64,000 bases of DNA from Fundidesulfovibrio terrae. Its GTDB lineage: Bacteria; Desulfobacterota; Desulfovibrionia; Desulfovibrionales; Desulfovibrionaceae. Below are positions 1 to 64,000 of the stretch, piece after piece. The first letter of the stretch is position 1; each line of letters begins with the position of its first letter. Location of the stretch: positions 1 through 64,000 of the forward strand of contig NZ_JAKZFS010000002.1 of assembly GCF_022808915.1 (NCBI RefSeq), written 5' to 3'. The notes under the pieces are model-generated. The model had not been told where the DNA came from, made no database searches, and was given only the letters and a program-made list of their open reading frames with translations. The translations under genes and the position numbers were made by a program.

Positions 1-83
1 AGACTACCTGGTTGATAGGCCGCAAGTGCAAGTGTAGTGATACGCTCAGCTAAGCGGTACTAATAGCCCGTTCGGCTTGACTC
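1..83 (+). rRNA. 23S ribosomal RNA, 3' end (partial)
   Basis: The first bases match the conserved 3' end of bacterial 23S rRNA: GATAGGCCGCAAGTG, AGCTAAGCGGTACTAATAG and CGGCTTGACT are recognisable helix 1/101-region sequences. Only the last part of the gene lies in the window; the exact 3' end is approximate. A spacer of about 50 bases without a tRNA separates it from the 5S gene. Confidence 0.93.
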
Positions 84-136
84 GCATTAAGTACTTTACG
101 CGTTCCTCCCTTATTTACTTAATATCATCAGGAATT

Positions 137-253
137 TCCTGGTGGCCTTTGAGGAGGGGGTACACCCGATCCCATTCCGAACTCGGAAGTTAAGCCCTCC
201 ATCGCCGATGATACTGCTAGGACCGCTAGTGGGAAAGTAGGTCGCCGCCAGGT
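137..253 (+). rRNA. 5S ribosomal RNA
   Basis: The segment has the 5S landmarks CCCATTCCGAACTCGGAAGT and GGGAAAGTAGGTCGCCGCC. The terminal helix closes between CCTGGTGGC at 138-146 and GCCGCCAGG at 244-252. It follows the 23S gene in the usual 16S-23S-5S order and is followed directly by a terminator, so it ends the rRNA operon. Ends are accurate to a few bases. Confidence 0.95.
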
Positions 254-262
254 TCCTTCAAG

Positions 263-297
263 AAAGGCCCGCACCAAAATGCGGGCCTTTCGCTTTT
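263..297 (+). terminator. Rho-independent terminator of the rRNA operon
   Basis: An 11-base perfect stem pairs AAAGGCCCGCA (263-273) with TGCGGGCCTTT (280-290) around a short loop and is followed by a T-rich stretch. It lies ten bases after the 5S gene. Confidence 0.9.
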
Positions 298-373
298 CGG
301 GCGGCCTCGCTCGAAACCACGCCTGATCATCCGCTCCACTCACCCCCATCGTTCAACGCGAAGCGGAAAAGGA

Positions 374-444
374 TGCCAAAGGAACGAAGTTCCTTTGGCA
401 GGAGAGTCCAGAGAGGGCAGCGCCCTCTCTGGCCGCCGGAAGCG
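374..444. repeat. Intergenic double-hairpin repeat, copy 1
   Basis: Two adjacent perfect hairpins are present: TGCCAAAGGAAC/GTTCCTTTGGCA (374-385 with 389-400, 3-base loop) and CCAGAGAGGGC/GCCCTCTCTGG (408-418 with 422-432), followed by the tail CCGCCGGAAGC. The same architecture recurs at 18904-18976 with paired base changes in both stems. It lies in the non-coding gap between the rRNA operon and the SDR gene. Confidence 0.85.
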
Positions 445-485
445 TCTTCAAACTCTTCGCCTCGCTCTTTAATCCGCCAGGATAT

Positions 486-514
486 TGGACATACCGGCGC
501 ACTCGGCGCATGAT
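486..514 (+). promoter_or_regulatory. Candidate sigma-70 promoter of the SDR gene
   Basis: TGGACA (486-491) and CATGAT (509-514) are separated by 17 bases, matching 5 of 6 and 4 of 6 consensus positions. The SDR start codon lies about 50 bases downstream. Assigned by eye only. Confidence 0.45.
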
Positions 515-565
515 AGAGCCTGACAGCCGGCGGCATTCTTCAGCCGCAGCATAAGGAGGCGCGCC

Positions 566-1306
566 ATGAGCGATCAGTCACCAAGAGCAGTCATCGTCAC
601 CGGAGCCTCGCGGGGCATAGGCCGTGCCGTGGCTTTGCGCCTTGCCCGGGACGGCTTCGACATCGTGCTGAACTACGCGGCCAACGAGGTCCTGGCCCAG
701 GAGGCCGCGGCCGAAATCCAGACCTTGGGCAGGCATGCAGTGTGTCTGCGCGGCGACGTGGCCGTGGAATCGGACGTAGAGCATCTTTTCACGGCCGCTA
801 TGGCGCGGTTCGGCGCCGTATTCGCCGTGGTGAACGCGGCGGGCATCCTGAAGATGCTGCCGCTGGCCGCCTGCGACCCTGCCGACTTCGACCGCATCAC
901 GGCCGTGAACATACGTGGGACGTTCAACGTCCTGCGCCACGCCGCGAAGCATCTGGCGCAAGGAGGGCGCATCGTGACCTTCTCCAGCAGCGTGGTGGGT
1001 ATGAACATGCCCGCCTATGGCCCTTATGCCGCGTCCAAGGCCGCCGTGGAGGTGCTGAGCCGCACGATGGCCCAGGAGCTGCGAGGGCGGCAAATAACGG
1101 TGAATGCGGTGGCTCCCGGCCCTACGGCCACCGAGCTTTTCTTCGAGGGCAAGACCGGAGAGCTGATCGACCGCCTGGCCAAGCGGTCGCCATTAGAGCG
1201 CCTGGGCACACCCGAGGACATCGCAGGGGCCGTGTCCTTCCTGTTGGGGCCCGATGGCGGTTGGATCAATGGGCATGTGCTTGCGGCCAATGGCGGATTC
1301 ATCTGA
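566..1306 (+). CDS. SDR-family oxidoreductase (FabG-like)
   Basis: A 246-residue cytoplasmic short-chain dehydrogenase/reductase, the classical length. The N-terminal TGASRGIGR glycine-rich loop binds NAD(P)H, and the catalytic YxxxK motif is seen as YAASK after a serine-rich segment (FSSSVVG). The start has an excellent Shine-Dalgarno AAGGAGG six bases upstream. It resembles 3-oxoacyl-ACP reductases but is not in the fab operon, which has its own fabG at 10678, so the substrate is unknown. It may be co-transcribed with the permease downstream (54-base gap). Confidence 0.88.
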   Translation: MSDQSPRAVIVTGASRGIGRAVALRLARDGFDIVLNYAANEVLAQEAAAEIQTLGRHAVCLRGDVAVESDVEHLFTAAMARFGAVFAVVNAAGILKMLPLAACDPADFDRITAVNIRGTFNVLRHAAKHLAQGGRIVTFSSSVVGMNMPAYGPYAASKAAVEVLSRTMAQELRGRQITVNAVAPGPTATELFFEGKTGELIDRLAKRSPLERLGTPEDIAGAVSFLLGPDGGWINGHVLAANGGFI

Positions 1307-1360
1307 TTACCGGCCAGGCGGCTGGGCGTATTCCGACGTAAAAGGGCAGATGTAAAACAC

Positions 1361-2332
1361 ATGGGACAGACAGCGGCGCGCCATGGGGCGGTGGGCGCGG
1401 CGGGGCTTGCGTGCGCGTTCGGGGGGGCCTCCCTCTGGGGGCTTTCGTTCGTGGTGCCCCTTTTCATGACCGGGATTTCGGCCTGGGACGTTTCCCTGGG
1501 ACGCTACCTCGTCTTCGGGACCATAGGCGCGGCGTTCATCCTGCGCGCAAGGGCGTCCGGCAGGGGCCTCACCGGCAGACAGTGGGCCAAGGCCTTCGTG
1601 TTTGCCGCCACAGGATATTACGGCTGCTACACGGCCATGGTGATGGCCATCGAGGCCGGCGGCGCGGCGTTGCCCACACTGGTCATGGGGCTCACCCCGG
1701 TGAGCGTGGCCGTGGCGAGCAACCTACGCACCCGCGAGACGTCTTTTTTAAGCCTGGCGGGGCCGCTGGCGTGCATTGGCGCCGGTCTGGTCCTGGTGAA
1801 CCTGGCGCGGCACTCGCAGGGGCTGGGCGGGGGCAACCTGGTCGTATGCATGGCCGCAAGCGTTGCGGCGTTGGCGATGCTGACCTACTATCTTGTGGCC
1901 AACATCGAATTCCTCATCCGCAACCCGGAATTGACGCCGCTCACCTGGGCCAATGCCACGGGGTGCGCGCTCCTGGTGTTCGCCCTGGCGGCCCTGGGTG
2001 CGCGCTTGGCCGTGGGCAACGGCTTCCCCTGGGAAGGCACGCCCACCGGCGCGGTGCAATACGGGCTATGCTGCCTGATTCTTGGGCTGGCCGTGTCCTG
2101 GCTGGGCGGGGTGCTGTGGAACAAGGCCAACGCGCTTCTGCCGCCAACCTTGGCCGGGCAGTGCATCGTGTTCTGGCCCTTGTCCGGGATCATCTACGCC
2201 TACGTGCTGCAGCGGGCGTTTCCGGGGGGCCGGGAAATCCTGGGGATGTCCCTGATCTTCGCCGGAGTGGTGTGGGGAATCCGGGCGGCGGGCAAAAGCT
2301 CCCGGCAGGGGCGTGCGGCCGAAAAGAAATAA
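1361..2332 (+). CDS. EamA/DMT-superfamily membrane transporter
   Basis: A 323-residue inner-membrane protein with about ten hydrophobic helices in two halves, the drug/metabolite transporter (EamA) arrangement. The first helix contains the typical LWGLSF segment and the C-terminal half repeats the pattern. The substrate cannot be inferred from sequence. The start is chosen for position and hydrophobic onset; the ribosome-binding site (AAGGGCAG) is weak and a little distant. It follows the SDR gene closely and ends at a strong hairpin facing the convergent gene. Confidence 0.85.
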   Translation: MGQTAARHGAVGAAGLACAFGGASLWGLSFVVPLFMTGISAWDVSLGRYLVFGTIGAAFILRARASGRGLTGRQWAKAFVFAATGYYGCYTAMVMAIEAGGAALPTLVMGLTPVSVAVASNLRTRETSFLSLAGPLACIGAGLVLVNLARHSQGLGGGNLVVCMAASVAALAMLTYYLVANIEFLIRNPELTPLTWANATGCALLVFALAALGARLAVGNGFPWEGTPTGAVQYGLCCLILGLAVSWLGGVLWNKANALLPPTLAGQCIVFWPLSGIIYAYVLQRAFPGGREILGMSLIFAGVVWGIRAAGKSSRQGRAAEKK

Positions 2333-2370
2333 CGCCCCGGCCCGCGGTTCCCGGGCCGGGGCGGCTTCAT
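2333..2370 (+). terminator. Terminator between convergent genes
   Basis: A 12-base perfect stem pairs CGCCCCGGCCCG (2333-2344) with CGGGCCGGGGCG (2352-2363). It starts at the EamA stop codon. The following T-tract is poor, so termination strength is uncertain; it could serve both convergent genes. Confidence 0.6.
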
Positions 2371-2395
2371 TCGCTGGGGCAGAAGGCCCGGGGCG

Positions 2396-3757
2396 TCACT
2401 GCAGACGCTTGCCGTTGACCGCGAGGCCCACGCCGTCCCAGACGGCGACCGAAGCCAGCCGGTCTCCGGAAGGCACGAGGATGCCTTGCAGAACCAACTG
2501 GTCGAGCTGGACGGCCATCTCCTGCCTGAGTGCCGGATCGGACGACGGGCGCTTGGTCTTGTTTTGGGCCAGCAGGCAGGCCAGCTCCAGCACTCCTTTT
2601 GCTGGGCCGTCGAGCTTGGCCGTGGCGCGCAGCATGGACGGGATCAGCGCGGCGTTGGCGGGCACCTGCTTCATATTCTCGGTGTTGACGGTGGCCTGAA
2701 GAGTGACCGGCCCCAGATCCCCTTCCAACGCCTTGAGGGAGAAGTCGAGCCGGGGCGACCGGGCCAGGAGGGAGTTGCCCACGCGCAGCAGGTCCTCCTG
2801 CGGCGAGCCCTGCGGGAGGGCTCCGGGTGTTGCTTGCTTCTGGAGGATGCTCTGGAGTTCATCCAGGGCGGGGACGTCCAGATTGGCGACGGCCAGGGAC
2901 ACCGTTGCCGGGATAACCGTCCCCGCCTGGTCGAGTCCGATCCCGCCGAATTCCGCTGCGTAGTCGAGTAGGCCGCCTCTGGGTTTGAGATCGAGGTTCG
3001 CATACAATTTGTCCAGGTGGACAGGGGTATCGGGTGCGGCGGGCTGGATATCGAAGGATTCGAGAGCGACGCGGTAGGAACCGCCCCAGATTTTTCCCGT
3101 GATTCTTCTGGCCTTGGAGGTGAAGGAGAATCCGGCGAAAGTCGCGGAGGCCTTGCCGTCGCCCAGCCGGATCAGGGGGCAGCGCCCCGTCATCTCGCTC
3201 TCGGAGACGTCGGCGTTGAAGGTGACGGAGGCTTCAAGGGGCTGCCACTCAACCTGCAGGGATGTCCCGTTGTCCAGCTGAACGGTCCGGCTCGCCGGGG
3301 GGACGGCTATGGAGGTGACGCCGCTTCCGTCGAAAGCGATGCGGGTGCGGAGTGTCGTCTGGGCCAGCTCGGGGAGCTTCGCCAGGAAGTCCCGGGGGAT
3401 TTGGGGTGTGTCCTGGTTTGCGGCGAAGGTGGTGTCGGTGATGGCCAAGCATGCCGCAGGTCCGCCGGCGAAGGCCACCGGGCCGTGGGACACGTCCAGA
3501 ATCGCGTCCAGGGTGATAGGCTTTCCGGAAGCGGTCCTGCCCGGTTCGCCCGGCACATCGAAGGCGACGGTGTAGGTGTATCTGCTGGTGAAGATTCCCT
3601 GCCGTTTATCTTTCAGCTTACAATTTACGCCAGGGGCGTCGGCTTTCATCTGTTCCAGGCGAGTGTTCAAGACCGCTTCGGCTTGGCGGCCGACGAAATA
3701 TGAGGCGGCGCAGTACGCGACAGCGAGAACGGCCAGAACCAGGGCGAGCTTTTTCAC
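2396..3757 (-). CDS. DUF945 (YdgA-like) family protein
   Basis: The protein of about 453 residues begins with a hydrophobic signal or anchor (VKKLALVLAVLAVAYCAASY) and continues as a long beta-rich periplasmic domain with the CKLKDKRQGIFTSRYTY-type opening and tail typical of the DUF945/YdgA family, whose function is poorly known. The frame is open further upstream, but the GTG at 3757 is preferred because GAGGAG lies just upstream and the signal sequence starts there. It follows ribD on the same strand with a gap of about 70 bases. Confidence 0.72.
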   Translation of the reverse strand: MKKLALVLAVLAVAYCAASYFVGRQAEAVLNTRLEQMKADAPGVNCKLKDKRQGIFTSRYTYTVAFDVPGEPGRTASGKPITLDAILDVSHGPVAFAGGPAACLAITDTTFAANQDTPQIPRDFLAKLPELAQTTLRTRIAFDGSGVTSIAVPPASRTVQLDNGTSLQVEWQPLEASVTFNADVSESEMTGRCPLIRLGDGKASATFAGFSFTSKARRITGKIWGGSYRVALESFDIQPAAPDTPVHLDKLYANLDLKPRGGLLDYAAEFGGIGLDQAGTVIPATVSLAVANLDVPALDELQSILQKQATPGALPQGSPQEDLLRVGNSLLARSPRLDFSLKALEGDLGPVTLQATVNTENMKQVPANAALIPSMLRATAKLDGPAKGVLELACLLAQNKTKRPSSDPALRQEMAVQLDQLVLQGILVPSGDRLASVAVWDGVGLAVNGKRLQ

Positions 3758-3830
3758 GAAAACTCCTCGGCGTAGATGTTGCGCGCAAATCAGGCCCGGC
3801 CGTCCGCGAGGCGCGGCCTCATGTCGGAAG

Positions 3831-4988
3831 TCACGCGGGTCCGTGAGGATCATCCTTGGGCATGTAGGTCAGCAGCAGGTCCTGCCCGCTGGGCCTGACT
3901 CCTGCCAGGCGCAGGCGGACGGCTTGCTCCATGGACTCCACGCAGTCGCCGGAAAAGACCGGCACGGCCATGGCGTCGCCGATGACTTTCGGGGCCAGGA
4001 AGTACAGAAACTCGTCCATGACGCCCTGTTTGACCAGGGAAAGGGCCAGCCTGCCGCCGCCCTCGCACAGGGTGGTGAAACATCCGGCCTCGCTACGCAG
4101 CTTGGCGAATCCGGCCGCAAGGTCCAGGCTTTCGCCGCTGGCGGGTAGCTCCCACACCCGCACGCCAAGATCCCGTAGCGCTTCGGCCCGTACCGACGCG
4201 GAGTTGAGGGCGTCGGTCCAGAAAATCGTCTGGTCGGGCCGACGGGCCAGAAGCGCCAGGGGGGCCGACGGTTCGGGCAGAAGCGATGTGACCACCACGG
4301 CCAGGGGCTGCTTGCCACCGTAACCGCCTTCGAGCCTGACTGTGAGCTGGGGGTTGTCCTGGCGCAGGGTGGCTCCGCCGACGATGACCGCGTCCACGCG
4401 GGCGCGCAGTTCGTGCACGGCGGCGCGAGACTCAGGGCCGCTCACCCATGCGGCGTGGCCTGTGCGCGAGGCGATGCGCCCGTCCAGAGTGGCCGCCATC
4501 TTGAGGATGTTGTAGGTGCGCGGCGTGAATTGCCAGACACGGAAATCGGCGATCATGTCCAGACATTCCCGCTCGAGCACGCCCACGGTCACGTCCACGC
4601 CCTTGGAGCGCAGGAACGTTGCGCCGCCGCCTTCAACGCGCGGGTTGGGGTCGGCGCAGCCCACCACGACCTTCTTGATGCCAGCCGCGAGAACCGCCAG
4701 GGTGCAGGGAGGGGTCTTGCCGTGGTGGTTGCAGGGCTCCAGGGTGACGTAAAGGGTGCAGGAGGATGTGTCCACGCTTTTGGACGCGGCGTCGGCCAGG
4801 CAGTTGACCTCGGCGTGGGCCTCGCCGCAGCGCTGGTGCCAGCCCTCGGCCACCACCTGTCCATCCCGCACCAGGACGGCCCCCACGCAGGGGTTGGGCG
4901 CGGTTGCTCCCTTGCCCCGGCGGGCAAGGTCCAGGGCGCGGGCCATGTGGGCTTCGTCAGGAGTTGTCGGGGCGTGACAGAGTATCAA
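3831..4988 (-). CDS. ribD: Bifunctional riboflavin biosynthesis deaminase/reductase
   Basis: RibD catalyses deamination of the pyrimidine riboflavin intermediate and then reduction of its ribosyl side chain. The N-terminal domain shows the zinc deaminase signature HAEVNCL and [11 protein letters not shown]; the C-terminal domain (about residue 150 on, from [14 protein letters not shown]) is the RibD_C reductase with the late [17 protein letters not shown] segment. At 385 residues the length is typical. The TTG start at 4988 has GCAGGAG correctly spaced and overlaps the end of the upstream dCMP deaminase gene by 32 bases; an in-frame ATG 13 codons later has no ribosome-binding site. Confidence 0.95.
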
Positions 4989-5418
4989 AGTTCACTCCTG
5001 CTTCGGTGAGCATGTCCCGGGAGAGGTCGTCCGGGTATCCTTCGGCGTAGTGGATATTCTTGATGCCGCAGTTGATGAGCATCTTCGTGCAGATGATGCA
5101 GGGCTGGGTGGTGCAGTAGAGGTCGGCTCCGGCGATGGAGACGCCGTGGGTGGCGGCCTGGATGATGACGTTCTGCTCGGCGTGGAGGCCCCGGCAGAGC
5201 TCGTGGCGCTGTCCGGAGGGGATGCCGAGCTTCTCGCGCAGGCAGCCGATGTCCAGGCAGTGCGCGGTACCCGCGGGGGCGCCATTGTAGCCGGTGGCCA
5301 GGATGCGCTTTTCCTTCACCGCGATGGCCCCGACCTTGCGGCGCAGGCAGGTGGAGCGCTCGGCCACCAGGAAGGCGATACGCATGAAGTATTCGGGCCA
5401 GGGGAGACGTTGGTCCAT
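4957..5418 (-). CDS. dCMP deaminase family protein (ComEB-like)
   Basis: A cytidine/deoxycytidylate deaminase-fold enzyme of about 153 residues. The zinc site is visible as HAEQNVIIQ and PCIICTKM, and [16 protein letters not shown] plus ATGYNGAP are characteristic of dCMP deaminases, which supply dUMP for dTMP synthesis. The frame opens earlier at a TTG (5475) and an ATG (5436), but the TTGACA at 5475-5470 looks like a -35 box, and the ATG at 5418 has GGAGAG upstream, so 5418 is preferred. It precedes and overlaps ribD. Confidence 0.88.
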
Positions 5419-5446
5419 GATCGGTATGCTCTCCATATTTTCACGG

Positions 5447-5475
5447 AAATTGCTGGGCGTAGCGCTCTTTGTCAA
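5447..5475 (-). promoter_or_regulatory. Candidate promoter of the dCMP deaminase-ribD pair
   Basis: A perfect TTGACA (-35) lies on the minus strand immediately after the glyA terminator. The -10 at 17 bases spacing is poor (CAATTT), so the assignment rests mainly on the -35 and position. Confidence 0.35.
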
Positions 5476-5478
5476 GAA

Positions 5479-5514
5479 ACAAGAAAGGCCGCCGGACTTT
5501 CGCCCGGCGGCCCT
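5479..5514 (-). terminator. Terminator of the fab-glyA operon
   Basis: On the minus strand a GGCCGCCGG/CCGGCGGCC stem with a GCGAAAGT-type loop is followed by CTTTCTTGTTTCTT. It lies just beyond the glyA stop codon and separates glyA from the dCMP deaminase gene. Confidence 0.88.
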
Positions 5515-5535
5515 AGAAACGTTTCTAGTGCGTTT

Positions 5536-6774
5536 CTACCAGGCGAACAGCGGGAACTGGCGGGCGAATTCCTTCACCTCGGCCTTGATGGCCGAAAGCG
5601 CGCTTTCGTTGTCCTTGGCGGTGATAGCGGCGTCGATCCAGGCCACCACCTTCTCCATCTCGGCCTCCTTCATGCCACGCGTGGTGAGCGCGGGCGTGCC
5701 CAGGCGGATGCCCGAGGTGACGAAGGGGGAGCGGGTCTCGAAGGGCACGGTGTTCTTGTTGGCGGTGATGCCGGCGGCGTCCAGGGCGATCTGGGCCTCC
5801 TTGCCGGTCACGTTCTTGTTGTTCAGGTCCACGAGCATCAGGTGGTTGTCCGTGCCGCCGGACACCAGGTCGTAGCCCAGGGAGGTGAGGCCCGAGGCCA
5901 TGACCTTGGCGTTCTTGACCACCTGGGCTTGGTAGAGGGCGAACTCGGGGCGCAGGGCCTCCAGGAAGGCCACGGCCTTGGCCGCGATGACGTGCATGAG
6001 CGGTCCGCCCTGGATGCCGGGGAAGATCTGGGAGTCGATTTTCTTGGCTTCTTCCTCGCCCGCTAGGATGAGCCCTCCGCGTGGTCCACGCAGGGTCTTG
6101 TGGGTGGTGGAGGTGGTGAAGTGGGCCTTGCCGATGGGCGAGGGGTGCTGGCCGGTGGCCACCAAGCCAGCGATGTGGGCCATGTCCACCATAAGCATGG
6201 CTCCGACCTCGTCGGCCACGGCCCGGAAGCGGTCGAAATCGATGATGCGCGGATAGGCGCTGGCCCCGGCCACGATCATCTTGGGCTTGTGCTCGCGGGC
6301 GAGCTTTTCCAGGGCGTCGTAGTCGATGGTGCCGGTCTCCTTCTTCACGCCGTAGAAGACGACGTTGAAGAAGCGGCCGGAGAAGTTCACGGGGCTGCCG
6401 TGGGTGAGATGGCCGCCGTGGGAGAGGTCCATTCCCAGGATGGTGTCGCCGGGCTTGAGCACGGAGAAGTACACGCCCATGTTGGCCTGCGAGCCGGAGT
6501 GGGGCTGCACGTTGGCGTAGTCGCACCCGAAGATTTTCTTCACGCGGTCGCGGGCGAGGTCTTCGGCCACGTCCACGAATTCGCAGCCGCCGTAGTAGCG
6601 CTTGTGGGGGTATCCCTCGGCGTACTTGTGGGTCATGACCGACCCCTGCGCCTGGCGCACGGCGGAGGACACGAAGTTCTCCGAGGCGATGAGTTCCAGG
6701 CCGCTCATCTGGCGGTCGATCTCGCTGGCAATGGCGGCGGCGATTTCCGGGTCGCGGATGAAGATTTCGTCCAT
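5536..6774 (-). CDS. glyA: Serine hydroxymethyltransferase
   Basis: A 412-residue PLP enzyme that interconverts serine and glycine while charging tetrahydrofolate with a one-carbon unit. Diagnostic segments are [13 protein letters not shown] near the N terminus, PHSGSQAN, and the PLP-lysine motif [15 protein letters not shown]. The frame is open upstream, but [10 protein letters not shown] with GAGGAAG as ribosome-binding site is the conventional start. It is the last gene of the lipid-synthesis operon, 22 bases after the glycosyltransferase gene. Confidence 0.97.
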
Positions 6775-6796
6775 GGCTTCCTCTATGCTTTGAGTA

Positions 6797-9067
6797 TTAT
6801 TCGACCGACAGCTCGGTGAAGGCTGCGCTGTACGGCGATGGGTCCGCAAGGACCGGCGTGCCCGGCGAGTTCCAGGTCCTGTAAATGAATTTGATGGTGT
6901 TCCTACCCGCCTTGGCCGTGAAAGGCAATTCGTCTGCGGCGTTCGGGGTGAGCCATTTCCCTGGGGCTATTGGACCGATGGTCTTGAGGGCCTGCCCGTT
7001 GACCTCGATGCGTACCTGCTGGCCGGGCATGATGTTCAGCAGGCCGAAGCGCAGGCGGGCTTCGCGCTCGGCAGGCGCGGAGAATGTGACGGAGGTTTCC
7101 GGTCCGGTGGCCCACCGCCAGCGCTTGGGGCCGTCGGATTCGAGATCCCTGAGCCCCGTCACGGAGAGTTCCCGGTCGAGGTTGTCCGGGGCGAAGAAAT
7201 CCAACCCCAGGCCAAGCGGCGTCACCGACAGCTGGAAGAAGGACATCAGGGAGAGGTTCCCCCCGGGATAGCCGGGGGTGGTGAGCGGCACATGGAACCT
7301 GAACCGCACGGTCAGTGTGGAAAACGGGGTGTAGCGCCTCAGGTACAATTTGGGTTCGAGCAGGACGAAATCCGCCTTTGGGGGCAGCTCCAAGCCCTTG
7401 TTGGCCAGGACGGGCACGGGTTGATCATCGTCGAACTGCGCCTCGATGGAGAATGTCCCGCCGCGCAGGCTGTTGCGGAACCGGGGGTGGATCTCGAGAG
7501 CGCAGGTGGCCGGGAGCGAATCATTTTTGAACACGAAGGAAAAAAAGCCGGTGTCGCCGTTGCGGGAAGGGTAGACGGAGTATCCCCGGTCGGAGAAGAC
7601 GGTGATGTCGCGCAACTCGTGGACGTTGGCGAAAAACGAGTCGGGCTGGTTGGTGACGGTCGCGGTCTCCCGCAGGCGTAACGTTTGCGGGGTGAGACGC
7701 GGGATGGTCTTCTGCACCAGCCGGAAGGGGGGCAGTTCCGCCACGACGGTACCATCCTCAATATCGGGACGGGAAGCTATCGTGGTGATGGTCGTGCCCG
7801 TCCTGTCGGGAGCGAGGGAATTGCTCGTGAAATTCTGGTAGGGACAGATCTGGTCGATATACCAGCTGGTAGAGTAGTATTCCGTGTCGAATTGGGATCG
7901 GACGAATGTTCCCGGTGTGAGGAATTTCGGAAAATATGACACCAGGCTCTTCATGTTCGAGTCGACTTTGCAGAAGTTGCCCTCGTAGATGTAGTCGTTA
8001 CTGAATATCTTTGAGGCAAGGGGCTGGGTCAGGGTGAACACGTTGGCCGAGCCAATCAGGAGGGCCACAAAGCAGGTAATCCACATCCTTACGTCGTTCA
8101 GCAGTGAGGACAGACAGAGTATGCAGAAGTATGGGATGAATATCAGATGCCAGGGATTGTAGTAGGACCCGTAGCGCAAGGCGATGATGACGGCCACGGG
8201 GAACAGCGAAGAGGAGGCGATGTAGTAGAAGAGTGGCCTGTTCGTCCGCAGAATCCTGAAAAGGCCGAGCAGGGCCAGGGCCGCGATTCCAAGGCGGATG
8301 AACGTGGAATCATGGAACGGAAAAAAGGCCCGGTTGAGGGCGGACCAGGTATTGGCGGCGACCTCCAGATAGGAGATCGATCCGGAAACCGGCTCGCGGC
8401 GCATCATTCCCAGCAGGAACGGGGTGACCGCCAGAAAGGGAAGCGTCACGGACAGGAGGAAGAACCAGGTCTTGCGTGAGCTGAGACGTTTGCCGTCGAG
8501 CAGGTAATAGGCCACCACCTGCGCCGGGAAAACGATGACGCTTATGAAGTGGGTAGAGTAGGCAAGAAAATTGACTGCGACCAGCTTGAGCCAGTCGTTT
8601 CGCGTGGACTCTCGCGCCAGCCGGCAGAACAACAGGCACGAGAGCGCGACAAGGCACAACCATATGGTGTATGGCCGCACCTGCCGGGAAAAGAGGATGA
8701 GGAAAGGGTCGGTGGCTACCAGGACCGAACCCACGATGGCCGCACGGGAAGAAAGGGTCTCCTTGAGCAGCTTAAAGCTGAGCCAGATGAGCAGCACTCC
8801 CGCGCCGAAGGCTGGAAGGCGCAGGATGAGATCCGAGTCGCCGCCCGCCATGAACGCCTTAACGAGCAGATGGAATCCTGGTGGGTGAACCTCGCAGCGC
8901 CTGCACCAGTCGAGAATGTATTCCACCGGATAGCGTGCCGTGAGGGGCACGACTAGTTCGTCCCAACGCAAAGGCGGGGCTTCGAGGTTCAAGAACCTCA
9001 AAACCCCGCCCATGAGCATGACAAAGATCAGGAAGCGGTTGGCTACCTTCTCGGCATCGTCAGTCAC
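6797..9067 (-). CDS. GT-C type membrane glycosyltransferase (ArnT/PMT-like)
   Basis: A protein of about 756 residues with roughly ten transmembrane helices in its first 390 residues, then a soluble, beta-rich C-terminal region of about 350 residues presumably outside the membrane. The first loop has an acidic [10 protein letters not shown] motif and the [12 protein letters not shown] segment, both typical of lipid-linked-sugar glycosyltransferases of the GT-C fold (GT39/ArnT). The acceptor is unknown. The GTG start at 9067 follows CAGGAA; the frame is open further upstream into fabF. It is inserted between fabF and glyA and appears less GC-rich than both. Confidence 0.75.
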
Positions 9068-9102
9068 GCATTCCTGCCGAGAATTGGTCAACACGAGCGC
9101 GC

Positions 9103-10350
9103 CTACTCGTATTTCTTGAAAATCAAGCACGCATTGGTGCCGCCGAACCCGAAGGAGTCGTTCAGGACCGTGCGCACGGTGCGCTTCTTGGGCGCATTGG
9201 GCGTGTAGTCCAGATCGCACAGGGGATCGGGGGTCTCGTAGTTGATGGTGGGGGGCACCACGTCCTCCATGATGGATTTCACGGAGAAGACGCTTTCAAT
9301 GGCTCCGGCCGCGCCGAGGCAGTGGCCGATCATGGACTTGTTGGACGTGACCGACAGCTTGTAGGCGTGGTCGCCGAACACGGTCTTGAGGGCCTGGGTC
9401 TCGCACTGGTCGTTCAGCTGCGTGGACGTGCCGTGCGCATTGACACAGTCGATGTCCTCGGGCTTCATGCCCGCCTCGCGCAGGGCGGCCGCCATGGCCA
9501 GGGCCGCGCCTTCGCCGGATTCCGGGGGGGCGGTCATGTGGTAGGCGTCGCCGGATGCGCCCATGCCCGCCACTTCGGCCAGTATCCTGGCTCCGCGGGC
9601 CTTGGCGAATTCGAGTTCCTCGAGCATGAGGATGCCCGCGCCCTCGCCCATGACGAAGCCGGTGCGGTCCTTTTCGAAGGGCCGCGAGGCCTTGGTGGGC
9701 TCGTCGTTGCGGGTGGAGAGGGCCTTGAGGGCGTTGAAACCGGAGAGGCCCAGGGCGGCGATGGTGGATTCCACGCCGCCGCAGATCATGGCCTTGGCCC
9801 GGCCGAGCATGATGTCGGTATAGGCGTAGCCCACCCCGTGCGCGCCCGAGGCGCAGGCCGTGGTGGTGCAGACGTTGGGCCCTTTCGCGCCGGTGAAGAT
9901 GGCGGACTGCCCCGCGGCCATGTTGGCGATGAGCACCGGGATGAAGAAGGGCGACACCCTGCCCGGTCCACCGGCCAGGAGCTTCTTGTGCTGCTCCTCG
10001 ATGGTGTGCAGGCCGCCCAGGCCGCAGCCGATGAGCGTGCCCACGAAGGGGGCCAGTTCGGGGGTGATTTCGAGCCCCGAGTCTTCCACGGCCATCATGG
10101 ACGCCACAACGGCGTACTGGGTGAACAGGTCCATGCGCCGGGCCTGTTTGACCGGAATGTACTTGGACGGATCGAACCCCTTGACCTCGCAAGCGAAGGT
10201 CGTATCGAACCCGGAGGCGTCGAAACGGGTGATGGGACCCGCGCCGGACACGCCGTCCAGGAGGTTCTGCCAGCTGGTGGCGAGATCGTTGCCGATAGGC
10301 GTGATCGCACCCATGCCGGTGACGACGACACGATTGAGCTTCATGGGCAT
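9103..10350 (-). CDS. fabF: Beta-ketoacyl-ACP synthase II
   Basis: FabF (415 residues) condenses malonyl-ACP with acyl-ACP in fatty-acid elongation. The catalytic Cys sits in TACASGAHG, and the two active-site His residues in NAHGTSTQLND and GHCLGAAGAIE. The N terminus RVVVTGMGAITPIG is canonical. Three start codons are possible in succession; the ATG at 10350 has AAGG at suitable spacing, though the ATG six bases later is equally conventional. It lies directly after acpP. Confidence 0.97.
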   Translation of the reverse strand: MPMKLNRVVVTGMGAITPIGNDLATSWQNLLDGVSGAGPITRFDASGFDTTFACEVKGFDPSKYIPVKQARRMDLFTQYAVVASMMAVEDSGLEITPELAPFVGTLIGCGLGGLHTIEEQHKKLLAGGPGRVSPFFIPVLIANMAAGQSAIFTGAKGPNVCTTTACASGAHGVGYAYTDIMLGRAKAMICGGVESTIAALGLSGFNALKALSTRNDEPTKASRPFEKDRTGFVMGEGAGILMLEELEFAKARGARILAEVAGMGASGDAYHMTAPPESGEGAALAMAAALREAGMKPEDIDCVNAHGTSTQLNDQCETQALKTVFGDHAYKLSVTSNKSMIGHCLGAAGAIESVFSVKSIMEDVVPPTINYETPDPLCDLDYTPNAPKKRTVRTVLNDSFGFGGTNACLIFKKYE

Positions 10351-10407
10351 TGGCACCTTGAGGGAAAATAGGGCGGCCGGAAAACGGGTCCGGCCGCCAA
10401 TGCTATG

Positions 10408-10641
10408 TTAGGCCTGCTTGGACGAGACGTAGTCGATGGCGTCCTGGACCTTGACGATCTTCTGGGCGTCCTCGTCGGCGATCTCGACGCCGAATTCCTC
10501 TTCCATGGCCATGATCAGCTCGGTGAGGTCCAGGGAATCGGCGCCCAGGTCGTCCACGAACTTGGCTTCGGGCTTGACCTCGTCGGCGGAAACTCCCAAC
10601 TGGTCCACGATGATCTCTTTGACTTTTTCGGCGACGGACAT
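10408..10641 (-). CDS. acpP: Acyl carrier protein
   Basis: A 77-residue acidic helical protein that carries growing acyl chains on phosphopantetheine. The attachment serine is in [12 protein letters not shown], and the length and composition are those of AcpP. It sits between fabG and fabF in the fatty-acid operon. CAAGGAGAG provides a strong ribosome-binding site. Confidence 0.98.
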
Positions 10642-10677
10642 GTTGCTCTCCTTGGAATAAGCGGGTGGTTGTTTTCG

Positions 10678-11424
10678 TTAGCGGTAAAGGCCGCCGTTGA
10701 CGGCCAGCACCTGGCCGGTGACGTAGGCGGCCTCCGGCGAGGCGAGATAGGCAACAGCCGAGGCGACATCCTCGGGAGTGCCCATTTTTTTCAGCGGAAT
10801 CTGCTCCAGGAAGGCGGCCTTGACCGCGTCGGGAAGCACTGCGGTCATGTCGCTCTCGATGAAGCCGGGAGCCACGGCGTTGACCGTGATGCCGCGCGGA
10901 GCCAGCTCCAGGGCGGCGGTCTTGGTGAGCCCGATGAGCCCGGCCTTGGCGGCCACGTAGTTGGCCTGCCCGGCGTTGCCCGACTGGCCCACCACGGAAA
11001 CGATGTTCACGATGCGCCCGGCGCGGCGCTTCATCATGATCTTGGCGGCTTCGCGCAGGCAGGTGAAGGCTCCGGTGAGGTTCACGCCGATGACCCGGTC
11101 CCAGTCCTCGTCCTTCATGCGCACCAACAGGCCGTCCTTGGTGATGCCGGCGTTGTTCACCAGCACCTCAAGTTCCACCTTGCCCTCGATGTGCTCCTTG
11201 AAGAAGGAGGCCACCGCGCCCCGGTCGGAGACGTCCAGGGCCATGGCCTGGGCTTCGCCGCCCTCGGCCATGATGTGGGCGGCCACAGCCTTGGCCTCGT
11301 CGGGCTTGGAGACGTAGGTGAAGATGACGGAATAGCCGTTCTTGGCCAGACGTTTGGCCACGGCCGCGCCGATGCCGCGCGAGCCTCCGGTGACGAGAGC
11401 GGTGAGGCGGGGAGGGTTTTTCAT
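10678..11424 (-). CDS. fabG: 3-oxoacyl-ACP reductase
   Basis: FabG (248 residues) performs the NADPH-dependent reduction step of fatty-acid elongation. It shows VTGGSRGIG, the NNAGIT motif, the catalytic serine region VSVVGQSGNAGQ and YVAAK (YxxxK). Its place between fabH and acpP distinguishes it from the unlinked SDR at 566. Confidence 0.96.
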   Translation of the reverse strand: MKNPPRLTALVTGGSRGIGAAVAKRLAKNGYSVIFTYVSKPDEAKAVAAHIMAEGGEAQAMALDVSDRGAVASFFKEHIEGKVELEVLVNNAGITKDGLLVRMKDEDWDRVIGVNLTGAFTCLREAAKIMMKRRAGRIVNIVSVVGQSGNAGQANYVAAKAGLIGLTKTAALELAPRGITVNAVAPGFIESDMTAVLPDAVKAAFLEQIPLKKMGTPEDVASAVAYLASPEAAYVTGQVLAVNGGLYR

Positions 11425-11487
11425 GCTGGTTCCGGTATGAATTGAGGGTGCCTAACTCAATTGTTTAGCAAACTCAAACGTCATTTT

Positions 11488-12483
11488 CTAGACGAATTTG
11501 AGAAGCGCGGCGCCCCAGGTGAATCCGCCGCCGAACACGGTCAGCAGCACCCGCGCGCCGGGCTTGACCCGGCCTTCGGCCACGGCGTCGGCCAGGGCGA
11601 TGGCCACGGACGCGGCCGAGGTGTTGCCGTAGCGGTCCACCGTGACCATGACCCGGTTGCCCGAGAACTTGAGCCGCTTGCCCACAGCCTCGATGATGCG
11701 CAGGTTGGCCTGGTGGGGGATGAACAGGTCGATGTCGTCCATGACCAGCCCGTTCTTCTCCACGATCTCCTCGCACACGGAGCCCATGGAGCGCACGGCG
11801 TTCTTGTAGACCTCGGGGCCGTTCATCTCGATGAAGAATTCGTCCTTGATGGTGTCGCCGAGCTTCATCGGCCAGCCCGAGCCGCCGCCCTTCACCGTGA
11901 GCAGGGGCCACAGGGAACCGTCGGCCTTGAGCACCACGTCCTCGATGACCGCCTGTCCGGGCTTGGGCTCGCGGTCGGAGACCACGATGGCGCCCGCGCC
12001 GTCGCCGAAAAGCACGCAGGTGGCCCGGTCGGCCCAGTTGGTGCGGCTGGTGGTGACTTCGGCGGCCGTGACCAGCACGGTGGAGCCGGGGCGCAGCGCC
12101 AGAGTCCCCCGGGCTGCCTCGATGGCGTAGAGGAAACCGGAGCAGGCCGCGTTCATGTCCACGCAGGCGCGTCCCCGGATGCCGAGCTTCTCCTGAAGGA
12201 TGCAGGAGGCGGGCGGGCAGAACGCGTCCGGGGTGAAGGTGGCGTAGAAGATGTGGCTCAGGTCCGCCGCTTCGCGCCCGGCGCTTAACAGGGCGTTGGA
12301 GGCGGCCTTGGCGGCCAGGTCGCTGGAGGTCTCTCCGGGAGCGACGATGCGCCGCTCCTTGATTCCGGTGCGGGAGGTTATCCAGTCGTCGCTGGTGTCG
12401 ACCATGGTTTCCAACTCGGCGTTGGTGAGCACACGATCGGGGACATGACGGCCAAAACCTTCGATAGTGAAGAGTCCGTGCAT
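11488..12483 (-). CDS. fabH: Beta-ketoacyl-ACP synthase III
   Basis: FabH (331 residues) starts fatty-acid synthesis from acetyl-CoA and malonyl-ACP. The triad is visible: Cys in NAACSGFLYAIE, His in PHQANLRIIEA and Asn in YGNTSAAS. The N-terminal DWITSRTGIKERR is a family signature. It begins 12 bases after plsX on the same strand. Confidence 0.97.
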   Translation of the reverse strand: MHGLFTIEGFGRHVPDRVLTNAELETMVDTSDDWITSRTGIKERRIVAPGETSSDLAAKAASNALLSAGREAADLSHIFYATFTPDAFCPPASCILQEKLGIRGRACVDMNAACSGFLYAIEAARGTLALRPGSTVLVTAAEVTTSRTNWADRATCVLFGDGAGAIVVSDREPKPGQAVIEDVVLKADGSLWPLLTVKGGGSGWPMKLGDTIKDEFFIEMNGPEVYKNAVRSMGSVCEEIVEKNGLVMDDIDLFIPHQANLRIIEAVGKRLKFSGNRVMVTVDRYGNTSAASVAIALADAVAEGRVKPGARVLLTVFGGGFTWGAALLKFV

Positions 12484-12495
12484 TGTGTGAGTCTT

Positions 12496-13548
12496 TTATT
12501 CGGCGTGGGCCGGGCGTTTGACGAAGTGGGCGAAGTCCTTGTTGGCGGCGAGGCCGGACTTGAGCTGGGCGGCAGCGTCCATGCTGATGAGCGTGCCGGC
12601 CATGTCCACGGCGTTGGCGATGGCCTTCTGGTTGGAGGCTCCGTGGCTGACGATGACCGTGCCGTTGAGCCCCAGAAGCGGCGCGCCGCCGTATTCGGCG
12701 TAGTCCATGAGCCTGGAGAAGCGCTTGAGGGCCGACAGGGCAAGGGTGGTGCCGATCTTGGCGAAGAAACCGCGCCTGAGCTCTCCCTTGAGGAGCCTGC
12801 CCAACGAAGACGCCAGTCCTTCGGCCTGCTTGATGACCACGTTGCCCACGAACCCGTCGCACACCACCACGTCCACCTCGCCGGTGAAGAGGTCGCGTCC
12901 CTCGATGTTTCCGACGAAGTCCAGCGAGGAGTTCTTGAACAGCTCGAAGGCTTCCTTGACCAACTGGTTGCCCTTGCCCTCCTCCTCACCGTTGGAGAGG
13001 ATGGCCACCTCGGGGTGCGGGCGGTGCAGCAGGAGCCTGGCCATGACATCGGCCATGATGCCGAACTGCAGGAGGTTCAGGGCCTTGCAGTCCACGTTGG
13101 CTCCGGCGTCCACCAGCACAAGGGGGGCGCGCTCCGTGGGCAGGATGGTGGCCAGGGCAGGCCGATCCACGCCCTCGATGCGCCCCAGGGTGAAGAGGCT
13201 GCACGCCAGCACCACGCCGGTGTTCCCGGCGCTGATGAGTCCGTCGGCCTGGCCCTCCCGGACCAGGTTGCAGGCCACCTGGATGGACGAGTCCTTCTTC
13301 CTGCGCAAGGCCTCGGACGGCTTGTCGTGCATCTCCGCCACCTGGGTGGCGTGCACGACGCGCACGACGATGCCTCGCGTGTCGAGCTTGGAAAGCTCGG
13401 CAGCGATCCTGGGCTCGTCACCGACCAGAAGCAGGTCGAACTGCTTGCGCTTGGCGGCTTGCACGGCGCCGGGGACGACAACGTGGGGGCCGAAGTCCCC
13501 ACCCATGGCGTCCACGGCGATACGGGGCCGGTTAGGACTGGGGTTCAT
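12496..13548 (-). CDS. plsX: Phosphate acyltransferase
   Basis: PlsX (350 residues) converts acyl-ACP to acyl-phosphate for phospholipid synthesis. [12 protein letters not shown] at the N terminus, [10 protein letters not shown] and the [11 protein letters not shown] segment are typical. Its start overlaps the end of rpmF by 17 bases, suggesting translational coupling. Confidence 0.97.
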
Positions 13549-13717
13549 CCCGCTTGAGCACCTGACGGCCCTTGTAGGTGCCGCAGCTGGGGCAGACCCT
13601 GTGAGGCAGGGCGGGCTCGCCGCAGGAGCACAGGATGACGTTGACGGCGGTCAGGGCGTCGTGGGAGCGGCGCATGCCCTTGCGGGACTTGGAGACTTTC
13701 TTCTTGGGGACGGCCAT
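13532..13717 (-). CDS. rpmF: 50S ribosomal protein L32
   Basis: A 61-residue protein with the canonical [20 protein letters not shown] start and a zinc ribbon of four cysteines ([15 protein letters not shown]). The rpmF-plsX pairing is widely conserved. Confidence 0.97.
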
Positions 13718-13737
13718 TTCCGTATACCTCTATATAA

Positions 13738-14268
13738 TTAGTCTTTCTTGACAATGGTCAGGCCGCGCAGGGCGGCCATGCGCGGGTCCAGCTCGGCGCC
13801 GCCGCACTTGCACGGCCCCGCGTTGAGGTCCTGCCCGCAGGACGGGCACAGACCTTTGCAGTCCTCCGAGCACAACGGCTTCACCGGCAGGGCCAACACG
13901 AACTCTTCCCAGAGCAAGCCGCCGACGTCAAGCTCCAGGACGCGCCCCCGCCTTCTGAGCAGGGTGGGCTCCAGGGACTCTTCGCCGGGAATCGGCTCTT
14001 CCTCGAAGAGGTCGAAGCTCTGGTCCACGTCCACCCGCACCTCGCGGGTGCAGCGGTCGCACGGGGCGGAAACCGCTCCGGTGAGCCTGCCGCGCACAAG
14101 AGCCCCGCGCGGTTCGGGGGTCACCTTGAGCGTGGCCGTAAGCGGCGACGCGGGCGCGAAGTCCATGTTGAACTCGCGCAGGCCCTCGACCCAGAGCTCC
14201 TGGTCGTCGAAGTCGAACTCGCGGCCTTCAGCCGGTATGTCGGTTATGTCCAGCCAACGCTCGGCCAT
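13738..14268 (-). CDS. yceD: YceD family (DUF177) protein
   Basis: A 176-residue YceD/DUF177 protein, associated with 23S rRNA accumulation and ribosomal protein co-expression. The CDRCTREV motif and the C-terminal cysteine pairs [21 protein letters not shown] are diagnostic. The frame is open upstream, but MAERWLD with GGAGGGAG as ribosome-binding site is the true start. It heads the rpmF-plsX-fab operon. Confidence 0.92.
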
Positions 14269-14292
14269 GGTTCTCCCTCCGGGAAACAAGGG

Positions 14293-14321
14293 TGAGTAAT
14301 CGCGCCTTGGGGTTCTGTCAA
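14293..14321 (-). promoter_or_regulatory. Candidate promoter of the yceD-fab-glyA operon
   Basis: On the minus strand a perfect TTGACA (14321-14316) is followed after 17 bases by TACTCA (14298-14293), a weak -10. It lies about 25 bases upstream of the yceD start codon in the divergent yceD/rpmB gap. Confidence 0.45.
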
Positions 14322-14417
14322 CAAAAAGCTTGCCAGGGCGAAAAAGTGCGTGTAAGCATCGCTTCCCTTTCGACGAGTATTTCATATTCCTGGGGTTTTC
14401 CCCGTTGGAGGTTTGAT

Positions 14418-14630
14418 ATGGCCAAGGTTTGTGAAAAGTGCGGCAAAAAGCCCCAGAGCGGCAACAATGTTTCCCACGCCAACAACAAGTCCAAGCGCCG
14501 CTTCGTGCCCAACCTGCGCCAGGTGCGTGCCCAGAAGGCCTCCGGCGAAGTGTGCACCATGACCGTGTGCACCCGTTGCCTGCGCTCCGGCACGGTGGTG
14601 AAGCCCGTCGTGCGTGAAAAGGCCGAGTAG
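14418..14630 (+). CDS. rpmB: 50S ribosomal protein L28
   Basis: A 70-residue protein beginning [20 protein letters not shown], with a second cysteine pair CTRC, so this is the zinc-binding form of L28. The start has TTGGAGG upstream. It is transcribed alone, divergently from the yceD operon, and ends at a strong terminator. A possible -35 (TTGCCA at 14330) is present but its -10 is poor. Confidence 0.97.
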
Positions 14631-14660
14631 GCTTTTTCGTTTTTTATTTCAGTCGATGAC

Positions 14661-14693
14661 GCCGGACCGGGGAAACCCGGTCCGGCTTTTGTT
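14661..14693 (+). terminator. Terminator of rpmB
   Basis: GCCGGACCGGG (14661-14671) pairs with CCCGGTCCGGC (14676-14686) around GAAA and is followed by TTTTGTTGTTT. Confidence 0.92.
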
Positions 14694-14730
14694 GTTTCCG
14701 CACGTTCCTGAAGGACGGGCGCTTCCTGTC

Positions 14731-14771
14731 CCGAAACGAAAGGCCGGGCGGATGGTTCACATCCGCCCGGC
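14731..14771 (-). terminator. Terminator of the ABC/DUF2318 operon
   Basis: A 12-base perfect stem GCCGGGCGGATG/CATCCGCCCGGC (14743-14754 with 14760-14771) is followed on the minus strand by CTTTCGTTTCG. It lies about 70 bases past the ABC ATPase gene. Confidence 0.75.
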
Positions 14772-14842
14772 TATGTACATTCGTTGCAGCGGCAAGCTCG
14801 CAGATGCGGCCTGCTTGGAGGACTCTCCAACGTGCGCGGGGA

Positions 14843-15511
<669 letters not shown>

Positions 15512-15520
15512 GGCGCGCTC

Positions 15521-16681
15521 CTACAGCATGACCAGCGCCTGGCTGGGATCGGTGTTTGCGGCCTTCCAGGCGGGGATCACCGACGACAGGCAGGAGATCA
15601 CCGCCACGCCGGAGAGGGTCAGGCCCAGGTGCCAGGGCTCCATGGCCAGGCTGGCCTCCTTGGCCATGTCCAGCATGTCCATCACCTTGAAGCTCACGCC
15701 GAAGCCGCCGAAGTAGCCCACCAGCCCGGCCACCACGCCGATGATCAGCGCCTCCAGGCAGAAGATGGAGAACACCGAGGACTTCGAATAGCCCAGGGAC
15801 CTGAGCACCCCGATCTCGTGCTTGCGCTCGTTCACCGACGCCAGAAGCGACAGGGCGATCATGAAACAGGCCGTGAGCAGGAGGATCACGCTCACGATGA
15901 GCGCCAGGTGCTGCACGAAATGGACGGTGTACATGCGGCTCTTGACCACTTTCTGCATGGCCACGATGTCCACGTCCGGGAGCTTCTGCTGGATCTGGGC
16001 CACGATTTCGTCGATAGGGCAGCCCGAACACAGCGCGGCCACCTCGGCGAAATGGATCTGCCCCGGCTGGTGCATGGCTTCCTGGAGATCCGTGATGTCC
16101 GCGAAGACCACGTTGTCGTCCTCGCTTCCGGTCGGCAGGATCACCCCGGCCACGGTGAAGTCGCGGCCTTCGGCCTGGAAGGTGGCGCCGGGCTTGAGCG
16201 ACAGGGCCTCGGCGGCCTTGGTCCCGACCAGGACCTCGCCGGGCTTGTCGGCCGGGCGGCCGTCGAAACCCCAGTAGTTCTTGATCATGAGCTCTTCGGC
16301 CCAGTCCACGCCGATCATGGCCACGGGGACGTCCTTGACCTTGGTCAGGGCCAGGAACTTGGGGGCCACGGCCGCGATGCGCTCCTTGAGTTCGATGGTG
16401 CGCACCGTGTCCACCTGCTCGCGGGTGAGGTGCCTCACGTCGAAGGACACGCTGCCCAGGCTGAATCCCCCGTAGCCCACGGCCAGGGTGTCCTCCTTGG
16501 GCTTGAGCATGATGTTGGCCCCGTAGGCGGTGAGCTTCTTCTCCATGGAGTCGCCCACGGCCTTGGACACGTAGTTGAGGGCCACCACCGAGCAGATGCC
16601 AGCGGCGAACACTACCGTGAGCAGCACCGTGCGCATCAGCTTGCGCCTGAGGGTGCGCATGGGAAGCGAGAGCAGGTTCAT
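15521..16681 (-). CDS. FtsX/MacB-type ABC transporter permease
   Basis: A 386-residue inner-membrane protein: one N-terminal helix (about residues 15-40), a large extracytoplasmic MacB-PCD-like domain (about 45-255), then three C-terminal helices of the FtsX fold containing [17 protein letters not shown]. The periplasmic domain carries a Cys pair (CSGC), possibly a metal or redox site. It partners the ATPase downstream and the DUF2318 protein upstream. Confidence 0.88.
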
Positions 16682-16691
16682 GGGCAGCCGC

Positions 16692-17096
16692 CTATTGGAA
16701 GTACTTGAGGCCCTGGGCCAGGTCGTCCTTGGAGATCACCACGTCGGCGCCGTCGATCTTGTTGGGCAGGGGATGCGGGTTGCAGCCGCCCTTGACCATG
16801 CCCACGCGCGAGACGTGGAACTTCTGGCCGCAGTTGACGCAGACCATGAATTCGCCCTGCTGCTTGTAGCCCTTCTTTTCGGGGAAGCACACGTCGCAGG
16901 CGTCCAGGGCCGAACGCACGGTGCCGTCCGGGGCCTTCACCACGAAGTACTTCACGGTGGTGCCGTTCACGTCCAGCTTGTAGAACTTGGCGGTGTCGCT
17001 CACGTCCTTGAGGGGGATCTTGACGGTGTCGTCGGCCGCATGGGCGGCCAGGGGCAGGGCCAGAAGCAGAAGCAGGGGAAGAAGGATGCGTTTCAC
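16692..17096 (-). CDS. DUF2318 cysteine-rich periplasmic protein
   Basis: About 134 residues with a signal peptide (VKRILLPLLLLLALPLAAHA) and the DUF2318 signature: DACDVCFPEKKGY, MVCVNCGQKF and KGGCNPHPL. The cysteines suggest metal or Fe-S binding. Family members cluster with FTR1/P19 and FtsX-type ABC genes in iron or copper transport loci; FTR1 and P19 are absent here. The GTG start at 17096 has AGAGAGG eight bases upstream; an ATG six codons earlier has none. First gene of the operon, preceded by a candidate sigma-54 promoter. Confidence 0.85.
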   Translation of the reverse strand: MKRILLPLLLLLALPLAAHAADDTVKIPLKDVSDTAKFYKLDVNGTTVKYFVVKAPDGTVRSALDACDVCFPEKKGYKQQGEFMVCVNCGQKFHVSRVGMVKGGCNPHPLPNKIDGADVVISKDDLAQGLKYFQ

Positions 17097-17206
17097 GAAA
17101 GTGACCTCTCTCATGTGGATTTCTTGTCGGGGCGTTTGATGCCGCCGGGACCGGCGGCCTTGGTCCATGTAAGCACGGATGGCGGCCGGTCAAAGCCTTT
17201 CTGGGG

Positions 17207-17223
17207 AAGCAGGATGTATGCCA
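17207..17223 (-). promoter_or_regulatory. Candidate sigma-54 promoter of the DUF2318-ABC operon
   Basis: The minus strand reads TGGCATACATCCTGCTT, with GG and GC separated by exactly ten bases (complementary CC at 17221-17222 and GC at 17209-17210). It matches the -24/-12 pattern TGGCAC-N5-TTGC and is nearly identical to the element at 24472-24488. Transcription would begin about 100 bases upstream of the DUF2318 start. Confidence 0.6.
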
Positions 17224-17274
17224 CTGGCCATTCATTCGAAATGTCATGGAATTTTATATGACCCCAACCTGCCG

Positions 17275-17312
17275 TGTGCACAAAATTGCACATCGGTTTC
17301 TCCTTGTGCAAT
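17275..17312. promoter_or_regulatory. Inverted-repeat operator, site A (TGTGCA-N6-TGCACA)
   Basis: TGTGCA (17275-17280), six bases, and TGCACA (17287-17292) form an 18-base inverted repeat; a third half-site TTGTGCAAT follows at 17304-17312. The centre is about 62 bases upstream of the -24 GG of the sigma-54 promoter at 17207-17223, the position expected of an enhancer. The same repeat occurs at 24394-24411. It also lies close upstream of the gltX promoter. Confidence 0.6.
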
Positions 17313-17327
17313 CACGTGCCCGGCGCG

Positions 17328-17357
17328 TTGACAGCCCCCCGGTCCGGCGCGTACCAG
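17328..17357 (+). promoter_or_regulatory. Candidate sigma-70 promoter of gltX
   Basis: A perfect TTGACA (17328-17333) with TACCAG (17352-17357) after 18 bases; the -10 is weak. The gltX start codon is about 30 bases downstream. Confidence 0.4.
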
Positions 17358-17385
17358 CGGGCCACCACGAAATTTCGGAGGCTCC

Positions 17386-18762
17386 ATGAGCATCGTCACC
17401 CGTTTCGCCCCCAGCCCCACCGGTCAGCTGCACATCGGCGGCGCGCGCACCGCCATCTTCAGCTGGCTGCTGGCCCGCCAGGCCGGAGGCAGATTCCTGC
17501 TGCGCATCGAGGACACCGATACCGTCCGCTCCCAGGCCGCCTACACCGAGGGCATCCTGGCCTCCATGAAATGGCTCGGCCTGGACTGGGACGACGAGCC
17601 CATCTACCAAACGCAACGCTTCGACCTCTACAACCAGTACATCGATCGCATGGTCGAGGCCGGTTCGGCTTACTGGTGCTCCTGCACGCCCGAAGAGGTG
17701 GAAGCCATGCGCGAGACCGCGCGGGCGAGCGGCACCAAGCCCAAGTACGACGGACGCTGCCGCGAACGCGGCCTCGGCCCCGGACCCGGCCGCGTGGTGC
17801 GCCTCAAGGCTCCCCTTGGCGGCACCACCCTGATGGACGACCTCGTCCACGGCCCGGTCGCCTTCGAGAACACCGAACTCGACGACATGATCCTGCGCCG
17901 CTCCGACAACACCCCCACCTACAACCTGGCCGTCGTGGTGGACGACGCCACCATGGGCGTCACCCACGTCATCCGCGGCGACGACCACATCAACAACACC
18001 CCCAAGCAGATCCTCATATACAACGCCCTGGGTTTCCCGCTGCCCGTCTTCGGGCACGTGCCCATGATCCTGGGGCCGGACAAGAAGAAGCTCTCCAAGC
18101 GCCACGGCGCAACCGCCGTCTACGAATACGAGGCCGAAGGCATCCTGCCCGAGGCCATGCTCAACTGCCTCGTTCGCCTGGGCTGGTCCTACGGCGACAA
18201 GGAGATCTTCTCCCGCGAGGAGCTCATCGAGCACTTCTCCATCAAGGCCCTGGGCAAATCAGCCTCGGTGTTCGACCGCGAGAAGCTCCTTTGGCTCAAC
18301 CAGCACTATATTAAGGAATGCCCGCTGGACCGCCTGGCCGCGCTCCTTACGCCCCATCTGGCGCAGCGCGGCTTCACCGGCCTTGACCGCGAGTACCTGA
18401 AAGCCTTCATGCCCCTGCTCCAGCCGCGCTCGCGCACGCTGTTGGAAATGGCCGACCAGGCCGCCATGTTCGTGGCCGACGCGCCCGAAATGGACGCCCA
18501 GGCCGTGGCCAAGTTCCTCACCGATGAGGTCAAGCCGCATCTGGCCGCCCTGGCCGCCATCTTCGCGGCCGCGCCCGTGTTCGAGCAGGAGCCCCTGGAG
18601 GCGGCCGCCAAGGCCTACCTCGACGAGAACGGACTCAAGTTCAAAACCGTGGCCCAGCCCCTGCGCGTGGCCCTCACCGGCAGGACCGCCAGCCCGGGAT
18701 TGTTCGAGATGATGCAGGCCATGGGGCGCGACCGGGTGCTCGCGCGCCTGGGAAGAGTGTAA
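17386..18762 (+). CDS. gltX: Glutamyl-tRNA synthetase
   Basis: A 458-residue class I aminoacyl-tRNA synthetase that charges tRNA-Glu (or is non-discriminating). The ATP-binding HIGH motif appears as QLHIGGARTAIFSW and the KMSKS motif as KKLSKRHG. The anticodon-binding domain fills the C-terminal third. GGAGG is well placed before the ATG. Whether the organism needs GatCAB for tRNA-Gln cannot be judged here. It ends before a repeat-rich intergenic stretch. Confidence 0.97.
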   Translation: MSIVTRFAPSPTGQLHIGGARTAIFSWLLARQAGGRFLLRIEDTDTVRSQAAYTEGILASMKWLGLDWDDEPIYQTQRFDLYNQYIDRMVEAGSAYWCSCTPEEVEAMRETARASGTKPKYDGRCRERGLGPGPGRVVRLKAPLGGTTLMDDLVHGPVAFENTELDDMILRRSDNTPTYNLAVVVDDATMGVTHVIRGDDHINNTPKQILIYNALGFPLPVFGHVPMILGPDKKKLSKRHGATAVYEYEAEGILPEAMLNCLVRLGWSYGDKEIFSREELIEHFSIKALGKSASVFDREKLLWLNQHYIKECPLDRLAALLTPHLAQRGFTGLDREYLKAFMPLLQPRSRTLLEMADQAAMFVADAPEMDAQAVAKFLTDEVKPHLAALAAIFAAAPVFEQEPLEAAAKAYLDENGLKFKTVAQPLRVALTGRTASPGLFEMMQAMGRDRVLARLGRV

Positions 18763-18771
18763 GAGAAGAGC

Positions 18772-18836
18772 TGGGGCGCTGCCCCAGACCCCGCAAGGGC
18801 TCCGCCCTTGACCCGCCAGGGGGATGATCCCCCTGG
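18772..18836. repeat. Intergenic multi-hairpin repeat, type B copy 1
   Basis: Three short perfect hairpins occur in a row: TGGGGC/GCCCCA, CAAGGGC/GCCCTTG and CCAGGGGGA/TCCCCCTGG, each with a 3-base loop, joined by ACCCCG and ACCCG linkers. A degenerate copy with the same layout lies at 25549-25611. It begins ten bases after gltX and leads into the large palindrome. Confidence 0.75.
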
Positions 18837-18837
18837 A

Positions 18838-18903
18838 CCCTCAAATAGCTTCGCGGGCCTGAGACCGGCATGCCGGTCTCAGGCCCGCGAAGCTATTTGA
18901 GGG
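18838..18903. repeat. 66-base perfect palindrome
   Basis: The segment equals its own reverse complement over 66 bases, centred between 18870 and 18871 (GGCATGCC centre), with no spacer. Such a sequence can extrude a cruciform or form a 33-base-pair RNA hairpin between the convergent gltX and chemoreceptor genes, where it may act as a bidirectional terminator. The flanks are different hairpin repeats (type B left, type A right). Confidence 0.9.
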
Positions 18904-18976
18904 GATTCCAAAGGGACTCAGTCCCTTTGGCGGGAGAGTGCAGAGAGGGCGGCGCCCTCTCTGCCCGCCGGAGGCA
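18904..18976. repeat. Intergenic double-hairpin repeat, copy 2
   Basis: CCAAAGGGAC/GTCCCTTTGG (18908-18917 with 18921-18930) and GCAGAGAGGGC/GCCCTCTCTGC (18940-18950 with 18954-18964) are followed by CCGCCGGAGGC. Compared with 374-444 both stems differ by base-pair exchanges that keep pairing (A-T to G-C; C-G to G-C). Confidence 0.85.
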
Positions 18977-18993
18977 TCTTTCTCTTCGCTCTT

Positions 18994-20790
18994 CTAATTC
19001 AGCGCCGGTATCCCTTCGTCGTTCTTGCGGAAAGAGGCGATAAGCGAGGTCAGTTCGCGCGACTCGCCAGCCAGACCATGCATCGCGTCCGTGGCTTCGC
19101 TCATGCCCTGGGCGATCTCGGAGGCGATTCGGCTCACTTCTTCAACTGCCCGGCTGATCTGCTCGCTGGCGGCGGATTGTTCCTGCGAGGCGGTGGCGAT
19201 GGCGGTGATCTGGTCTCCGGTGCCGGTGACCAGTCCGACGATGTCGTGCAGGGCGTTTTCGGATTCGGCCGCTTCGGTGGTGGCGGTAGAGACCGCCTGG
19301 GCGGCCTGGTTCACCAGATCGATGTTGGAGTGTATGCCGTCCTGGATGCTGGAGATGGAATCGCCCACTTCCTTTGTGGCGGCCATGGTTTTTTCGGCGA
19401 GCTTGCGCACCTCGTCGGCAACCACGGCGAAGCCACGCCCGGCTTCGCCCGCGCGGGCGGCCTCGATGGCGGCGTTGAGGGCCAGCAGGTTGGTCTGGTC
19501 GGCAATGTCGGAGATGACGTTCATGATCCGGCCGATGGACCCGGCCTGATCGCCGAGCCGTCCCATGCCGGATTCCAGCATTTCGGCAACGACGTTCACC
19601 TGGGTGATGGCGCTTTTGGCCCGTCCCACCACGTCGCGTCCTTCCTCTGCCTTGGTTTTGGCGTTGGCGGCCTGGCTGGCGGCGCTGGAGGCGCTCTGGG
19701 CCACCTCGAGCACGGAGGTGTTCATCTGCTGCATGGCGGCGGCGGTCTCGGAGGTGCGCGCTTCCTGGGTGGAGACGCCGCGTCCCACCACCTGCACCTG
19801 GCCGGAGAGCTGGCTGGTGGCGGCGGACATGCCTTCCACCACGCGTTCGAGGCGGTGGGCGGCTTCGAGCATCTCGCTCTGCCTGGCCTCGGCGCGGTTC
19901 ATGGCCTGGCGGGCCTGTTCGGCGGCCTCGGTGGCGTTCTGGGCTTCGCGCTCGGCGTCGGCTTCCTTGAGGAGGCATTGCTGGATCATGGATTTGAGCT
20001 TGCCCACCATGTCGCGCAATCCGTCGGCCAGGATTCCAAATTCGTCGCGGGCTGTGATTTCCAGGGGCGCGTCCAGGTTCCCCTCGCCGACGGCGGTGGC
20101 GTATCTGGCCAAGGCAGTGGTGTTGCGGGCCAGATAGCGCGACGTGACCACGGCCAGCAGGGCGGCGAGCAGCGTGCCGCCGATCATGCCCAGGAGCGCG
20201 GCAAGCTTGTTGATGCGCGCGTCCCGTTCGCTCTCGGCCAGCGACTGTGCGGCGCTCTGGTTGATCTGGGCGGTCATGGCGTCGAGGCTGGCGAACAGTT
20301 TTTCGTTGCTCGCCAGGATGTCGCCCAGGGTGAGGGCGAGCATGCGGTCATAGGTTTCCTGGCCGTTGGTCTGGTGGAAGTCCTTTTCGAGGCTGAAGAA
20401 CTGGTTGTTGAGATCCCTGGCCCGGACCAACTCGGATTGGAATTCCTTCCAGAGCTGCGCTTCCTTGGGCGTCTTCTCGAGTTTCTCGTAGAGATCCAGG
20501 CCCTGTTTGTATTTGGCCCGTGCCGACTCCACTTCGGCGAGCAGCGCCTCGCGCTTCTGGGGAGGAAGACCGGGCAGCATGAGGGATCGCTGTATCTCAA
20601 CCACTTTGCGTATGTTGTCCTGCATGAGGAGAATACCCTGCATGCTGGGAATGCGTAAGGCTCCGAGTTCCGTCAGGCGGCCACCGATGGAACTATTGCA
20701 CCACAGCGCAGACGATCCGAGCAGGATGAACAACAGGATGATCGTCCCGAAGGACGCAGCGAGTTTTACGGCAAGGTTGCAGTTTCTCAT
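18994..20790 (-). CDS. Methyl-accepting chemotaxis protein
   Basis: A chemoreceptor of about 598 residues. After a first membrane helix (about residues 8-30) comes a four-helix-bundle-type periplasmic sensor, a second helix (about 195-215), a HAMP domain and a long coiled-coil signalling domain with the hairpin tip [24 protein letters not shown]. There is no C-terminal CheR-docking pentapeptide. The ligand is unknown. The ATG at 20790 has GAGGAG upstream, while the open frame extends further without support. No other che gene is nearby. Confidence 0.95.
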
Positions 20791-21035
20791 GCGAGGCAGC
20801 TCCTCTTGTACAGGTTCGAGAGGAATGGGAATGGCATATATTTTTCGCTTCCTGTTCGTAGAGAAAATGCCGGGCGCGCGCCAGTAGGGTTTCACGAAAT
20901 TTATAAGTCAATGATGTGAAGAGCTATTTACGGTAAGATAATCGAAGAGAAGGTTGACATGTATTGATCATGTGTATGCATTGTCGCAGGAACGGTTGAT
21001 GAGCGGCAGTGGCTCAGTCGCGGCACGGGCCTCGA
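20791..21035. other. Non-coding gap upstream of the chemoreceptor
   Basis: About 250 bases, more AT-rich than the surroundings, between the chemoreceptor gene and the terminator of the PEP-CTERM gene. It contains a TTGACA at 20954-20959 without a good -10 partner, and a TGATCA palindrome. No gene is supported here; promoter elements for the chemoreceptor are expected but not clear. Confidence 0.4.
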
Positions 21036-21076
21036 TGAAAACAAAAAAGGCCGCCCGGTTACGCCGGACGGCCTTT
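21036..21076 (-). terminator. Terminator of the PEP-CTERM gene
   Basis: The hairpin AAAGGCCG.CCGG/CCGG.CGGCCTTT (21046-21076, one mismatch) is followed on the minus strand by CCTTTTTTGTTTTC. Confidence 0.85.
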
Positions 21077-21094
21077 GGATTGTTCAGGAAGGGT

Positions 21095-21955
21095 TCAGCT
21101 CCGCGCGCCCTTGCGGCGTCTGGCCGCACCCAGTCCGAAAAGGCCGAGTCCCGCGAGGATCATGGTTCCCGGCTCCGGAGTGGCCACGGGAATGTCGGTG
21201 ACCGGATGGTCCGGGTTATTGGGCGGGTCAGCCTCGGTCAGAAAGGCCAGGGGCGCTTTGGCGTTGGACGAGGGCGAACTCGCGTAAGTCTGCGGCACGT
21301 CGGAGGAGGCGCCCCCGGAGCGCGCCGGGGTGTCCGTCAGGGGGGGAGTCGTGTCCGTCGTGGGCGTCGTGAGAGCCGCTGAACGCAGGTAGCGCTCGAG
21401 CTGGCTGGCGTAGGACGTGCTGTTCCCGTTGTCGCTTCCGCTTCCCCCGCTACCGCCACTGCTCGACCCACTGTCCGAGGAGCCGGAAAAATTGCCGGAC
21501 ACGGGCAGGTAGCCTCCAGTTCCCGGATCGGAGCCCTGGAAGGGGCGTCCCCCGTGCCACTGTTGGGAGTGGGAGGAGGTGCCCAGGCTGTCCGAGATTT
21601 GCGAAAAGATTCCGCCGCGGGAGCCGGGAGTGTACGCTTGCTGCCACACCTGGGAAGCCATCAGGTCCATCGGTGCGTCCAGGGCGTTGAAGAAGAACGC
21701 CTCGGAGGAGAATTCCGGTCCGAAAGTCTGCATGTAGGCGGATGCCGCGGCCACATTCCGGATGATCCCGGTGGGGGCGGCCCGGCCCGCGAGATTGCTC
21801 AGAGGTGTCCTGGATAGGGGCTCGCCGGGAATCGAGTCGTCCGCCAGGACCGTTTCGTCGGTTTCGGACAGGGACGCAAATCTGTTGCCCGCGCTGACGA
21901 TACAGACGCAGCCGATGATGCCGAGTGCGAAGAGTGCTATGAAGAGACGGCCCAT
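21095..21955 (-). CDS. PEP-CTERM sorting-signal protein
   Basis: A 286-residue exported protein with an N-terminal signal or anchor helix (RLFIALFALGIIGCVCIVSAG) and a C-terminal PEP-CTERM tripartite signal: PEPG, a hydrophobic helix (MILAGLGLFGLGAA) and an RRRK basic tail. The middle has a low-complexity Ser/Gly stretch (about residues 150-175). Such proteins are cleaved and anchored by an exosortase and are often linked to extracellular polysaccharide. No exosortase gene is in the window. The function of the body is unknown. Confidence 0.85.
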   Translation of the reverse strand: MGRLFIALFALGIIGCVCIVSAGNRFASLSETDETVLADDSIPGEPLSRTPLSNLAGRAAPTGIIRNVAAASAYMQTFGPEFSSEAFFFNALDAPMDLMASQVWQQAYTPGSRGGIFSQISDSLGTSSHSQQWHGGRPFQGSDPGTGGYLPVSGNFSGSSDSGSSSGGSGGSGSDNGNSTSYASQLERYLRSAALTTPTTDTTPPLTDTPARSGGASSDVPQTYASSPSSNAKAPLAFLTEADPPNNPDHPVTDIPVATPEPGTMILAGLGLFGLGAARRRKGARS

Positions 21956-22177
21956 CTTATGCCTCCCAGGGTATCCGCGATTCTCGGTGGTTCGTTGGCC
22001 CGGAAGTCATCCCCACTGATGCTGGGAGCTGGTGATGCTTGCAAGGCCCGCGAAGTGTAAAATTAACCGAAAATCATCGGGAAACTTAACACAAAGCGGG
22101 TGAAAAAACCGAAAATACACGCTTGGTAACTTTTCAAGCAATGAGCGTGCCGGATACGGAGTGTCCGGATAGGGAAT

Positions 22178-22211
22178 TGCAAAAAGAAAAGGCCGGGTTT
22201 CCCCGGCCTTT
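22178..22211 (-). terminator. Terminator of the gmd pair
   Basis: AAAGGCCGGG (22188-22197) pairs with CCCGGCCTTT (22202-22211); the minus strand then reads CTTTTCTTTTTGC. It lies about 30 bases beyond the gmd stop codon. Confidence 0.9.
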
Positions 22212-22239
22212 CAGTGGCGCGAGCGCCGGCAAGGCGAGG

Positions 22240-23331
22240 TTATTCGTGAAAATCGAACGTCGCGAACCCCTTGTTTTTGCACAGAGTATCGCGTTCGGCG
22301 TCGCGCAGGTCCGCCTGGGCCATTTCCGAGACCATCTGCCTGAAGGTGATGCGGGGGGTCCAACCCAGCTGCTGGCGGGCCTTGGTGGGGTCGCCCAGAA
22401 GCGTCTCAACCTCGGTGGGACGGAAGTAGCGCGGGGCCACGGCCACGACGCACTTGCCGGTCTCGGCGTGGTAGCCCTTCTCGTTGACGCCTTCGCCCTC
22501 GAAGCGCAGGGGGATGCCCAGCTCTTCGGCGGTGGCCTGCACGAACTGGCGCACGCTGTACTGCTCGCCCGTGGCGATGACGTAATCGTCAGGGGTGTCC
22601 TGCTGCAGCATGAGCCACATCATCTCCACGTAGTCGCGGGCGTGTCCCCAGTCGCGCTTGGCGTTCAGGTTGCCCAGGTAGAGGCAGTCCTGCAGGCCCA
22701 GCTTGATTCGGGCCATGGCCCGGGTGATCTTGCGGGTGACGAAGGTCTCGCCGCGCATGGGCGACTCGTGGTTGAAGAGGATGCCGTTGCAGGCGAACAT
22801 GTTGTAGGCCTCGCGGTAGTTCACCGTGATCCAGTACCCGTAGAGCTTTGCCACAGCGTAGGGGCTGCGCGGGTAGAAGGGGGTCTTCTCGGTCTGGGGC
22901 ACTTCCCGGACCTTGCCGAAGAGCTCCGACGTGGAGGCCTGATAGACCTTTGTTTTCCCGGTGAGCCCGAGGATACGGATGGCCTCCAGGATGCGCAGGG
23001 TGCCCAGCGCGTCGCAGTTGGCCGTATACTCCGGAGTCTCGAAGGACACCGCCACGTGGGACTGGGCGGCCAGGTTGTACAACTCGTCCGGCTGCACCTG
23101 CTGGATGACCCGGATCAGGTTGGTGGAGTCGGTCAGATCGCCGTAGTGCAGGATGAAGCGCCGCCCCGTGACGTGCGGATCCTGGTAGAGGTGGTCGATG
23201 CGGTTGGTGTTGAAGAGCGAGGCGCGGCGCTTGATGCCGTGTACCTCGTAGCCCTTCTCCAGGAGCATTTCCGCGAGGTAGGCCCCGTCCTGTCCGGTGA
23301 TGCCGGTGATGAGGGCGACCTTCTTCTTCAT
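22240..23331 (-). CDS. gmd: GDP-mannose 4,6-dehydratase
   Basis: A 363-residue SDR-type enzyme making GDP-4-keto-6-deoxymannose, precursor of GDP-fucose, GDP-rhamnose and related sugars. [17 protein letters not shown] is the cofactor loop; ASTSELFG and [10 protein letters not shown] supply the Thr/Ser-Glu-Tyr-Lys active site. [15 protein letters not shown] is a Gmd signature. Its ATG overlaps the stop of the upstream paralogue by four bases (ATGA). Confidence 0.96.
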
Positions 23332-24305
23332 GCGAGGTTCTCCTTCGGGGACGTCTGCTCCCGTTCGGCCTTGACCATGGCCCTGGCCACCTCGGGCATG
23401 GCCATGGTGGCCTGCCAGCCGAGGCGTTCCCGGGCCTTGGAGGGGTCGGCGCGGCTGACAAGTATGTCGGTAGGCCGGTAGAGGCCGGAGTTGACGTCCA
23501 CGTGTTCGGTATGGTCGAGGCCCAGCTCCGCGAAGACCTGGGCCGTGAAATCCTGCAGGGAATAGCTCTTGCCGGTGGCGATGAGAAAGTCTTCGGGAGC
23601 GTCTTGCTGGAGCATGCGCCACATGGCGTCAACGTATTCGCCGGCCCAGCCCCAGTCGCGCACCACGCCGGTGTTGCCCAGGCTCAGGCGCTCGCCGGAT
23701 CCGGCCGCGATGCGGCAGGCCGTGGACACGATCTTGCGGGTGACGAAGCGGGCCGGGCGAAGCGGCGACTCGTGGTTGGTCAGGATGCCCGAGCAGGCGT
23801 AGAGCCCGTAAGCCTCGCGGTAGTTGGCCACGGACCAGTAGGACGCGGCCTTGGCCACGGCGTAAGGGCTGCGGGGCTTGAAGGGGGTGTCCTCGCTGGC
23901 CGGCTCGGGGGAGTTGCCGAAGCACTCCGAGGAGCATGCGTTGTACAGCCTGATGGGCTTGCCGAGCAGGCGCAAGAGCTCCAGAATGTTGATGGTGGCC
24001 ACGGCCACGGACTCGAAGGTCTCCAGGGGCTGCTCGAAGGAAAGCCCCACGGAGCTCTGCCCGGCCAGGTTGTAGACCTCGTCCGGATCCACCTTTTCGA
24101 TGACCTGCCACAGCCCCCGGAAATCGGTGAGCGAGGCCGAATGGATGGCCACCCTGTCCGCCACGCCCAGGGCCGCGAGGCCCGCCGTATTGGCCATGGG
24201 GGCGTCGCGCGAGGTCCCGGCCACCGTGTAGCCCTTGTCCGCGAGGAGCTTGGCCAGGTAGGCGCCGTCTTGGCCGGTTATGCCGATGATGAGGGCGGAT
24301 TTCAT
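23328..24305 (-). CDS. Gmd-like NAD-dependent epimerase/dehydratase
   Basis: A 325-residue paralogue of the adjacent Gmd, sharing [24 protein letters not shown], the [10 protein letters not shown] Tyr-Lys pair and [16 protein letters not shown]. It is about 40 residues shorter than Gmd. It could be a second GDP-mannose 4,6-dehydratase or act on the 4-keto product; sequence alone does not decide. Translational coupling to gmd (4-base overlap) indicates a joint pathway for surface polysaccharide. Confidence 0.82.
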
Positions 24306-24387
24306 GCGTTGTCCGGATAATTTCTCAAAGCGACCTTTCTTGGTACAAACGCGGGATAGTGTCAATGCCGAGCCGGAGGATTGCGCA

Positions 24388-24415
24388 TGTGCATGTGCAT
24401 GGTTTTGCACATGTG
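24388..24415. promoter_or_regulatory. Inverted-repeat operator, site B (TGTGCA-N6-TGCACA)
   Basis: TGTGCA occurs twice in tandem (24388-24393 and 24394-24399); the second forms an 18-base inverted repeat with TGCACA (24406-24411), extended to CATGTGCA/TGCACATG. Its centre is about 72 bases upstream of the -24 GG of the sigma-54 promoter at 24472. It matches site A at 17275-17292. Confidence 0.6.
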
Positions 24416-24471
24416 AAGTGTTTCACCGTGCACGCCGCGCAATAACATGCTGTAATAATTTATGATATGCT

Positions 24472-24488
24472 TTGGCATGGATGCTGCT
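24472..24488 (+). promoter_or_regulatory. Candidate sigma-54 promoter of the Zra-like locus
   Basis: TTGGCATGGATGCTGCT has GG (24474-24475) and GC (24486-24487) separated by exactly ten bases and matches TGGCAC-N5-TTGC with two changes. It lies about 45 bases before the first gene of a locus that itself encodes a sigma-54 activator. Confidence 0.65.
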
Positions 24489-24533
24489 TCATGGCAGCAA
24501 ACGGCGCAAGCGATACGCGCCTTGGAGGCGGTC

Positions 24534-24833
24534 ATGAGAAAGAGTCTGCTGGTGACGCTGGCTGCTGCGGCGATCCTGTCCACCACGGTCCTCAGCGCCC
24601 TGGCCTGCGGCGGCCCCGGAATGGGTCGCGGCTACGGAATGGGCGGATACGCGGGTGCCTCGTACTCCGGGCCGGGCGCATGCCCCGCCTACGGTGCGGG
24701 ATCGGGCTACGGCCCCGGCGCGGGCCGGGGGTACGGATGGATGCGCGGCGGTTACGGCCAGAACCAGGGCGGTCCCCAGATGCAGGGCCGGTTCCCCGGG
24801 CAAGGCGGCCAGGCCGCACCGGCCGAGTTGTAA
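24534..24833 (+). CDS. Small secreted Gly/Tyr-rich protein
   Basis: A 99-residue protein with a signal peptide (MRKSLLVTLAAAAILSTTVLSALA) and a low-complexity mature part rich in Gly, Tyr, Met and Pro (repeated GYG, GPG, GRG). The ATG at 24534 follows TTGGAGG; the frame is open further upstream without support. Two Cys near the mature N terminus and several Met could bind metal, but that is speculation. First gene of the Zra-like locus, 43 bases before the ZraP-like gene, whose C-terminal tail is similar in composition. Confidence 0.75.
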   Translation: MRKSLLVTLAAAAILSTTVLSALACGGPGMGRGYGMGGYAGASYSGPGACPAYGAGSGYGPGAGRGYGWMRGGYGQNQGGPQMQGRFPGQGGQAAPAEL

Positions 24834-24876
24834 CGCGGCGTCGGCCGATCACAAAGTTTCCTAAGGAGATACGTCC

Positions 24877-25428
24877 ATGAAATCACGTCTTTCGATTCTG
24901 TCCCTGGCTGTGGTGGCCCTGCTTGCCGTCTCGTCCCTTGCCCTGGCTCAGCCCTACGGGCGCGGCCCCAACGCCTGGCTGGCCGGTGTGCCCCAGGAGA
25001 AGCAGGAGCAGGTGGCCAAGCTCTACGGTGAAGGCCGCCAGAAGCTCTACGAGCTGGAAAGCCGCAAGTGGGCCAAGCAGGCCGAGCTCAATGCCCTTCT
25101 GGCCTCCCCCAAGCCCGATTCCTCCAAGATCGAGGCCCTGGCCAAGGAGATCGGCAACTTGAGCTCCATGGTCTACCAGGAGCGCGTGGCCCTGCAGCAG
25201 CGCATCGCCAAGGAAACCGGCGTCAACATCCCCCTGGCCGGCGGCCCGGGCATGGGCGGAGGCTGCGGCGGCAACGGCTACGGCGCTGCGGGATGCCCCG
25301 GCGGTTCGGGCTACGGCCCCGGCGGCTGCCCCATGGGTCGCGGCGGCTACGGCCCCCAGGGCGGCAACCAGTCCGCGCTGCCCCTGTGCTGCCAGACTCC
25401 CGGCCAGACTACCGGCCAGGCCCAATAG
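24877..25428 (+). CDS. ZraP-like periplasmic metal-responsive chaperone
   Basis: A 183-residue periplasmic protein: signal peptide (to about residue 24), a helical core (about 35-110) with the EKQEQVAKLYGEGRQKLYEL and LNALLASPKPDSSKIEALAKEI segments of the ZraP/CpxP (heavy-metal sensor) family, and a C-terminal Gly/Cys-rich tail (CGGNG, CPGG, CPMG, CC). ZraP binds zinc and modulates the ZraSR pair in enterobacteria; the kinase and activator downstream fit that role. AAGGAGA precedes the ATG. Confidence 0.82.
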   Translation: MKSRLSILSLAVVALLAVSSLALAQPYGRGPNAWLAGVPQEKQEQVAKLYGEGRQKLYELESRKWAKQAELNALLASPKPDSSKIEALAKEIGNLSSMVYQERVALQQRIAKETGVNIPLAGGPGMGGGCGGNGYGAAGCPGGSGYGPGGCPMGRGGYGPQGGNQSALPLCCQTPGQTTGQAQ

Positions 25429-25463
25429 TTCCCATACGCCTTCAACCTCCATCCCCTCACCTT

Positions 25464-25498
25464 GGAACCCCGCCCCCCACCGGCGGGGTTCCCTCTTT
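25464..25498 (+). terminator. Terminator or attenuator after the ZraP-like gene
   Basis: GGAACCCCGCC (25464-25474) pairs with GGCGGGGTTCC (25482-25492) and is followed by CTCTTTC. It separates the two small secreted genes from the signalling genes, so the latter may be transcribed at a lower level or from their own promoter. Confidence 0.75.
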
Positions 25499-25548
25499 CG
25501 GGGGCCGATTGCCTTGTGCGCATTCCGGGTGATAGATGAAGGGGAGAG

Positions 25549-25611
25549 CGGGGCGCTGTCCCGCACCCGGAGGGGCGTGGCCCCGGTCCGGGATCGCGGG
25601 GGGCTTCCCCG
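25549..25611. repeat. Intergenic multi-hairpin repeat, type B copy 2
   Basis: The row GCGGG/CCCGC, GGGGC/GCCCC and GGGG/CCCC hairpins, joined by ACCCGG-type linkers, resembles the array at 18772-18836 but is degenerate. It fills the gap before the triple-repeat membrane protein. Confidence 0.5.
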
Positions 25612-25635
25612 ACACACTTCCCGCTGGAGCACACG

Positions 25636-26880
25636 ATGCTGCGTCGACTTTTCTGGTTGCTGTTCGCTTTTTCCCTGGCCGGGCTCGCGGCTTCGTCGCT
25701 TGCCCTGTTCGCCGGGCCGTCGGCCGAGGTGGCCGACTGGTCGGGGTGGAGCTTTCTCGGGCTGTCCCGCCCGCGCTGGGAGGCCCTGCACTACGGGCTG
25801 GGGCTTCTGCTGGCCGTGTCCGGCCTGGTGAGCCTCTTCACCGGCGGGAGCCGGATGATGGCCACCGGTGACGGCGAGGCGGACGCGGCTCCGGCCTGGA
25901 TCACCGCCATCATCGTGTTCGCGGCCTTCGTGCTGTCCAGCGTGCTCATGCTGCCCCCGGGCGGCACGCTGGTGGCCATGTCCGGTTCGCTCAAGTCGTG
26001 GCACGCCAAGAGTTTCGGCGAACCGCCCCTGGCGGGCGCGGCGCACCTTTCCCCCACGGAGCTGGCCAAGCGCCTGAGCCTGGACCCCGGCAAGGCCCTG
26101 ACCAACCTGGCCGTGCACAACGTGAAGATTTCCTCGTCCGACGCCACCATCGACGAGATCGCCCGCACCAACGGACTGGCCCCGGCCGCGGTGTACGAGA
26201 CCCTGCGCGGCGGCAAGGAGCCCAGGCTCCCCGCCCCGGCCCAGGCGGTCCAGGCTCAAGCCCAGCAGGCTCCCCCCCTGCCGCCCCAACTGCCCGCCGA
26301 CCCCCCGCCGGGACTGGGCAGGCTGAAGCTCTCCGACGTCTGCGAGCAGTACGGCCTGAATCTGAACACGGCTGTGGACAAGCTGGCCAAGGCAGGAATC
26401 CGGGCCTCTGGCGACATGACCCTGCGCCAGATTTCCCAGAACAACCTCATGCTGCCCATCGAAGTCTACGACGCCCTGCGCGGCACGCCCCAGCAGCCCC
26501 AGCCAGCCCCTGTTCCGGCTCCTGCTCCGGCGGCCCCCGCCCCGGCAGCTCCGGCGACGGCCCAGCCCGAGGCGCAGCCCGCCACAGCCGCGCCCGCGCC
26601 GCAGGCTCCTCCGGCCGTGACGGCGCAGCCCCAACCGGCCGCTCCGGCTCCGGGCCAGGCCCCGGAACAGGCCCCCGCCCCGCAGGTCGTCCTCGTGCCC
26701 GAGAACCTGGGCGCCATGACCCTGGCCGCCTTCTGCCGCGACCACAACATCGAGGCCCCGCAGGCCCTGGCCCGGCTCAAGGCCAAGGGCATCGTGGCCT
26801 TCTCGGACATGACCTTCCGGGAACTGGCCATCGAAAACAACCTCACCCCCGAGCAGGTGATGGAACTCATGGTCAAGTAG
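25636..26880 (+). CDS. Membrane protein with three ~53-residue helical repeats
   Basis: A 414-residue protein with three membrane helices (about residues 4-27, 48-70, 88-107; a DUF4405-like segment with HY near the second helix) followed by three homologous modules at about 138-190, 229-281 and 360-412. Each module reads roughly as LxxLCxxxGLxxxxAxxKLxxxxIxxSxxMTLxxIAxxNxLxPxxVYxxL. Pro/Ala/Gln-rich linkers of about 38 and 78 residues separate them. Function unknown; the context suggests a sensor accessory to the adjacent kinase. Its stop codon abuts the kinase start codon. Confidence 0.75.
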   Translation: MLRRLFWLLFAFSLAGLAASSLALFAGPSAEVADWSGWSFLGLSRPRWEALHYGLGLLLAVSGLVSLFTGGSRMMATGDGEADAAPAWITAIIVFAAFVLSSVLMLPPGGTLVAMSGSLKSWHAKSFGEPPLAGAAHLSPTELAKRLSLDPGKALTNLAVHNVKISSSDATIDEIARTNGLAPAAVYETLRGGKEPRLPAPAQAVQAQAQQAPPLPPQLPADPPPGLGRLKLSDVCEQYGLNLNTAVDKLAKAGIRASGDMTLRQISQNNLMLPIEVYDALRGTPQQPQPAPVPAPAPAAPAPAAPATAQPEAQPATAAPAPQAPPAVTAQPQPAAPAPGQAPEQAPAPQVVLVPENLGAMTLAAFCRDHNIEAPQALARLKAKGIVAFSDMTFRELAIENNLTPEQVMELMVK

Positions 26881-28536
26881 ATGGACGTCTCCGCCCCGCG
26901 CACCCCCAGGAGCCTCCTGGCCCTGGCCGCCCTGGCCCTGGTGCTCATGGGAGCGGCCCTCTCGGCCGTGACCTGGCGCAACCTCGTGGAGCAGCGCCAG
27001 CTCATCGACCAGCACGTGCAGGTGGCGGCGCGAACCATCCTGCGCGGGGTGGAGTCCAACCTCATACGGGTGATGCCCATGCTTGGGCGCATGCAGCCCG
27101 AGGTGGCCCGGGAACGCCTTGCGGAAGTCTTCCGCGAGACTGCCGACTCGGGCGACGTGCTGTTCCTCGGAATCTACGACGCCGAGGGACGCCAGCTGAT
27201 CTCCTCCGAGCCCAAGGAGGCCCAGGGCATGCTCGAGGCGCCGCTGGACTCCTTGGCCCTGGCGGACCTGGCCCTCACAGGCGAGTGGTTCGGATCCCTG
27301 CCCATGGGTGGCACCACCATCCTGGGCTACGCCGCCCGCATGCGCCCGGGCATGGCCAAGTTCTGCCCCGGATCAAGCGGCGGGCCGCCCGGCAAGCAGC
27401 CCCCGGTGTACTTCCTGGTGGGCATGAGCCTGGACGAGCACTACGCCCAGCTCAGAAACTTCCGCAACGCCGCGCTCATGCAGACCGGCTTCGTGCTGGG
27501 CACGGCGGCGCTCCTGTGGATACTGCTGCTGGCCTACTTGCGCCGCCGCGAGCAGGGGCGCAGGCTGGACCGGCTGGAGATATTCCACTCCAAGCTCCTG
27601 GATTCGCTGCCCGAAGGGCTTCTCACCGTGGACGCCTCGGGGATGGTCTCCGCCGTGAACCCGGCCGCCAAGACCATCCTCGGCCCTGATCTGGTCGGAC
27701 GCGAGTTCTCCGGGCTGCCCCTGGACATCGACCCGGGCAACTGCCCGCTGGACTGCTCCTGGCGTCAGATCGAGCTTCAGGGGCGGTCGCTGGAGATACT
27801 GGCCGCCCCCCTGGAGCGGGAGACCATGGTCCTGGTGCGCGACCGCACCCAGCTGCGCTCCCTGGAGCGCGACCTGGAACAGTCGCGCCACTTGGCGGCT
27901 GTGGGGCGGCTCGCCGCCGGGGTGGCCCACGAGATACGAAATCCCCTGAGCGCCCTGCGGGGGTTTGCCCAGCTTTTCGCCGCCAAGCTCGCGGGCAAGC
28001 AGCCCGAACAGTCCTACGCCGAGACCATGGTGCGCGAGGCGGACCGGCTGGGCCGGGTGGTGACGGACCTGCTCTATCTGGCGCGCCCCAGGCCCATGGA
28101 GCCGCAGCCCGTGGACCTCGCGGCCCTGTCCGAGGAACTGGGCAGGCTCCTGCGCTTCGACCTGGAGCGGACCAAGGCGGGGCTGTCGTTCGACATCCAG
28201 ATGCCGTCGGTGCTGGCGGACGCGGATGGGCTCAAGCAGGCGCTCATCAATCTGATGCTCAACTCCATGGCGGCCATGCCGGAGGACGGGGGCACGGTGA
28301 CGCTGTCCAGCCGGGCGCTGGACGGCGAAGTCCACGTGAGCGTGGCCGACAACGGCCGGGGAATGGAGGAAGCGGAGCGCGCCCGGGCCCTGGAGCCGTT
28401 CTTCACCACCCGCAAGGAAGGGTCGGGGCTGGGGCTGGCCATCGTGCACAAGATCGTGCGCGACCACGGGGCCGCGCTCGAAATCGAGAGCGAGCCCGGG
28501 CGCGGCACGGTCGTGACCATGAAATTCAAGGCGTGA
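26881..28536 (+). CDS. ZraS/NtrB-type sensor histidine kinase
   Basis: A 551-residue inner-membrane kinase: helix 1 (about 12-33), periplasmic sensor (about 34-195), helix 2 (about 198-220), a PAS-like domain (about 236-310), HisKA with the phosphorylated His in VAHEIRNPLSALRGF, and a HATPase domain (N box NLMLNSM, G1 DNGRGM, G2 GSGLGLAI). No receiver domain. Its ATG follows the upstream stop without a gap. It should phosphorylate the sigma-54 activator encoded next. Confidence 0.92.
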   Translation: MDVSAPRTPRSLLALAALALVLMGAALSAVTWRNLVEQRQLIDQHVQVAARTILRGVESNLIRVMPMLGRMQPEVARERLAEVFRETADSGDVLFLGIYDAEGRQLISSEPKEAQGMLEAPLDSLALADLALTGEWFGSLPMGGTTILGYAARMRPGMAKFCPGSSGGPPGKQPPVYFLVGMSLDEHYAQLRNFRNAALMQTGFVLGTAALLWILLLAYLRRREQGRRLDRLEIFHSKLLDSLPEGLLTVDASGMVSAVNPAAKTILGPDLVGREFSGLPLDIDPGNCPLDCSWRQIELQGRSLEILAAPLERETMVLVRDRTQLRSLERDLEQSRHLAAVGRLAAGVAHEIRNPLSALRGFAQLFAAKLAGKQPEQSYAETMVREADRLGRVVTDLLYLARPRPMEPQPVDLAALSEELGRLLRFDLERTKAGLSFDIQMPSVLADADGLKQALINLMLNSMAAMPEDGGTVTLSSRALDGEVHVSVADNGRGMEEAERARALEPFFTTRKEGSGLGLAIVHKIVRDHGAALEIESEPGRGTVVTMKFKA

Positions 28537-28570
28537 ACGCGAAGCCCGCTAATAGTTTTTGAAAGGAGGT

Positions 28571-28620
28571 CCAGGAGGAAAAACTTTTTTTAAAAAGTTT
28601 TCGTCCTGGCCGCCGGAGGC
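28571..28620. repeat. Intergenic hairpin related to the type A repeat
   Basis: CCAGGA/TCCTGG (28571-28576 with 28604-28609) encloses an AAAACTTTTTTTAAAAAGTTTT hairpin and is followed by CCGCCGGAGGC, the same tail as the repeat at 18904-18976. The GGAGG of the tail is the ribosome-binding site of the next gene. Confidence 0.65.
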
Positions 28621-28622
28621 TC

Positions 28623-29996
28623 ATGAAATCTCTTCTCGTGATCGACGACGAACCCGGCCACCGCCTGATGGTGCGGGCCGTGATGGAGGACGCCGGCTGG
28701 TCCGTGTCCGAGGCCGCCTCGGGCGAGGAGGGCCTCAAGCGCTTGCGGGGCTGCCGAAGTTCGGACTGCCCCTCCGTGGTGCTTCTGGACATGAAGATGT
28801 CCGGCATGGACGGCGTGAAGACCCTGGCGGGCATCAGGGAAATCCTGCCGCAACTGCCGGTGGTCATGCTCACCGCTTACGGCACCGTGGGCTCGGCCGT
28901 GGAGGCCATGAAGCGCGGAGCCTTCGATTACCTGACCAAGCCCGCCGACAACGAGGAGCTCAAGGCCGTCCTGAACAGGGCCCACGAATACGGCCGCCTG
29001 GTTTCCGAGAACCGCGAGCTCAAGCGCAGGGTGGGCGAGGCCGACGCGGCCTCCAAGCTCATCGGGACAAGCCCGGCCATGCGCCAGGTGCGCGAGCTGG
29101 CGAGCCAGGTGGGCCCGGCAGAGGCCACGGTGCTGATCCTGGGCGAATCGGGCACCGGCAAGGAACTGGTGGCCGAGCTGGTGCACGCCATGAGCCCCAG
29201 GCGCGACAAGCCCCTGGTGAAGGTCAACTGCGCGGCGCTGCCGGGCGATCTCCTGGAGAGCGAACTCTTCGGCTACGTGAAGGGTGCGTTCACCGGGGCC
29301 ATCAAGGACAAGCCCGGCCGATTCCAGCTGGCCCACGGCGGCACGCTTTTCCTGGACGAGGTGGGCGAGCTTCCGTTGGGCCTTCAGGCCAAGCTCCTGC
29401 GCGCCCTGCAGGAGCGCGTGGTGGAGCCCTTGGGATCGGTCAAGCCCGTGGCCACGGACGTGCGCATCCTGGCGGCCACCAACCGGGACCTGCGCACAGA
29501 GGCGGCCAAGGGAGCCTTCCGCGAGGACCTCTATTTCCGCCTGGGGGTGCTCGAGATCAAGATTCCGGCGCTGCGCGAGCGCATCGAAGACCTGCCGGAA
29601 CTGGCGGCGCACTTGCTGGCCAAGCTGGGGGCGCGCAACAAGAAGACCGTGCGCGCCGTGAGCCCGGCCTATCTGGACATCCTGTCCCGGTATCCCTGGC
29701 CGGGCAACGTGCGAGAACTCGAGAACGTGCTGGAACGCTCGGTTATCCTGTCGCGCTCGGACACCCTGACCCCGGAGACCCTGCCGCCCCACCTGACGCG
29801 CGAGGCGTCCGCGCCCGTCCGGGGAGCGGCCGAGCCCCAGGACGCCCCGGTGAGCTTCGAGGACGCCGAGCGCCTGGCCATCGTTTCGGCCCTGGAGGCC
29901 AACGAGGGGCACCGGGAGCGCACGGCCGAGGCCCTGGGGGTCAGCCGCCGGACCCTGCAATACAAGCTCAAGAAGCTGGGGTTGGCCAAGCGATGA
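28623..29996 (+). CDS. Sigma-54-dependent response regulator (ZraR/NtrC type)
   Basis: A 457-residue activator: receiver domain (Asp56 in [13 protein letters not shown]), AAA+ domain with Walker A GESGTGKE and the sigma-54 contact loop GAFTGA, and a Fis-type helix-turn-helix at the C terminus ([20 protein letters not shown]). It opens sigma-54 promoters using ATP when phosphorylated. Likely targets are the two operons bearing TGTGCA-N6-TGCACA and GG-N10-GC sites at 17.2 kb and 24.4 kb. GGAGG before the ATG lies within a repeat tail. Confidence 0.95.
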
Positions 29997-30304
29997 CTCC
30001 GGAGGTTTCGAAGATGCTCGAGGGAGTCCCGGATGTGCTGCGCCCGCTGCTGCCCGAGGTGTACGAGGCGCTGCGGGAGATCCTTTCCCAGGCGTGCGGG
30101 GCGGTTGAAGCGGGCGACGCGGCCGGGGCGCGCGCGGCGGCGCACCAGCTCAAAGGCGCGGCCATGCGTTTCAGCCTCGAGGCGCTGGCTCAGAAGGCAT
30201 CCCAGGCCGAGGAATGCGCCGGGTCGGGCGATCTGTCCTGGACTGGAGCGGCCCTGCGGGAATTCACGGCCCTTCTTTCGCTGCTTGAACGCACGGGGCC
30301 GTGA
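29993..30304 (+). CDS. HPt (histidine phosphotransfer) domain protein
   Basis: A 103-residue all-helical protein with the HPt motif AHQLKGAAMRF (His51) and downstream LEALAQKASQAEE, as in phosphotransfer proteins of phosphorelays. It overlaps the end of the sigma-54 activator gene by four bases (ATGA), so the two are translationally coupled. The cognate kinase here is not hybrid, so the partner of the HPt protein is not obvious. Confidence 0.8.
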   Translation: MTPEVSKMLEGVPDVLRPLLPEVYEALREILSQACGAVEAGDAAGARAAAHQLKGAAMRFSLEALAQKASQAEECAGSGDLSWTGAALREFTALLSLLERTGP

Positions 30305-30476
30305 ACTCCGGTTCACGACGGGAGAGGGGCGGGCACTGCCGCACGGATCGCGGCCGGGGAGCCGGTTGGGCAAATGCCCGGCGAGCAGCAGTGGCGGAAA
30401 AAAGAAACACCGCCCGATGACCGCCCCATGACCGGAGGGTGCTCGGCGGCTGGACGGCGAAGCGGGGCCGGTGGGG

Positions 30477-31127
30477 CTAGTCTTCTTCCTCGATGAGCCC
30501 GTTTTCCAGGCAGAAGGCGGCAAGTTCCAACGAGCTCCGCAGGCCGAGCTTCTTCTTCAGGTTGGTCTTGTGTTTCTCCACGGTCTTGACGGAGACGAAG
30601 ATGGCGTCGGCGATGCCCTTGTTGGTCTCGCCCTTGGCGGCCAGCTTGAGCACCTGGCGTTCTCGCTTGGAAAGGCGGTCCAGCGGATCGGAAGACTTGT
30701 TGCCCAGGCGGCAGACCTGGGCCAGCATGGCCGAGACTTCGCGCGAGAAGAAGGTCTGGCCGGAAGCCACGGCGATGATGGCCGCGGTGAGCTCCTCGCT
30801 GGGACTGTTCTTGAGCAGGTAGCCGTCGACCCCGGCCTGCACGGCCGAGGTGAGGTAGTTCTCCTTGCCGTGGGCGGTCAGGGCCAGGATGCGCACCCTG
30901 GGGCAGCGGCGCTTGATCTCGGCGATGGCCTCCACGCCGTCCATGCGGGGCAGGGAGAGGTCCATGAGGACCACGTCCGGATTGAGCCGCACGGTCTGGT
31001 TCACGGCCATGTGCCCGTCCGACGCCTCCCCGGCAATTTCAAAGCTCGAGTTCGACTGCAAGAGCGCTTTGAGGCCCTTGCGGACGATCTCCATGTCTTC
31101 GGCGAGGAGGAGTCTTATTTTCTTCAT
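30477..31127 (-). CDS. NarL/FixJ-type response regulator
   Basis: A 216-residue regulator: receiver (Asp56 in VVLMDLSLPRMDG, Lys in YLLKNSPSEEL) and a LuxR-type helix-turn-helix (LSKRERQVLKLAAKGETNKGIADAIFVSVKTVEKHKTN, split across residues about 150-190). No kinase gene is adjacent, so it is an orphan regulator whose target is unknown. It is transcribed alone from a gap with a possible promoter at 31164-31191. Confidence 0.93.
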   Translation of the reverse strand: MKKIRLLLAEDMEIVRKGLKALLQSNSSFEIAGEASDGHMAVNQTVRLNPDVVLMDLSLPRMDGVEAIAEIKRRCPRVRILALTAHGKENYLTSAVQAGVDGYLLKNSPSEELTAAIIAVASGQTFFSREVSAMLAQVCRLGNKSSDPLDRLSKRERQVLKLAAKGETNKGIADAIFVSVKTVEKHKTNLKKKLGLRSSLELAAFCLENGLIEEED

Positions 31128-31163
31128 AATGTGTACGGATTGAGCATTTCTACATCCAGCGCA

Positions 31164-31191
31164 ACGGTAGCAAAGATGCCTAAAGAGTCAA
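31164..31191 (-). promoter_or_regulatory. Candidate promoter of the NarL-type regulator
   Basis: On the minus strand TTGACT (31191-31186) and TACCGT (31169-31164) are 16 bases apart; the regulator starts about 37 bases downstream. Weak -10. Confidence 0.35.
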
Positions 31192-31388
31192 TAGTGATGA
31201 CAGGGATTTACGTGTGCGGGTGGGCCGGCTCATGAAAAAAAGCGCCTTGGTGTCGCCCCCCCGCCGTGTGCGTCCCCGAAGAAATGTCGCTGTACCGTTA
31301 AACATGCGCTGAACAGTATTGATTTCTCCCGATGAATATATGCTGCGCGTCTGGTTGGTGTTTCAACATGCTCCCGGATTCGACGCGA

Positions 31389-31736
31389 TCAATCCAGGCC
31401 CAGCCCGGCGAGCACCTTTTCGGCCGGGCGCCTCTCCGGCACGACCCGGTGGGGGCATTTGCCCTCGTTCCACTCCTTGGAGGTGTAGAGACCGCAGAAG
31501 CAGGCTCCGTATTCGGCCACGTCGGGCTCCCGGTAGGTGCAGGGGCAGATGATGTCCCTGTCCATCTCGTAGTTCCCCGAGGCCAGGCGACAGGGGCAGG
31601 CCATGTGCCCGTAGCGCTCCTTGTTGACCAGGAGCATTTCGAGGAGATCCATGACCATGGTCGTGTCGCTGTTGAAAAAGTAGCCCTTCTTTTCCTGGAA
31701 TGCCTTGAGTTTTCCGTAGAGTTCCTTGGCGTCCAT
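31389..31736 (-). CDS. Ferredoxin:thioredoxin reductase catalytic-subunit-like protein
   Basis: A 115-residue protein with the FTR catalytic (beta) chain pattern: ACPCRLASG, then IICPCTYREPDVAEYGACFCGLY, giving CPC, CPC and CFC motifs that hold a [4Fe-4S] cluster beside a redox disulfide. In chloroplasts it passes electrons from ferredoxin to thioredoxin; no variable (alpha) subunit gene is seen here. It follows the small redoxin gene by five bases, its likely partner. Confidence 0.88.
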   Translation of the reverse strand: MDAKELYGKLKAFQEKKGYFFNSDTTMVMDLLEMLLVNKERYGHMACPCRLASGNYEMDRDIICPCTYREPDVAEYGACFCGLYTSKEWNEGKCPHRVVPERRPAEKVLAGLGLD

Positions 31737-31741
31737 GGGGG

Positions 31742-31993
31742 TTAGTCCTCCAGGGCCCTTTCGATCTCGATCTTGTCGAAGCCGACGATGACCTTGCCCT
31801 CCACGATGACCGTGGGGAAGGACAGGCCCGGGTTGACCTTCTTTATTTCGTCGATGGCGCTTTTGCGTTCGTCGCCGGTGAGCTTGTCCACGTAGACGCA
31901 GTCGTACGCCTGGTCGCGTTCGTCGAGGAATTCCTTGCAGTGCTTGCAGTGGATACAGGTGGAAAGGGCGTAGACCTTGACGGACTTCTTCAT
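31742..31993 (-). CDS. Glutaredoxin/NrdH-like redoxin
   Basis: An 83-residue thioredoxin-fold protein with the active site STCIHCKHCKEFL, which has a third cysteine beyond the usual CxxC, and the cis-proline segment LSFPTVIVEG. Paired with the FTR-like protein, it is probably the electron acceptor of that enzyme. Its ATG overlaps the stop of the amino-acid permease gene by four bases, an unexpected coupling. Confidence 0.85.
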   Translation of the reverse strand: MKKSVKVYALSTCIHCKHCKEFLDERDQAYDCVYVDKLTGDERKSAIDEIKKVNPGLSFPTVIVEGKVIVGFDKIEIERALED

Positions 31994-32772
31994 GGAACGG
32001 CTCCTTTGGGCTTGGCGGGGGTCCTGCTCCTCGGAGCGGATTGGTAGGTTATCCGCTTTTCCAGATGGTAGGTCAAGATGCTCAGGGGATAGGTCAGCAG
32101 GAGGTAGAATACGGCCAAGGGGAGGTAGGCTTCGAAGGTCTTGTACGTGATGGAGTTGACGATTTCGGCCCCCTTGGTGAGCTCGCGCACGGCGATCACC
32201 GAGAGCAGCGACGAATCCTTGATGAGCGAAACGAACTGTCCCGTCACCGGGGGGATGATGCGCCGCAGGGCCTGGGGGAAGACCACGTGGCGCAGGGCCT
32301 GTCCGTGGGTGAGCCCCGAGGAGCGGGCCGCCTCCCATTGCCCGGGCGAGATGGACTCGATGCCCGCCCGGACCATCTCCGTGATGTAGGCCCCGGCGAA
32401 AAAGGCCAGCGTGACCATGCCCGTGAGGAACGGGCTGTCCACGTGCACCATCACCGCGAAGCAGAAATAGAAGATGTAGATTTGGGTGAGGAGCGGCGTG
32501 CCCCGGAAGCCCCACACGTAGAGCGTGGCCAGCTCCTTGAACCAGACGTTCTCGGAGACCCGGGCCAGCCCGCCCAGCACCCCGATCACCAGGCCGAGCA
32601 CGATGGCCCCGCAGGAGACCATGATGGTGTTGGCGAATCCCTGGATGAACAGGTCGCGGTATTGCCAGACCACCCACCAGTTCCAGTTGTAGTGGAGGGT
32701 GGACATCATGGCCACGAGCAGAGCTGCGGCGCAGGAGAGCAGGATGAGGCGGACGGCGATTGGCTTGGGCAT
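31990..32772 (-). CDS. Polar amino-acid ABC transporter permease
   Basis: A 260-residue inner-membrane permease of the HisMQ/GlnP family: five to six helices and the EAA loop ARSSGLTHGQALRHVVFPQALRRIIPP. The frame is open upstream into the binding-protein gene, but MPKPIAVRLILL is the natural start. It lies 41 bases after the substrate-binding protein gene. No ATPase subunit is encoded nearby, so it must be supplied from elsewhere. Confidence 0.92.
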   Translation of the reverse strand: MPKPIAVRLILLSCAAALLVAMMSTLHYNWNWWVVWQYRDLFIQGFANTIMVSCGAIVLGLVIGVLGGLARVSENVWFKELATLYVWGFRGTPLLTQIYIFYFCFAVMVHVDSPFLTGMVTLAFFAGAYITEMVRAGIESISPGQWEAARSSGLTHGQALRHVVFPQALRRIIPPVTGQFVSLIKDSSLLSVIAVRELTKGAEIVNSITYKTFEAYLPLAVFYLLLTYPLSILTYHLEKRITYQSAPRSRTPAKPKGAVP

Positions 32773-32813
32773 GGGAAGAACGGCCCCGGCGGGTTGCGCC
32801 GGGGCCGCGGGGA

Positions 32814-33614
32814 TTAATGCAGCAGCGGCTCCACGAACTGCTTGCGCAGATCGTCCAGGGTGCCGTCGGCCTTGCGCAGGGTCACGAACATCTCGAACCA
32901 GTTCCACAGGTCGAAGTCGCCCTTGTGCATGGCGATGCAGAAGGGCTCGTAGGTGAAGGGCGTCAGGATGGCCTTGGTGGCCCCGGGGTATTCCTTGGCG
33001 TGCTTGGCGATGGAGAGCTGGTCGTAGATGAAGGCGTCGGCGCGGCCGTTGACCACTTCCTGCACACAGGCGGATTCATCCTTGTAGCGGTTGATGGTGG
33101 CCTTGGGGAAGCGTTTGGCGGCCAGCAGGTCCGAGGTGGTGCCGGTCTTGACGGCAATGATGCGCTTGGGGTCGTTGAGCTCGTCGACCTTGGTCACGTC
33201 CGGGGCGCGTTTGGCCGAGAGCAGGGCGCACAGGCCGGTGGTGAAGTAGGGGCTGGTGAAGGTGATGGTCTTGGAGCGCTCCAGGGTGCCGGTGATGCCG
33301 GAGATGATCAGGTCGATCTTGCCGGTCTGCAGGGCCGGGATGAGGCCGGTCCATTCCATGTCCTTGATTTCGAGCTCCACGCCCAGGTCCTTGGCGGCGA
33401 GCCGGGCCAGTTCCACGTCCAGGCCCACGGGCTGTCCCTTGGCGTCGGTGGACTCGAAGGGCGGGTATTTGAGTTCCATGCCCACCACCAGCTTCTTGCG
33501 GTTGACGATGTCGGTGAGCAGGCTCTGCTTGTTTATGTCGAAGGATGTCTGAGCCATGGCTGGCAGGGCGGCGAAAGCCAGGACGGCGAGGATGAGTACG
33601 GATCGACGTAGCAT
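32814..33614 (-). CDS. Amino-acid ABC transporter substrate-binding protein
   Basis: A 266-residue periplasmic solute-binding protein of family 3 with a signal peptide ending PAMA. Typical segments are LVVGMELKYPPFE, GLDVELARLAAKDLG, DLIISGITGTLERSKTI and the AVKTGTTSDLLA hinge region. It binds a polar amino acid. AGGAGG is eight bases before the ATG. First gene of the transporter-redoxin operon. Confidence 0.94.
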   Translation of the reverse strand: MLRRSVLILAVLAFAALPAMAQTSFDINKQSLLTDIVNRKKLVVGMELKYPPFESTDAKGQPVGLDVELARLAAKDLGVELEIKDMEWTGLIPALQTGKIDLIISGITGTLERSKTITFTSPYFTTGLCALLSAKRAPDVTKVDELNDPKRIIAVKTGTTSDLLAAKRFPKATINRYKDESACVQEVVNGRADAFIYDQLSIAKHAKEYPGATKAILTPFTYEPFCIAMHKGDFDLWNWFEMFVTLRKADGTLDDLRKQFVEPLLH

Positions 33615-33674
33615 GCGTGGGCCTCCTGATGTTCTGGTATTGCCATTCATTAGCTCAAAACGAGGGTGGCAGGA

Positions 33675-33699
33675 AAGCCTTTTTTGGAAGAAAAGGCTT
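33675..33699 (-). terminator. Candidate terminator after tmk
   Basis: AAGCCTTTT/AAAAGGCTT (33675-33683 with 33691-33699) forms a nine-base stem just past the tmk stop on the minus strand; the T-tract after it is short. Confidence 0.5.
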
Positions 33700-33709
33700 G
33701 GGGCGCGGG

Positions 33710-34342
33710 CTATGCCAGCCGCGCCGCGATGGCGGAGCGCACCAGGGCGAACACCTCGTCCGGGCTGCCCGAGGCGTCGACCACGGCGAAGCGTCCGGGT
33801 TCGCTTTCGGCCATGGCCAGGAATCCCTGGCGCACGCGCTCGTGGAAGTCGGTCTCCAGGGCCTCGAAGCGCCCCTCGGACTGGCAGGCCCCGGCGGCGG
33901 CGTTGCGGCCGCGCGCCCGGCCAAGACCCAACGCAACCGGCAGGTCCAGCACCACGGTCACGTCCGGGGCGAGCCCCCCCGTGGCCATGCGGCCGAGATC
34001 CGTAAGGCGCGCCACGTCCAGGCCCCGGCCGTAGCCCTGATAGGCCACGGTGGAGTCGTGGTAGCGGTCGCACAGAACGGCCTTGCCCGCGGCCAGGGCC
34101 GGGCGGATCACCTGGGCCACGTGCTGGGCCCGGTCGGCCAGGTACATGAAGAGTTCCGCCATGGGGTCCAGGTGGGTGTTGCGCGCGTCCAGCAGGATGC
34201 GGCGCAGCTCCACGCCCAGGGCGCAGCCGCCGGGCTGGCGGGTGACGAGCGTGTCCCTGCCCTGCGAGCGCAGCCAGTCCTCGGCCAGGGCGATCTGGGT
34301 GGACTTGCCCGCGCCTTCTACACCTTCAAAGGTAACGAACAT
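33710..34342 (-). CDS. tmk: Thymidylate kinase
   Basis: A 210-residue kinase converting dTMP to dTDP. FVTFEGVEGAGKSTQ is the P-loop, TRQPGG the DR[YH]-type substrate region and CDRYHDSTVAYQGYGRGLD the dTMP-binding motif. It overlaps the end of the HD-domain exonuclease gene by 25 bases. Confidence 0.96.
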   Translation of the reverse strand: MFVTFEGVEGAGKSTQIALAEDWLRSQGRDTLVTRQPGGCALGVELRRILLDARNTHLDPMAELFMYLADRAQHVAQVIRPALAAGKAVLCDRYHDSTVAYQGYGRGLDVARLTDLGRMATGGLAPDVTVVLDLPVALGLGRARGRNAAAGACQSEGRFEALETDFHERVRQGFLAMAESEPGRFAVVDASGSPDEVFALVRSAIAARLA

Positions 34343-35349
34343 TGGGGCGGGCCTTTTTCCTGCGGCTTGCGGGGCGGGCCGTTCTCAGGCTTCACCCGCA
34401 CGGGGTTGTAGACGTAGCGGTCCAGGGCGCGCACGAAACCGGTGACGCCGATCTTTTCCGGGTCCTCCACCGCGCCCAGGAACTGGTGCACCTTGGCGTC
34501 GATGTTGTCGGCGAAGTGCAGGATCATGGCCTCGGGGGTCATGGGCGTCTTGGGGGAGCCGAAGGCCAGCTCTCCGTGGTGGCTCACCAGCATGTGCTTG
34601 AAATGCAGCGCCAGGCCGGGCTCCAGGTCCTTGGCCTTGCGCAGGAAGGGCTCCAGAAGGCCGAGCGATATCACGATGTGCCCGAGCATCTGGCCTTCGT
34701 CGGTGTATTCGCGGGTGAGCCCCGAGGAGAGCTCCCAGGCCTTGCCCATGTCGTGGAAGGCCGCCGCGGCCAGCAGGGTGTCGCGGTCAAGCTGGGGGTA
34801 GAGCTGGCACAGGGACAGCGCCACCCGGCACACGGCCAGGGTGTGCTCCACCAGGCCTCCCCGGTAGGCGTGGTGCATGGCCTTGGCCCCGGGCGCGGCC
34901 AGGAGCTTCTCGCGTATCTCGGGGTCGCCGAGCACCTTGCGGCAGAAGCGCCGCCAGGGGGCGTGGCCGATGTTGGAATTTAAAAAATCTTCCAGCTTGG
35001 CGTAGAGGGATTCGGGCTTCTCTTCACTCTCAGGCAGGAAATGGCCGTAATCGATGCCCTCGGGCGCGGGGCCCAGGGGCTCCAGGCCGTCCAGGTTGAG
35101 CTGGGGCTGGTCGCGGTAGGTGGTGACGGTGCCTGAGGCGATGGCGAACTGTCCGGCGGGCAGGTCGTCGAAGGCCAGGGAGCCCGGGGACCAGAGCTTG
35201 GCCTCGATGACGCCGGTGGCGTCCTGGAGCTTGAGCGACCAGAAGGGGCCGTTGCGGGCCTGGCCCTTGGATGCCTGCGCCAGCAGGAAACATTCGCTCA
35301 CCTGGTCTCCCACGGCCAGGTCGCGCACGAAGATTCGTTTTTCCGTCAC
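34318..35349 (-). CDS. OB-fold/HD-domain 3'-5' exoribonuclease (YhaM-like)
   Basis: About 343 residues: an N-terminal OB-fold (VGDQVSECFLLAQ... VIEAKLWSP) and a C-terminal HD phosphohydrolase domain with HHAYRGGLVEHTLAVC, FHDMGKAWEL and HMLVSHHGEL metal-binding motifs, the YhaM arrangement. The GTG start at 35349 is chosen because the conserved N terminus begins there; a GAGAGG is somewhat distant, and the open frame extends upstream without support. It precedes tmk with overlap. Confidence 0.88.
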   Translation of the reverse strand: MTEKRIFVRDLAVGDQVSECFLLAQASKGQARNGPFWSLKLQDATGVIEAKLWSPGSLAFDDLPAGQFAIASGTVTTYRDQPQLNLDGLEPLGPAPEGIDYGHFLPESEEKPESLYAKLEDFLNSNIGHAPWRRFCRKVLGDPEIREKLLAAPGAKAMHHAYRGGLVEHTLAVCRVALSLCQLYPQLDRDTLLAAAAFHDMGKAWELSSGLTREYTDEGQMLGHIVISLGLLEPFLRKAKDLEPGLALHFKHMLVSHHGELAFGSPKTPMTPEAMILHFADNIDAKVHQFLGAVEDPEKIGVTGFVRALDRYVYNPVRVKPENGPPRKPQEKGPPQCSLPLKV

Positions 35350-35488
35350 CTTCTTGCCAGCCTCTCGGGGGTAATAGTATACGGTCAACCGGTGTGAAGA
35401 ACTACAGATTTCCCCAGGCCGGGGCAAGTGGTCCGAACAGCGCGCACCGACCTGCAGAACTTTTAGCCCAATCCGATTCGAAGAACCC

Positions 35489-36241
35489 ATGAAAATACTC
35501 CTGACCAACGACGACGGCATCCAGGCCGTGGGCCTGCGTTCCCTGTATCACGGTCTCAAGCGCGCCGGACACGAGGTGCACGTGGTGGCTCCGGTCACTG
35601 AGATGAGCGCCGTGGGGCACGCCGTCACCCTGGCCGCGCCGCTTCGCGTGAAGGAATTCGACGAAAAGGACTTCCGGGGCCAGGGCGTCTCCGGCACCCC
35701 GGCGGACTGCGTAAAGCTGGGCCTGGCCACGCTGCTCGGCTTCAGGCCCGACCTTGTGGTCTCGGGCATCAACGCCGGGGCCAACGTGGGCGTGGACATC
35801 CTCTATTCGGGCACGGTGTCCGCCGCCACCGAGGGCGCCCTCATGGGCCTGCCGGCCCTGGCCGTTTCCTACGACAGCTTCGCCCCCTCGGACCTGGCGG
35901 CCCAGGGGGACTACACGGCCTGCTTCGTGAACAAGGTGGACTGGGGGGCCCTCCCCAGGCATTGCGTGCTCAACCTCAACTTCCCGGCCCTGCCCATGGG
36001 CGAGGTGCGGGGACTCAAGGTCTGCCCCCAGACCCGCGCCGCCTACGACGACTGGTACGACGAGCGCATCGATCCGCGCGGACGCAAATACTATTGGCTC
36101 ACCGGCGTCATCCCCCCCGAGCGCGTTTCACCAGGCAAGGACCGGGCCCTGCTCACCGAAGGCTACATGACCCTCACCCCCCTGCGCTTCGACTTCACCG
36201 ACCACGAGACCATGCAGCGGCTGGCCTCTCTCCCGTTTTGA
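35489..36241 (+). CDS. surE: 5'/3'-nucleotidase SurE
   Basis: A 250-residue metal-dependent nucleotide phosphatase. MKILLTNDDGI is the SurE signature with the metal-binding Asp pair; SGTPADCVKLGL and SGINAGANVGVDILYSGTVSAATEG are also conserved. Divergent from the HD exonuclease gene. The ribosome-binding site (GAAGAA) is weak. It ends at a strong bidirectional terminator. Confidence 0.97.
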   Translation: MKILLTNDDGIQAVGLRSLYHGLKRAGHEVHVVAPVTEMSAVGHAVTLAAPLRVKEFDEKDFRGQGVSGTPADCVKLGLATLLGFRPDLVVSGINAGANVGVDILYSGTVSAATEGALMGLPALAVSYDSFAPSDLAAQGDYTACFVNKVDWGALPRHCVLNLNFPALPMGEVRGLKVCPQTRAAYDDWYDERIDPRGRKYYWLTGVIPPERVSPGKDRALLTEGYMTLTPLRFDFTDHETMQRLASLPF

Positions 36242-36254
36242 CCCCGTAACTCCG

Positions 36255-36296
36255 AAAAAAAACGCAAAAAGGCCCCTTCCGGGGCCTTTTTGCGTT
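36255..36296 (+). terminator. Strong terminator of surE
   Basis: AACGCAAAAAGGCCCC (36261-36276) pairs perfectly over 16 bases with GGGGCCTTTTTGCGTT (36281-36296) around TTCC, with an A-rich left side so that it can act in both directions. Confidence 0.92.
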
Positions 36297-36332
36297 GCAG
36301 CGGCCATGGAAACATGTCAAAAAAGAAATATT

Positions 36333-36764
36333 ATGAACCCAGTGGAGCATCCCTTGCTGAATGTGCTCATCGTCGACGACGACGAGATCACCCAATTCCA
36401 TGCCAGCCAGCTGCTGCTGTCAATCGGGCGCGCCCGGATGGCCTACACCGGCATGGACGCCATCGCCCGGGTGGAGGAATCCATCGCGGCGGGGGAGCCC
36501 TACGACCTGATCCTCATGGACGTTGTGATGCCGGGACTGGACGGACTGACCACGGTGCGCGAGATAGTAAAGCTCTTCAACGACCACCGCATCCCCCTGG
36601 AGAAGCGCCCCAAGATCGTCATGCTCTCTTCTGTGGACGAGCGCGACACCCAGATCGACGCCCTCTACGCCTGCGGCGCGGACCACTACCTGATCAAACC
36701 CCTGGACGGGGACGAGCTGATCAAGGCCCTGGCCGAACTGGGGCTGGTCACCCCTCCTCTCTGA
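36333..36764 (+). CDS. Stand-alone response regulator receiver protein
   Basis: A 143-residue single receiver domain: VLIVDDDEITQF acidic pocket, Asp63 in LILMDVVMPGLDG, and Lys in YLIKPLDGDE. No output domain. An ATG at 36306 is also in frame but lies just behind the surE terminator and lacks a ribosome-binding site; the ATG at 36333 is preferred. The partner kinase is not local. Confidence 0.87.
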   Translation: MNPVEHPLLNVLIVDDDEITQFHASQLLLSIGRARMAYTGMDAIARVEESIAAGEPYDLILMDVVMPGLDGLTTVREIVKLFNDHRIPLEKRPKIVMLSSVDERDTQIDALYACGADHYLIKPLDGDELIKALAELGLVTPPL

Positions 36765-36813
36765 GCCTTCCGTCCCGGATGTCGCGCGGGGACGCGAAAA
36801 AAAACATCGCCAC

Positions 36814-36842
36814 TTGCGACAGCCGTTCGGGCGAGGTACATT
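36814..36842 (+). promoter_or_regulatory. Candidate promoter of the Cys-rich secreted protein
   Basis: TTGCGA (36814-36819) and TACATT (36837-36842) are separated by 17 bases, each matching four consensus positions; the gene starts 32 bases downstream. Confidence 0.45.
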
Positions 36843-36873
36843 CCGGACAATCCGCCATCCCAAGGAGAATGAG

Positions 36874-37293
36874 ATGAAACGAACATTGTTCATCCTGGCC
36901 GTTCTCTGCGCCGTAGCCACCGCCGCCCAGGCCCAGCAGGCCGGGCAGGTCTACCAGTGCGTGCGCCCGGACGGCACCGTGGTCTGCACCGTCACCGACA
37001 CGACCGGAAACCCGAGCGTCACCTGCAACCACGAATGCGTTGACTGCAACATGGTTTGCGCGGCCCGGGCGCACCTGACCGAGGGCGGAACGGTGCCCGT
37101 GCTGCCTCCTGCGGTTCCGGCCGAGCGCCGAGCGCCTTCCGCCGCGCCTGAAACCCGGGAATACTGCCAGCGCGAATACCAGGCGTGCGTGGCCAAGTGC
37201 AAGGGCGATCCCATGAACAGGTCCTCGTACGACATGGACGCCTGCGTTTCCAGCTGCAACAGCTGGTATTCCGGGTGCGGCATGAAGCCTTAG
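36874..37293 (+). CDS. Small secreted Cys-rich protein, function unknown
   Basis: A 139-residue protein with a signal peptide (MKRTLFILAVLCAVATAAQA) and about twelve cysteines in the mature part, including CNHECVDCNMVC and CQREYQACVAKC, spaced as if for disulfides or metal sites. A Pro/Ala linker (about residues 73-92) divides two Cys clusters. The ATG has CAAGGAGA upstream. No family recognised. Ends at its own terminator. Confidence 0.75.
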   Translation: MKRTLFILAVLCAVATAAQAQQAGQVYQCVRPDGTVVCTVTDTTGNPSVTCNHECVDCNMVCAARAHLTEGGTVPVLPPAVPAERRAPSAAPETREYCQREYQACVAKCKGDPMNRSSYDMDACVSSCNSWYSGCGMKP

Positions 37294-37350
37294 GCGCCGC
37301 GGAGGGTTCTCTCGGGCCGCCACATGGCGGACCTGTGCAGGAAAGGGACG

Positions 37351-37398
37351 CGGGCGCGACTTTCGCGATCAGGGCTCGAGATCGCGCCCGTTTCTTTT
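37351..37398 (+). terminator. Terminator after the Cys-rich gene
   Basis: CGGGCGCGA (37351-37359) pairs with TCGCGCCCG (37382-37390), followed by TTTCTTTTC. The loop is long (22 bases). Confidence 0.65.
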
Positions 37399-37440
37399 CA
37401 GGGGCGTGACGGGAATGGCTGGCGCGGACGGCGTAGCGCG

Positions 37441-38007
37441 TCAGCTCGCGGAGGGATCGGGCGTCCAGGCGGCCAGGTTTCCGAACAGCCGTCCCAGGGC
37501 GCGGAAGGTTTCGCTGCGCGCTTTCCGCTCGAGTTCCATGCCGTAGTCCCCTGCCCAGGGGGCCACGTGGGCGGCGTGGAAGAGCGCGGCCGAGGCGAGC
37601 AGTCCCTCCGCCGTTTCGGGGCGGCGGGAGGCCGAGCCGATGAGCGCGCTCACGAAAGCCAGCTCCACCCCTAGGTGGTCCGGGGGAGGGGCGGGACGCC
37701 ACAGCTGGTCCACGTCAAGCCTGGCGGGATCGAACCCGGCCGCGCGGTAGGCCGCGAGGGCGTCCGCCGCGTGGGGACCACCCAGGCGTTTCTCCCGGAA
37801 GGCCGATTCCAGCGGGGGCAGGTAGCGCCCCGACGACGGCACGAAGAACAGCTCGTTCCAGTCCTCCCGGGCAAGCGCCAGCTCTCCCGGCCCCGCTGCG
37901 AACTCCAATGCGGCCGCGGCCTGCCCGATCAGTTCTTCCTGGGGGAGCTTGAGCAGGAGGGCCGCTCCCGCGTCGAAAAGGGCTTCGTTCGAAAGTCCCC
38001 TCATCAT
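37441..38007 (-). CDS. TorD-family molybdoenzyme chaperone
   Basis: A 188-residue helical protein of the TorD/DmsD/NarJ chaperone family, which inserts molybdenum cofactor and controls Tat export of a partner reductase. Supporting segments are the ELFFVPSSGRYLPPLES motif, HLGVELAFVSALI and FHAAHVAPWAGDYG, typical of the family. It starts within the stop of ttrA (ATGA overlap) and so is almost certainly dedicated to that enzyme. Confidence 0.88.
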   Translation of the reverse strand: MMRGLSNEALFDAGAALLLKLPQEELIGQAAAALEFAAGPGELALAREDWNELFFVPSSGRYLPPLESAFREKRLGGPHAADALAAYRAAGFDPARLDVDQLWRPAPPPDHLGVELAFVSALIGSASRRPETAEGLLASAALFHAAHVAPWAGDYGMELERKARSETFRALGRLFGNLAAWTPDPSAS

Positions 38008-41000
38008 ATCTTCACGATCCGCGCGGGCAGGGCGTTGCGCGCGTTGGACCCCACGGCCACGTCGCCCAGGGTGGAGCGCCCCTTCCTGAAGGGGTCTTCC
38101 ATCCCGAGCATATTCGAGGCCAGCCCGGCCCCGCGAAGCGGGCTGGCGGGCTTCGCCTCGCCGCCGATCTCCACGGCCCGGGCTCCAAGAGCCCAGTGGC
38201 CGTAGCCGTGCTCCACGGCAACCACGCCCTCCATGACGCCCCGGCGCACCGTGACCCGGGCCCGGGCGGAGCCGCCCGGAGTCTCCACCAGGACCATGTC
38301 CCCGGTGGACAGGCCCAGGCGTTCGGCGTCGGTTGCGCTCACGGCCACTTCGCCCTCGGGGCGGATGGCGTGCAGGCGCTTCGATCCCACGGCCCCGGCG
38401 GCCATGAGCTGCGACTTGGTGGAGATCAGGCTGAAGGGCCACTTCTCCAGCGGGTAGAGCTCGCGCAGCGGCGTGCCCTGGCAGAATCCCGGCTCCATCC
38501 ATGTGCCGGTGCCCTTGAAGCGCTTGCCGGTCATGGAGTTCACGGCGCGGGCCACGGTCTCGTTCCATATCTGCACGGGCTTTTCCCAGCGCGCGGCCAG
38601 CAGGTCTCCCTGCCAGCCCTTGTCCACGGGCTCGAAGCGGCCTCCCCGGCTGTAGACCTGGGCGGCGCGCGCCCATTCCTCGGGCGGGAGCACCCGGCGC
38701 AGGCTTTCCTCCAGCCGGTCCAGGCCGGTGGCGGCCAGGTCCTCTGGGGTGACCTCCGGCACGGGCGTCGCGTCGAAGGCCATGTTGGCCACGGCCCGGT
38801 GGTACCAGTCCTCGGGGCGCTCCAGGGGGTGCAGGCCGCCGTTCTTGTCCTTGATGGCCCCGGGGCCGAAGCCGGGGAGATTCAGGCGTTTGGCCAGGGC
38901 GATGAGGAAAGTCTCCATGCACACGGGGTCGCCTTGGGGCGTTTGGGCCACGGGGGGGGCCACGCAGGGCCAGGCGACGCTCGAGACCTTGGCCAGGGGA
39001 CCGGCCCAGGGCGTGGCGCAGCCGTACCCCTCGTACAGGGCCACGTCGGGCACCACGTAGTCGCACAGGGCGGCGGTCTCGGTCATGAAGGCGTCCACGC
39101 AGACCATGAGGGGGATGCGCCTGGGGTCGGCCATGTCCTTGGCGAAGGAGTTCATGAGCCCGGCCTGGCCGTAGACCGGGTTTGTGGCCCAGAACAGGCA
39201 GGCCTTGAGCCTGTACGGGTAGCCGTCCAGGGCGGAGGGCAGGTATTCCGACTGCACCGAGTTGGAGAAGGGATACCAGGGCGCGCGGGTGGGGTAGGGG
39301 TTCTGCCCGGTTTCCTTCTTGCGGCGGTATTCGGTGGTCTTCTCATACGGGAAGCCCTGGCGCGACAGGCGCACGCCTCCGGGCTTGGCCTTGCCCTGGA
39401 AGTTGGCCAGGTCGTAGCGGGGTCCGGGGCCGAAGTCCTTGAACTTGCCCCCGCCGATCCCCGTGCCGCCCTTGCGGTTGAGGTTTCCGGCCAGGGCGTT
39501 CAGCAGGGCCACGGCGTAGGCCGTGTAAAAGCCCCCGGAGTGCATGGTGCCGCCGTGGCAGTCGGCGGCGGCGCGTCTGCCGTGGGAGGCGAACTCGTCG
39601 GCCAGGGCGATGATGTCCGCCTCGGGCACCCCGCAGGCCTGCGAGTACTCGGCCAGGGTGTGCGAGAGGGCCTCGTCCAGAAGCAGCTGCAGGGCGGTCT
39701 TGGCCGGGACGGCCTTGCCCCCCGTCTCCACCCGGCCCTTGAAGTAGATGCGCGCTGGGCCCGTGGCCGTGTCGTGGGGCGCGAGCTGCCCCGTGGCCTC
39801 GTCCAGGACCAGCAGGGCGTTTTCGGACGCGTCGGGGAAGCGGTCCCTGGCGCGCAGGAACCGCCCGAAATCGGGGGCCGCCGGATCGGCCGACACCAGG
39901 TGCGCCGCGTTGGACCAGGACGCCTCGCCCATGGCCTTGGCGGCCTCGGGTCCGGGGCAGGCCAGGTAGGCCGTGTTGATCTTGCCGGTTTCGAGCATCC
40001 GCCGGATCATGCCCATGACCAGCGCCCCGTCCGTGCCGGGGCGGATGGGCACCCAGCGGGTGCGGTCGCTGCAGGAGCGGTTGTCGGAGTTGGTGAGCAC
40101 CGGGTCCACCACTACCAGCTTCATGCGTCCCTCGGCGCGGGCCTGGGCCACCTTGGCGGCCTGGTACATGAAGGGGTTTCCCGCATTGGCCGGAGCAGAG
40201 CCGATGGACAGGTAGAATTCGCAGTGGTCGTAGTCGGGCTTCAGGTGCGGGTATTCCTGGAAGTCCCCCAGCATGGCCGCGTATCCAGCGCGCATGCTGA
40301 GCCCGCAGTTGCCCTGGTGGTTGGCCACGTTAACGGTGCCGAAGGCTCCCGCCGCGAAGCGCTGGGCGAAATGCATGCGGCCGTTGGCGTAGCCGAAGAT
40401 GAAGGCCAGTTGGTTGGCTTTCGAGCCGAACTCTGGGGCCCATGTGTTGAGCGGTTCGCCGGTCAAGAGCGAGGCCAGGCCGTCCACCGGGCCTTCTCCG
40501 AAGAGGTCGCCCCCCTGGGAGATCTCCTCCACGAGGCGCTCAAGGCTGATGGGCTCCCATTTGCCCGATCCGCGAGGCCCCACGCGCCTAAGCGGGGTGA
40601 GCACCCTGTACGGATCGGTCAGCTTGTCCAGCACTGCATTGCCCCGGCCGCAGGCCGTGGCCCGGCGGGCAAGGCCCCCTTCCTGGTGGCCGGAGAGCTG
40701 GCGCACGCTTTCGGCAAGCCCCGCCTCGTAGGCCACGGGCGGTTGCGCGGCCAGAGGGTGGTAGGGATTGCCCGAGACGCGCAGCACGCGCCCGGTCTTG
40801 CGGTCAACGCGCACGCGCACGCCGCAGACGGAGGTGCAGCCCACGCAGATGCTCCCGGCCAGGTACTGGTCCGGGTTGAGGGTCACCTGGCCGGTGGCCT
40901 TGTCCACCGTGGCCTCCGGGGCAAGCGACGGGGAGGCGGGCGCCTTGCCCGGCTTCAGGGTTGCCTGGACGATGCTTTCGAGCACGGGCTCGTATCCGGC

Positions 41001-41066
41001 TGCGAAGACGCTGAGCGCGCCTGCCGCGCCCAGGCCCTTGAGAACGTCGCGGCGGGTGATGCTCAT
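38004..41066 (-). CDS. ttrA: Tetrathionate reductase-like molybdopterin subunit A
   Basis: A 1020-residue periplasmic molybdopterin enzyme with a Tat signal (TRRDVLKGLG). The [4Fe-4S] site is CVGCTSVCGVRVRV plus CGRG; GNPYHPL, GDLFGEGPVDGL and GNCGLSMRAG (probable Mo-ligand Cys) agree with remembered features of enterobacterial TtrA, including the overall length. It probably reduces tetrathionate (or another sulfur compound) using quinol electrons delivered through TtrC and TtrB. The gene is joined by 4-base overlaps to ttrC upstream and the chaperone downstream. Substrate specificity is inferred from similarity. Confidence 0.85.
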   Translation of the reverse strand: MSITRRDVLKGLGAAGALSVFAAGYEPVLESIVQATLKPGKAPASPSLAPEATVDKATGQVTLNPDQYLAGSICVGCTSVCGVRVRVDRKTGRVLRVSGNPYHPLAAQPPVAYEAGLAESVRQLSGHQEGGLARRATACGRGNAVLDKLTDPYRVLTPLRRVGPRGSGKWEPISLERLVEEISQGGDLFGEGPVDGLASLLTGEPLNTWAPEFGSKANQLAFIFGYANGRMHFAQRFAAGAFGTVNVANHQGNCGLSMRAGYAAMLGDFQEYPHLKPDYDHCEFYLSIGSAPANAGNPFMYQAAKVAQARAEGRMKLVVVDPVLTNSDNRSCSDRTRWVPIRPGTDGALVMGMIRRMLETGKINTAYLACPGPEAAKAMGEASWSNAAHLVSADPAAPDFGRFLRARDRFPDASENALLVLDEATGQLAPHDTATGPARIYFKGRVETGGKAVPAKTALQLLLDEALSHTLAEYSQACGVPEADIIALADEFASHGRRAAADCHGGTMHSGGFYTAYAVALLNALAGNLNRKGGTGIGGGKFKDFGPGPRYDLANFQGKAKPGGVRLSRQGFPYEKTTEYRRKKETGQNPYPTRAPWYPFSNSVQSEYLPSALDGYPYRLKACLFWATNPVYGQAGLMNSFAKDMADPRRIPLMVCVDAFMTETAALCDYVVPDVALYEGYGCATPWAGPLAKVSSVAWPCVAPPVAQTPQGDPVCMETFLIALAKRLNLPGFGPGAIKDKNGGLHPLERPEDWYHRAVANMAFDATPVPEVTPEDLAATGLDRLEESLRRVLPPEEWARAAQVYSRGGRFEPVDKGWQGDLLAARWEKPVQIWNETVARAVNSMTGKRFKGTGTWMEPGFCQGTPLRELYPLEKWPFSLISTKSQLMAAGAVGSKRLHAIRPEGEVAVSATDAERLGLSTGDMVLVETPGGSARARVTVRRGVMEGVVAVEHGYGHWALGARAVEIGGEAKPASPLRGAGLASNMLGMEDPFRKGRSTLGDVAVGSNARNALPARIVKI

Positions 41067-42040
41067 GACTGGCCTCCCGCGCGGGCGCTAAGGCCCGGCA
41101 TGCGGCTGGTCATCAGGGACGCCGCGAACATGAAAAACACCCACAGGGCCATGGGGGCCAGGGCGGTGAGCACACCGGCATGCCCGGCCAGGTGCGGCTC
41201 GCCCAAGTTGCGCCCAAGCGACGCGGCCTGCCCGGCGGCGAGTATGCCCACCCGCGCGGCCCAGGCCCCGGCCAGGGCGAACAGGCAGGCCCAGACGAGC
41301 CTCGAGTCCGGCTTGCGCGGGAAAAGGGCGGCGGCAAGAAGCAGCGCGCCGCTGCCCCCGGCCAACAGGGCCGTGCCCAGGGGCCAGCCCGGCAGGCCTG
41401 GCCAGGCTTCGACCGTGCCCCAGGCGAAAAGGGCGATCCCGGCCACGGCGCAGGCCAGCGCCGCCGCGAGCCGTGGCACGATTCCCGCCACGGTTCCGGA
41501 CAGGCGGGCCAGCCCCAGGCTCACGGCCATTCCGGCGGCCAGCCCGGACGCAGCCAGGGTGGCGGACGGCCAGGGGCCGGACCACAGGGCGATCCCCACG
41601 GCGTGGTCCACCTCGATCCAGGTGTAGGCCACGGCTCCCAGGGCCGCCAGGCAGGCCAGGCGGGCGGACAGGACGCGCTCAGGGGCGTCGCCCTTGAAAA
41701 TGATCCAGCACTGCGCCAGGCCCACGGCGCAGTGCGCCAGTATGGCCGCCACGCCCCAGGAGAGCGGCGAGGTGGGGTGCACGCGGTAGAGCATGGTGGG
41801 GAAGCGCTCCGGCGAGAGCATCTCGGCCACGAGGTTGAGCGGCGCGGCCAGGGCCAGGCCCGTGGCCGCGAACACGGCCCAGGCTCGCAGGTTCCGGGAG
41901 TGCCGGAGCTTCAAGGCCTTGGGGATGCATCCGGCCAGCAGGGCCCATGCCCCGGCCTGGATCATGAGCAGGTAGTGCGCGGCGGACAGCTCCCAGACGG
42001 GCAGGGCGCGGAACGCGGTGAGTTCGATGGCCGGGTTCAT
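41063..42040 (-). CDS. ttrC: NrfD/TtrC-type membrane subunit
   Basis: A 325-residue protein with about nine hydrophobic helices, of the NrfD/PsrC/TtrC family that oxidises quinol in the membrane and anchors the iron-sulfur and molybdenum subunits. It is poorly conserved in sequence, so the name rests on topology and on its place between ttrB and ttrA (4-base overlaps on both sides). Confidence 0.82.
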   Translation of the reverse strand: MNPAIELTAFRALPVWELSAAHYLLMIQAGAWALLAGCIPKALKLRHSRNLRAWAVFAATGLALAAPLNLVAEMLSPERFPTMLYRVHPTSPLSWGVAAILAHCAVGLAQCWIIFKGDAPERVLSARLACLAALGAVAYTWIEVDHAVGIALWSGPWPSATLAASGLAAGMAVSLGLARLSGTVAGIVPRLAAALACAVAGIALFAWGTVEAWPGLPGWPLGTALLAGGSGALLLAAALFPRKPDSRLVWACLFALAGAWAARVGILAAGQAASLGRNLGEPHLAGHAGVLTALAPMALWVFFMFAASLMTSRMPGLSARAGGQS

Positions 42041-42726
42041 CGGAAGTTCTCCTCGGTGACGCGGATGTGACCGGGGACGCCGGGGGCCTCCAGGGGCAGG
42101 GCCTCGGAGGCGGCCAGCCCCACGTAGAAGACCCGGGGCTCGGTCTTGGCCTCGGGCTTGAGCACCCGGACGCCGTCCCCGGCCGATGCCAGAAGCCTGG
42201 CCACGGCGCTGTCGGGATCATTCATGTCGCCCACGACGCGGGCCTTGCCGATGCAGGTCTCCACGCAGGCGGGCAGAAGCCCCGCGCCCAGGCGGTGGGC
42301 ACACAGGGAGCACTTGTCGGCGGTCTTGGCCTGGTGGTTGAGGAAGCGGGCGGCGTAGGGGCAGTTGAGCACGCAGTAGCCGCAGCCCACGCACTTGGCG
42401 GGGTCCACCAGCACCAGGCCGTCCTCGCGCTGGAACGTGGCCCCCACCGGGCAGGAGGGCACGCAGGGCGGGCGCTGGCAATGGTTGCACAACCTCGGGG
42501 CCAGCACCTTGCGGGGCCTGGCGTCCTGCACGACCTCGAAATCGCCGACGCTGGTGCGCTGCGCTCCGAGCGGCGTGCGGTTCTCCATGGCGCAGGCCAC
42601 GGTGCAGGCCTGGCAGCCCACGCAGCGCCGCATGTCGATCACCATGGCGTAGCGCACCGGCCTTGGTTGCGGCTCCCCGGACTTCTTGCCGAAGGAGAAC
42701 ATCTCCAGCAGGGACCTGCGATCCAT
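42037..42726 (-). CDS. ttrB: Four-cluster ferredoxin subunit (TtrB-like)
   Basis: A 229-residue electron-transfer subunit with sixteen cysteines in four groups: CVGCQACTVAC, CNHCQRPPCVPSCP, CVGCGYCVLNCP and CSLCAHRLGAGLLPACVETC, for four [4Fe-4S] clusters. No Tat signal is obvious, so it may be co-exported with TtrA. The frame opens upstream, but MDRRSLLEMF has a CGGAGA ribosome-binding site. First gene of the ttrBCA-chaperone operon. Confidence 0.9.
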   Translation of the reverse strand: MDRRSLLEMFSFGKKSGEPQPRPVRYAMVIDMRRCVGCQACTVACAMENRTPLGAQRTSVGDFEVVQDARPRKVLAPRLCNHCQRPPCVPSCPVGATFQREDGLVLVDPAKCVGCGYCVLNCPYAARFLNHQAKTADKCSLCAHRLGAGLLPACVETCIGKARVVGDMNDPDSAVARLLASAGDGVRVLKPEAKTEPRVFYVGLAASEALPLEAPGVPGHIRVTEENFR

Positions 42727-42837
42727 GCGTGTCTCCGATGATAATGTTGTGAAATCGTTCACTTTCGGCATGCGCCGGAATTTTGGATCGGTAGCAGATG
42801 GTGACGAGGCTTGCAACCTGGCGGGTCCTGCAAACAC

Positions 42838-42862
42838 CAGCCCCCCCAGGACGGGGGGGCTG
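42838..42862 (-). terminator. Candidate terminator of degP
   Basis: CAGCCCCCCC (42838-42847) pairs with GGGGGGGCTG (42853-42862). It lies about 65 bases after the degP stop on the minus strand, with only a short T-run. Confidence 0.5.
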
Positions 42863-42928
42863 ATGCGAGGGTGGAGGAGGACCAGGCGGGGGTGGCTGAA
42901 GTCCCCGCCCGGCATGGGAGACAGTTGT

Positions 42929-44317
42929 TTACTGCACGGGAATGGGGCGGAACACGTGCTGTCCCTGGCGCTTGATCAGCACCAGCACCGCGCCGTTGGC
43001 CTTTCCTTCCTTGGCGATGATGGCGGCGGCTTCCTGGGGGCTGGTCACGGGACGCTGGTTGATCTCCAGGATCACGTCCCCTTTGCGCATGCCCGCCTCG
43101 GCGGCCGGGGAGCCCGCTTCGACTCCCAGCACCAGCAGTCCGCCCACTGGCTTTCCGTTGCGGGGGTCGGTGGGCGACAGAGACATGCCCAGGGTGTCGC
43201 CGGCCGGGCTCGCGTTTTCGTCGCCGGACTGGCCGAGTTGCTTCGTGTCGCGTTCCACCAGGGTCACTTTCACCGACTTGGACTGTCCCTTGCGCAGGTA
43301 GGTGAGGTTCACCGACGAGCCCGGTGCCATGGCCCCGATGCGGGTGGTCAGGTCGTGGGCGTCGGTGACGGGCTGGCCGTTGACCTCGGTGATGACGTCT
43401 CCGGAGGCCAGGCCGGCCTTCTCGGCGGGGCTGCCGGGGTTGACCTGGCTCACCAGGGCGCCCTTGTCCGAGGACAGGCCAAGGGCCTTGGCGGTGTTTT
43501 CATCCATGGGCTGTATGGTGACGCCGATCATGCCGCGCTGCACCTTGCCCTTGCTCTTGAGCTGGGCCACCACTTCCTTGGCGATGTTGGAGGGGATGGC
43601 GAAGCCGATGCCCTGGCCTGAGGCGATGATGGCCGCGTTGATGCCGATGACCTCGCCGTCCAGGTTGAGCAGCGGCCCGCCTGAGTTGCCGGGGTTGATG
43701 GAGGCGTCGGTCTGGATGAAGTCGTCGTAAGGTCCGGCCCCGATGACCCGGCCCTTGGCCGAGACGATGCCCGCCGTGACCGTGTGCGACAGGCCGAAGG
43801 GGTTGCCGATGGCCATGACCCAGTCGCCCACGCGCATCTTGCCGGAGTCGCCGAGCTTGAGGAAGGGCAGGTCGTTCCCGTTGTCTATCTTGATGAGCGC
43901 CAGGTCGGTGTCGGGGTCCGCGCCGATCACCTTGGCCTGGATGGTCTTTTCGCCCTTCTGGAGCTTCACGTTGACCTTGTCGGCCTTCTCCACCACATGG
44001 TTGTTGGTGAGGATGTAGCCGTCGGCCGAGATGAGGAAGCCCGAGCCCAGGGAACGCTGGCGGCGCTGGGGCTGCTGGTTGAAGAACTGGTCGAACTGGT
44101 CGAAGAAGTCGTCGAAGGGCGTGCCGCGCGGAATCTGCATGCGGGGCTGACGCTGGGTCTGTTTGGGCGCGGTCTCGGTGAAGATGTTCACCACGGCCGG
44201 TCCGGCCTTTTCGGCCAGGTCGGCAAGCTTGGGCATCTCGGCCAGGGCCTGTCCCGCGGCGAAGAGGAGCATGAGCGAGCAGAGGAGTGCGATTCTGACA
44301 GGTTTCGTCCGGTGCAT
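42929..44317 (-). CDS. degP: Do-family periplasmic serine protease
   Basis: A 462-residue trypsin-like protease/chaperone with signal peptide, catalytic His in LTNNHVVEKAD, Asp in DTDLALIKI and Ser in NPGNSGGPLLN, then two PDZ domains (about residues 260-345 and 365-455). A Gln-rich region precedes the catalytic domain (QQPQRRQR). It handles misfolded envelope proteins. Transcribed alone between the acyltransferase (divergent) and ttr genes. Confidence 0.95.
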   Translation of the reverse strand: MHRTKPVRIALLCSLMLLFAAGQALAEMPKLADLAEKAGPAVVNIFTETAPKQTQRQPRMQIPRGTPFDDFFDQFDQFFNQQPQRRQRSLGSGFLISADGYILTNNHVVEKADKVNVKLQKGEKTIQAKVIGADPDTDLALIKIDNGNDLPFLKLGDSGKMRVGDWVMAIGNPFGLSHTVTAGIVSAKGRVIGAGPYDDFIQTDASINPGNSGGPLLNLDGEVIGINAAIIASGQGIGFAIPSNIAKEVVAQLKSKGKVQRGMIGVTIQPMDENTAKALGLSSDKGALVSQVNPGSPAEKAGLASGDVITEVNGQPVTDAHDLTTRIGAMAPGSSVNLTYLRKGQSKSVKVTLVERDTKQLGQSGDENASPAGDTLGMSLSPTDPRNGKPVGGLLVLGVEAGSPAAEAGMRKGDVILEINQRPVTSPQEAAAIIAKEGKANGAVLVLIKRQGQHVFRPIPVQ

Positions 44318-44491
44318 GGATACTCTCCTGAAAAGTGAAGCGGAGGCCGCTTCCGTGATGGGAGCAATTAGAACTCGTAAATGACAGGAATGTTTCCCGG
44401 AAATGAACAGAAGTTCATTCTGCCCGTCGCCGGGCAGGGAAAGGCTCTGCCTGGGGGGTATCTGGAAGGAGCATCTTCCGGAGGCCCGACC

Positions 44492-44521
44492 TTGTGGTGA
44501 CAGAGCAGAGTTACATATAAC
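44492..44521 (+). promoter_or_regulatory. Candidate promoter of the acyltransferase gene
   Basis: TTGTGG (44492-44497) and TATAAC (44516-44521, five of six) are 18 bases apart. Confidence 0.4.
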
Positions 44522-44568
44522 AACTTTTTATGAGGGACAGTCTCCGCCCGGCGGAGCATGGGGAAGGC

Positions 44569-45705
44569 ATGGCAAGAAATCTCGGGGCAATCTGCGGCGA
44601 CAAGAACAACAACATGAATCTGATCAGGTTCTGCGCGGCCTCGGCGGTACTGGTCAGCCACAGTTTCGCCCTCGCCACCGGTTCCGCTGCGGCCGAGCCG
44701 TTGCGCGGCCTGATCGGGATGACTCCCGGAAGCATGGCGGTGGATGTCTTTTTCGTCCTCAGCGGATTTCTGGTCACCAGGAGCCTTGTGGAACGGGGCA
44801 GCATCCTGGCCTTCATCAAGGCGAGAATCTTGCGGATTTATCCGGCGCTCCTCGTGTCCGTGGTGATCACCGTGGCCGTGGCCGGGTTGTTCTTCACGAC
44901 CCTGGGCGCGAAGGATTTCCTCCTGAACGACAAGACCATCGAGTACCTGAAGTACAATTCGACCATATTCTGGGGCTACGCCTCGTTTCTTCCCGGCGTG
45001 TTCGAAGGCAATCCCTTCGGGGCCGGAGTGAACGGATCGTTGTGGACTTTACCCAGGGAAGTGCATCTGTATTACAAGCTCGCCCTGGCCTGGATACTCT
45101 TTTCGATCAGCAAGTCCAGGCGGACGTTTGTTTCGATCTTCGTGGTGTGCGTGGCTGTGGGCGGGCTGCCGTACATGCTTCTCAAGGACGGCGGCCGGTT
45201 CGTGGAGGGGTCCGACTGGCGGTTGGGGTACCTGTTTTTCTCGGGCGGGGCCTACTACGTACTGCGGAAGTGGATCGCCCTCGACTGGAGGGCCTTCGCC
45301 GTGTGCGCGGCGTCCATCGTTCTGGCCTACCACCAGGGGTACTTTTTCCCTGTGTACAGCCTGGTCGTCCCGTACATGGTCCTTTGCCTGGCCTATGCGC
45401 CGTCGGGGTTTCTGAAGCACTACAACCGGGCGGGCGACTACTCCTACGGGATGTACATCTATGCGTTCCCGGTCCAGCAGTCCCTGGCGGCGGCGGTTCA
45501 GGGCATCGGCGCGTGGGCGCTCATGTTCGCTTCGTTCGCGGTCACGTTGCTGCTGGCGTTCGTCTCCTGGAATATGATCGAGCAGCGCTGCCTGCGCTTC
45601 AAGAACGTGCGGATGACGGACGCCCTGCCGGAAGGCCTGCGCACGAGGATCAGGGCGCTCGCCGAATCGGCGGGAGCGTTGCGCTACAGGATGAAAAATT
45701 ATTGA
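44569..45705 (+). CDS. Acyltransferase 3 family membrane protein
   Basis: About 378 residues with around ten membrane helices. The family signature NNNMNLIRFCAASAVLVSHSF (seen in part at the N terminus; active-site His in SHS) and DVFFVLSGFLV are clear. Such enzymes O-acylate polysaccharides or lipopolysaccharide at the inner membrane. An in-frame ATG at 44530 would be almost leaderless relative to the promoter; neither start has an ideal ribosome-binding site. Its last seven bases overlap the convergent kinase gene. Confidence 0.85.
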   Translation: MARNLGAICGDKNNNMNLIRFCAASAVLVSHSFALATGSAAAEPLRGLIGMTPGSMAVDVFFVLSGFLVTRSLVERGSILAFIKARILRIYPALLVSVVITVAVAGLFFTTLGAKDFLLNDKTIEYLKYNSTIFWGYASFLPGVFEGNPFGAGVNGSLWTLPREVHLYYKLALAWILFSISKSRRTFVSIFVVCVAVGGLPYMLLKDGGRFVEGSDWRLGYLFFSGGAYYVLRKWIALDWRAFAVCAASIVLAYHQGYFFPVYSLVVPYMVLCLAYAPSGFLKHYNRAGDYSYGMYIYAFPVQQSLAAAVQGIGAWALMFASFAVTLLLAFVSWNMIEQRCLRFKNVRMTDALPEGLRTRIRALAESAGALRYRMKNY

Positions 45706-47249
45706 ACGGAGTCGCCCGGCCGCGTCTCGGAAGAGCGCACGCGGCTCGCGGGCGGGAAGGCCACGAGAATTTCAAGGCCCGGGCTTTGCTCCCTAAATTC
45801 CAGTTTCGCTCCGTGCAGCCGGGCCACGGCGGCCACCAGCGACAGCCCCAGGCCCGAGCCCGGCGTGCCCCGGCTTTCGTCCAGGCGGTAGAAGCGCTTG
45901 AGCACGTTGGCCCGCTCGGCCTCGGGGATGCCGGGGCCGGTGTCGGCCACGGACAGCACGATGCATCCCCCGTTCCCCCCCTGGGCGCCGTTTCCGGCAA
46001 GGTTCGCCGTTTCCCCTCCCGCTCCCTTGTCAGTGGCTGCTTCCTGGCCGCGCCCGGGCAAGGCTCCGGGCTGGGCGGGTTTGCGCGAAGCGCATCCGTT
46101 TTCCTCGAGGCAGACTCCCACCCGGATGGCCCCCGCCTCGGGCGTGTACTTCACGGCGTTGTCCAGCAGGTTGACCACGGCCTGCGAGAGCAGGTGGCGG
46201 TTGCCCCAGACCATGAGGCCGTCCAGGGCGGAAACGGCCAGGGCGATGTTCTTGTCCTCGGCCAGGGGCTCGTAGAGCTCCACCGCGTCGCGCACCAGGA
46301 CGGACAGGTCCAGCTCCTCGAAGTTGTCGCGCGCGGCGGCGGATTCGGCCCGGGCGATGGTGAGCAGGGCGTTGAAGGTGGCGATGATGGATTCGGCCTG
46401 GTCGATGGCTTCCTCCATGGCCTGGCGCTGGGAAACGGTGTCCTGGGGCTCCAGCAGGGCCAGTTCCAGGCGCGAGCGAAGCCGGGTGAGCGGGCTTCGC
46501 AGGTCGTGGGCGATGTTGTCCGAGACCTGGCGCACCGTGGCCAGAAGTTCCACGATGCGGTCGAGCATGTCGTTTAAGTTGGCGGCGAGGCGGTCGAACT
46601 CGTCGCCCGAGCCTGACAGCGGGATGCGCTTGCCCATGGCTCCGCCCATGATCTCGCGGCTGGCGTCGTTGATCTCGTCCAGGCGGCGCAGGAGCTTCAC
46701 GCTCATGACGTTGCCCCAGATGAGCCCCATGACGACGGTGATGCATATGCCAGTGGCCATGGCGATGGCCATGATGGCCCGGGCGCGCATCACGTCGGAG
46801 AGCTCGCGCCCCACCAGCATGTGGATCTTGCCCATGAGCGTCACCACCCGCACCCTGGCCTGCAGCGGCTTGGGATCGTCGGCGGCGGTGACGGGGATGG
46901 TGTGCCACTCGGGGTAGCCCTTGGGTTCGATTCCGGGCGGCCACTGGCGCATGTTGCCAGCCAGATAGTGCATCTCGCGGTCCACCAGCAGGTAGATGTT
47001 GGAGCGCGACGCCTCGTTGCGCTGGCGGCTGGAGATCTGCATGGAGAGTGCGGCCAGGCCGCGTTCGTCGTACTGCTCCACCAGGCTCCACACCTCGGAC
47101 TCGATGATGTCGTCGGTCTGGCCCAGCATGAAGGTCACGGCCGCCCACCAGATGAAGCCGAAGACCACCGTGGCGGACACGGCGAACAGCGCCACATACC
47201 ACAGGGCCAGGCGGAAGCTGAAGGTCTTGAGTACCTTGGGACGGATCAC
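45699..47249 (-). CDS. HAMP-type sensor histidine kinase (CusS/QseC-like)
   Basis: A 516-residue kinase: helix 1 (about 13-36), periplasmic sensor (about 37-155), helix 2 (about 160-180), HAMP, HisKA with the His in DNIAHDLRSPLTRL, and HATPase with NLLDNAVKYTPE, DTGPGIP and GSGLGLSL. Between the N box and G1 there is an insertion of about 45 residues, low complexity and Gly/Ala-rich with three Cys. It pairs with the OmpR-type regulator upstream (27-base gap). Confidence 0.92.
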   Translation of the reverse strand: MIRPKVLKTFSFRLALWYVALFAVSATVVFGFIWWAAVTFMLGQTDDIIESEVWSLVEQYDERGLAALSMQISSRQRNEASRSNIYLLVDREMHYLAGNMRQWPPGIEPKGYPEWHTIPVTAADDPKPLQARVRVVTLMGKIHMLVGRELSDVMRARAIMAIAMATGICITVVMGLIWGNVMSVKLLRRLDEINDASREIMGGAMGKRIPLSGSGDEFDRLAANLNDMLDRIVELLATVRQVSDNIAHDLRSPLTRLRSRLELALLEPQDTVSQRQAMEEAIDQAESIIATFNALLTIARAESAAARDNFEELDLSVLVRDAVELYEPLAEDKNIALAVSALDGLMVWGNRHLLSQAVVNLLDNAVKYTPEAGAIRVGVCLEENGCASRKPAQPGALPGRGQEAATDKGAGGETANLAGNGAQGGNGGCIVLSVADTGPGIPEAERANVLKRFYRLDESRGTPGSGLGLSLVAAVARLHGAKLEFREQSPGLEILVAFPPASRVRSSETRPGDSVQ

Positions 47250-47276
47250 GCGGGGCCAGCCTCACGCGGGCGGATG

Positions 47277-47963
47277 TCAGGAGCCGTCGGACGGGTCACG
47301 GAGCATGTATCCCGCCCCGCGCACGGTGTGGAGCAGGGGCTTGTCGAAGTCCTTGTCGATCTTGCCCCGGAGCCTGGAGACGTGCACGTCGATAACGTTG
47401 GTCTGGGGGTCGAAGGCGTAGTCCCAGACGCGCTCCAGGAGCATGGTGCGGGTGACCACCTGCCCGGCGTGGCGCATGAAGTATTCCAGCAGGGAGAATT
47501 CCTTGGGCTTCAAGTCGATGGGCTTGCCGGAGCGCTTCACGGTGCGCGCGGTGAGGTCCAGTTCCAGGTCGGCCACGGCGAGCACGGTGAGGGGCTTCTC
47601 GGCCCGGCCGCGGCGTCCCAGAGCCTCCACCCGGGCCATGAGCTCGGCGAAGGCGAAGGGTTTGGTCAGGTAGTCGTCGCCGCCCGCCCGCAGCCCCTCC
47701 ACGCGCGCGTCCACGTCCGACAGGGCCGAGAGCACAAGCACGGGAGTGGTGTCCCCGGCGGCGCGCACGGCCTTGAGGATGGACAGCCCGTCCAGGCCCG
47801 GGAGCATGCGGTCCAGAATGATCACGTCGTAGCCGCCCGCCGTGGCCCGAAACAGGCCTTCGCGGCCGTCGGCCACGTGGTCCACGCCCACGCCGTGTTC
47901 CTTGAGGCCCTTCGTCAGGTAGGACGCGGCCTGGGGGTCGTCCTCGACCAGGAGGATTCGCAT
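47277..47963 (-). CDS. OmpR/PhoB-type response regulator
   Basis: A 228-residue regulator: receiver (Asp51 in VIILDRMLPGLDG) and a C-terminal winged helix (KEFSLLEYFMRHAGQVVTR ... DVHVSRLRGKI). It resembles CusR/CopR-type regulators, which sense metals, but this is only similarity. It is co-transcribed with the kinase downstream and follows the UGPase gene by three bases. Confidence 0.93.
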   Translation of the reverse strand: MRILLVEDDPQAASYLTKGLKEHGVGVDHVADGREGLFRATAGGYDVIILDRMLPGLDGLSILKAVRAAGDTTPVLVLSALSDVDARVEGLRAGGDDYLTKPFAFAELMARVEALGRRGRAEKPLTVLAVADLELDLTARTVKRSGKPIDLKPKEFSLLEYFMRHAGQVVTRTMLLERVWDYAFDPQTNVIDVHVSRLRGKIDKDFDKPLLHTVRGAGYMLRDPSDGS

Positions 47964-47966
47964 GGC

Positions 47967-49406
47967 CTAGAGCCTCACTTCTCCCGAGAGTTCGGTGCCT
48001 TCGCGCACCACCGCCTGCTTGCCCGTTTCGTTGATCACGTGGACCTTGCCCGTGGCCTTCACCCCGGCCTCGAAGAGCACGTCGCCCCTCACTGTCAGGC
48101 TCTCGCAGTGAATCAGCGACGGCGCCCCCTGGGGGAAGCGGGCCGTGAAATCATCGATCTTCTTGTAGAATTTGGAATCCAGGTGGACCACCGGCATGGA
48201 GCCTTCGCGGTTGGGCGAGGGCACCACGGTCTTCTCCGGGCTCACCTCGTAGCAGTCGGACATGACCACCAAAAGGTCCGCGGTGGTCTTGACCGGGGCG
48301 AAGCGGGTGCGCGGCACCTTCACCGCCAGGGCGCTCTCGAAGGCGGAGATGGCCGAGCCCATGGCGGTCTCGATCTGTATGACCGCCGGGGACTTGGGAT
48401 CGCGCGGGTCCAGGGTCTTGGGGTTCAGGATGAGGTCCAGGGGCATCATGCCGTTGGCCACGAAGACCTTTTCCATGGCCCGCAGGTCGATCCACAGGGA
48501 GTTGGTGTTGAAGAAGCGGTGCTTGGTGATGTCCTGGAAGGCGTCCAGGTCGCGCTCCAGGCACTGGGCGATCTCGCGCAGCACCATGCGCCCGTTGGTG
48601 CGAAGCCTGGCCAGGTGGCCGCCCTTGCGGTCCGAGGCGGTGCGTCCGGCCACTTCCATCAGGAACGGCGCGCCCTCCTTGACCATGTAGCCCAGCAGCC
48701 GCTCGTCCATCACCGCGCCCAGGTTGTCGGAGTTGGCGATGAAGGCGTAGTGGTAGCCCCGCTCCAGGAGCTTGCGCAGCACCTTGGAGGTCACGAGCGC
48801 CGTGTACAGGTCGCCGTGTCCCGGCGGGTTCCATTCCAGCTCCGGGTTGCCGGGCCAGACGGCGGGGGAGAGGTCCTTGTGCAGGATCTTGGGGTAGCGG
48901 TGCTGCAAAAAGGCCAGGGGCATGCCGCCGGGGCCGTTGTCGAAGCCCTCCACCTTGAGCATTGTGTCCAGGTGGGTCTTGAAGCTGTTCATGAACAGAA
49001 GCGGGATGGGCTTGCCGTGCTTCTCGCGCAGCGCGCGCATCTGGGCCAGGATCAGGTCCAGGAAGCTCATGTGGTCCTTGACCGTGATGAGGCTTTTGGC
49101 CTTTTCCAGGCCCATGGAGGTGCCCAGGCCGCCGTTCAGCTTGATGACCACGGCGTGGGGCATGGCCTGGCGGCCCACCTCGGCGTAGGAGGCCAGGGTG
49201 TCGTACTCCGGGACTTCGTGGTCGGTGAGCGGCAGGAGGTCGTCCTCGGGCAGCTTGCCCTGGGCGCCGTAGAGCAGTCTCGAGAAATAGCACTTGAAGA
49301 TATTGATGACGATGGGGGGGATGCCCTGCTCTTCCATCTTGAGTCCGAAGGGGCGGAACATCTCGATCATCTGGGGATCGGCGGTCTTCATGCAGTCCAT
49401 GATCAT
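47967..49406 (-). CDS. UTP-glucose-1-phosphate uridylyltransferase, eukaryotic (UGP2) type
   Basis: A 479-residue enzyme of the UDPGP family, unlike the roughly 290-residue GalU common in bacteria. The nucleotide-binding motif KLNGGLGTSMG and the catalytic-site segments NSFKTHLDT, WNPPGHGDLYTAL and FIANSDNLGA are characteristic. A left-handed beta-helix lies at the C terminus. It makes UDP-glucose for glycogen and polysaccharides. The two-component pair follows on the same strand with almost no gap. Confidence 0.92.
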   Translation of the reverse strand: MIMDCMKTADPQMIEMFRPFGLKMEEQGIPPIVINIFKCYFSRLLYGAQGKLPEDDLLPLTDHEVPEYDTLASYAEVGRQAMPHAVVIKLNGGLGTSMGLEKAKSLITVKDHMSFLDLILAQMRALREKHGKPIPLLFMNSFKTHLDTMLKVEGFDNGPGGMPLAFLQHRYPKILHKDLSPAVWPGNPELEWNPPGHGDLYTALVTSKVLRKLLERGYHYAFIANSDNLGAVMDERLLGYMVKEGAPFLMEVAGRTASDRKGGHLARLRTNGRMVLREIAQCLERDLDAFQDITKHRFFNTNSLWIDLRAMEKVFVANGMMPLDLILNPKTLDPRDPKSPAVIQIETAMGSAISAFESALAVKVPRTRFAPVKTTADLLVVMSDCYEVSPEKTVVPSPNREGSMPVVHLDSKFYKKIDDFTARFPQGAPSLIHCESLTVRGDVLFEAGVKATGKVHVINETGKQAVVREGTELSGEVRL

Positions 49407-49478
49407 GGGGGCGGTCCTCGCGATGCCGTAGTGAATCGTCCGAAACTTCCCCCCGTGTGCGTGAAATGCCCCCTCGCG

Positions 49479-50351
49479 TCAAGCTCCGGGGCGGGCCGAC
49501 GCGTACACCGAGGCCAGGATGAGCCCGCCCCCGGCCATCTGGCCGATCCCGACGCTCTCCCCCAGCACCAGGGCCGCCCCGGCCACGGCCACCACGGGCA
49601 CGGCGTTGATGAAAAGCGCCGCCGTGGCCGCGGGAACCCGCGACAGGGCGAAGTTGTAGGCCAAAAATGCCCCCACCGTTGCGAAGATGCCGAGCCCGGC
49701 CACGGCCGCAAGGGCCGCCAGGGGCACCGCGTCCCAACGGGGCACGTCCGAAAGGAAGAACGGCAGGAAGAACACGGCTCCCCAGAACATCTGCAGCATC
49801 GTCAGGTCCACGGGCGAGACGCTCTCGCACAGCCGGGACGTGGCCACCATGTATACCGAGGCCGAGGACACGGCCCCGAGCATCATGGCGTCGCCCGCGT
49901 TGACCGGGCCGCCTCCTCCGCCCACCAGGAGGACCACTCCCGCAAGCGAGGCGGCCACTCCGGCCACGCTGCGCGTTCCGGGAAAGACGCGCGAGGCCAG
50001 GCTGGACAGGGCCAGCACCATCATGGGGATGGCCGCCGCGATGAGCGAGGCGTTGGTGGCCGTGGTCAGGCGCAACCCCAGGATCTCCAGGGCGAAGTAG
50101 CAGCCGGGAAAGAGAATGCAGATGGCCAGCACCTTGGCGTGGCCGGTGAGCGAGAGCCGGGGCAGGCCCCGGCGCGCGGCCAGGGGCAGGAGCAGCACGA
50201 AGGCCAGGGCGAAGCGCAAAAAGAGCACCGCGAAGGGAGAGAGGCTTTGCAGGGCTATCTTGGAGGCGGTGAAGGAAAGTCCCCAGAACAGGACGCTGGC
50301 GCAAAGGGCCAGATAGGCTGGCAGGTAGGCAGCGGAGCGGCCGCGAAGCAT
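49479..50351 (-). CDS. EamA/DMT-superfamily transporter
   Basis: A 290-residue membrane protein with about ten helices in two EamA halves; LFWGLSFTASKIAL and FLAYNFALSRVPAATAAL are typical. Start at 50351 with AGGGGG upstream. The substrate is unknown. It is the last GC-rich gene before the AT-rich island, which begins about 130 bases from its start. Confidence 0.87.
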   Translation of the reverse strand: MLRGRSAAYLPAYLALCASVLFWGLSFTASKIALQSLSPFAVLFLRFALAFVLLLPLAARRGLPRLSLTGHAKVLAICILFPGCYFALEILGLRLTTATNASLIAAAIPMMVLALSSLASRVFPGTRSVAGVAASLAGVVLLVGGGGGPVNAGDAMMLGAVSSASVYMVATSRLCESVSPVDLTMLQMFWGAVFFLPFFLSDVPRWDAVPLAALAAVAGLGIFATVGAFLAYNFALSRVPAATAALFINAVPVVAVAGAALVLGESVGIGQMAGGGLILASVYASARPGA

Positions 50352-50484
50352 GGCGTGATCCCCCTGGATGAGTGGTGGTTGCGGCCGCCGGTCGGCGGCG
50401 CGGGGGCAGGGATAGCCCGGCGCAGGGGGGATTTCTTGGACGAAATTGCGCAAAGGGTGGGCAAGGGAGGGCTGGCGACTTGCT

Positions 50485-52565
50485 CACTTTCATGCAAACT
50501 TAGTAAGTTAAATTCTAAAAAGAATCGTCTTATTAGAAGAGTATTTGTTAATCACATGTTCCGTCGCGAAAAAAAGGAATCCAAACTTTTCTCATATACG
50601 GTGTTCCGAATACATCGCTATGCTCAGACAAGCATTCAATTCTTTCGGACAAAAAGTGAAATTTTTTGTCGAATCCATCGAGTCCGGCAGAACCAATGAA
50701 AGGAAGAAAACGCGCTATTTTTAGAGGCCAATCTTCACCACAAATTATACTTAAAATACGGCCGCATCTAGATGAAACACGAGACCAGTCGAAGTCCCTG
50801 CGCATCGCAGCGCTCAGTAGCAAGATTCTGTCAAATTCTATTCCTGGAAATCTAGTCAATGCTTTTGATACAATATAGGTGCCGAAACTATGGGCCACAA
50901 CAGCAATTTGTGGTTTGACCGCAAATCTAGAAATAGTGTTGTTGTAAAACTGATGAAATTGCCCGACCCACTTCCTTCTAGAAAAAGGGTCTATTATGCC
51001 GAGCCTCGCGTCGCCATAATCCCACGGCATATACAAAAACCTATGCCCGTCTGTGGCGAACGTTAACTCGAAGCCCAGATCGTTTTTCCATGTGCCGCGA
51101 GTGTTGATCCCGTGTACTGCGAAAACGAGGATGTCTGGCCGTTCAGATGCATATTTAGATGTGAAGCTGTCAACCGCTTTGGCTGCTAGAGCAATATTTT
51201 TTGTTTCTTGGTTTCCGATAACTAAATCTGTAGGCATGCGGTCCAAGAGTACGTCGCCGCATATCTCCATAATTGTATCGGAAAGTTTCGAGCCAAGAAT
51301 GTCAAAAAACATCGATAGTTCAGTTGTTGAAAGTAATGCGGTGAGAATTCGCACAACCTCTCGGAAGACAGGTTTCTTGAGAATTGTTGAAAAAAGAGGT
51401 TTCGCATCAATTTCGGTGTTAACGCCAGGATTATGTATTTGTTCTTTTAAGTATAAGGCGGCATGTGTTTCATGGGCCGTTAAGTGGAAGAACCTGAGGC
51501 GGTCATGCTCCTGTATAAGCATGCCGGAGTCGAGAAGAATATTGATAAGTAGCTCAACGTCACTTTTATTTGCTACAAATTCCTGGCATATTTTTGTTGC
51601 TTCTTCATGAGGGATAAGGCGATCTCCGTTCATTAACATTTTGTATGCAAGTGCACTGAGGGCGCTTTCGACTGTTTTTGGATCAATTCTCGCCGGGATG
51701 AGTGATTTTGTGTGGTCACGCCAAGTGGAGTATCTTAGCATCTCAGAAAACAAGTATTGCCTCGTGCCAACTCCATATTTGTGAGCGTTCCTGATTGTTA
51801 TTAAGAACAAAGGGTGCCTTGCTAAGTTCATGAGTTTTTTGTCCGATTCAATAGATGCAAGCAGCCGTTCATGGTCGGGTACTTCTTGTAAGAAACGAAC
51901 AATCTGTTCGTTTGTTAGGAGTGGGATTTCTGCTGATTGCCATCCACGAGTAGTGAGCAAGTGGGTATTGTACCCGTGACGAGAGGTGATAATAATTATG
52001 CTGTCAGTGTATTTTGAGTCGATACCAAGTATTTCGCGCATTGCTTTGTCAGAGAAGAGTGGTGTCAACTCGTCAAAGCCGTCAAATAAAAACAGCAAGG
52101 AATTTGGAGCTGTTTTTGTTGATAGGATGTCGAAATTCAAGTTTGATTCAAAGCGCGCAATAGATGCATCCAGCAGGTCAGACAGTGAGCTGCTATAATT
52201 TCTTAGTGAAACAAATATCGGGATGATTCCGTGCTTTTTGACTGCTTCATAAGCAAGCATGTCTAAACTTGTCGTCTTCCCCGTGCCGGGGCCACCAAGC
52301 AAAACAAGGCGTGTGCATGGTTGAAATATTTGATCCTGCGATAATCCAATTAAATTCTCGAAGGTTGGGTAGCCAGGTAGGTTTTGATAGGGGCGCGTAC
52401 CGGAGGAATAGTATTTGCCAACGGCCACAACATATTTATGCAAGTCAGGTGTTTCATCCATCAAGCAGGCCCCTATAAAAGACATTGAACGTCGAAATTA
52501 ATACAAAAGTTGTTGGTTGTGGCTTGGTCTTGCGTGTGAAATTAACTTTACTTTTTACACCCCGA
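50485..52565. mobile_element. AT-rich island carrying the NACHT-hydrolase gene
   Basis: Base composition changes abruptly at about 50485 and 52565. Rows at 51241 and 51781, counted by hand, are 45 and 38 percent GC, while flanking genes are far higher. Near the ends AGTAAGTTAAATTC (50502-50515) faces AGTAAAGTTAATTTC on the opposite strand (52552-52538), a possible imperfect inverted repeat. No transposase, integrase or tRNA is present, so the mechanism of arrival is not visible. Confidence 0.5.
50548..52457 (-). CDS. NACHT NTPase fused to an alpha/beta hydrolase
   Basis: Counted from the open-frame Met at 52485 the protein has 645 residues. The NACHT core shows P-loop GGPGTGKTT (64-72), Walker B LFLFDGFDEL (131-140), sensor TSR (167-169) and a winged-helix end FHLTAHETHAALYLKE (333-348). 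After a short helical region, residues about 450-640 form an alpha/beta hydrolase: oxyanion loop VHGINTRGTW (457-466), nucleophile elbow AHSFG (Ser533) and SEHSDVF (His622). This start (Met10) is preferred because AGGGG precedes it. Base composition is far more AT-rich than the neighbours. It is probably a single-gene defence NTPase, with the hydrolase as effector. Confidence 0.85.
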
Positions 52566-52572
52566 ATTCCCC

Positions 52573-53496
52573 TCACCTCCTCGACCCCAACATATACTGC
52601 CTGGGCGTGGCCCCGGTGTAGCGCCGGAACACCCGGTTCAGGTGGCTCTGGTCCGCGAACCCGGCCTCGGCCGACACCTGGGCAATGGGCGTTCCCCCCG
52701 CCAGCATCCGCTTGGCCAGCTCCACGCGCAGCTGGTTCTGGTAGGCGTGGGGCGTCACGGCGTATGCCTCGCGGAACACGCGCGGCAGATGGCAGGCCGA
52801 GACCCCGCAGGCCGCCGCCATCTCGCTCAGGCTGATCCTGTCCGTTGCCCTGGCCGCGATCATGCGCGCGGCAAGCGTCGCCGCGCGGCGTTCGGCCCTG
52901 GGCGGTCCGCCCGAAAGCCTGACCGTCTCCCGGCAGGTGAAGAGCTTCTCTAAGGCGTCTTCCAGCAGGGCCAGCTTCTCAGCCCCCGAAGCGCCCTGGT
53001 CCTGGGCGCGGCCGAAACGCAGGAAGGCCTGGGCCGCGTCTCCGTCGTCCAGCACGGCCGGGACCGCCGGGTCGAACGCCAGCGCCTCCCCGCAGCCGGG
53101 GAGTCCGGCATGGTCCCGGGCGTCGGGTCGGGCCGGGCCGCCGGGCGGATCGTCCGGCCCTGCCGGAGCCGTCAAGCGGCTTCGGGCGCGGGCCAATTGG
53201 CCCTCGAACCAGCCCCGCTCCAGGTAGAACTTGCGGTACTTGAGCGTCTGGCCGGGCTGCGGATTGCAGGCGTGGGGCTCGCCCGGCGGAAAAAAGACCG
53301 CCGCGCCCGGGCCCATGAGCCACTGCCCACCACGGCAGCCGAGCAGCGTGGCCCCTTCCTGCACCACGGACACGGAGTAGGTCTCGTGGGTGTGGGTGCC
53401 GAAGGGGCTTCCGGCGATGCGCGTATCGCGCGACTCCACGAACGGCAGGTCCGGGTCGCGCAGGAATGCGGTGTGGCTTCTGGGGGCGGCGTCCAT
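52573..53496 (-). CDS. AraC-family transcriptional regulator
   Basis: A 307-residue regulator: N-terminal cupin-like sensor domain (THTHETYSVSVVQEG ... GEPHACNP) and C-terminal AraC double helix-turn-helix (SLSEMAAACGVSACHLPRVFREAYAVTPHAYQNQLRVELAKRML and QVSAEAGFADQSHLNRVFRRYTGATPRQY, residues about 220-303). A Pro/Gly-rich linker of about 35 residues divides them. Such proteins often control a neighbouring transporter; here an EamA permease lies beyond the inserted island. Confidence 0.92.
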   Translation of the reverse strand: MDAAPRSHTAFLRDPDLPFVESRDTRIAGSPFGTHTHETYSVSVVQEGATLLGCRGGQWLMGPGAAVFFPPGEPHACNPQPGQTLKYRKFYLERGWFEGQLARARSRLTAPAGPDDPPGGPARPDARDHAGLPGCGEALAFDPAVPAVLDDGDAAQAFLRFGRAQDQGASGAEKLALLEDALEKLFTCRETVRLSGGPPRAERRAATLAARMIAARATDRISLSEMAAACGVSACHLPRVFREAYAVTPHAYQNQLRVELAKRMLAGGTPIAQVSAEAGFADQSHLNRVFRRYTGATPRQYMLGSRR

Positions 53497-53553
53497 GCGG
53501 GATGTCTCGATGCGGCCGCCGGGCCCTTCATCCCGGCCGGCGGCCGCGCGGTC

Positions 53554-53874
53554 CTAGTCGTTCTCGAGATTCTTGCGCACCCAGCTCATGGCCGCGGCCA
53601 CGGTGGGGAAACCGATGGTGCAGGTCAGGCCCATGAGGGCGTGGTAGACTTCCTCCAGGCTGGCCCCTGCGGCCATGATCCGGCGGGCGTGGGACAGCAC
53701 GGACCCTTCAGAGTGCGAAGCGGCGGCCGCGCCCAACTGCACGAAAAGAAGGGTCTTTTCATCCAGCGGACCGGTGTCGCGCACGGCTTTGCCCAGGGTT
53801 TCCACCGCCTCGATGTAGGCGGGGTGCTTGGCGCGCATGATCTCGTAGTGCTTGGGCTTGAGTTCGGTTTTCAT
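53554..53874 (-). CDS. Carboxymuconolactone decarboxylase family protein
   Basis: A 106-residue helical protein of the CMD/AhpD-like family (LDEKTLLFVQLGAAAASHSEGSVLSHARRIMAAGAS). The CxxC redox pair of AhpD is absent (Ser residues in its place), so it is not a peroxidase partner of the AhpD kind. The start with ATGAAAACCGAAC at 53874 follows GGGAGACCC. It lies 57 bases upstream of the AraC gene on the same strand. Confidence 0.82.
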   Translation of the reverse strand: MKTELKPKHYEIMRAKHPAYIEAVETLGKAVRDTGPLDEKTLLFVQLGAAAASHSEGSVLSHARRIMAAGASLEEVYHALMGLTCTIGFPTVAAAMSWVRKNLEND

Positions 53875-53967
53875 GGGGTCTCCCGTATGGATGGGGCTGG
53901 TTGGGGTTGGCGGAATGTTCCGTCGTCCCGAGCCACGTGTTGACGGCGGCAGCGGCTTGGAGCAAAC

Positions 53968-55005
53968 GTGAAGAACATGAGCGAAGCGTGCAGGAACTCG
54001 GAAGAACTCCTGGCCGAAATCGGCGAACTGAGGCTTAGGGCCGAAAGGCTCGAGCATGCCTGGTCCGCTGTCCGGGAGTCCGAGGAACGCTACCGCAAGC
54101 TCCTGGAGACGGTAACCGACTACGTCTACACCGTAAAGGTGGAGAACGGCAAAGCGGCCGCCACCACCCACGGCGCCGGGTGCATCCGGCTCACGGGCTA
54201 CGGCGCCGCCGAATTCGCGGACGACCCCATGCTGTGGTACCGCATGGTCCACGAGGAGGACCGCGCGGCCGTGGTGGAGCAGGCCCAGCGCCTGCTGCGC
54301 GGTGAGGACTGCCCGCCCCTGGAGCACCGCATCCTGCACAAGGACGGCGGCGTCCGCTGGGTGCGCAACACGCCGGTCATCCGCCGCGACGCTTTCGGGC
54401 GGGTGGTGTTCTACGACGGCATCATCCAGGACATCACCGGAGCTAAGGACATGGAGGAGAAGGCCCATCACGCCTCGCTCCACGACCCGCTCACCGGGCT
54501 GGCCAACCGCCTGCTGCTCATGGACAGGCTCTCGCGAGTGCTGGAGTCGGCCCGGCGAGAGGGCGTCAAGGTGGCGGTGCTTTTCCTGGACCTGGACAAT
54601 TTCAAGGCCGTGAACGACCGCCTGGGCCACGCAGTGGGCGACAAGGTGCTCAAGGAAGCGGCCGGGCGGGTGTCCGAGTCCGTGCGCGCCTCGGACACGG
54701 TGGCCCGCGTGGGCGGGGACGAGTTCGTGGTGGTGCTGCCCAGCCAGAAGGGCGAGTCCGGCGCGGCCGAGGTGGCCCGCAAGATCATACACACCCTGGG
54801 CCGTCCCTACGCGAGCCTGGACGGGGAGAAGGGCCCGGGCGGCAGCGTGGGCATAAGCATCTATCCCGACGACGGCCAGGATCCCTGGGAGCTCATCAAC
54901 AAAGCCGACGAGGCCATGTATTTCGTGAAGAACCACATCCGTTCCAGTTTCGCGTTCCATTCCAGCCTGACCCGCCGGGCCGGCCCCGGACCCCACGATT
55001 CATGA
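53968..55005 (+). CDS. PAS-GGDEF diguanylate cyclase
   Basis: A 345-residue soluble protein: N-terminal coiled coil, PAS domain (about 40-165) with PAC region, and a GGDEF domain with the intact active site VGGDEFVVVLP. It should make cyclic di-GMP. No RxxD inhibitory site is evident five residues before GGDEF. The GTG start at 53968 has TTGGAG upstream. It ends in a 4-base overlap with the hybrid kinase, so both are made together. Confidence 0.92.
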   Translation: MKNMSEACRNSEELLAEIGELRLRAERLEHAWSAVRESEERYRKLLETVTDYVYTVKVENGKAAATTHGAGCIRLTGYGAAEFADDPMLWYRMVHEEDRAAVVEQAQRLLRGEDCPPLEHRILHKDGGVRWVRNTPVIRRDAFGRVVFYDGIIQDITGAKDMEEKAHHASLHDPLTGLANRLLLMDRLSRVLESARREGVKVAVLFLDLDNFKAVNDRLGHAVGDKVLKEAAGRVSESVRASDTVARVGGDEFVVVLPSQKGESGAAEVARKIIHTLGRPYASLDGEKGPGGSVGISIYPDDGQDPWELINKADEAMYFVKNHIRSSFAFHSSLTRRAGPGPHDS

Positions 55006-57659
55006 AAGACACCGCCAGCCTTTTTCCCCCGGAATTCGGGCATGTCATGAGCTTCGGGCCCGCGGTGATCTACACCGTGGACCCCAAGACCATGCGCACC
55101 CTCACCGTGAGCGCCAACGTGCAGCGCGAACTGGGCTACACCCAGGAGGAATACCTCGCCCCTCCGGGACTGTGGCGCACCCTGCTGCACCCGTCCGACG
55201 CGCCCAGGGTGTTCGCGTCCTTCGAGCGGCTCTTCGCCACGGGCGAGCTGAGCCTGGAATACCGCCTGCGCCGCAAGGACGGACAGTGGCGGTGGGTGCG
55301 CGATTCGGTGGTCCTTCGCCGGGGACCGGACGGCGAACCGTTGGAGATAGTGGGTTGTGCCTACGACATCGAGGACCGCAAACGCCTGAAGAGGGCCCGC
55401 CAGCGCGAACAGGGCCTTTTCGAGGCCATGTTTCGCAGGCACGTGGCGATCATGCTGCTGCTGGATCCCGTGTCCCTGGAGATCCTGGACGCCAACGACG
55501 CGGCGGTGAGCTACTACGGCTGGGACGCGGACGCCCTGCGTTCCATGAATTTCCGCCAGATCTGCCAGGATGGGCCGCAATGCCACCTGGCGGTGGTGGA
55601 GCAGTGCCGGGACATCGGCTGCCGGGTGGCGGTGTGTCGCCACCTGCGGGCGAACGGCGAGATCAGCGACATGGACATCCGCATCAGCCGCATCGAGGTG
55701 GGCGAGCGCACCGTGCTGTTCGCCGTCATGAGCGACATCACCGCGAGCATGCGCGCCCAGCGCGCCCTGAAGGAGTCCGAGGCCAGGCTTCGCAGCATCA
55801 CCGAAAACGCCCGCGAGGGAGTCTTCCAGTCTACCATGGAGGGGCGTTTCGTATGGGCCAACCCGGCCCTGGCCCGCATGCTCGGCTACGCCAGTCCCGA
55901 GGAGCTGGTGGCCTCCATCACAGACATCGGCAGCCAGCTCTACGCCGAACCCGGGGCGCGAGCCCGGCTGATAGCCGTGCTGCTGGAGCGGGGCTCGGTG
56001 GACCGTTACGAGATCCGCCTGCGCCACCGCGACGGCCATGGGATATGGGTCGCGGCCAACACCTGGCTCGTCCGGGAGGATGGGGGGCGCAAGCGCCTCG
56101 AAGGCGTCCTGGAGGACATCACCGCCCGCAAGAAGGCCGAGTCCGAACGCATGCTCCTGGCCACGGCCGTGGAGCAGGCCGTGGAAGGCGTGGCCATCGT
56201 CACGGGCGGCACCTGGGCCGTGGAGTACGCCAATCCGGCCTTCGGGCGCATCACGGGGCTTGAGCGCCTGGACATCCTGGGGCGGTATTTTTTCGATCTG
56301 TTCGCACATTCCAGGCCGCCCCTGCCGGCGCGCGACATCCAGCAGGCCCTGGGCGCCGGGCAGGAATGGACCGGGCCCATCAAGGACGGCAAGTCCTCCG
56401 GCCGGCCCATGTCCGCAGAGGCGGTCTTTTCGCCCATACGCGACGAATCCGGACGGGTGTGCAACGCCGTCGTGCTCCTGCGCGACGTGGCCTCCCACGA
56501 CCGGCTGGAAAAACGCCTGCGCCGCGCCCAGAAGCTCGAGGCCGTGGGCACCCTGGCCGGAGGCATCGCCCACGACTTCAACAATATCCTCACTCCCATC
56601 CTGCTCAACGCCGAGGTGGGCATGCAGCTTCTGAATCCGGGCGACATCCTGCGCAGGCCTCTGGAGGAGATCCTGCAGGCCGGGGGGCGCGCCCGCCAGC
56701 TCATCAAGCAGATCCTGGTCTTCAGCCGGCGCGGCGACCTGCGCGCGGCGCGCATCGAGCTGGGCCCCATCGTCCGGGAGGCCCTGCGCCTGCTGCGGCC
56801 CGGGCTGCCCCCCGACGTGGACGCCCGCATGGACCCGGGAGAGGAGCCCCTGGAGATCCTGGCCGACCCGAGCCTGGTGCACCAAATGGTCATCAACCTG
56901 GCCGACAACGCCGTGCACTCCATGCAAGGCAAGGGGGGCACGCTCACCATCGGGCTGACCCGGCGCGAGGTGACTCCGGGGGGCGGTCCCTCGGGCCGCG
57001 CGCTCGTTCCCGGCGGCTACGCCGTGCTGAGCGTGGCCGACACCGGGCACGGCATGGACAAGGCCCTCATGGAACGCATCTTCACGCCCTTCTTCACCAC
57101 CAAGCGCCCGGGCGAGGGCACGGGCATGGGCTTGTCCACGGTGCACGGCACCGTGCGGTCGCTGGGGGGAGGCGTGTTCGTGGAGAGCGAGTTGGGCAAG
57201 GGGAGCCGGTTCGAGGTGTACCTGCCCCTGGCCGGGCCGGGGCCGGCCGGCAAACTGCCCTCGGACGGGCGGCGGGTCCTGGTGGTGGACACCCAGGCGT
57301 TCTCGCGCCGGGCCCTGGCCATGACCCTGAGCGAACTCGGCTACAAGGCCACCATGATGCGCGACGCCGCCAAGGCGCTCAGCGCCTTCTCCCGGGTGGG
57401 GGACCGCTTTGACGCGGTCCTGGCCGGGGAGGATCTGCATGGCATGTCCGGGCGCTCCTTCCTGGAATCCTGCCGGGGGATGCGCCCCGGCGTCCGGCTG
57501 GTGCTGCTCACGGACCGGGACGAATCGGGAACCCTCACCGGCGGGGCGGACCTTGTGCTGCAGAAGCCGGTGAGCGCGCTCGCCCTGGCCGGAGCCCTCG
57601 CGGACCAGCCCTCCGTGGCTTCGGAGGCGCGGGAGGTCGCCGGTTCCGTCCGGGCCTGA
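55002..57659 (+). CDS. Multi-PAS hybrid kinase with degenerate receiver
   Basis: An 885-residue soluble kinase: four PAS domains (about residues 15-125, 135-255, 260-380, 385-510), HisKA with the His in GGIAHDFNNILTPIL, HATPase (DTGHGMD, GTGMGLSTV), and a C-terminal receiver-like domain (about 757-870). In that domain the phospho-acceptor Asp is replaced (VLAGEDLHGMSG has Gly at about 809) and one acidic-pocket residue is lost (VVDTQ), while the Lys (QKPVS) remains. So it probably cannot be phosphorylated and may be regulatory. Confidence 0.92.
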   Translation: MKDTASLFPPEFGHVMSFGPAVIYTVDPKTMRTLTVSANVQRELGYTQEEYLAPPGLWRTLLHPSDAPRVFASFERLFATGELSLEYRLRRKDGQWRWVRDSVVLRRGPDGEPLEIVGCAYDIEDRKRLKRARQREQGLFEAMFRRHVAIMLLLDPVSLEILDANDAAVSYYGWDADALRSMNFRQICQDGPQCHLAVVEQCRDIGCRVAVCRHLRANGEISDMDIRISRIEVGERTVLFAVMSDITASMRAQRALKESEARLRSITENAREGVFQSTMEGRFVWANPALARMLGYASPEELVASITDIGSQLYAEPGARARLIAVLLERGSVDRYEIRLRHRDGHGIWVAANTWLVREDGGRKRLEGVLEDITARKKAESERMLLATAVEQAVEGVAIVTGGTWAVEYANPAFGRITGLERLDILGRYFFDLFAHSRPPLPARDIQQALGAGQEWTGPIKDGKSSGRPMSAEAVFSPIRDESGRVCNAVVLLRDVASHDRLEKRLRRAQKLEAVGTLAGGIAHDFNNILTPILLNAEVGMQLLNPGDILRRPLEEILQAGGRARQLIKQILVFSRRGDLRAARIELGPIVREALRLLRPGLPPDVDARMDPGEEPLEILADPSLVHQMVINLADNAVHSMQGKGGTLTIGLTRREVTPGGGPSGRALVPGGYAVLSVADTGHGMDKALMERIFTPFFTTKRPGEGTGMGLSTVHGTVRSLGGGVFVESELGKGSRFEVYLPLAGPGPAGKLPSDGRRVLVVDTQAFSRRALAMTLSELGYKATMMRDAAKALSAFSRVGDRFDAVLAGEDLHGMSGRSFLESCRGMRPGVRLVLLTDRDESGTLTGGADLVLQKPVSALALAGALADQPSVASEAREVAGSVRA

Positions 57660-57674
57660 TCCGCGCGTTCCTCC

Positions 57675-58250
57675 TCACCAGCCGGACCGTGCGACCTCGA
57701 AGTGCGCCTTGGGGTGGTCGCAGGCCGGGCAGCGTTCCGGGGCGTTCTTGCCTACGTAGGTCCAGGCGCAGTGGCGGCAGATCCACGTGACCGGCTCCTC
57801 GCGCGCGAACACCCGCCCGGATTCGATGTTTTCGGCCAGGGCCTTGTAGCGCGCGCAATGGAACTGTTCGGCCTTGGCGATGTTCTCGAAGACCAGGGCC
57901 GCCTCGGCGAAGCCTTCGGCCCGGGCCTCGGCCGCGTAGGCCGGGTAGGTCTCGTAGCCCACCCGGGTCTCCCCGGCCACGGCCAGGGTGAGGTTTTCGA
58001 GCGTCGTGCCCACGTCGTGGGCGTGAAGCGGCATGGCCACCTCGGCGGCGAGCCCGCCCATGAGCTTGTACATGCGCCTGGCGTGGGCCCGCTCCTGCTC
58101 GGACGTCTCCTGAAAAACGGCGCATATCTGCTCGTACCCGTCCTTCTTGGCCTTCTTGGCGTAGAAGGCGTAGCGGACGCTCGCCTGGCACTCCCCGGCG
58201 AAGGCGGCGAGCAGGTTGCGTTCGGTCCTGCTTCCCTTGATGTCGGCCAT
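57675..58250 (-). CDS. Rubrerythrin
   Basis: A 191-residue protein: a ferritin-like di-iron four-helix bundle (AGECQASVRYAFYA, SEQERAHARRMY, ENIAKAEQFHCARY) and a C-terminal rubredoxin domain (CRHCAWTYVG ... CPACDHPKAHFE). It reduces hydrogen peroxide with electrons from rubredoxin or NADH-linked partners and is typical of strict anaerobes. The ATG has GGAGGT upstream. It is divergent from fba. Confidence 0.96.
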   Translation of the reverse strand: MADIKGSRTERNLLAAFAGECQASVRYAFYAKKAKKDGYEQICAVFQETSEQERAHARRMYKLMGGLAAEVAMPLHAHDVGTTLENLTLAVAGETRVGYETYPAYAAEARAEGFAEAALVFENIAKAEQFHCARYKALAENIESGRVFAREEPVTWICRHCAWTYVGKNAPERCPACDHPKAHFEVARSGW

Positions 58251-58335
58251 GGCGGCACCTCCATGATCGCTTGTGGGCGAAAGGAACGGCCGTGTCAACG
58301 AGCCGGCCGCGCATGCCGGGAAAACCCGCTGTTCA

Positions 58336-58365
58336 TTGACAAAAAACCGTTCGCAAGCCTATAAT
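58336..58365 (+). promoter_or_regulatory. Consensus sigma-70 promoter of fba
   Basis: TTGACA (58336-58341) and TATAAT (58360-58365) both match the consensus perfectly with an 18-base spacer; the fba start is about 90 bases downstream. Confidence 0.85.
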
Positions 58366-58453
58366 CCCCTGCCGCGGCGCTTTTCGCGCCGCTTTTCGCC
58401 GAGTTTTCGACCACGTCATCAATTCGCCACGCCCCGTCAAGGAGGAGAGCGTC

Positions 58454-59377
58454 ATGCCCCTGGTATCGCCCAAAGAGATGTTCGAGAAAGCCTACGCCGG
58501 AGGCTACGCCGTCGGCGCCTTCAACGTGAACAACATGGAGATCGTCCAGGGCATCATCGCCGCGGGCAACCAGGAACGCGCCCCGCTCATCCTCCAGGTC
58601 TCGGCCGGCGCGCGCAAGTACGCGGGTGAGAACTACATCATCAAGCTCATGGAAGCGGCCATGCAGGACACCGACCTGCCGGTGGTGCTCCACCTGGACC
58701 ACGGCCAGAACTTCGAGATCTGCGAAATGGTCATCAAGGCCGGGTTCACCTCGGTGATGATCGACGGCTCGCACCTGCCTTTCGACGAGAACATCGCCCT
58801 GACCAAGAAGGTCGTGGAGTGCGCCCACGCCCAGGGCGTCTTCGTGGAAGCCGAACTGGGCCGCCTGGCGGGCGTGGAGGACGAGGTCAGCTCCGAGCAC
58901 AGCGTGTACACCGATCCCGACCAGGCCGTGGAGTTCGTTGCACGCACCGGCTGCGACTCCCTGGCCATCGCCATCGGCACCAGCCACGGGGCCTACAAGT
59001 TCAAGGGCGAGGCCAAGCTCGACTTCGACCGCCTGGAGAAGATCGGCAAGCTCATGCCCGGCTATCCCCTGGTGCTGCACGGCTCCTCCTCGGTTCCCCA
59101 GGAGTTCGTGGCCATGGCCAACACCTACGGCGGGGCCGTGGGCAGCGCCAAGGGCGTGCCCGAGGAGATGCTCAGGCGCGCCGCCTCCATGGCCGTGTGC
59201 AAGATCAACATCGACACGGACATCCGCCTGGCCATGACCGCGGTCATCCGCAAATATTTCGCCGAGCATCCGGAACACTTCGATCCCCGGCAGTACCTCG
59301 GACCCGCCCGCGACGCCGTGCGGGACATGGTGGCCCACAAGATCAAGAACGTGCTGGGCTGCTCCGGCAAGGCGTAA
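58454..59377 (+). CDS. fba: Class II fructose-bisphosphate aldolase
   Basis: A 307-residue zinc-dependent aldolase of glycolysis and gluconeogenesis. AFNVNNMEIVQGI, HLDHGQNFE (zinc His), MIDGSHLPFDENI, HGSSSVPQE and INIDTDIRLAM are class II signatures. AAGGAGGAG is well placed before the ATG. It is followed by a terminator and then gap, giving two adjacent glycolytic units. Confidence 0.96.
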   Translation: MPLVSPKEMFEKAYAGGYAVGAFNVNNMEIVQGIIAAGNQERAPLILQVSAGARKYAGENYIIKLMEAAMQDTDLPVVLHLDHGQNFEICEMVIKAGFTSVMIDGSHLPFDENIALTKKVVECAHAQGVFVEAELGRLAGVEDEVSSEHSVYTDPDQAVEFVARTGCDSLAIAIGTSHGAYKFKGEAKLDFDRLEKIGKLMPGYPLVLHGSSSVPQEFVAMANTYGGAVGSAKGVPEEMLRRAASMAVCKINIDTDIRLAMTAVIRKYFAEHPEHFDPRQYLGPARDAVRDMVAHKIKNVLGCSGKA

Positions 59378-59394
59378 AACCAAGGACTCATCAC

Positions 59395-59428
59395 CGGGCG
59401 TCCCCGAATCCGGGACGCCCGAGTTTTT
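59395..59428 (+). terminator. Terminator of fba
   Basis: CGGGCGTCCC (59395-59404) pairs with GGGACGCCCG (59412-59421), followed by AGTTTTT. Confidence 0.9.
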
Positions 59429-59475
59429 CCCGGAACTTTCAAGACGCGTAGAGCTACCCGCAAGGAGGCACATCC

Positions 59476-60462
59476 ATGGCGACCAGGATTGGCATTAACG
59501 GTTTCGGCCGCATCGGCCGTTATCTGACCCGGCTTCTGGCGGACGACAAGAATTACGATCTCGTGGTCATCAACGCTCGCGCCAGCAACGAAGAGCTGGC
59601 CCGCCTGCTCAAGTACGATTCCGTCCACCGCACTTTCCAGGCCAAGGTGGGCACCTGGGCCGAGGGCATCACGGTCAACGGCAAGGAGATCCTGGTCAAC
59701 CGTCACGGCGCCTGCGAATGGAAGTGGGGCGAGCACGGCATCGACCTGGTGGTGGACACCACCGGCAAGTTCTGCGACCGCGAGAAGGCCAGCCACCACA
59801 TGGCCTGCGGCGCCAAGAAGGTCATCATCTCCGCTCCGGCCAAGGAGCCCGACTGCACCATCGTCATGGGCGTCAACGAGCACGAATACGACCCGGCCAA
59901 GCACCACATCATCTCCTCGGCCTCCTGCACCACCAACTGCCTGGCTCCGGTGGCCAAAGCCCTGAACGACGCCTTCGGCATCAAGCACGGCATCATGACC
60001 ACCATCCACTCCTACACCATGAGCCAGCGCATCCTGGACGGCTCCCACAAGGATCCCCGCAGGGCCCGCGCCGCCTGCCTCTCGCTCATCCCCACCACCA
60101 CCGGGGCCGCCCGGGCCGCCACCATCGTGCTGCCCGAGCTCAAGGGCAAGCTTGACGGCTACGCTATCCGCGTCCCCACCCCCGACGGCTCCATCGTGGA
60201 CCTGACCTGCGAGCTGGCCAAGGACGTCACCAAGGAAGAGGTCAACGCCCTGCTCAAGTCCAAGTCCAACGAGAATATGGGCTACACCGAGGAGCCCCTG
60301 GTCTCCGTGGACTACCTGGGCGACACCCACGGCGGCGTGGTGGACGGCCTGCTGACCTCCGTTCTGGACAAGAATATGGTCAAGGTGGTCATCTGGTACG
60401 ACAACGAGGCCGGGTTCACCCACCAGCTGGTGCGCCTGATGAACCTCGTTTCGTCGAAATAG
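59476..60462 (+). CDS. gap: Glyceraldehyde-3-phosphate dehydrogenase
   Basis: A 328-residue GAPDH with GINGFGRIGRYL at the N terminus, the catalytic Cys in SASCTTNCLAP and the His in HSYTMSQRILDGSH. Phosphate-site segment TTTGAARA is conserved. The cofactor loop reads VVINARASN instead of the usual IND; loss of the Asp that contacts the adenosine ribose, with an Arg next to it, could allow NADP. The ATG has AAGGAGG upstream. Confidence 0.96.
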   Translation: MATRIGINGFGRIGRYLTRLLADDKNYDLVVINARASNEELARLLKYDSVHRTFQAKVGTWAEGITVNGKEILVNRHGACEWKWGEHGIDLVVDTTGKFCDREKASHHMACGAKKVIISAPAKEPDCTIVMGVNEHEYDPAKHHIISSASCTTNCLAPVAKALNDAFGIKHGIMTTIHSYTMSQRILDGSHKDPRRARAACLSLIPTTTGAARAATIVLPELKGKLDGYAIRVPTPDGSIVDLTCELAKDVTKEEVNALLKSKSNENMGYTEEPLVSVDYLGDTHGGVVDGLLTSVLDKNMVKVVIWYDNEAGFTHQLVRLMNLVSSK

Positions 60463-60489
60463 ACGCTTCAATCGACGACGCGCCATATT

Positions 60490-60523
60490 CGAGGCCGGGG
60501 GTTCAGGCTCCCGGCCTCGTTGC
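60490..60523 (+). terminator. Candidate terminator of gap
   Basis: CGAGGCCGGG (60490-60499) pairs with CCCGGCCTCG (60510-60519); the T-tract is poor. Confidence 0.6.
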
Positions 60524-60703
60524 ATCGCGGCTGGGGCGGCTGCATGCGCGTAGCGCCGGGCAGGTGTGCGTTGCGAGGAAGGATGCCGGAAAAGTGAAGA
60601 AGAGGCTGGCGGAACTCGAGCCGAATCTGCTACCCTTCATGTTCCCGCTACGGCAATCGGCGCGCCCGGGTCAGGACTCGGGCCGTACAAGGAGCCATGA
60701 CCC

Positions 60704-61123
60704 ATGGACGAGCTCGCGATTCAGCGTCTCAGGCGTGTTCTGGGGGATACATGCCTGCTGGTGGTGGACGACACGCCCATCATTCGCGGCATCATAAGCG
60801 GCATCCTCGAGCCTCTGGGCCTGCAGAAGATCCTTCAGGCCAGCAATGGCGAGGAAGCCTGGGAGCTGCTCAAGGCCGGAAACGTGGACATCGTCGTGGC
60901 CGACTGGCTCATGCCCGGGATCAACGGGCTGGACCTGCTCAAACGGATGCGCCAGGACCCCGGTTACGCCCAGACCCCCTTCATCATGATCACCGGCGTG
61001 CCCGACAAACAAGTGGTCATGGAGGCCATGAAGCTCGACGTCACGGATTTCATGGTCAAGCCCATCGACGGTTCCGTGCTCAAGCAGAAGATCCTCAAAT
61101 CCCTGAGCCGCAATATCTCCTAG
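60704..61123 (+). CDS. CheY-like response regulator
   Basis: A 139-residue single receiver domain: LLVVDDTPIIRG acidic pocket, Asp67 in IVVADWLMPGING and Lys in FMVKPIDGS. ATGGACGAGCTC is preceded by AAGGAG. Possibly co-transcribed with the membrane protein that follows. The neighbouring kinase is not known. Confidence 0.9.
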   Translation: MDELAIQRLRRVLGDTCLLVVDDTPIIRGIISGILEPLGLQKILQASNGEEAWELLKAGNVDIVVADWLMPGINGLDLLKRMRQDPGYAQTPFIMITGVPDKQVVMEAMKLDVTDFMVKPIDGSVLKQKILKSLSRNIS

Positions 61124-61179
61124 GGCCGGGGCCTCGCCATCCGTTCCCGGAGCCTGTGGCCCTAACCAACGAAAACCCG

Positions 61180-62196
61180 ATGGTCGCGCCGCCGGAAGAG
61201 AGCGCCACGTTTTCCGGCGGGCGGCGTAAGCCAGGAGTCCCCGTGTTTTCCGGTGCAGTATCCGCCGCGTCAGGGCTTATGCGGGACGCGGTCAAGGCCA
61301 GCGTCGAGCTTTTCAAGGTGATGATTCCCATCATCATCCTGGTGAAGATCCTTCAGGAACTGGGCGTGGTGGACTATCTGGCCGCCCCGCTGGGTCCGGC
61401 AATGGAGCTTCTGGGCCTGCCCGCCGCCATGGGCCTGGCCTGGGCCACGGCCATGCTTTCCAACATCTATTCCGGGCTCATCGTGTTCCAGGCCCTAGCG
61501 GCCGGGTCAGCGCCCCTGACCCAGGCCCAGGTCACGGTGCTCGGCGTGCTCATGCTCATCGCCCACAACCTCCTGGTGGAGGGGCAGGTCACCAAACGCT
61601 GCGGCGTGAGCTTTCTGGGGCAGAACGCCCTGCGGGTCTTCGGCGCCCTGGGGTGCGCTTGGATCCTCCATGCGATCTTCACCGCCGGGGGCTTTTTCAC
61701 CGGCCCGGCGGTCATGCTCTGGATGCCGCCCAAGCCCGATGCCACCCTGCTGGGCTGGGCCGCCGGAGAGGCCAAGAACCTGGGCTACATCTTCCTGATA
61801 ATACTCACGCTCATGGGGCTCATGCGCTTTTTGAACGCCGTGGGACTGACCAAGCTCCTGGAGATCATCCTGACCCCGTTTCTGAAGCTCATGGGCATCG
61901 GCCCCACCGCGGCCACGGTGACGGTCATCGGCATGACCATGGGACTGACCTACGGCGGCGGGCTCATCATCCACGAGACCCGGGCCGGGCACATCCCGCC
62001 GCGCGACGTGTTCGCGGCGGTGTCGCTCATGAGCCTGTCCCACGCCCTCATCGAGGACACCATGCTCCTGGCGCTCATAGGCACCAGCCCATGGGGATCC
62101 CTGGCGGGGAGGCTCGCCTTCTCCCTGGTGGTGACGGCGGCGTTGTCGCGGCTTGCCGCCTCGCGGGAGCGGAGAGCGTCAGGCACTGCAGGCTGA
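61180..62196 (+). CDS. Nucleoside-recognition (Gate) domain membrane protein
   Basis: About 338 residues with eight or so membrane helices in two Gate-domain halves (LFKVMIPIIILVKILQELGVVDYLAAP and its repeat LGYIFLIILTLMGLMRFLNAVGLTKLLEIILTP, given in part). Such proteins occur in nucleoside transporters, spore-maturation SpmA/B and FeoB-like contexts; the substrate is unknown. A GTG at 61156 with GGAG close upstream is an alternative start. It ends before a convergent transglycosylase gene. Confidence 0.78.
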   Translation: MVAPPEESATFSGGRRKPGVPVFSGAVSAASGLMRDAVKASVELFKVMIPIIILVKILQELGVVDYLAAPLGPAMELLGLPAAMGLAWATAMLSNIYSGLIVFQALAAGSAPLTQAQVTVLGVLMLIAHNLLVEGQVTKRCGVSFLGQNALRVFGALGCAWILHAIFTAGGFFTGPAVMLWMPPKPDATLLGWAAGEAKNLGYIFLIILTLMGLMRFLNAVGLTKLLEIILTPFLKLMGIGPTAATVTVIGMTMGLTYGGGLIIHETRAGHIPPRDVFAAVSLMSLSHALIEDTMLLALIGTSPWGSLAGRLAFSLVVTAALSRLAASRERRASGTAG

Positions 62197-62292
62197 TTGG
62201 CCCTGATCCGCGTGTGGGCCTGGGCCTGACTTGGGGCGCGCTCGCATCCCATCGTAAATTTTCCAGCGGCGGCGAGGCCGCGCCACCTCGCG

Positions 62293-62865
62293 CTAGGGCT
62301 TACCCGTGGCGTTTGCGCCCTCCAGCACCTTCTTCACGAACGCCTCCATATTCCCCCCCGTCTTGAGCACGATGAACCGGTTGGCCACCGCCGCCACGTA
62401 GCGCTGGGTCTCGGGGTAGGGCGGCACGCCCGCGAACTTGCGCACGGCCTCCGGTCCGGCGTTGTAGGCTGCCAGGGCCAGGCGCACGTCGCCGAAGGTT
62501 CTCAGCTGCTCGCGCAGGTAGCGGCTGCCGGCGTCGATGTTGGCGGTGGGGTCGAAGGGGTCGTCAAGCTTCAAATCCCGGGCCGTGCCGGGCATGATCT
62601 GCATGAGTCCCTGCGCCCCCTTGGGCGACACCGCCGCCTGGTCGCCGCCGGATTCGATCTCGATGAGCGCCTGCACCAGGCACGGGTCCAGCCCGTGTTT
62701 CGCGCTGGCCTGGCGTATCCAGCCCTTGACCTGGGCGCTGGTGGCCCCCTTGGGCACGCGGAATTCGAATTCCCCGGGCGTGTGCTCGGCCGCGCGGGCG
62801 AACACCGGCGGCACGAGAGCCAGGAGCAGGGCGGCCATGGCCGCGAGGACGGTTTTGGGGATCAT
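62293..62865 (-). CDS. Lytic transglycosylase (Slt domain)
   Basis: A 190-residue secreted enzyme with a signal peptide (to about residue 25) and an SLT domain: catalytic Glu in LIEIESGGD, then SPKGAQGLMQIMPGTA, and ALAAYNAGPEAV. It cleaves peptidoglycan glycan strands to 1,6-anhydro ends. No membrane anchor beyond the signal. Confidence 0.93.
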   Translation of the reverse strand: MIPKTVLAAMAALLLALVPPVFARAAEHTPGEFEFRVPKGATSAQVKGWIRQASAKHGLDPCLVQALIEIESGGDQAAVSPKGAQGLMQIMPGTARDLKLDDPFDPTANIDAGSRYLREQLRTFGDVRLALAAYNAGPEAVRKFAGVPPYPETQRYVAAVANRFIVLKTGGNMEAFVKKVLEGANATGKP

Positions 62866-62954
62866 TGCCCGAACGTCTCAAAGGGCCGGCCCGATGTCCA
62901 GAGGGGGGACCTGCGGGCCTGCGGGGAGGCCGGGGTCAGGCTCCGACCCGCGCC

Positions 62955-64000
62955 CTAGCGCGCGGCGGCATCCAGGCGGGTTATGAATTCGCCCAGGGCG
63001 GAGGCCAGGGTCTTGTCCAGGCCGAAGACCAGCCCCATGGACAGGGTATTCCCCTGCTGGGCGAAGCTCTTCACCTGGGCGCGCAGGCTGGCAACGCGCA
63101 GCCCCTCCATGGGGATGGCCAGGTTGAACCGGTCGCCCGTCATGACGTTGCAGATCAGCTCCCCGTCGTCCAGGTTGGCCACCACGCGGCAGCCCCCGGC
63201 GCTGATGTCGGTGACGTACCCGGACATGCGCAGGTGCTCGTTCTCCAGGCTGGCCGGCAGCTGGCACTTCACCCGGGGGTGCTTGCGGCGCATGAGGATT
63301 TCGATCTTCTTGGGGTAGGCGAAGAAGACCATGGGCCTGGGTTTGGTGATGAACTTGGTGACGGAGGTGAGGAATCCGTAGTGGGAGCCGTGGTCCTCGA
63401 AGCGGACCCGCAACCCCATGCCGGGCTTGGGGCAGTTCTTGAGTCCGGAGCTTATGGGCATTTCGGCGATGATGGTCTCGGAGCCGTCCACGCCCAGGAT
63501 TGAAGACTGGTCGTAGAGGTGGCTCCCCGTGAACTGGATGTCCAGGGGGTCGAGGACCTTGAGCGAAACCTGGCTGGCGTCGCCCACGCGTGCGGTGGCG
63601 TCGCGCATGGAGCGGCTGCTGGCCAGGTGCGGTCGGGCGTCCCGGGATGTTTCCTTGCACTCGTCGCCCTGCATGCACTCCATTTTTTTGAGATGGTCGA
63701 TGAACCGGGACACGGCCTGGCTCGATGTCGACCCGTTACGGAAGGCCATCCCGAGGTTCAGCAGGCCATCCTTGCGGGTGCAGGCGCGCACCTGGGCCGA
63801 CAGGGTCTGGGTGCGGAGGCCGTCCACGGGGAGACGGATGTCGAGCTGGTCGCCTTTCTTGACGGAGCGGTCGAGCCCGGCCTCGCGCGTGCTGGCCACG
63901 ATGCGGCATCCGCCCATGCTGATGTCGCGGATGTGACCGCTTGCGAACAGGCTCTGCCCTTCGATGATGGTGGGGACGAGGCATTTGATGCGCGGGTGGC
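62955..64000 (-). CDS. Tandem PilZ-domain protein (N terminus beyond the window)
   Basis: The reading frame continues through the window edge. In the visible part there are two PilZ copies: one at the edge (HPRIKC ... HIRDISMGGCRI) and one near residue 200 of the visible part (RRKHPRVKC ... GYVTDISAGGCRV). Each has the RxxxR-like basic motif and DxSxGG that bind cyclic di-GMP. Between them lies a YcgR N-terminal-like domain (YGFLTSVTKFITKPRPMVFFAYP). Possibly a flagellar brake-type effector for the local GGDEF output. Confidence 0.85.
   Translation of the reverse strand, partial: HPRIKCLVPTIIEGQSLFASGHIRDISMGGCRIVASTREAGLDRSVKKGDQLDIRLPVDGLRTQTLSAQVRACTRKDGLLNLGMAFRNGSTSSQAVSRFIDHLKKMECMQGDECKETSRDARPHLASSRSMRDATARVGDASQVSLKVLDPLDIQFTGSHLYDQSSILGVDGSETIIAEMPISSGLKNCPKPGMGLRVRFEDHGSHYGFLTSVTKFITKPRPMVFFAYPKKIEILMRRKHPRVKCQLPASLENEHLRMSGYVTDISAGGCRVVANLDDGELICNVMTGDRFNLAIPMEGLRVASLRAQVKSFAQQGNTLSMGLVFGLDKTLASALGEFITRLDAAAR

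What the first reader, a model, noticed from the sequence alone, without database searches (positions are those of the whole stretch)
50485..52565. NACHT NTPase fused to an alpha/beta hydrolase in an AT-rich island: candidate single-gene antiphage system
Seen: one gene with NACHT motifs (GGPGTGKTT, DGFDEL, TSR, FHLTAHETHAALYL) and a C-terminal hydrolase with AHSFG nucleophile elbow and SEHSDVF histidine. Its composition is far more AT-rich than the flanks and it sits between an EamA permease and an AraC regulator. Known: bacterial NACHT proteins are STAND NTPases with antiphage activity, often with an effector at one end. Inference: the hydrolase is the effector, released or activated when NACHT senses phage. 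The NACHT-then-hydrolase order, with almost no separate sensor region, is unusual.
Basis: partly seen in the sequence, partly recalled or inferred. Interest (0 to 1): 0.9.

Follow-up and report, generated by a model that had tools for sequence, protein, structure and literature searches.

The report
NACHT switch fused to lipase-like enzyme
A bacterium has picked up a single foreign gene that joins an immune-receptor-type molecular switch to a lipase-like enzyme, probably a one-gene defence against viruses, with the enzyme at the opposite end from where such receptors usually carry it.

Summary
One intact minus-strand ORF (50548-52485, 645 codons) joins an NLR-type NACHT module, through about 90 residues, to a C-terminal alpha/beta hydrolase with Ser533-Asp585-His622. 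It is 43% GC between flanks of 66% and 72%. In 4 of 6 sister genomes the AraC and EamA neighbours are adjacent without it: a one-gene insertion.

The hydrolase belongs to a sparse family; the triad is intact in 23 of 23 aligned rows. Other members are fused to receiver domains in Detocs-like three-gene loci (one on a viral contig), to DUF6932, to zinc-ribbon-like regions near PD-Lambda-4 or Bil genes, or to membrane or TPR tails; none of those found carries a NACHT. An interchangeable effector is the best reading. A lipid substrate is inferred from the fold alone.

Published bNACHT proteins are described as effector-NACHT-sensor, and fungal lipase-NACHT receptors carry the lipase first; here the enzyme comes last. 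There is no phage assay, no neighbouring defence gene, and no second example of the fusion. The receiver-hydrolase effector may already be a listed Detocs variant (recalled, unverified). Verdict: new variant of a known kind, probably antiphage.

The parts
50452..52571 (.). single-gene low-GC insertion between AraC and EamA (approximate ends)
   Evidence: BLAST against four sister genomes that have AraC and EamA adjacent; flanks align up to 50451 and again from 52570-52600, by genome
50548..52485 (-). NACHT-alpha/beta hydrolase gene, 645 codons
   Evidence: open frame and translation
52470..52474 (-). AGGGG ribosome-binding-site-like motif 8 bases before ATG at 52461 (Met9), the likelier start
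   Evidence: sequence; inference
51883..52308 (-). NACHT NTPase core, residues 60-201
   Evidence: Pfam PF05729 above its cutoff
52270..52296 (-). P-loop GGPGTGKTT, residues 64-72 (Lys70 at 52276-52278)
   Evidence: sequence; G67, G69, K70 nearly invariant in A6
52066..52083 (-). Walker B DGFDEL, residues 135-140
   Evidence: sequence; D135-E139 nearly invariant in A6
51436..51678 (-). NACHT-associated winged-helix region, about residues 270-350, with FFHLTAHETHAALYL at 51448-51492
   Evidence: PADLOC Avs2 model matches 270-328, E 1.4e-5; aligned with bNACHT-like relatives; the profile reaches this region in NLRC4
51175..51435 (-). linker, residues 351-437; the only non-catalytic region after the NACHT module
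   Evidence: position between the domains; no Pfam, PADLOC or NCBIfam match there (PHROGs not searched)
50551..51174 (-). C-terminal alpha/beta hydrolase domain, residues 438-645
   Evidence: family alignment A2, structure model pTM 0.71, Foldseek
50887..50889 (-). Ser533, predicted nucleophile in AHSFG elbow
   Evidence: 23 of 23 conserved; between strand 89-95 and helix 97-108 of the domain model
50731..50733 (-). Asp585, predicted triad acid
   Evidence: 23 of 23 conserved
50620..50622 (-). His622, predicted triad base
   Evidence: 23 of 23 conserved

Best explanation
The gene is a horizontally acquired single-gene defence protein. At rest the NACHT module holds the protein as an inactive, probably ADP-bound monomer. 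An infection cue, by direct binding or through a host factor, triggers nucleotide exchange and oligomerisation, which brings the C-terminal hydrolases together and switches them on. The enzyme then cuts an ester or lipid substrate, most likely membrane lipid, and stops growth or kills the cell before phage matures. Shown here: domains, intact motifs, foreign insertion, and family ties of the hydrolase to defence-type modules. Inferred: phage sensing, oligomerisation, the substrate, and the outcome.
For: NACHT of NLR type. Hydrolase triad intact in 23 of 23 family rows, at 20-29% identity to the window domain for the 13 others in A2. Model with alpha/beta-hydrolase order; best solved matches are cutinases, then PlaB phospholipase, a DDHD domain and a monoglyceride lipase. 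One-gene insertion, absent from the same site in four sister genomes and from the 98 other relatives searched. The same hydrolase is the C-terminal part of receiver proteins in three loci whose neighbours match PADLOC candidates PDC-M60A and B, one on a viral contig. Members lie next to a PD-Lambda-4_A gene (E 1.3e-288), next to Olokun OloA/OloB, and near BilC/BilD. Published parallel: the PNP effector is shared by CBASS, Detocs, pAgo, DRT8 and NLR-like systems (PMC10952713, passages).
Against: I know of no phage test of any member. The window gene is not beside another defence gene. No second NACHT-hydrolase fusion was found, so conservation of the architecture cannot be shown. Published bNACHT proteins are described with an N-terminal effector and C-terminal sensor (PMC12169576, passages), the reverse of this order. 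Pfam found no kinase domain in the long Detocs-like genes, so their identity as Detocs is not proven. Several hydrolase relatives are in no evident defence context (tandem hydrolases, TPR or propeller tails). No random-locus control for neighbourhood was run, and plasmids are rich in defence genes anyway. Foldseek TM-scores are 0.33-0.45, below the 0.5 usually asked for one fold (recalled), and the stretch holding Asp585 and His622 (domain residues 145-189) has pLDDT under 50.
Confidence: 0.65

Rival explanations
1. The C-terminal hydrolase domain is the sensor, placed where bNACHT proteins carry theirs: it binds a phage or host ligand, perhaps without needing catalysis, and the NACHT oligomer acts through a partner or through the N-terminal 57 or so residues.
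For: Published order is effector-NACHT-sensor, and clade-14 bNACHT proteins lack a discernible effector domain yet defend (PMC12169576, passages).
Against: All three triad residues are kept in 23 of 23 rows; in other members the domain follows a receiver domain, an effector position.
Confidence: 0.12
2. Defence aimed at plasmids or other mobile DNA, or an addiction-like function, using the same switch and enzyme.
For: 16 of 27 plasmid records with the hydrolase are typed conjugative; single-gene insertion.
Against: A Detocs-like locus with this hydrolase lies on a viral contig among phage-type genes (gene names by eye); no antitoxin-like partner gene in the insert.
Confidence: 0.1
3. An ordinary regulated esterase or lipid enzyme working with the AraC and EamA genes, not immunity.
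For: Co-oriented with AraC and EamA; relatives with TPR or propeller tails are not obviously defensive.
Against: AraC and EamA are adjacent without it in four sister genomes; low GC and sporadic presence; bacterial NACHT modules are chiefly known from conflict systems (general knowledge).
Confidence: 0.1
4. A decayed or inactive arrival.
For: Only one genome has it; no relatives close enough for a selection test.
Against: Open frame, P-loop, Walker B and full triad all intact.
Confidence: 0.03

Closest known systems
Bacterial NACHT (bNACHT / NLR-related) antiphage proteins
   Same: NACHT module with P-loop, DGFDE and winged helix; relatives of the NACHT half in several phyla and on three viral contigs
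   Different: Described as N-terminal effector, C-terminal sensor (SNaCT or NCH1; PMC12169576, passages). Here no recognised N-terminal effector, and an enzyme occupies the C terminus
Detocs defensive two-component systems, receiver-effector component (DtcC)
   Same: Same hydrolase family is fused to a receiver domain in Detocs-like three-gene loci; modular effector logic
   Different: The window gene has a NACHT switch in place of phosphorelay and no partner genes. The best-described Detocs uses a PNP effector (PMC11249213, passages). From memory only, a 'Detocs hydrolase' variant may be listed in DefenseFinder
Fungal NLRs with SesB-like lipase domains
   Same: Alpha/beta-hydrolase of lipase type joined to NACHT (PMC4986451, passages)
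   Different: SesB is N-terminal and the C terminus often carries ankyrin, WD40 or TPR repeats; here the enzyme is C-terminal and no repeats were found
DS-8 antiphage protein
   Same: Enzyme plus NACHT in one protein, both needed for defence (PMC13092281, passages); best NCBIfam hit of P0001, in the NACHT
   Different: Enzyme is a metallophosphatase, not a serine hydrolase; score 28.9 against a cutoff of 790
Alpha/beta-hydrolases of predicted bacterial conflict systems (Kaur et al. 2020, 2021)
   Same: Alpha/beta-hydrolase predicted as an effector coupled to NTP-dependent switches or Death-like domains, the latter predicted to hydrolyse membrane lipids (PMC7159879 and PMC8195603, passages)
   Different: Paired with caspases or adaptor domains in multi-gene systems; I did not test whether it is the same hydrolase family

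Membership tests
bNACHT / STAND NTPase | NACHT domain above the curated cutoff | tested here: met
   PF05729 30.0 bits vs 26.7
bNACHT / STAND NTPase | P-loop, DGFDE Walker B, SR motif, winged-helix region | tested here: met
   nearly invariant columns G67 G69 K70, F132-E139, S168 R169; profile match to NLRC4 spans positions 85-402; motif labels recalled
bNACHT / STAND NTPase | N-terminal effector and C-terminal sensor | tested here: not met
   about 57 residues before the NACHT core with no match in Pfam, PADLOC or NCBIfam; hydrolase at the C terminus
bNACHT / STAND NTPase | antiphage activity | not testable with these tools
   needs phage assay
Avs2, DS-8 or EruA equivalog | full-length model above its cutoff | tested here: not met
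   17.4/1000, 28.9/790 and 15.2/1000 bits
alpha/beta hydrolase superfamily | Ser-Asp-His triad with nucleophile elbow | tested here: met
   23 of 23 rows; elbow AHSFG has Ala, not Gly, two before Ser
alpha/beta hydrolase superfamily | curated Pfam hydrolase cutoff | tested here: not met
   P0001 Hydrolase_4 15.5 vs 27 bits; family member L034 passes it, 29.9 bits
alpha/beta hydrolase superfamily | alpha/beta-hydrolase fold | tested here: met
   domain model pTM 0.71, mean pLDDT 66.4; top solved matches cutinases and lipases, but TM only 0.33-0.45; moderate confidence
alpha/beta hydrolase superfamily | hydrolase activity and substrate | not testable with these tools
   needs enzyme assay
Detocs | three genes: histidine-kinase sensor, receiver, receiver-effector | tested here: not met
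   the insert holds one gene without receiver or kinase
Fungal-type SesB NLR | N-terminal SesB lipase, central NOD, C-terminal repeats | tested here: not met
   order reversed, no repeats matched (definition)

The most novel reading that the evidence does not exclude
A reverse-polarity bacterial NLR: the NACHT switch drives a C-terminal lipase-type effector with almost no separate sensor, and this one hydrolase is a plug-in effector reused across NACHT, phosphorelay (Detocs-like), DUF6932, PD-Lambda-4-linked and Bil-linked defence modules, a prokaryotic counterpart of fungal lipase NLRs.
Probability: 0.35. Interest if true: 0.8.

Novelty: new variant of a known kind. Interest (0 to 1): 0.62.

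Why it matters
If true, it shows that the effector of an NLR-type immune protein can sit at the sensor end, and it names a lipase-like effector family shared by several bacterial defence architectures, echoing the lipase-NACHT receptors of fungi. Being one gene with a two-residue test (Lys70 and Ser533), it is directly testable.

Tried and rejected
Full-length AlphaFold of P0001 from one sequence was useless (pLDDT 34). A6, meant as a deep alignment for the whole protein, misaligned the two hydrolase rows, so only the hydrolase domain was folded, from three sequences. Most weak A2 hits are other hydrolases or unclear: in the sample centred on Pseudomonas, 57 of 398 genomes pass E 1e-3 but only 4 pass 1e-30; in the window's phylum 10 of 395 pass, of which only the window's own is strong. 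These searches scored at most 8 or 11 candidates per genome, so counts are lower bounds. The hydrolases in the genomes of NACHT loci L012 and L017 are separate genes of a different kind. The hydrolase in sister genome G004 (L112) matches DUF726 above its cutoff and was dropped as a family member. NACHT-profile hits on hydrolase ORFs of L113, L115, L109 and L074 came from the two hydrolase rows in A6; a NACHT-only profile (19 rows, columns to residue 350) matched the window gene alone among the hydrolase ORFs, its three other hits being separate ORFs. The protein had no match in phage records at 1e-3, nor the domain at 0.1. NCBIfam gave no Detocs model among its matches to the Detocs-like genes. 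Seven viral-contig scans were aimed at the hydrolase: two contigs were found, L113 (again in 108) and L115; searches found none. The promoter and terminator scan was near chance (3 vs 3.7 and 4 vs 2.6 expected). Literature: 'nacht' + 'beta hydrolase' + 'antiphage' and 'detocs' + 'hydrolase' + 'effector' gave 0 papers each; other listings were scanned by title and start of abstract only, and passages were read in eight papers. The library lacks most subscription papers, so absence from print is not shown.

Full report
The gene. The ORF at 50548-52485, minus strand, encodes 645 residues. An ATG eight codons in, at 52461, has AGGGG eight bases upstream and is the likelier start (inference). It is found once in its own genome. 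In a sample from genus to order, 3 of 99 genomes had a match: its own and two others, G003 and G036, that match in the NACHT only.

Foreign insertion. GC is 43.2% against 66.5% and 72.1% in the flanks, and no other ORF of 100 aa or more in the window is below 56% GC except one antisense to it. Close relatives of EamA and AraC lie next to each other in 4 of 6 sister genomes, G001-G004; in G005 and G006 no such pair was found, and G006 is only 66% complete. Between the aligned flanks lie 19 bp in G004, 82 in G003, 184 in G001 and 612 in G002, against about 2.1 kb in the window. The order on the minus strand is AraC, NACHT-hydrolase, EamA, all co-oriented. I saw no clear repeats at the ends, by eye.

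NACHT half. Pfam NACHT passes its cutoff. A pattern-based scan of 84,980 species genomes gave 16 loci with relatives and a scan of viral contigs gave three; all matches end by residue 356. In these 19 loci the ORFs picked have 489-668 aa in 15, 916-1140 aa in three and 292 aa in one. None of the 21 loci L002-L022 held the hydrolase at E up to 1. Profile A6, from P0001, 18 of these 19 relatives (L008 left out) and two hydrolase rows, hits NLRC4 at 1.1e-15 and NLRP3 at 1.7e-12.

Hydrolase half. tblastn against 72,556 plasmids found 27 records with the domain; of 29 records matching the whole protein, none covered 80% of it at one place. Fourteen diverse rows gave alignment A2 with 11 invariant columns, including Ser, Asp and His. 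The window domain and 22 of 28 other family domains or ORFs found were aligned: the HG motif, Trp466, Ser533, Gly535, Asp585, Gly598, Gly601, Gly604 and His622 are conserved in 23 of 23. Of the six left out, five show the triad residues in their profile alignments; in L115 the alignment stops before the His. L034 passes the Pfam Hydrolase_4 cutoff through this domain; L036 passes Pfam cutoffs only through its other hydrolase domain. The A2 profile's 41 hits in solved structures are weak (best E 0.0046) and mainly alpha/beta hydrolases, but four are Pumilio-type proteins. AlphaFold on the domain with three sequences gave pTM 0.71 and mean pLDDT 66.4, with strands and helices in alpha/beta-hydrolase order and Ser533 at the strand-helix turn; residues 145-189, which hold Asp585 and His622, are under pLDDT 50. 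Foldseek gave 21 matches at E 0.001 or better, mostly cutinases, with PlaB phospholipase at rank 8 and a DDHD domain and a monoglyceride lipase at ranks 45 and 47; TM 0.33-0.45.

What the hydrolase keeps company with. (a) Receiver domain: Enterobacter L024 and Klebsiella variicola L030 plasmids and viral contig L113, each the third gene after a 1110-1191 aa protein and a 146-157 aa protein. The long genes match PADLOC PDC-M60A in 3 of 3 loci, the middle gene matches PDC-M60B in the two scanned, and the hydrolase gene matches PDC-M60C through its receiver part only in 3 of 3. This is the layout published for Detocs (DtcA kinase, DtcB buffer, DtcC regulator; PMC11728103, passages). Against it, Pfam found no kinase domain in the long genes; one has a weak RsbW match at its C-terminal end (E 0.007). 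In L113 the locus lies between phage replication-type and lysis/terminase-type genes (names by eye). (b) DUF6932: Klebsiella L023 next to OloA/OloB, Pantoea L026, Aliarcobacter L032, and L116 from the Bacillus-centred sample, judged by eye. (c) Zinc-ribbon-like start (by eye): Rhizobium L027 next to PD-Lambda-4_A (1.3e-288) and Aminobacter L035, one gene away from BilD and BilC. (d) Membrane segments (by eye), TPR or propeller tails: L028, L029, L033, L034 (SAVED gene nearby), L073, L107. (e) Tandem hydrolases: L028, L036, L074-L076, L102-L104 and viral contig L115. (f) Stand-alone with another tail: L025 and its like. Fifteen plasmid stretches were viewed, two without annotation; I saw no defence genes named in L028, L029, L032, L033 and L036. 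PADLOC was run on 20 chosen proteins from nine of the loci, not on every neighbour, and there was no random control.

How rare. Strong matches (E below 1e-30): 4 of 398 genomes in the phylum sample centred on Pseudomonas, 4 of 296 centred on Kordia, 2 of 297 in the window's order including itself, 1 of 395 in its phylum, itself, 1 of 299 centred on Bacillus, 0 of 15 genomes of NACHT loci. At most 8 or 11 candidates per genome were scored in the larger searches, so these are lower bounds. A NACHT-only profile matched no hydrolase-family ORF except the window's. A tree puts the window domain beside a Sinorhizobium protein with modest support (88/84), both on long branches.

Interpretation. One effector family under several different switches is the pattern seen with the PNP effector (PMC10952713, passages). 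That supports 'hydrolase = effector' for the window protein. The novelty is order: bNACHT proteins are described with N-terminal effector and C-terminal sensor (PMC12169576, passages), and fungal SesB lipases are N-terminal (PMC4986451, passages). Here the enzyme is last and only about 90 residues are left for sensing. Sensing may therefore lie in the NACHT, the linker or the hydrolase itself, or work through a host factor, as DnaJ does for bNACHT25 (PMC12169576, passages). Antiphage activity and substrate remain untested. On checking, confidence in the best explanation was set at 0.65 rather than 0.66 because the missing kinase match and the low TM-scores are now counted in full.

Noticed in passing
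L112 (G004:C5:120000-135000), 1890-9233: In a sister genome, a block of genes at 37-40% GC holds two dynamin-family genes (weak LeoA matches), a DUF726 hydrolase with a zinc-ribbon-like start (by eye) and an unknown gene; it looks like another mobile, membrane-directed defence candidate.
   Followed up: partly
L113, 1744-6726: Viral contig in IMG/VR carries a Detocs-like locus whose third gene is receiver + this hydrolase + a C-terminal hydrophobic segment.
   Followed up: partly
L107 (G1396:C35:20000-38000), 7822-9501: A genome of the same family as the window carries a hydrolase-TPR member of the family at 40% GC in a 62% GC stretch, so also foreign-looking.
   Followed up: partly
L023, 2922-11404: Klebsiella plasmid stretch with UvrD-helicase and ATP-binding genes (Gabija-like by annotation, not tested), DUF6932-hydrolase and Olokun OloA/OloB matches side by side.
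   Followed up: partly
L115, 4990-6987: A tandem hydrolase gene of the same family sits on the strand opposite to phage-type genes (by eye) on a viral contig.
   Followed up: no
L028, 1-6816: Rhizobium ruizarguesonis plasmid locus with a hydrolase protein of 1207 aa that has a propeller-like end, next to a tandem hydrolase gene and what looks by eye like a patatin-type gene.
   Followed up: no
window 50430-50451: The motif GATTTCTTGGACGAAATTGCGC between EamA and AraC is kept, with small differences, in all four sister genomes compared and marks the left edge of the insertion.
   Followed up: no
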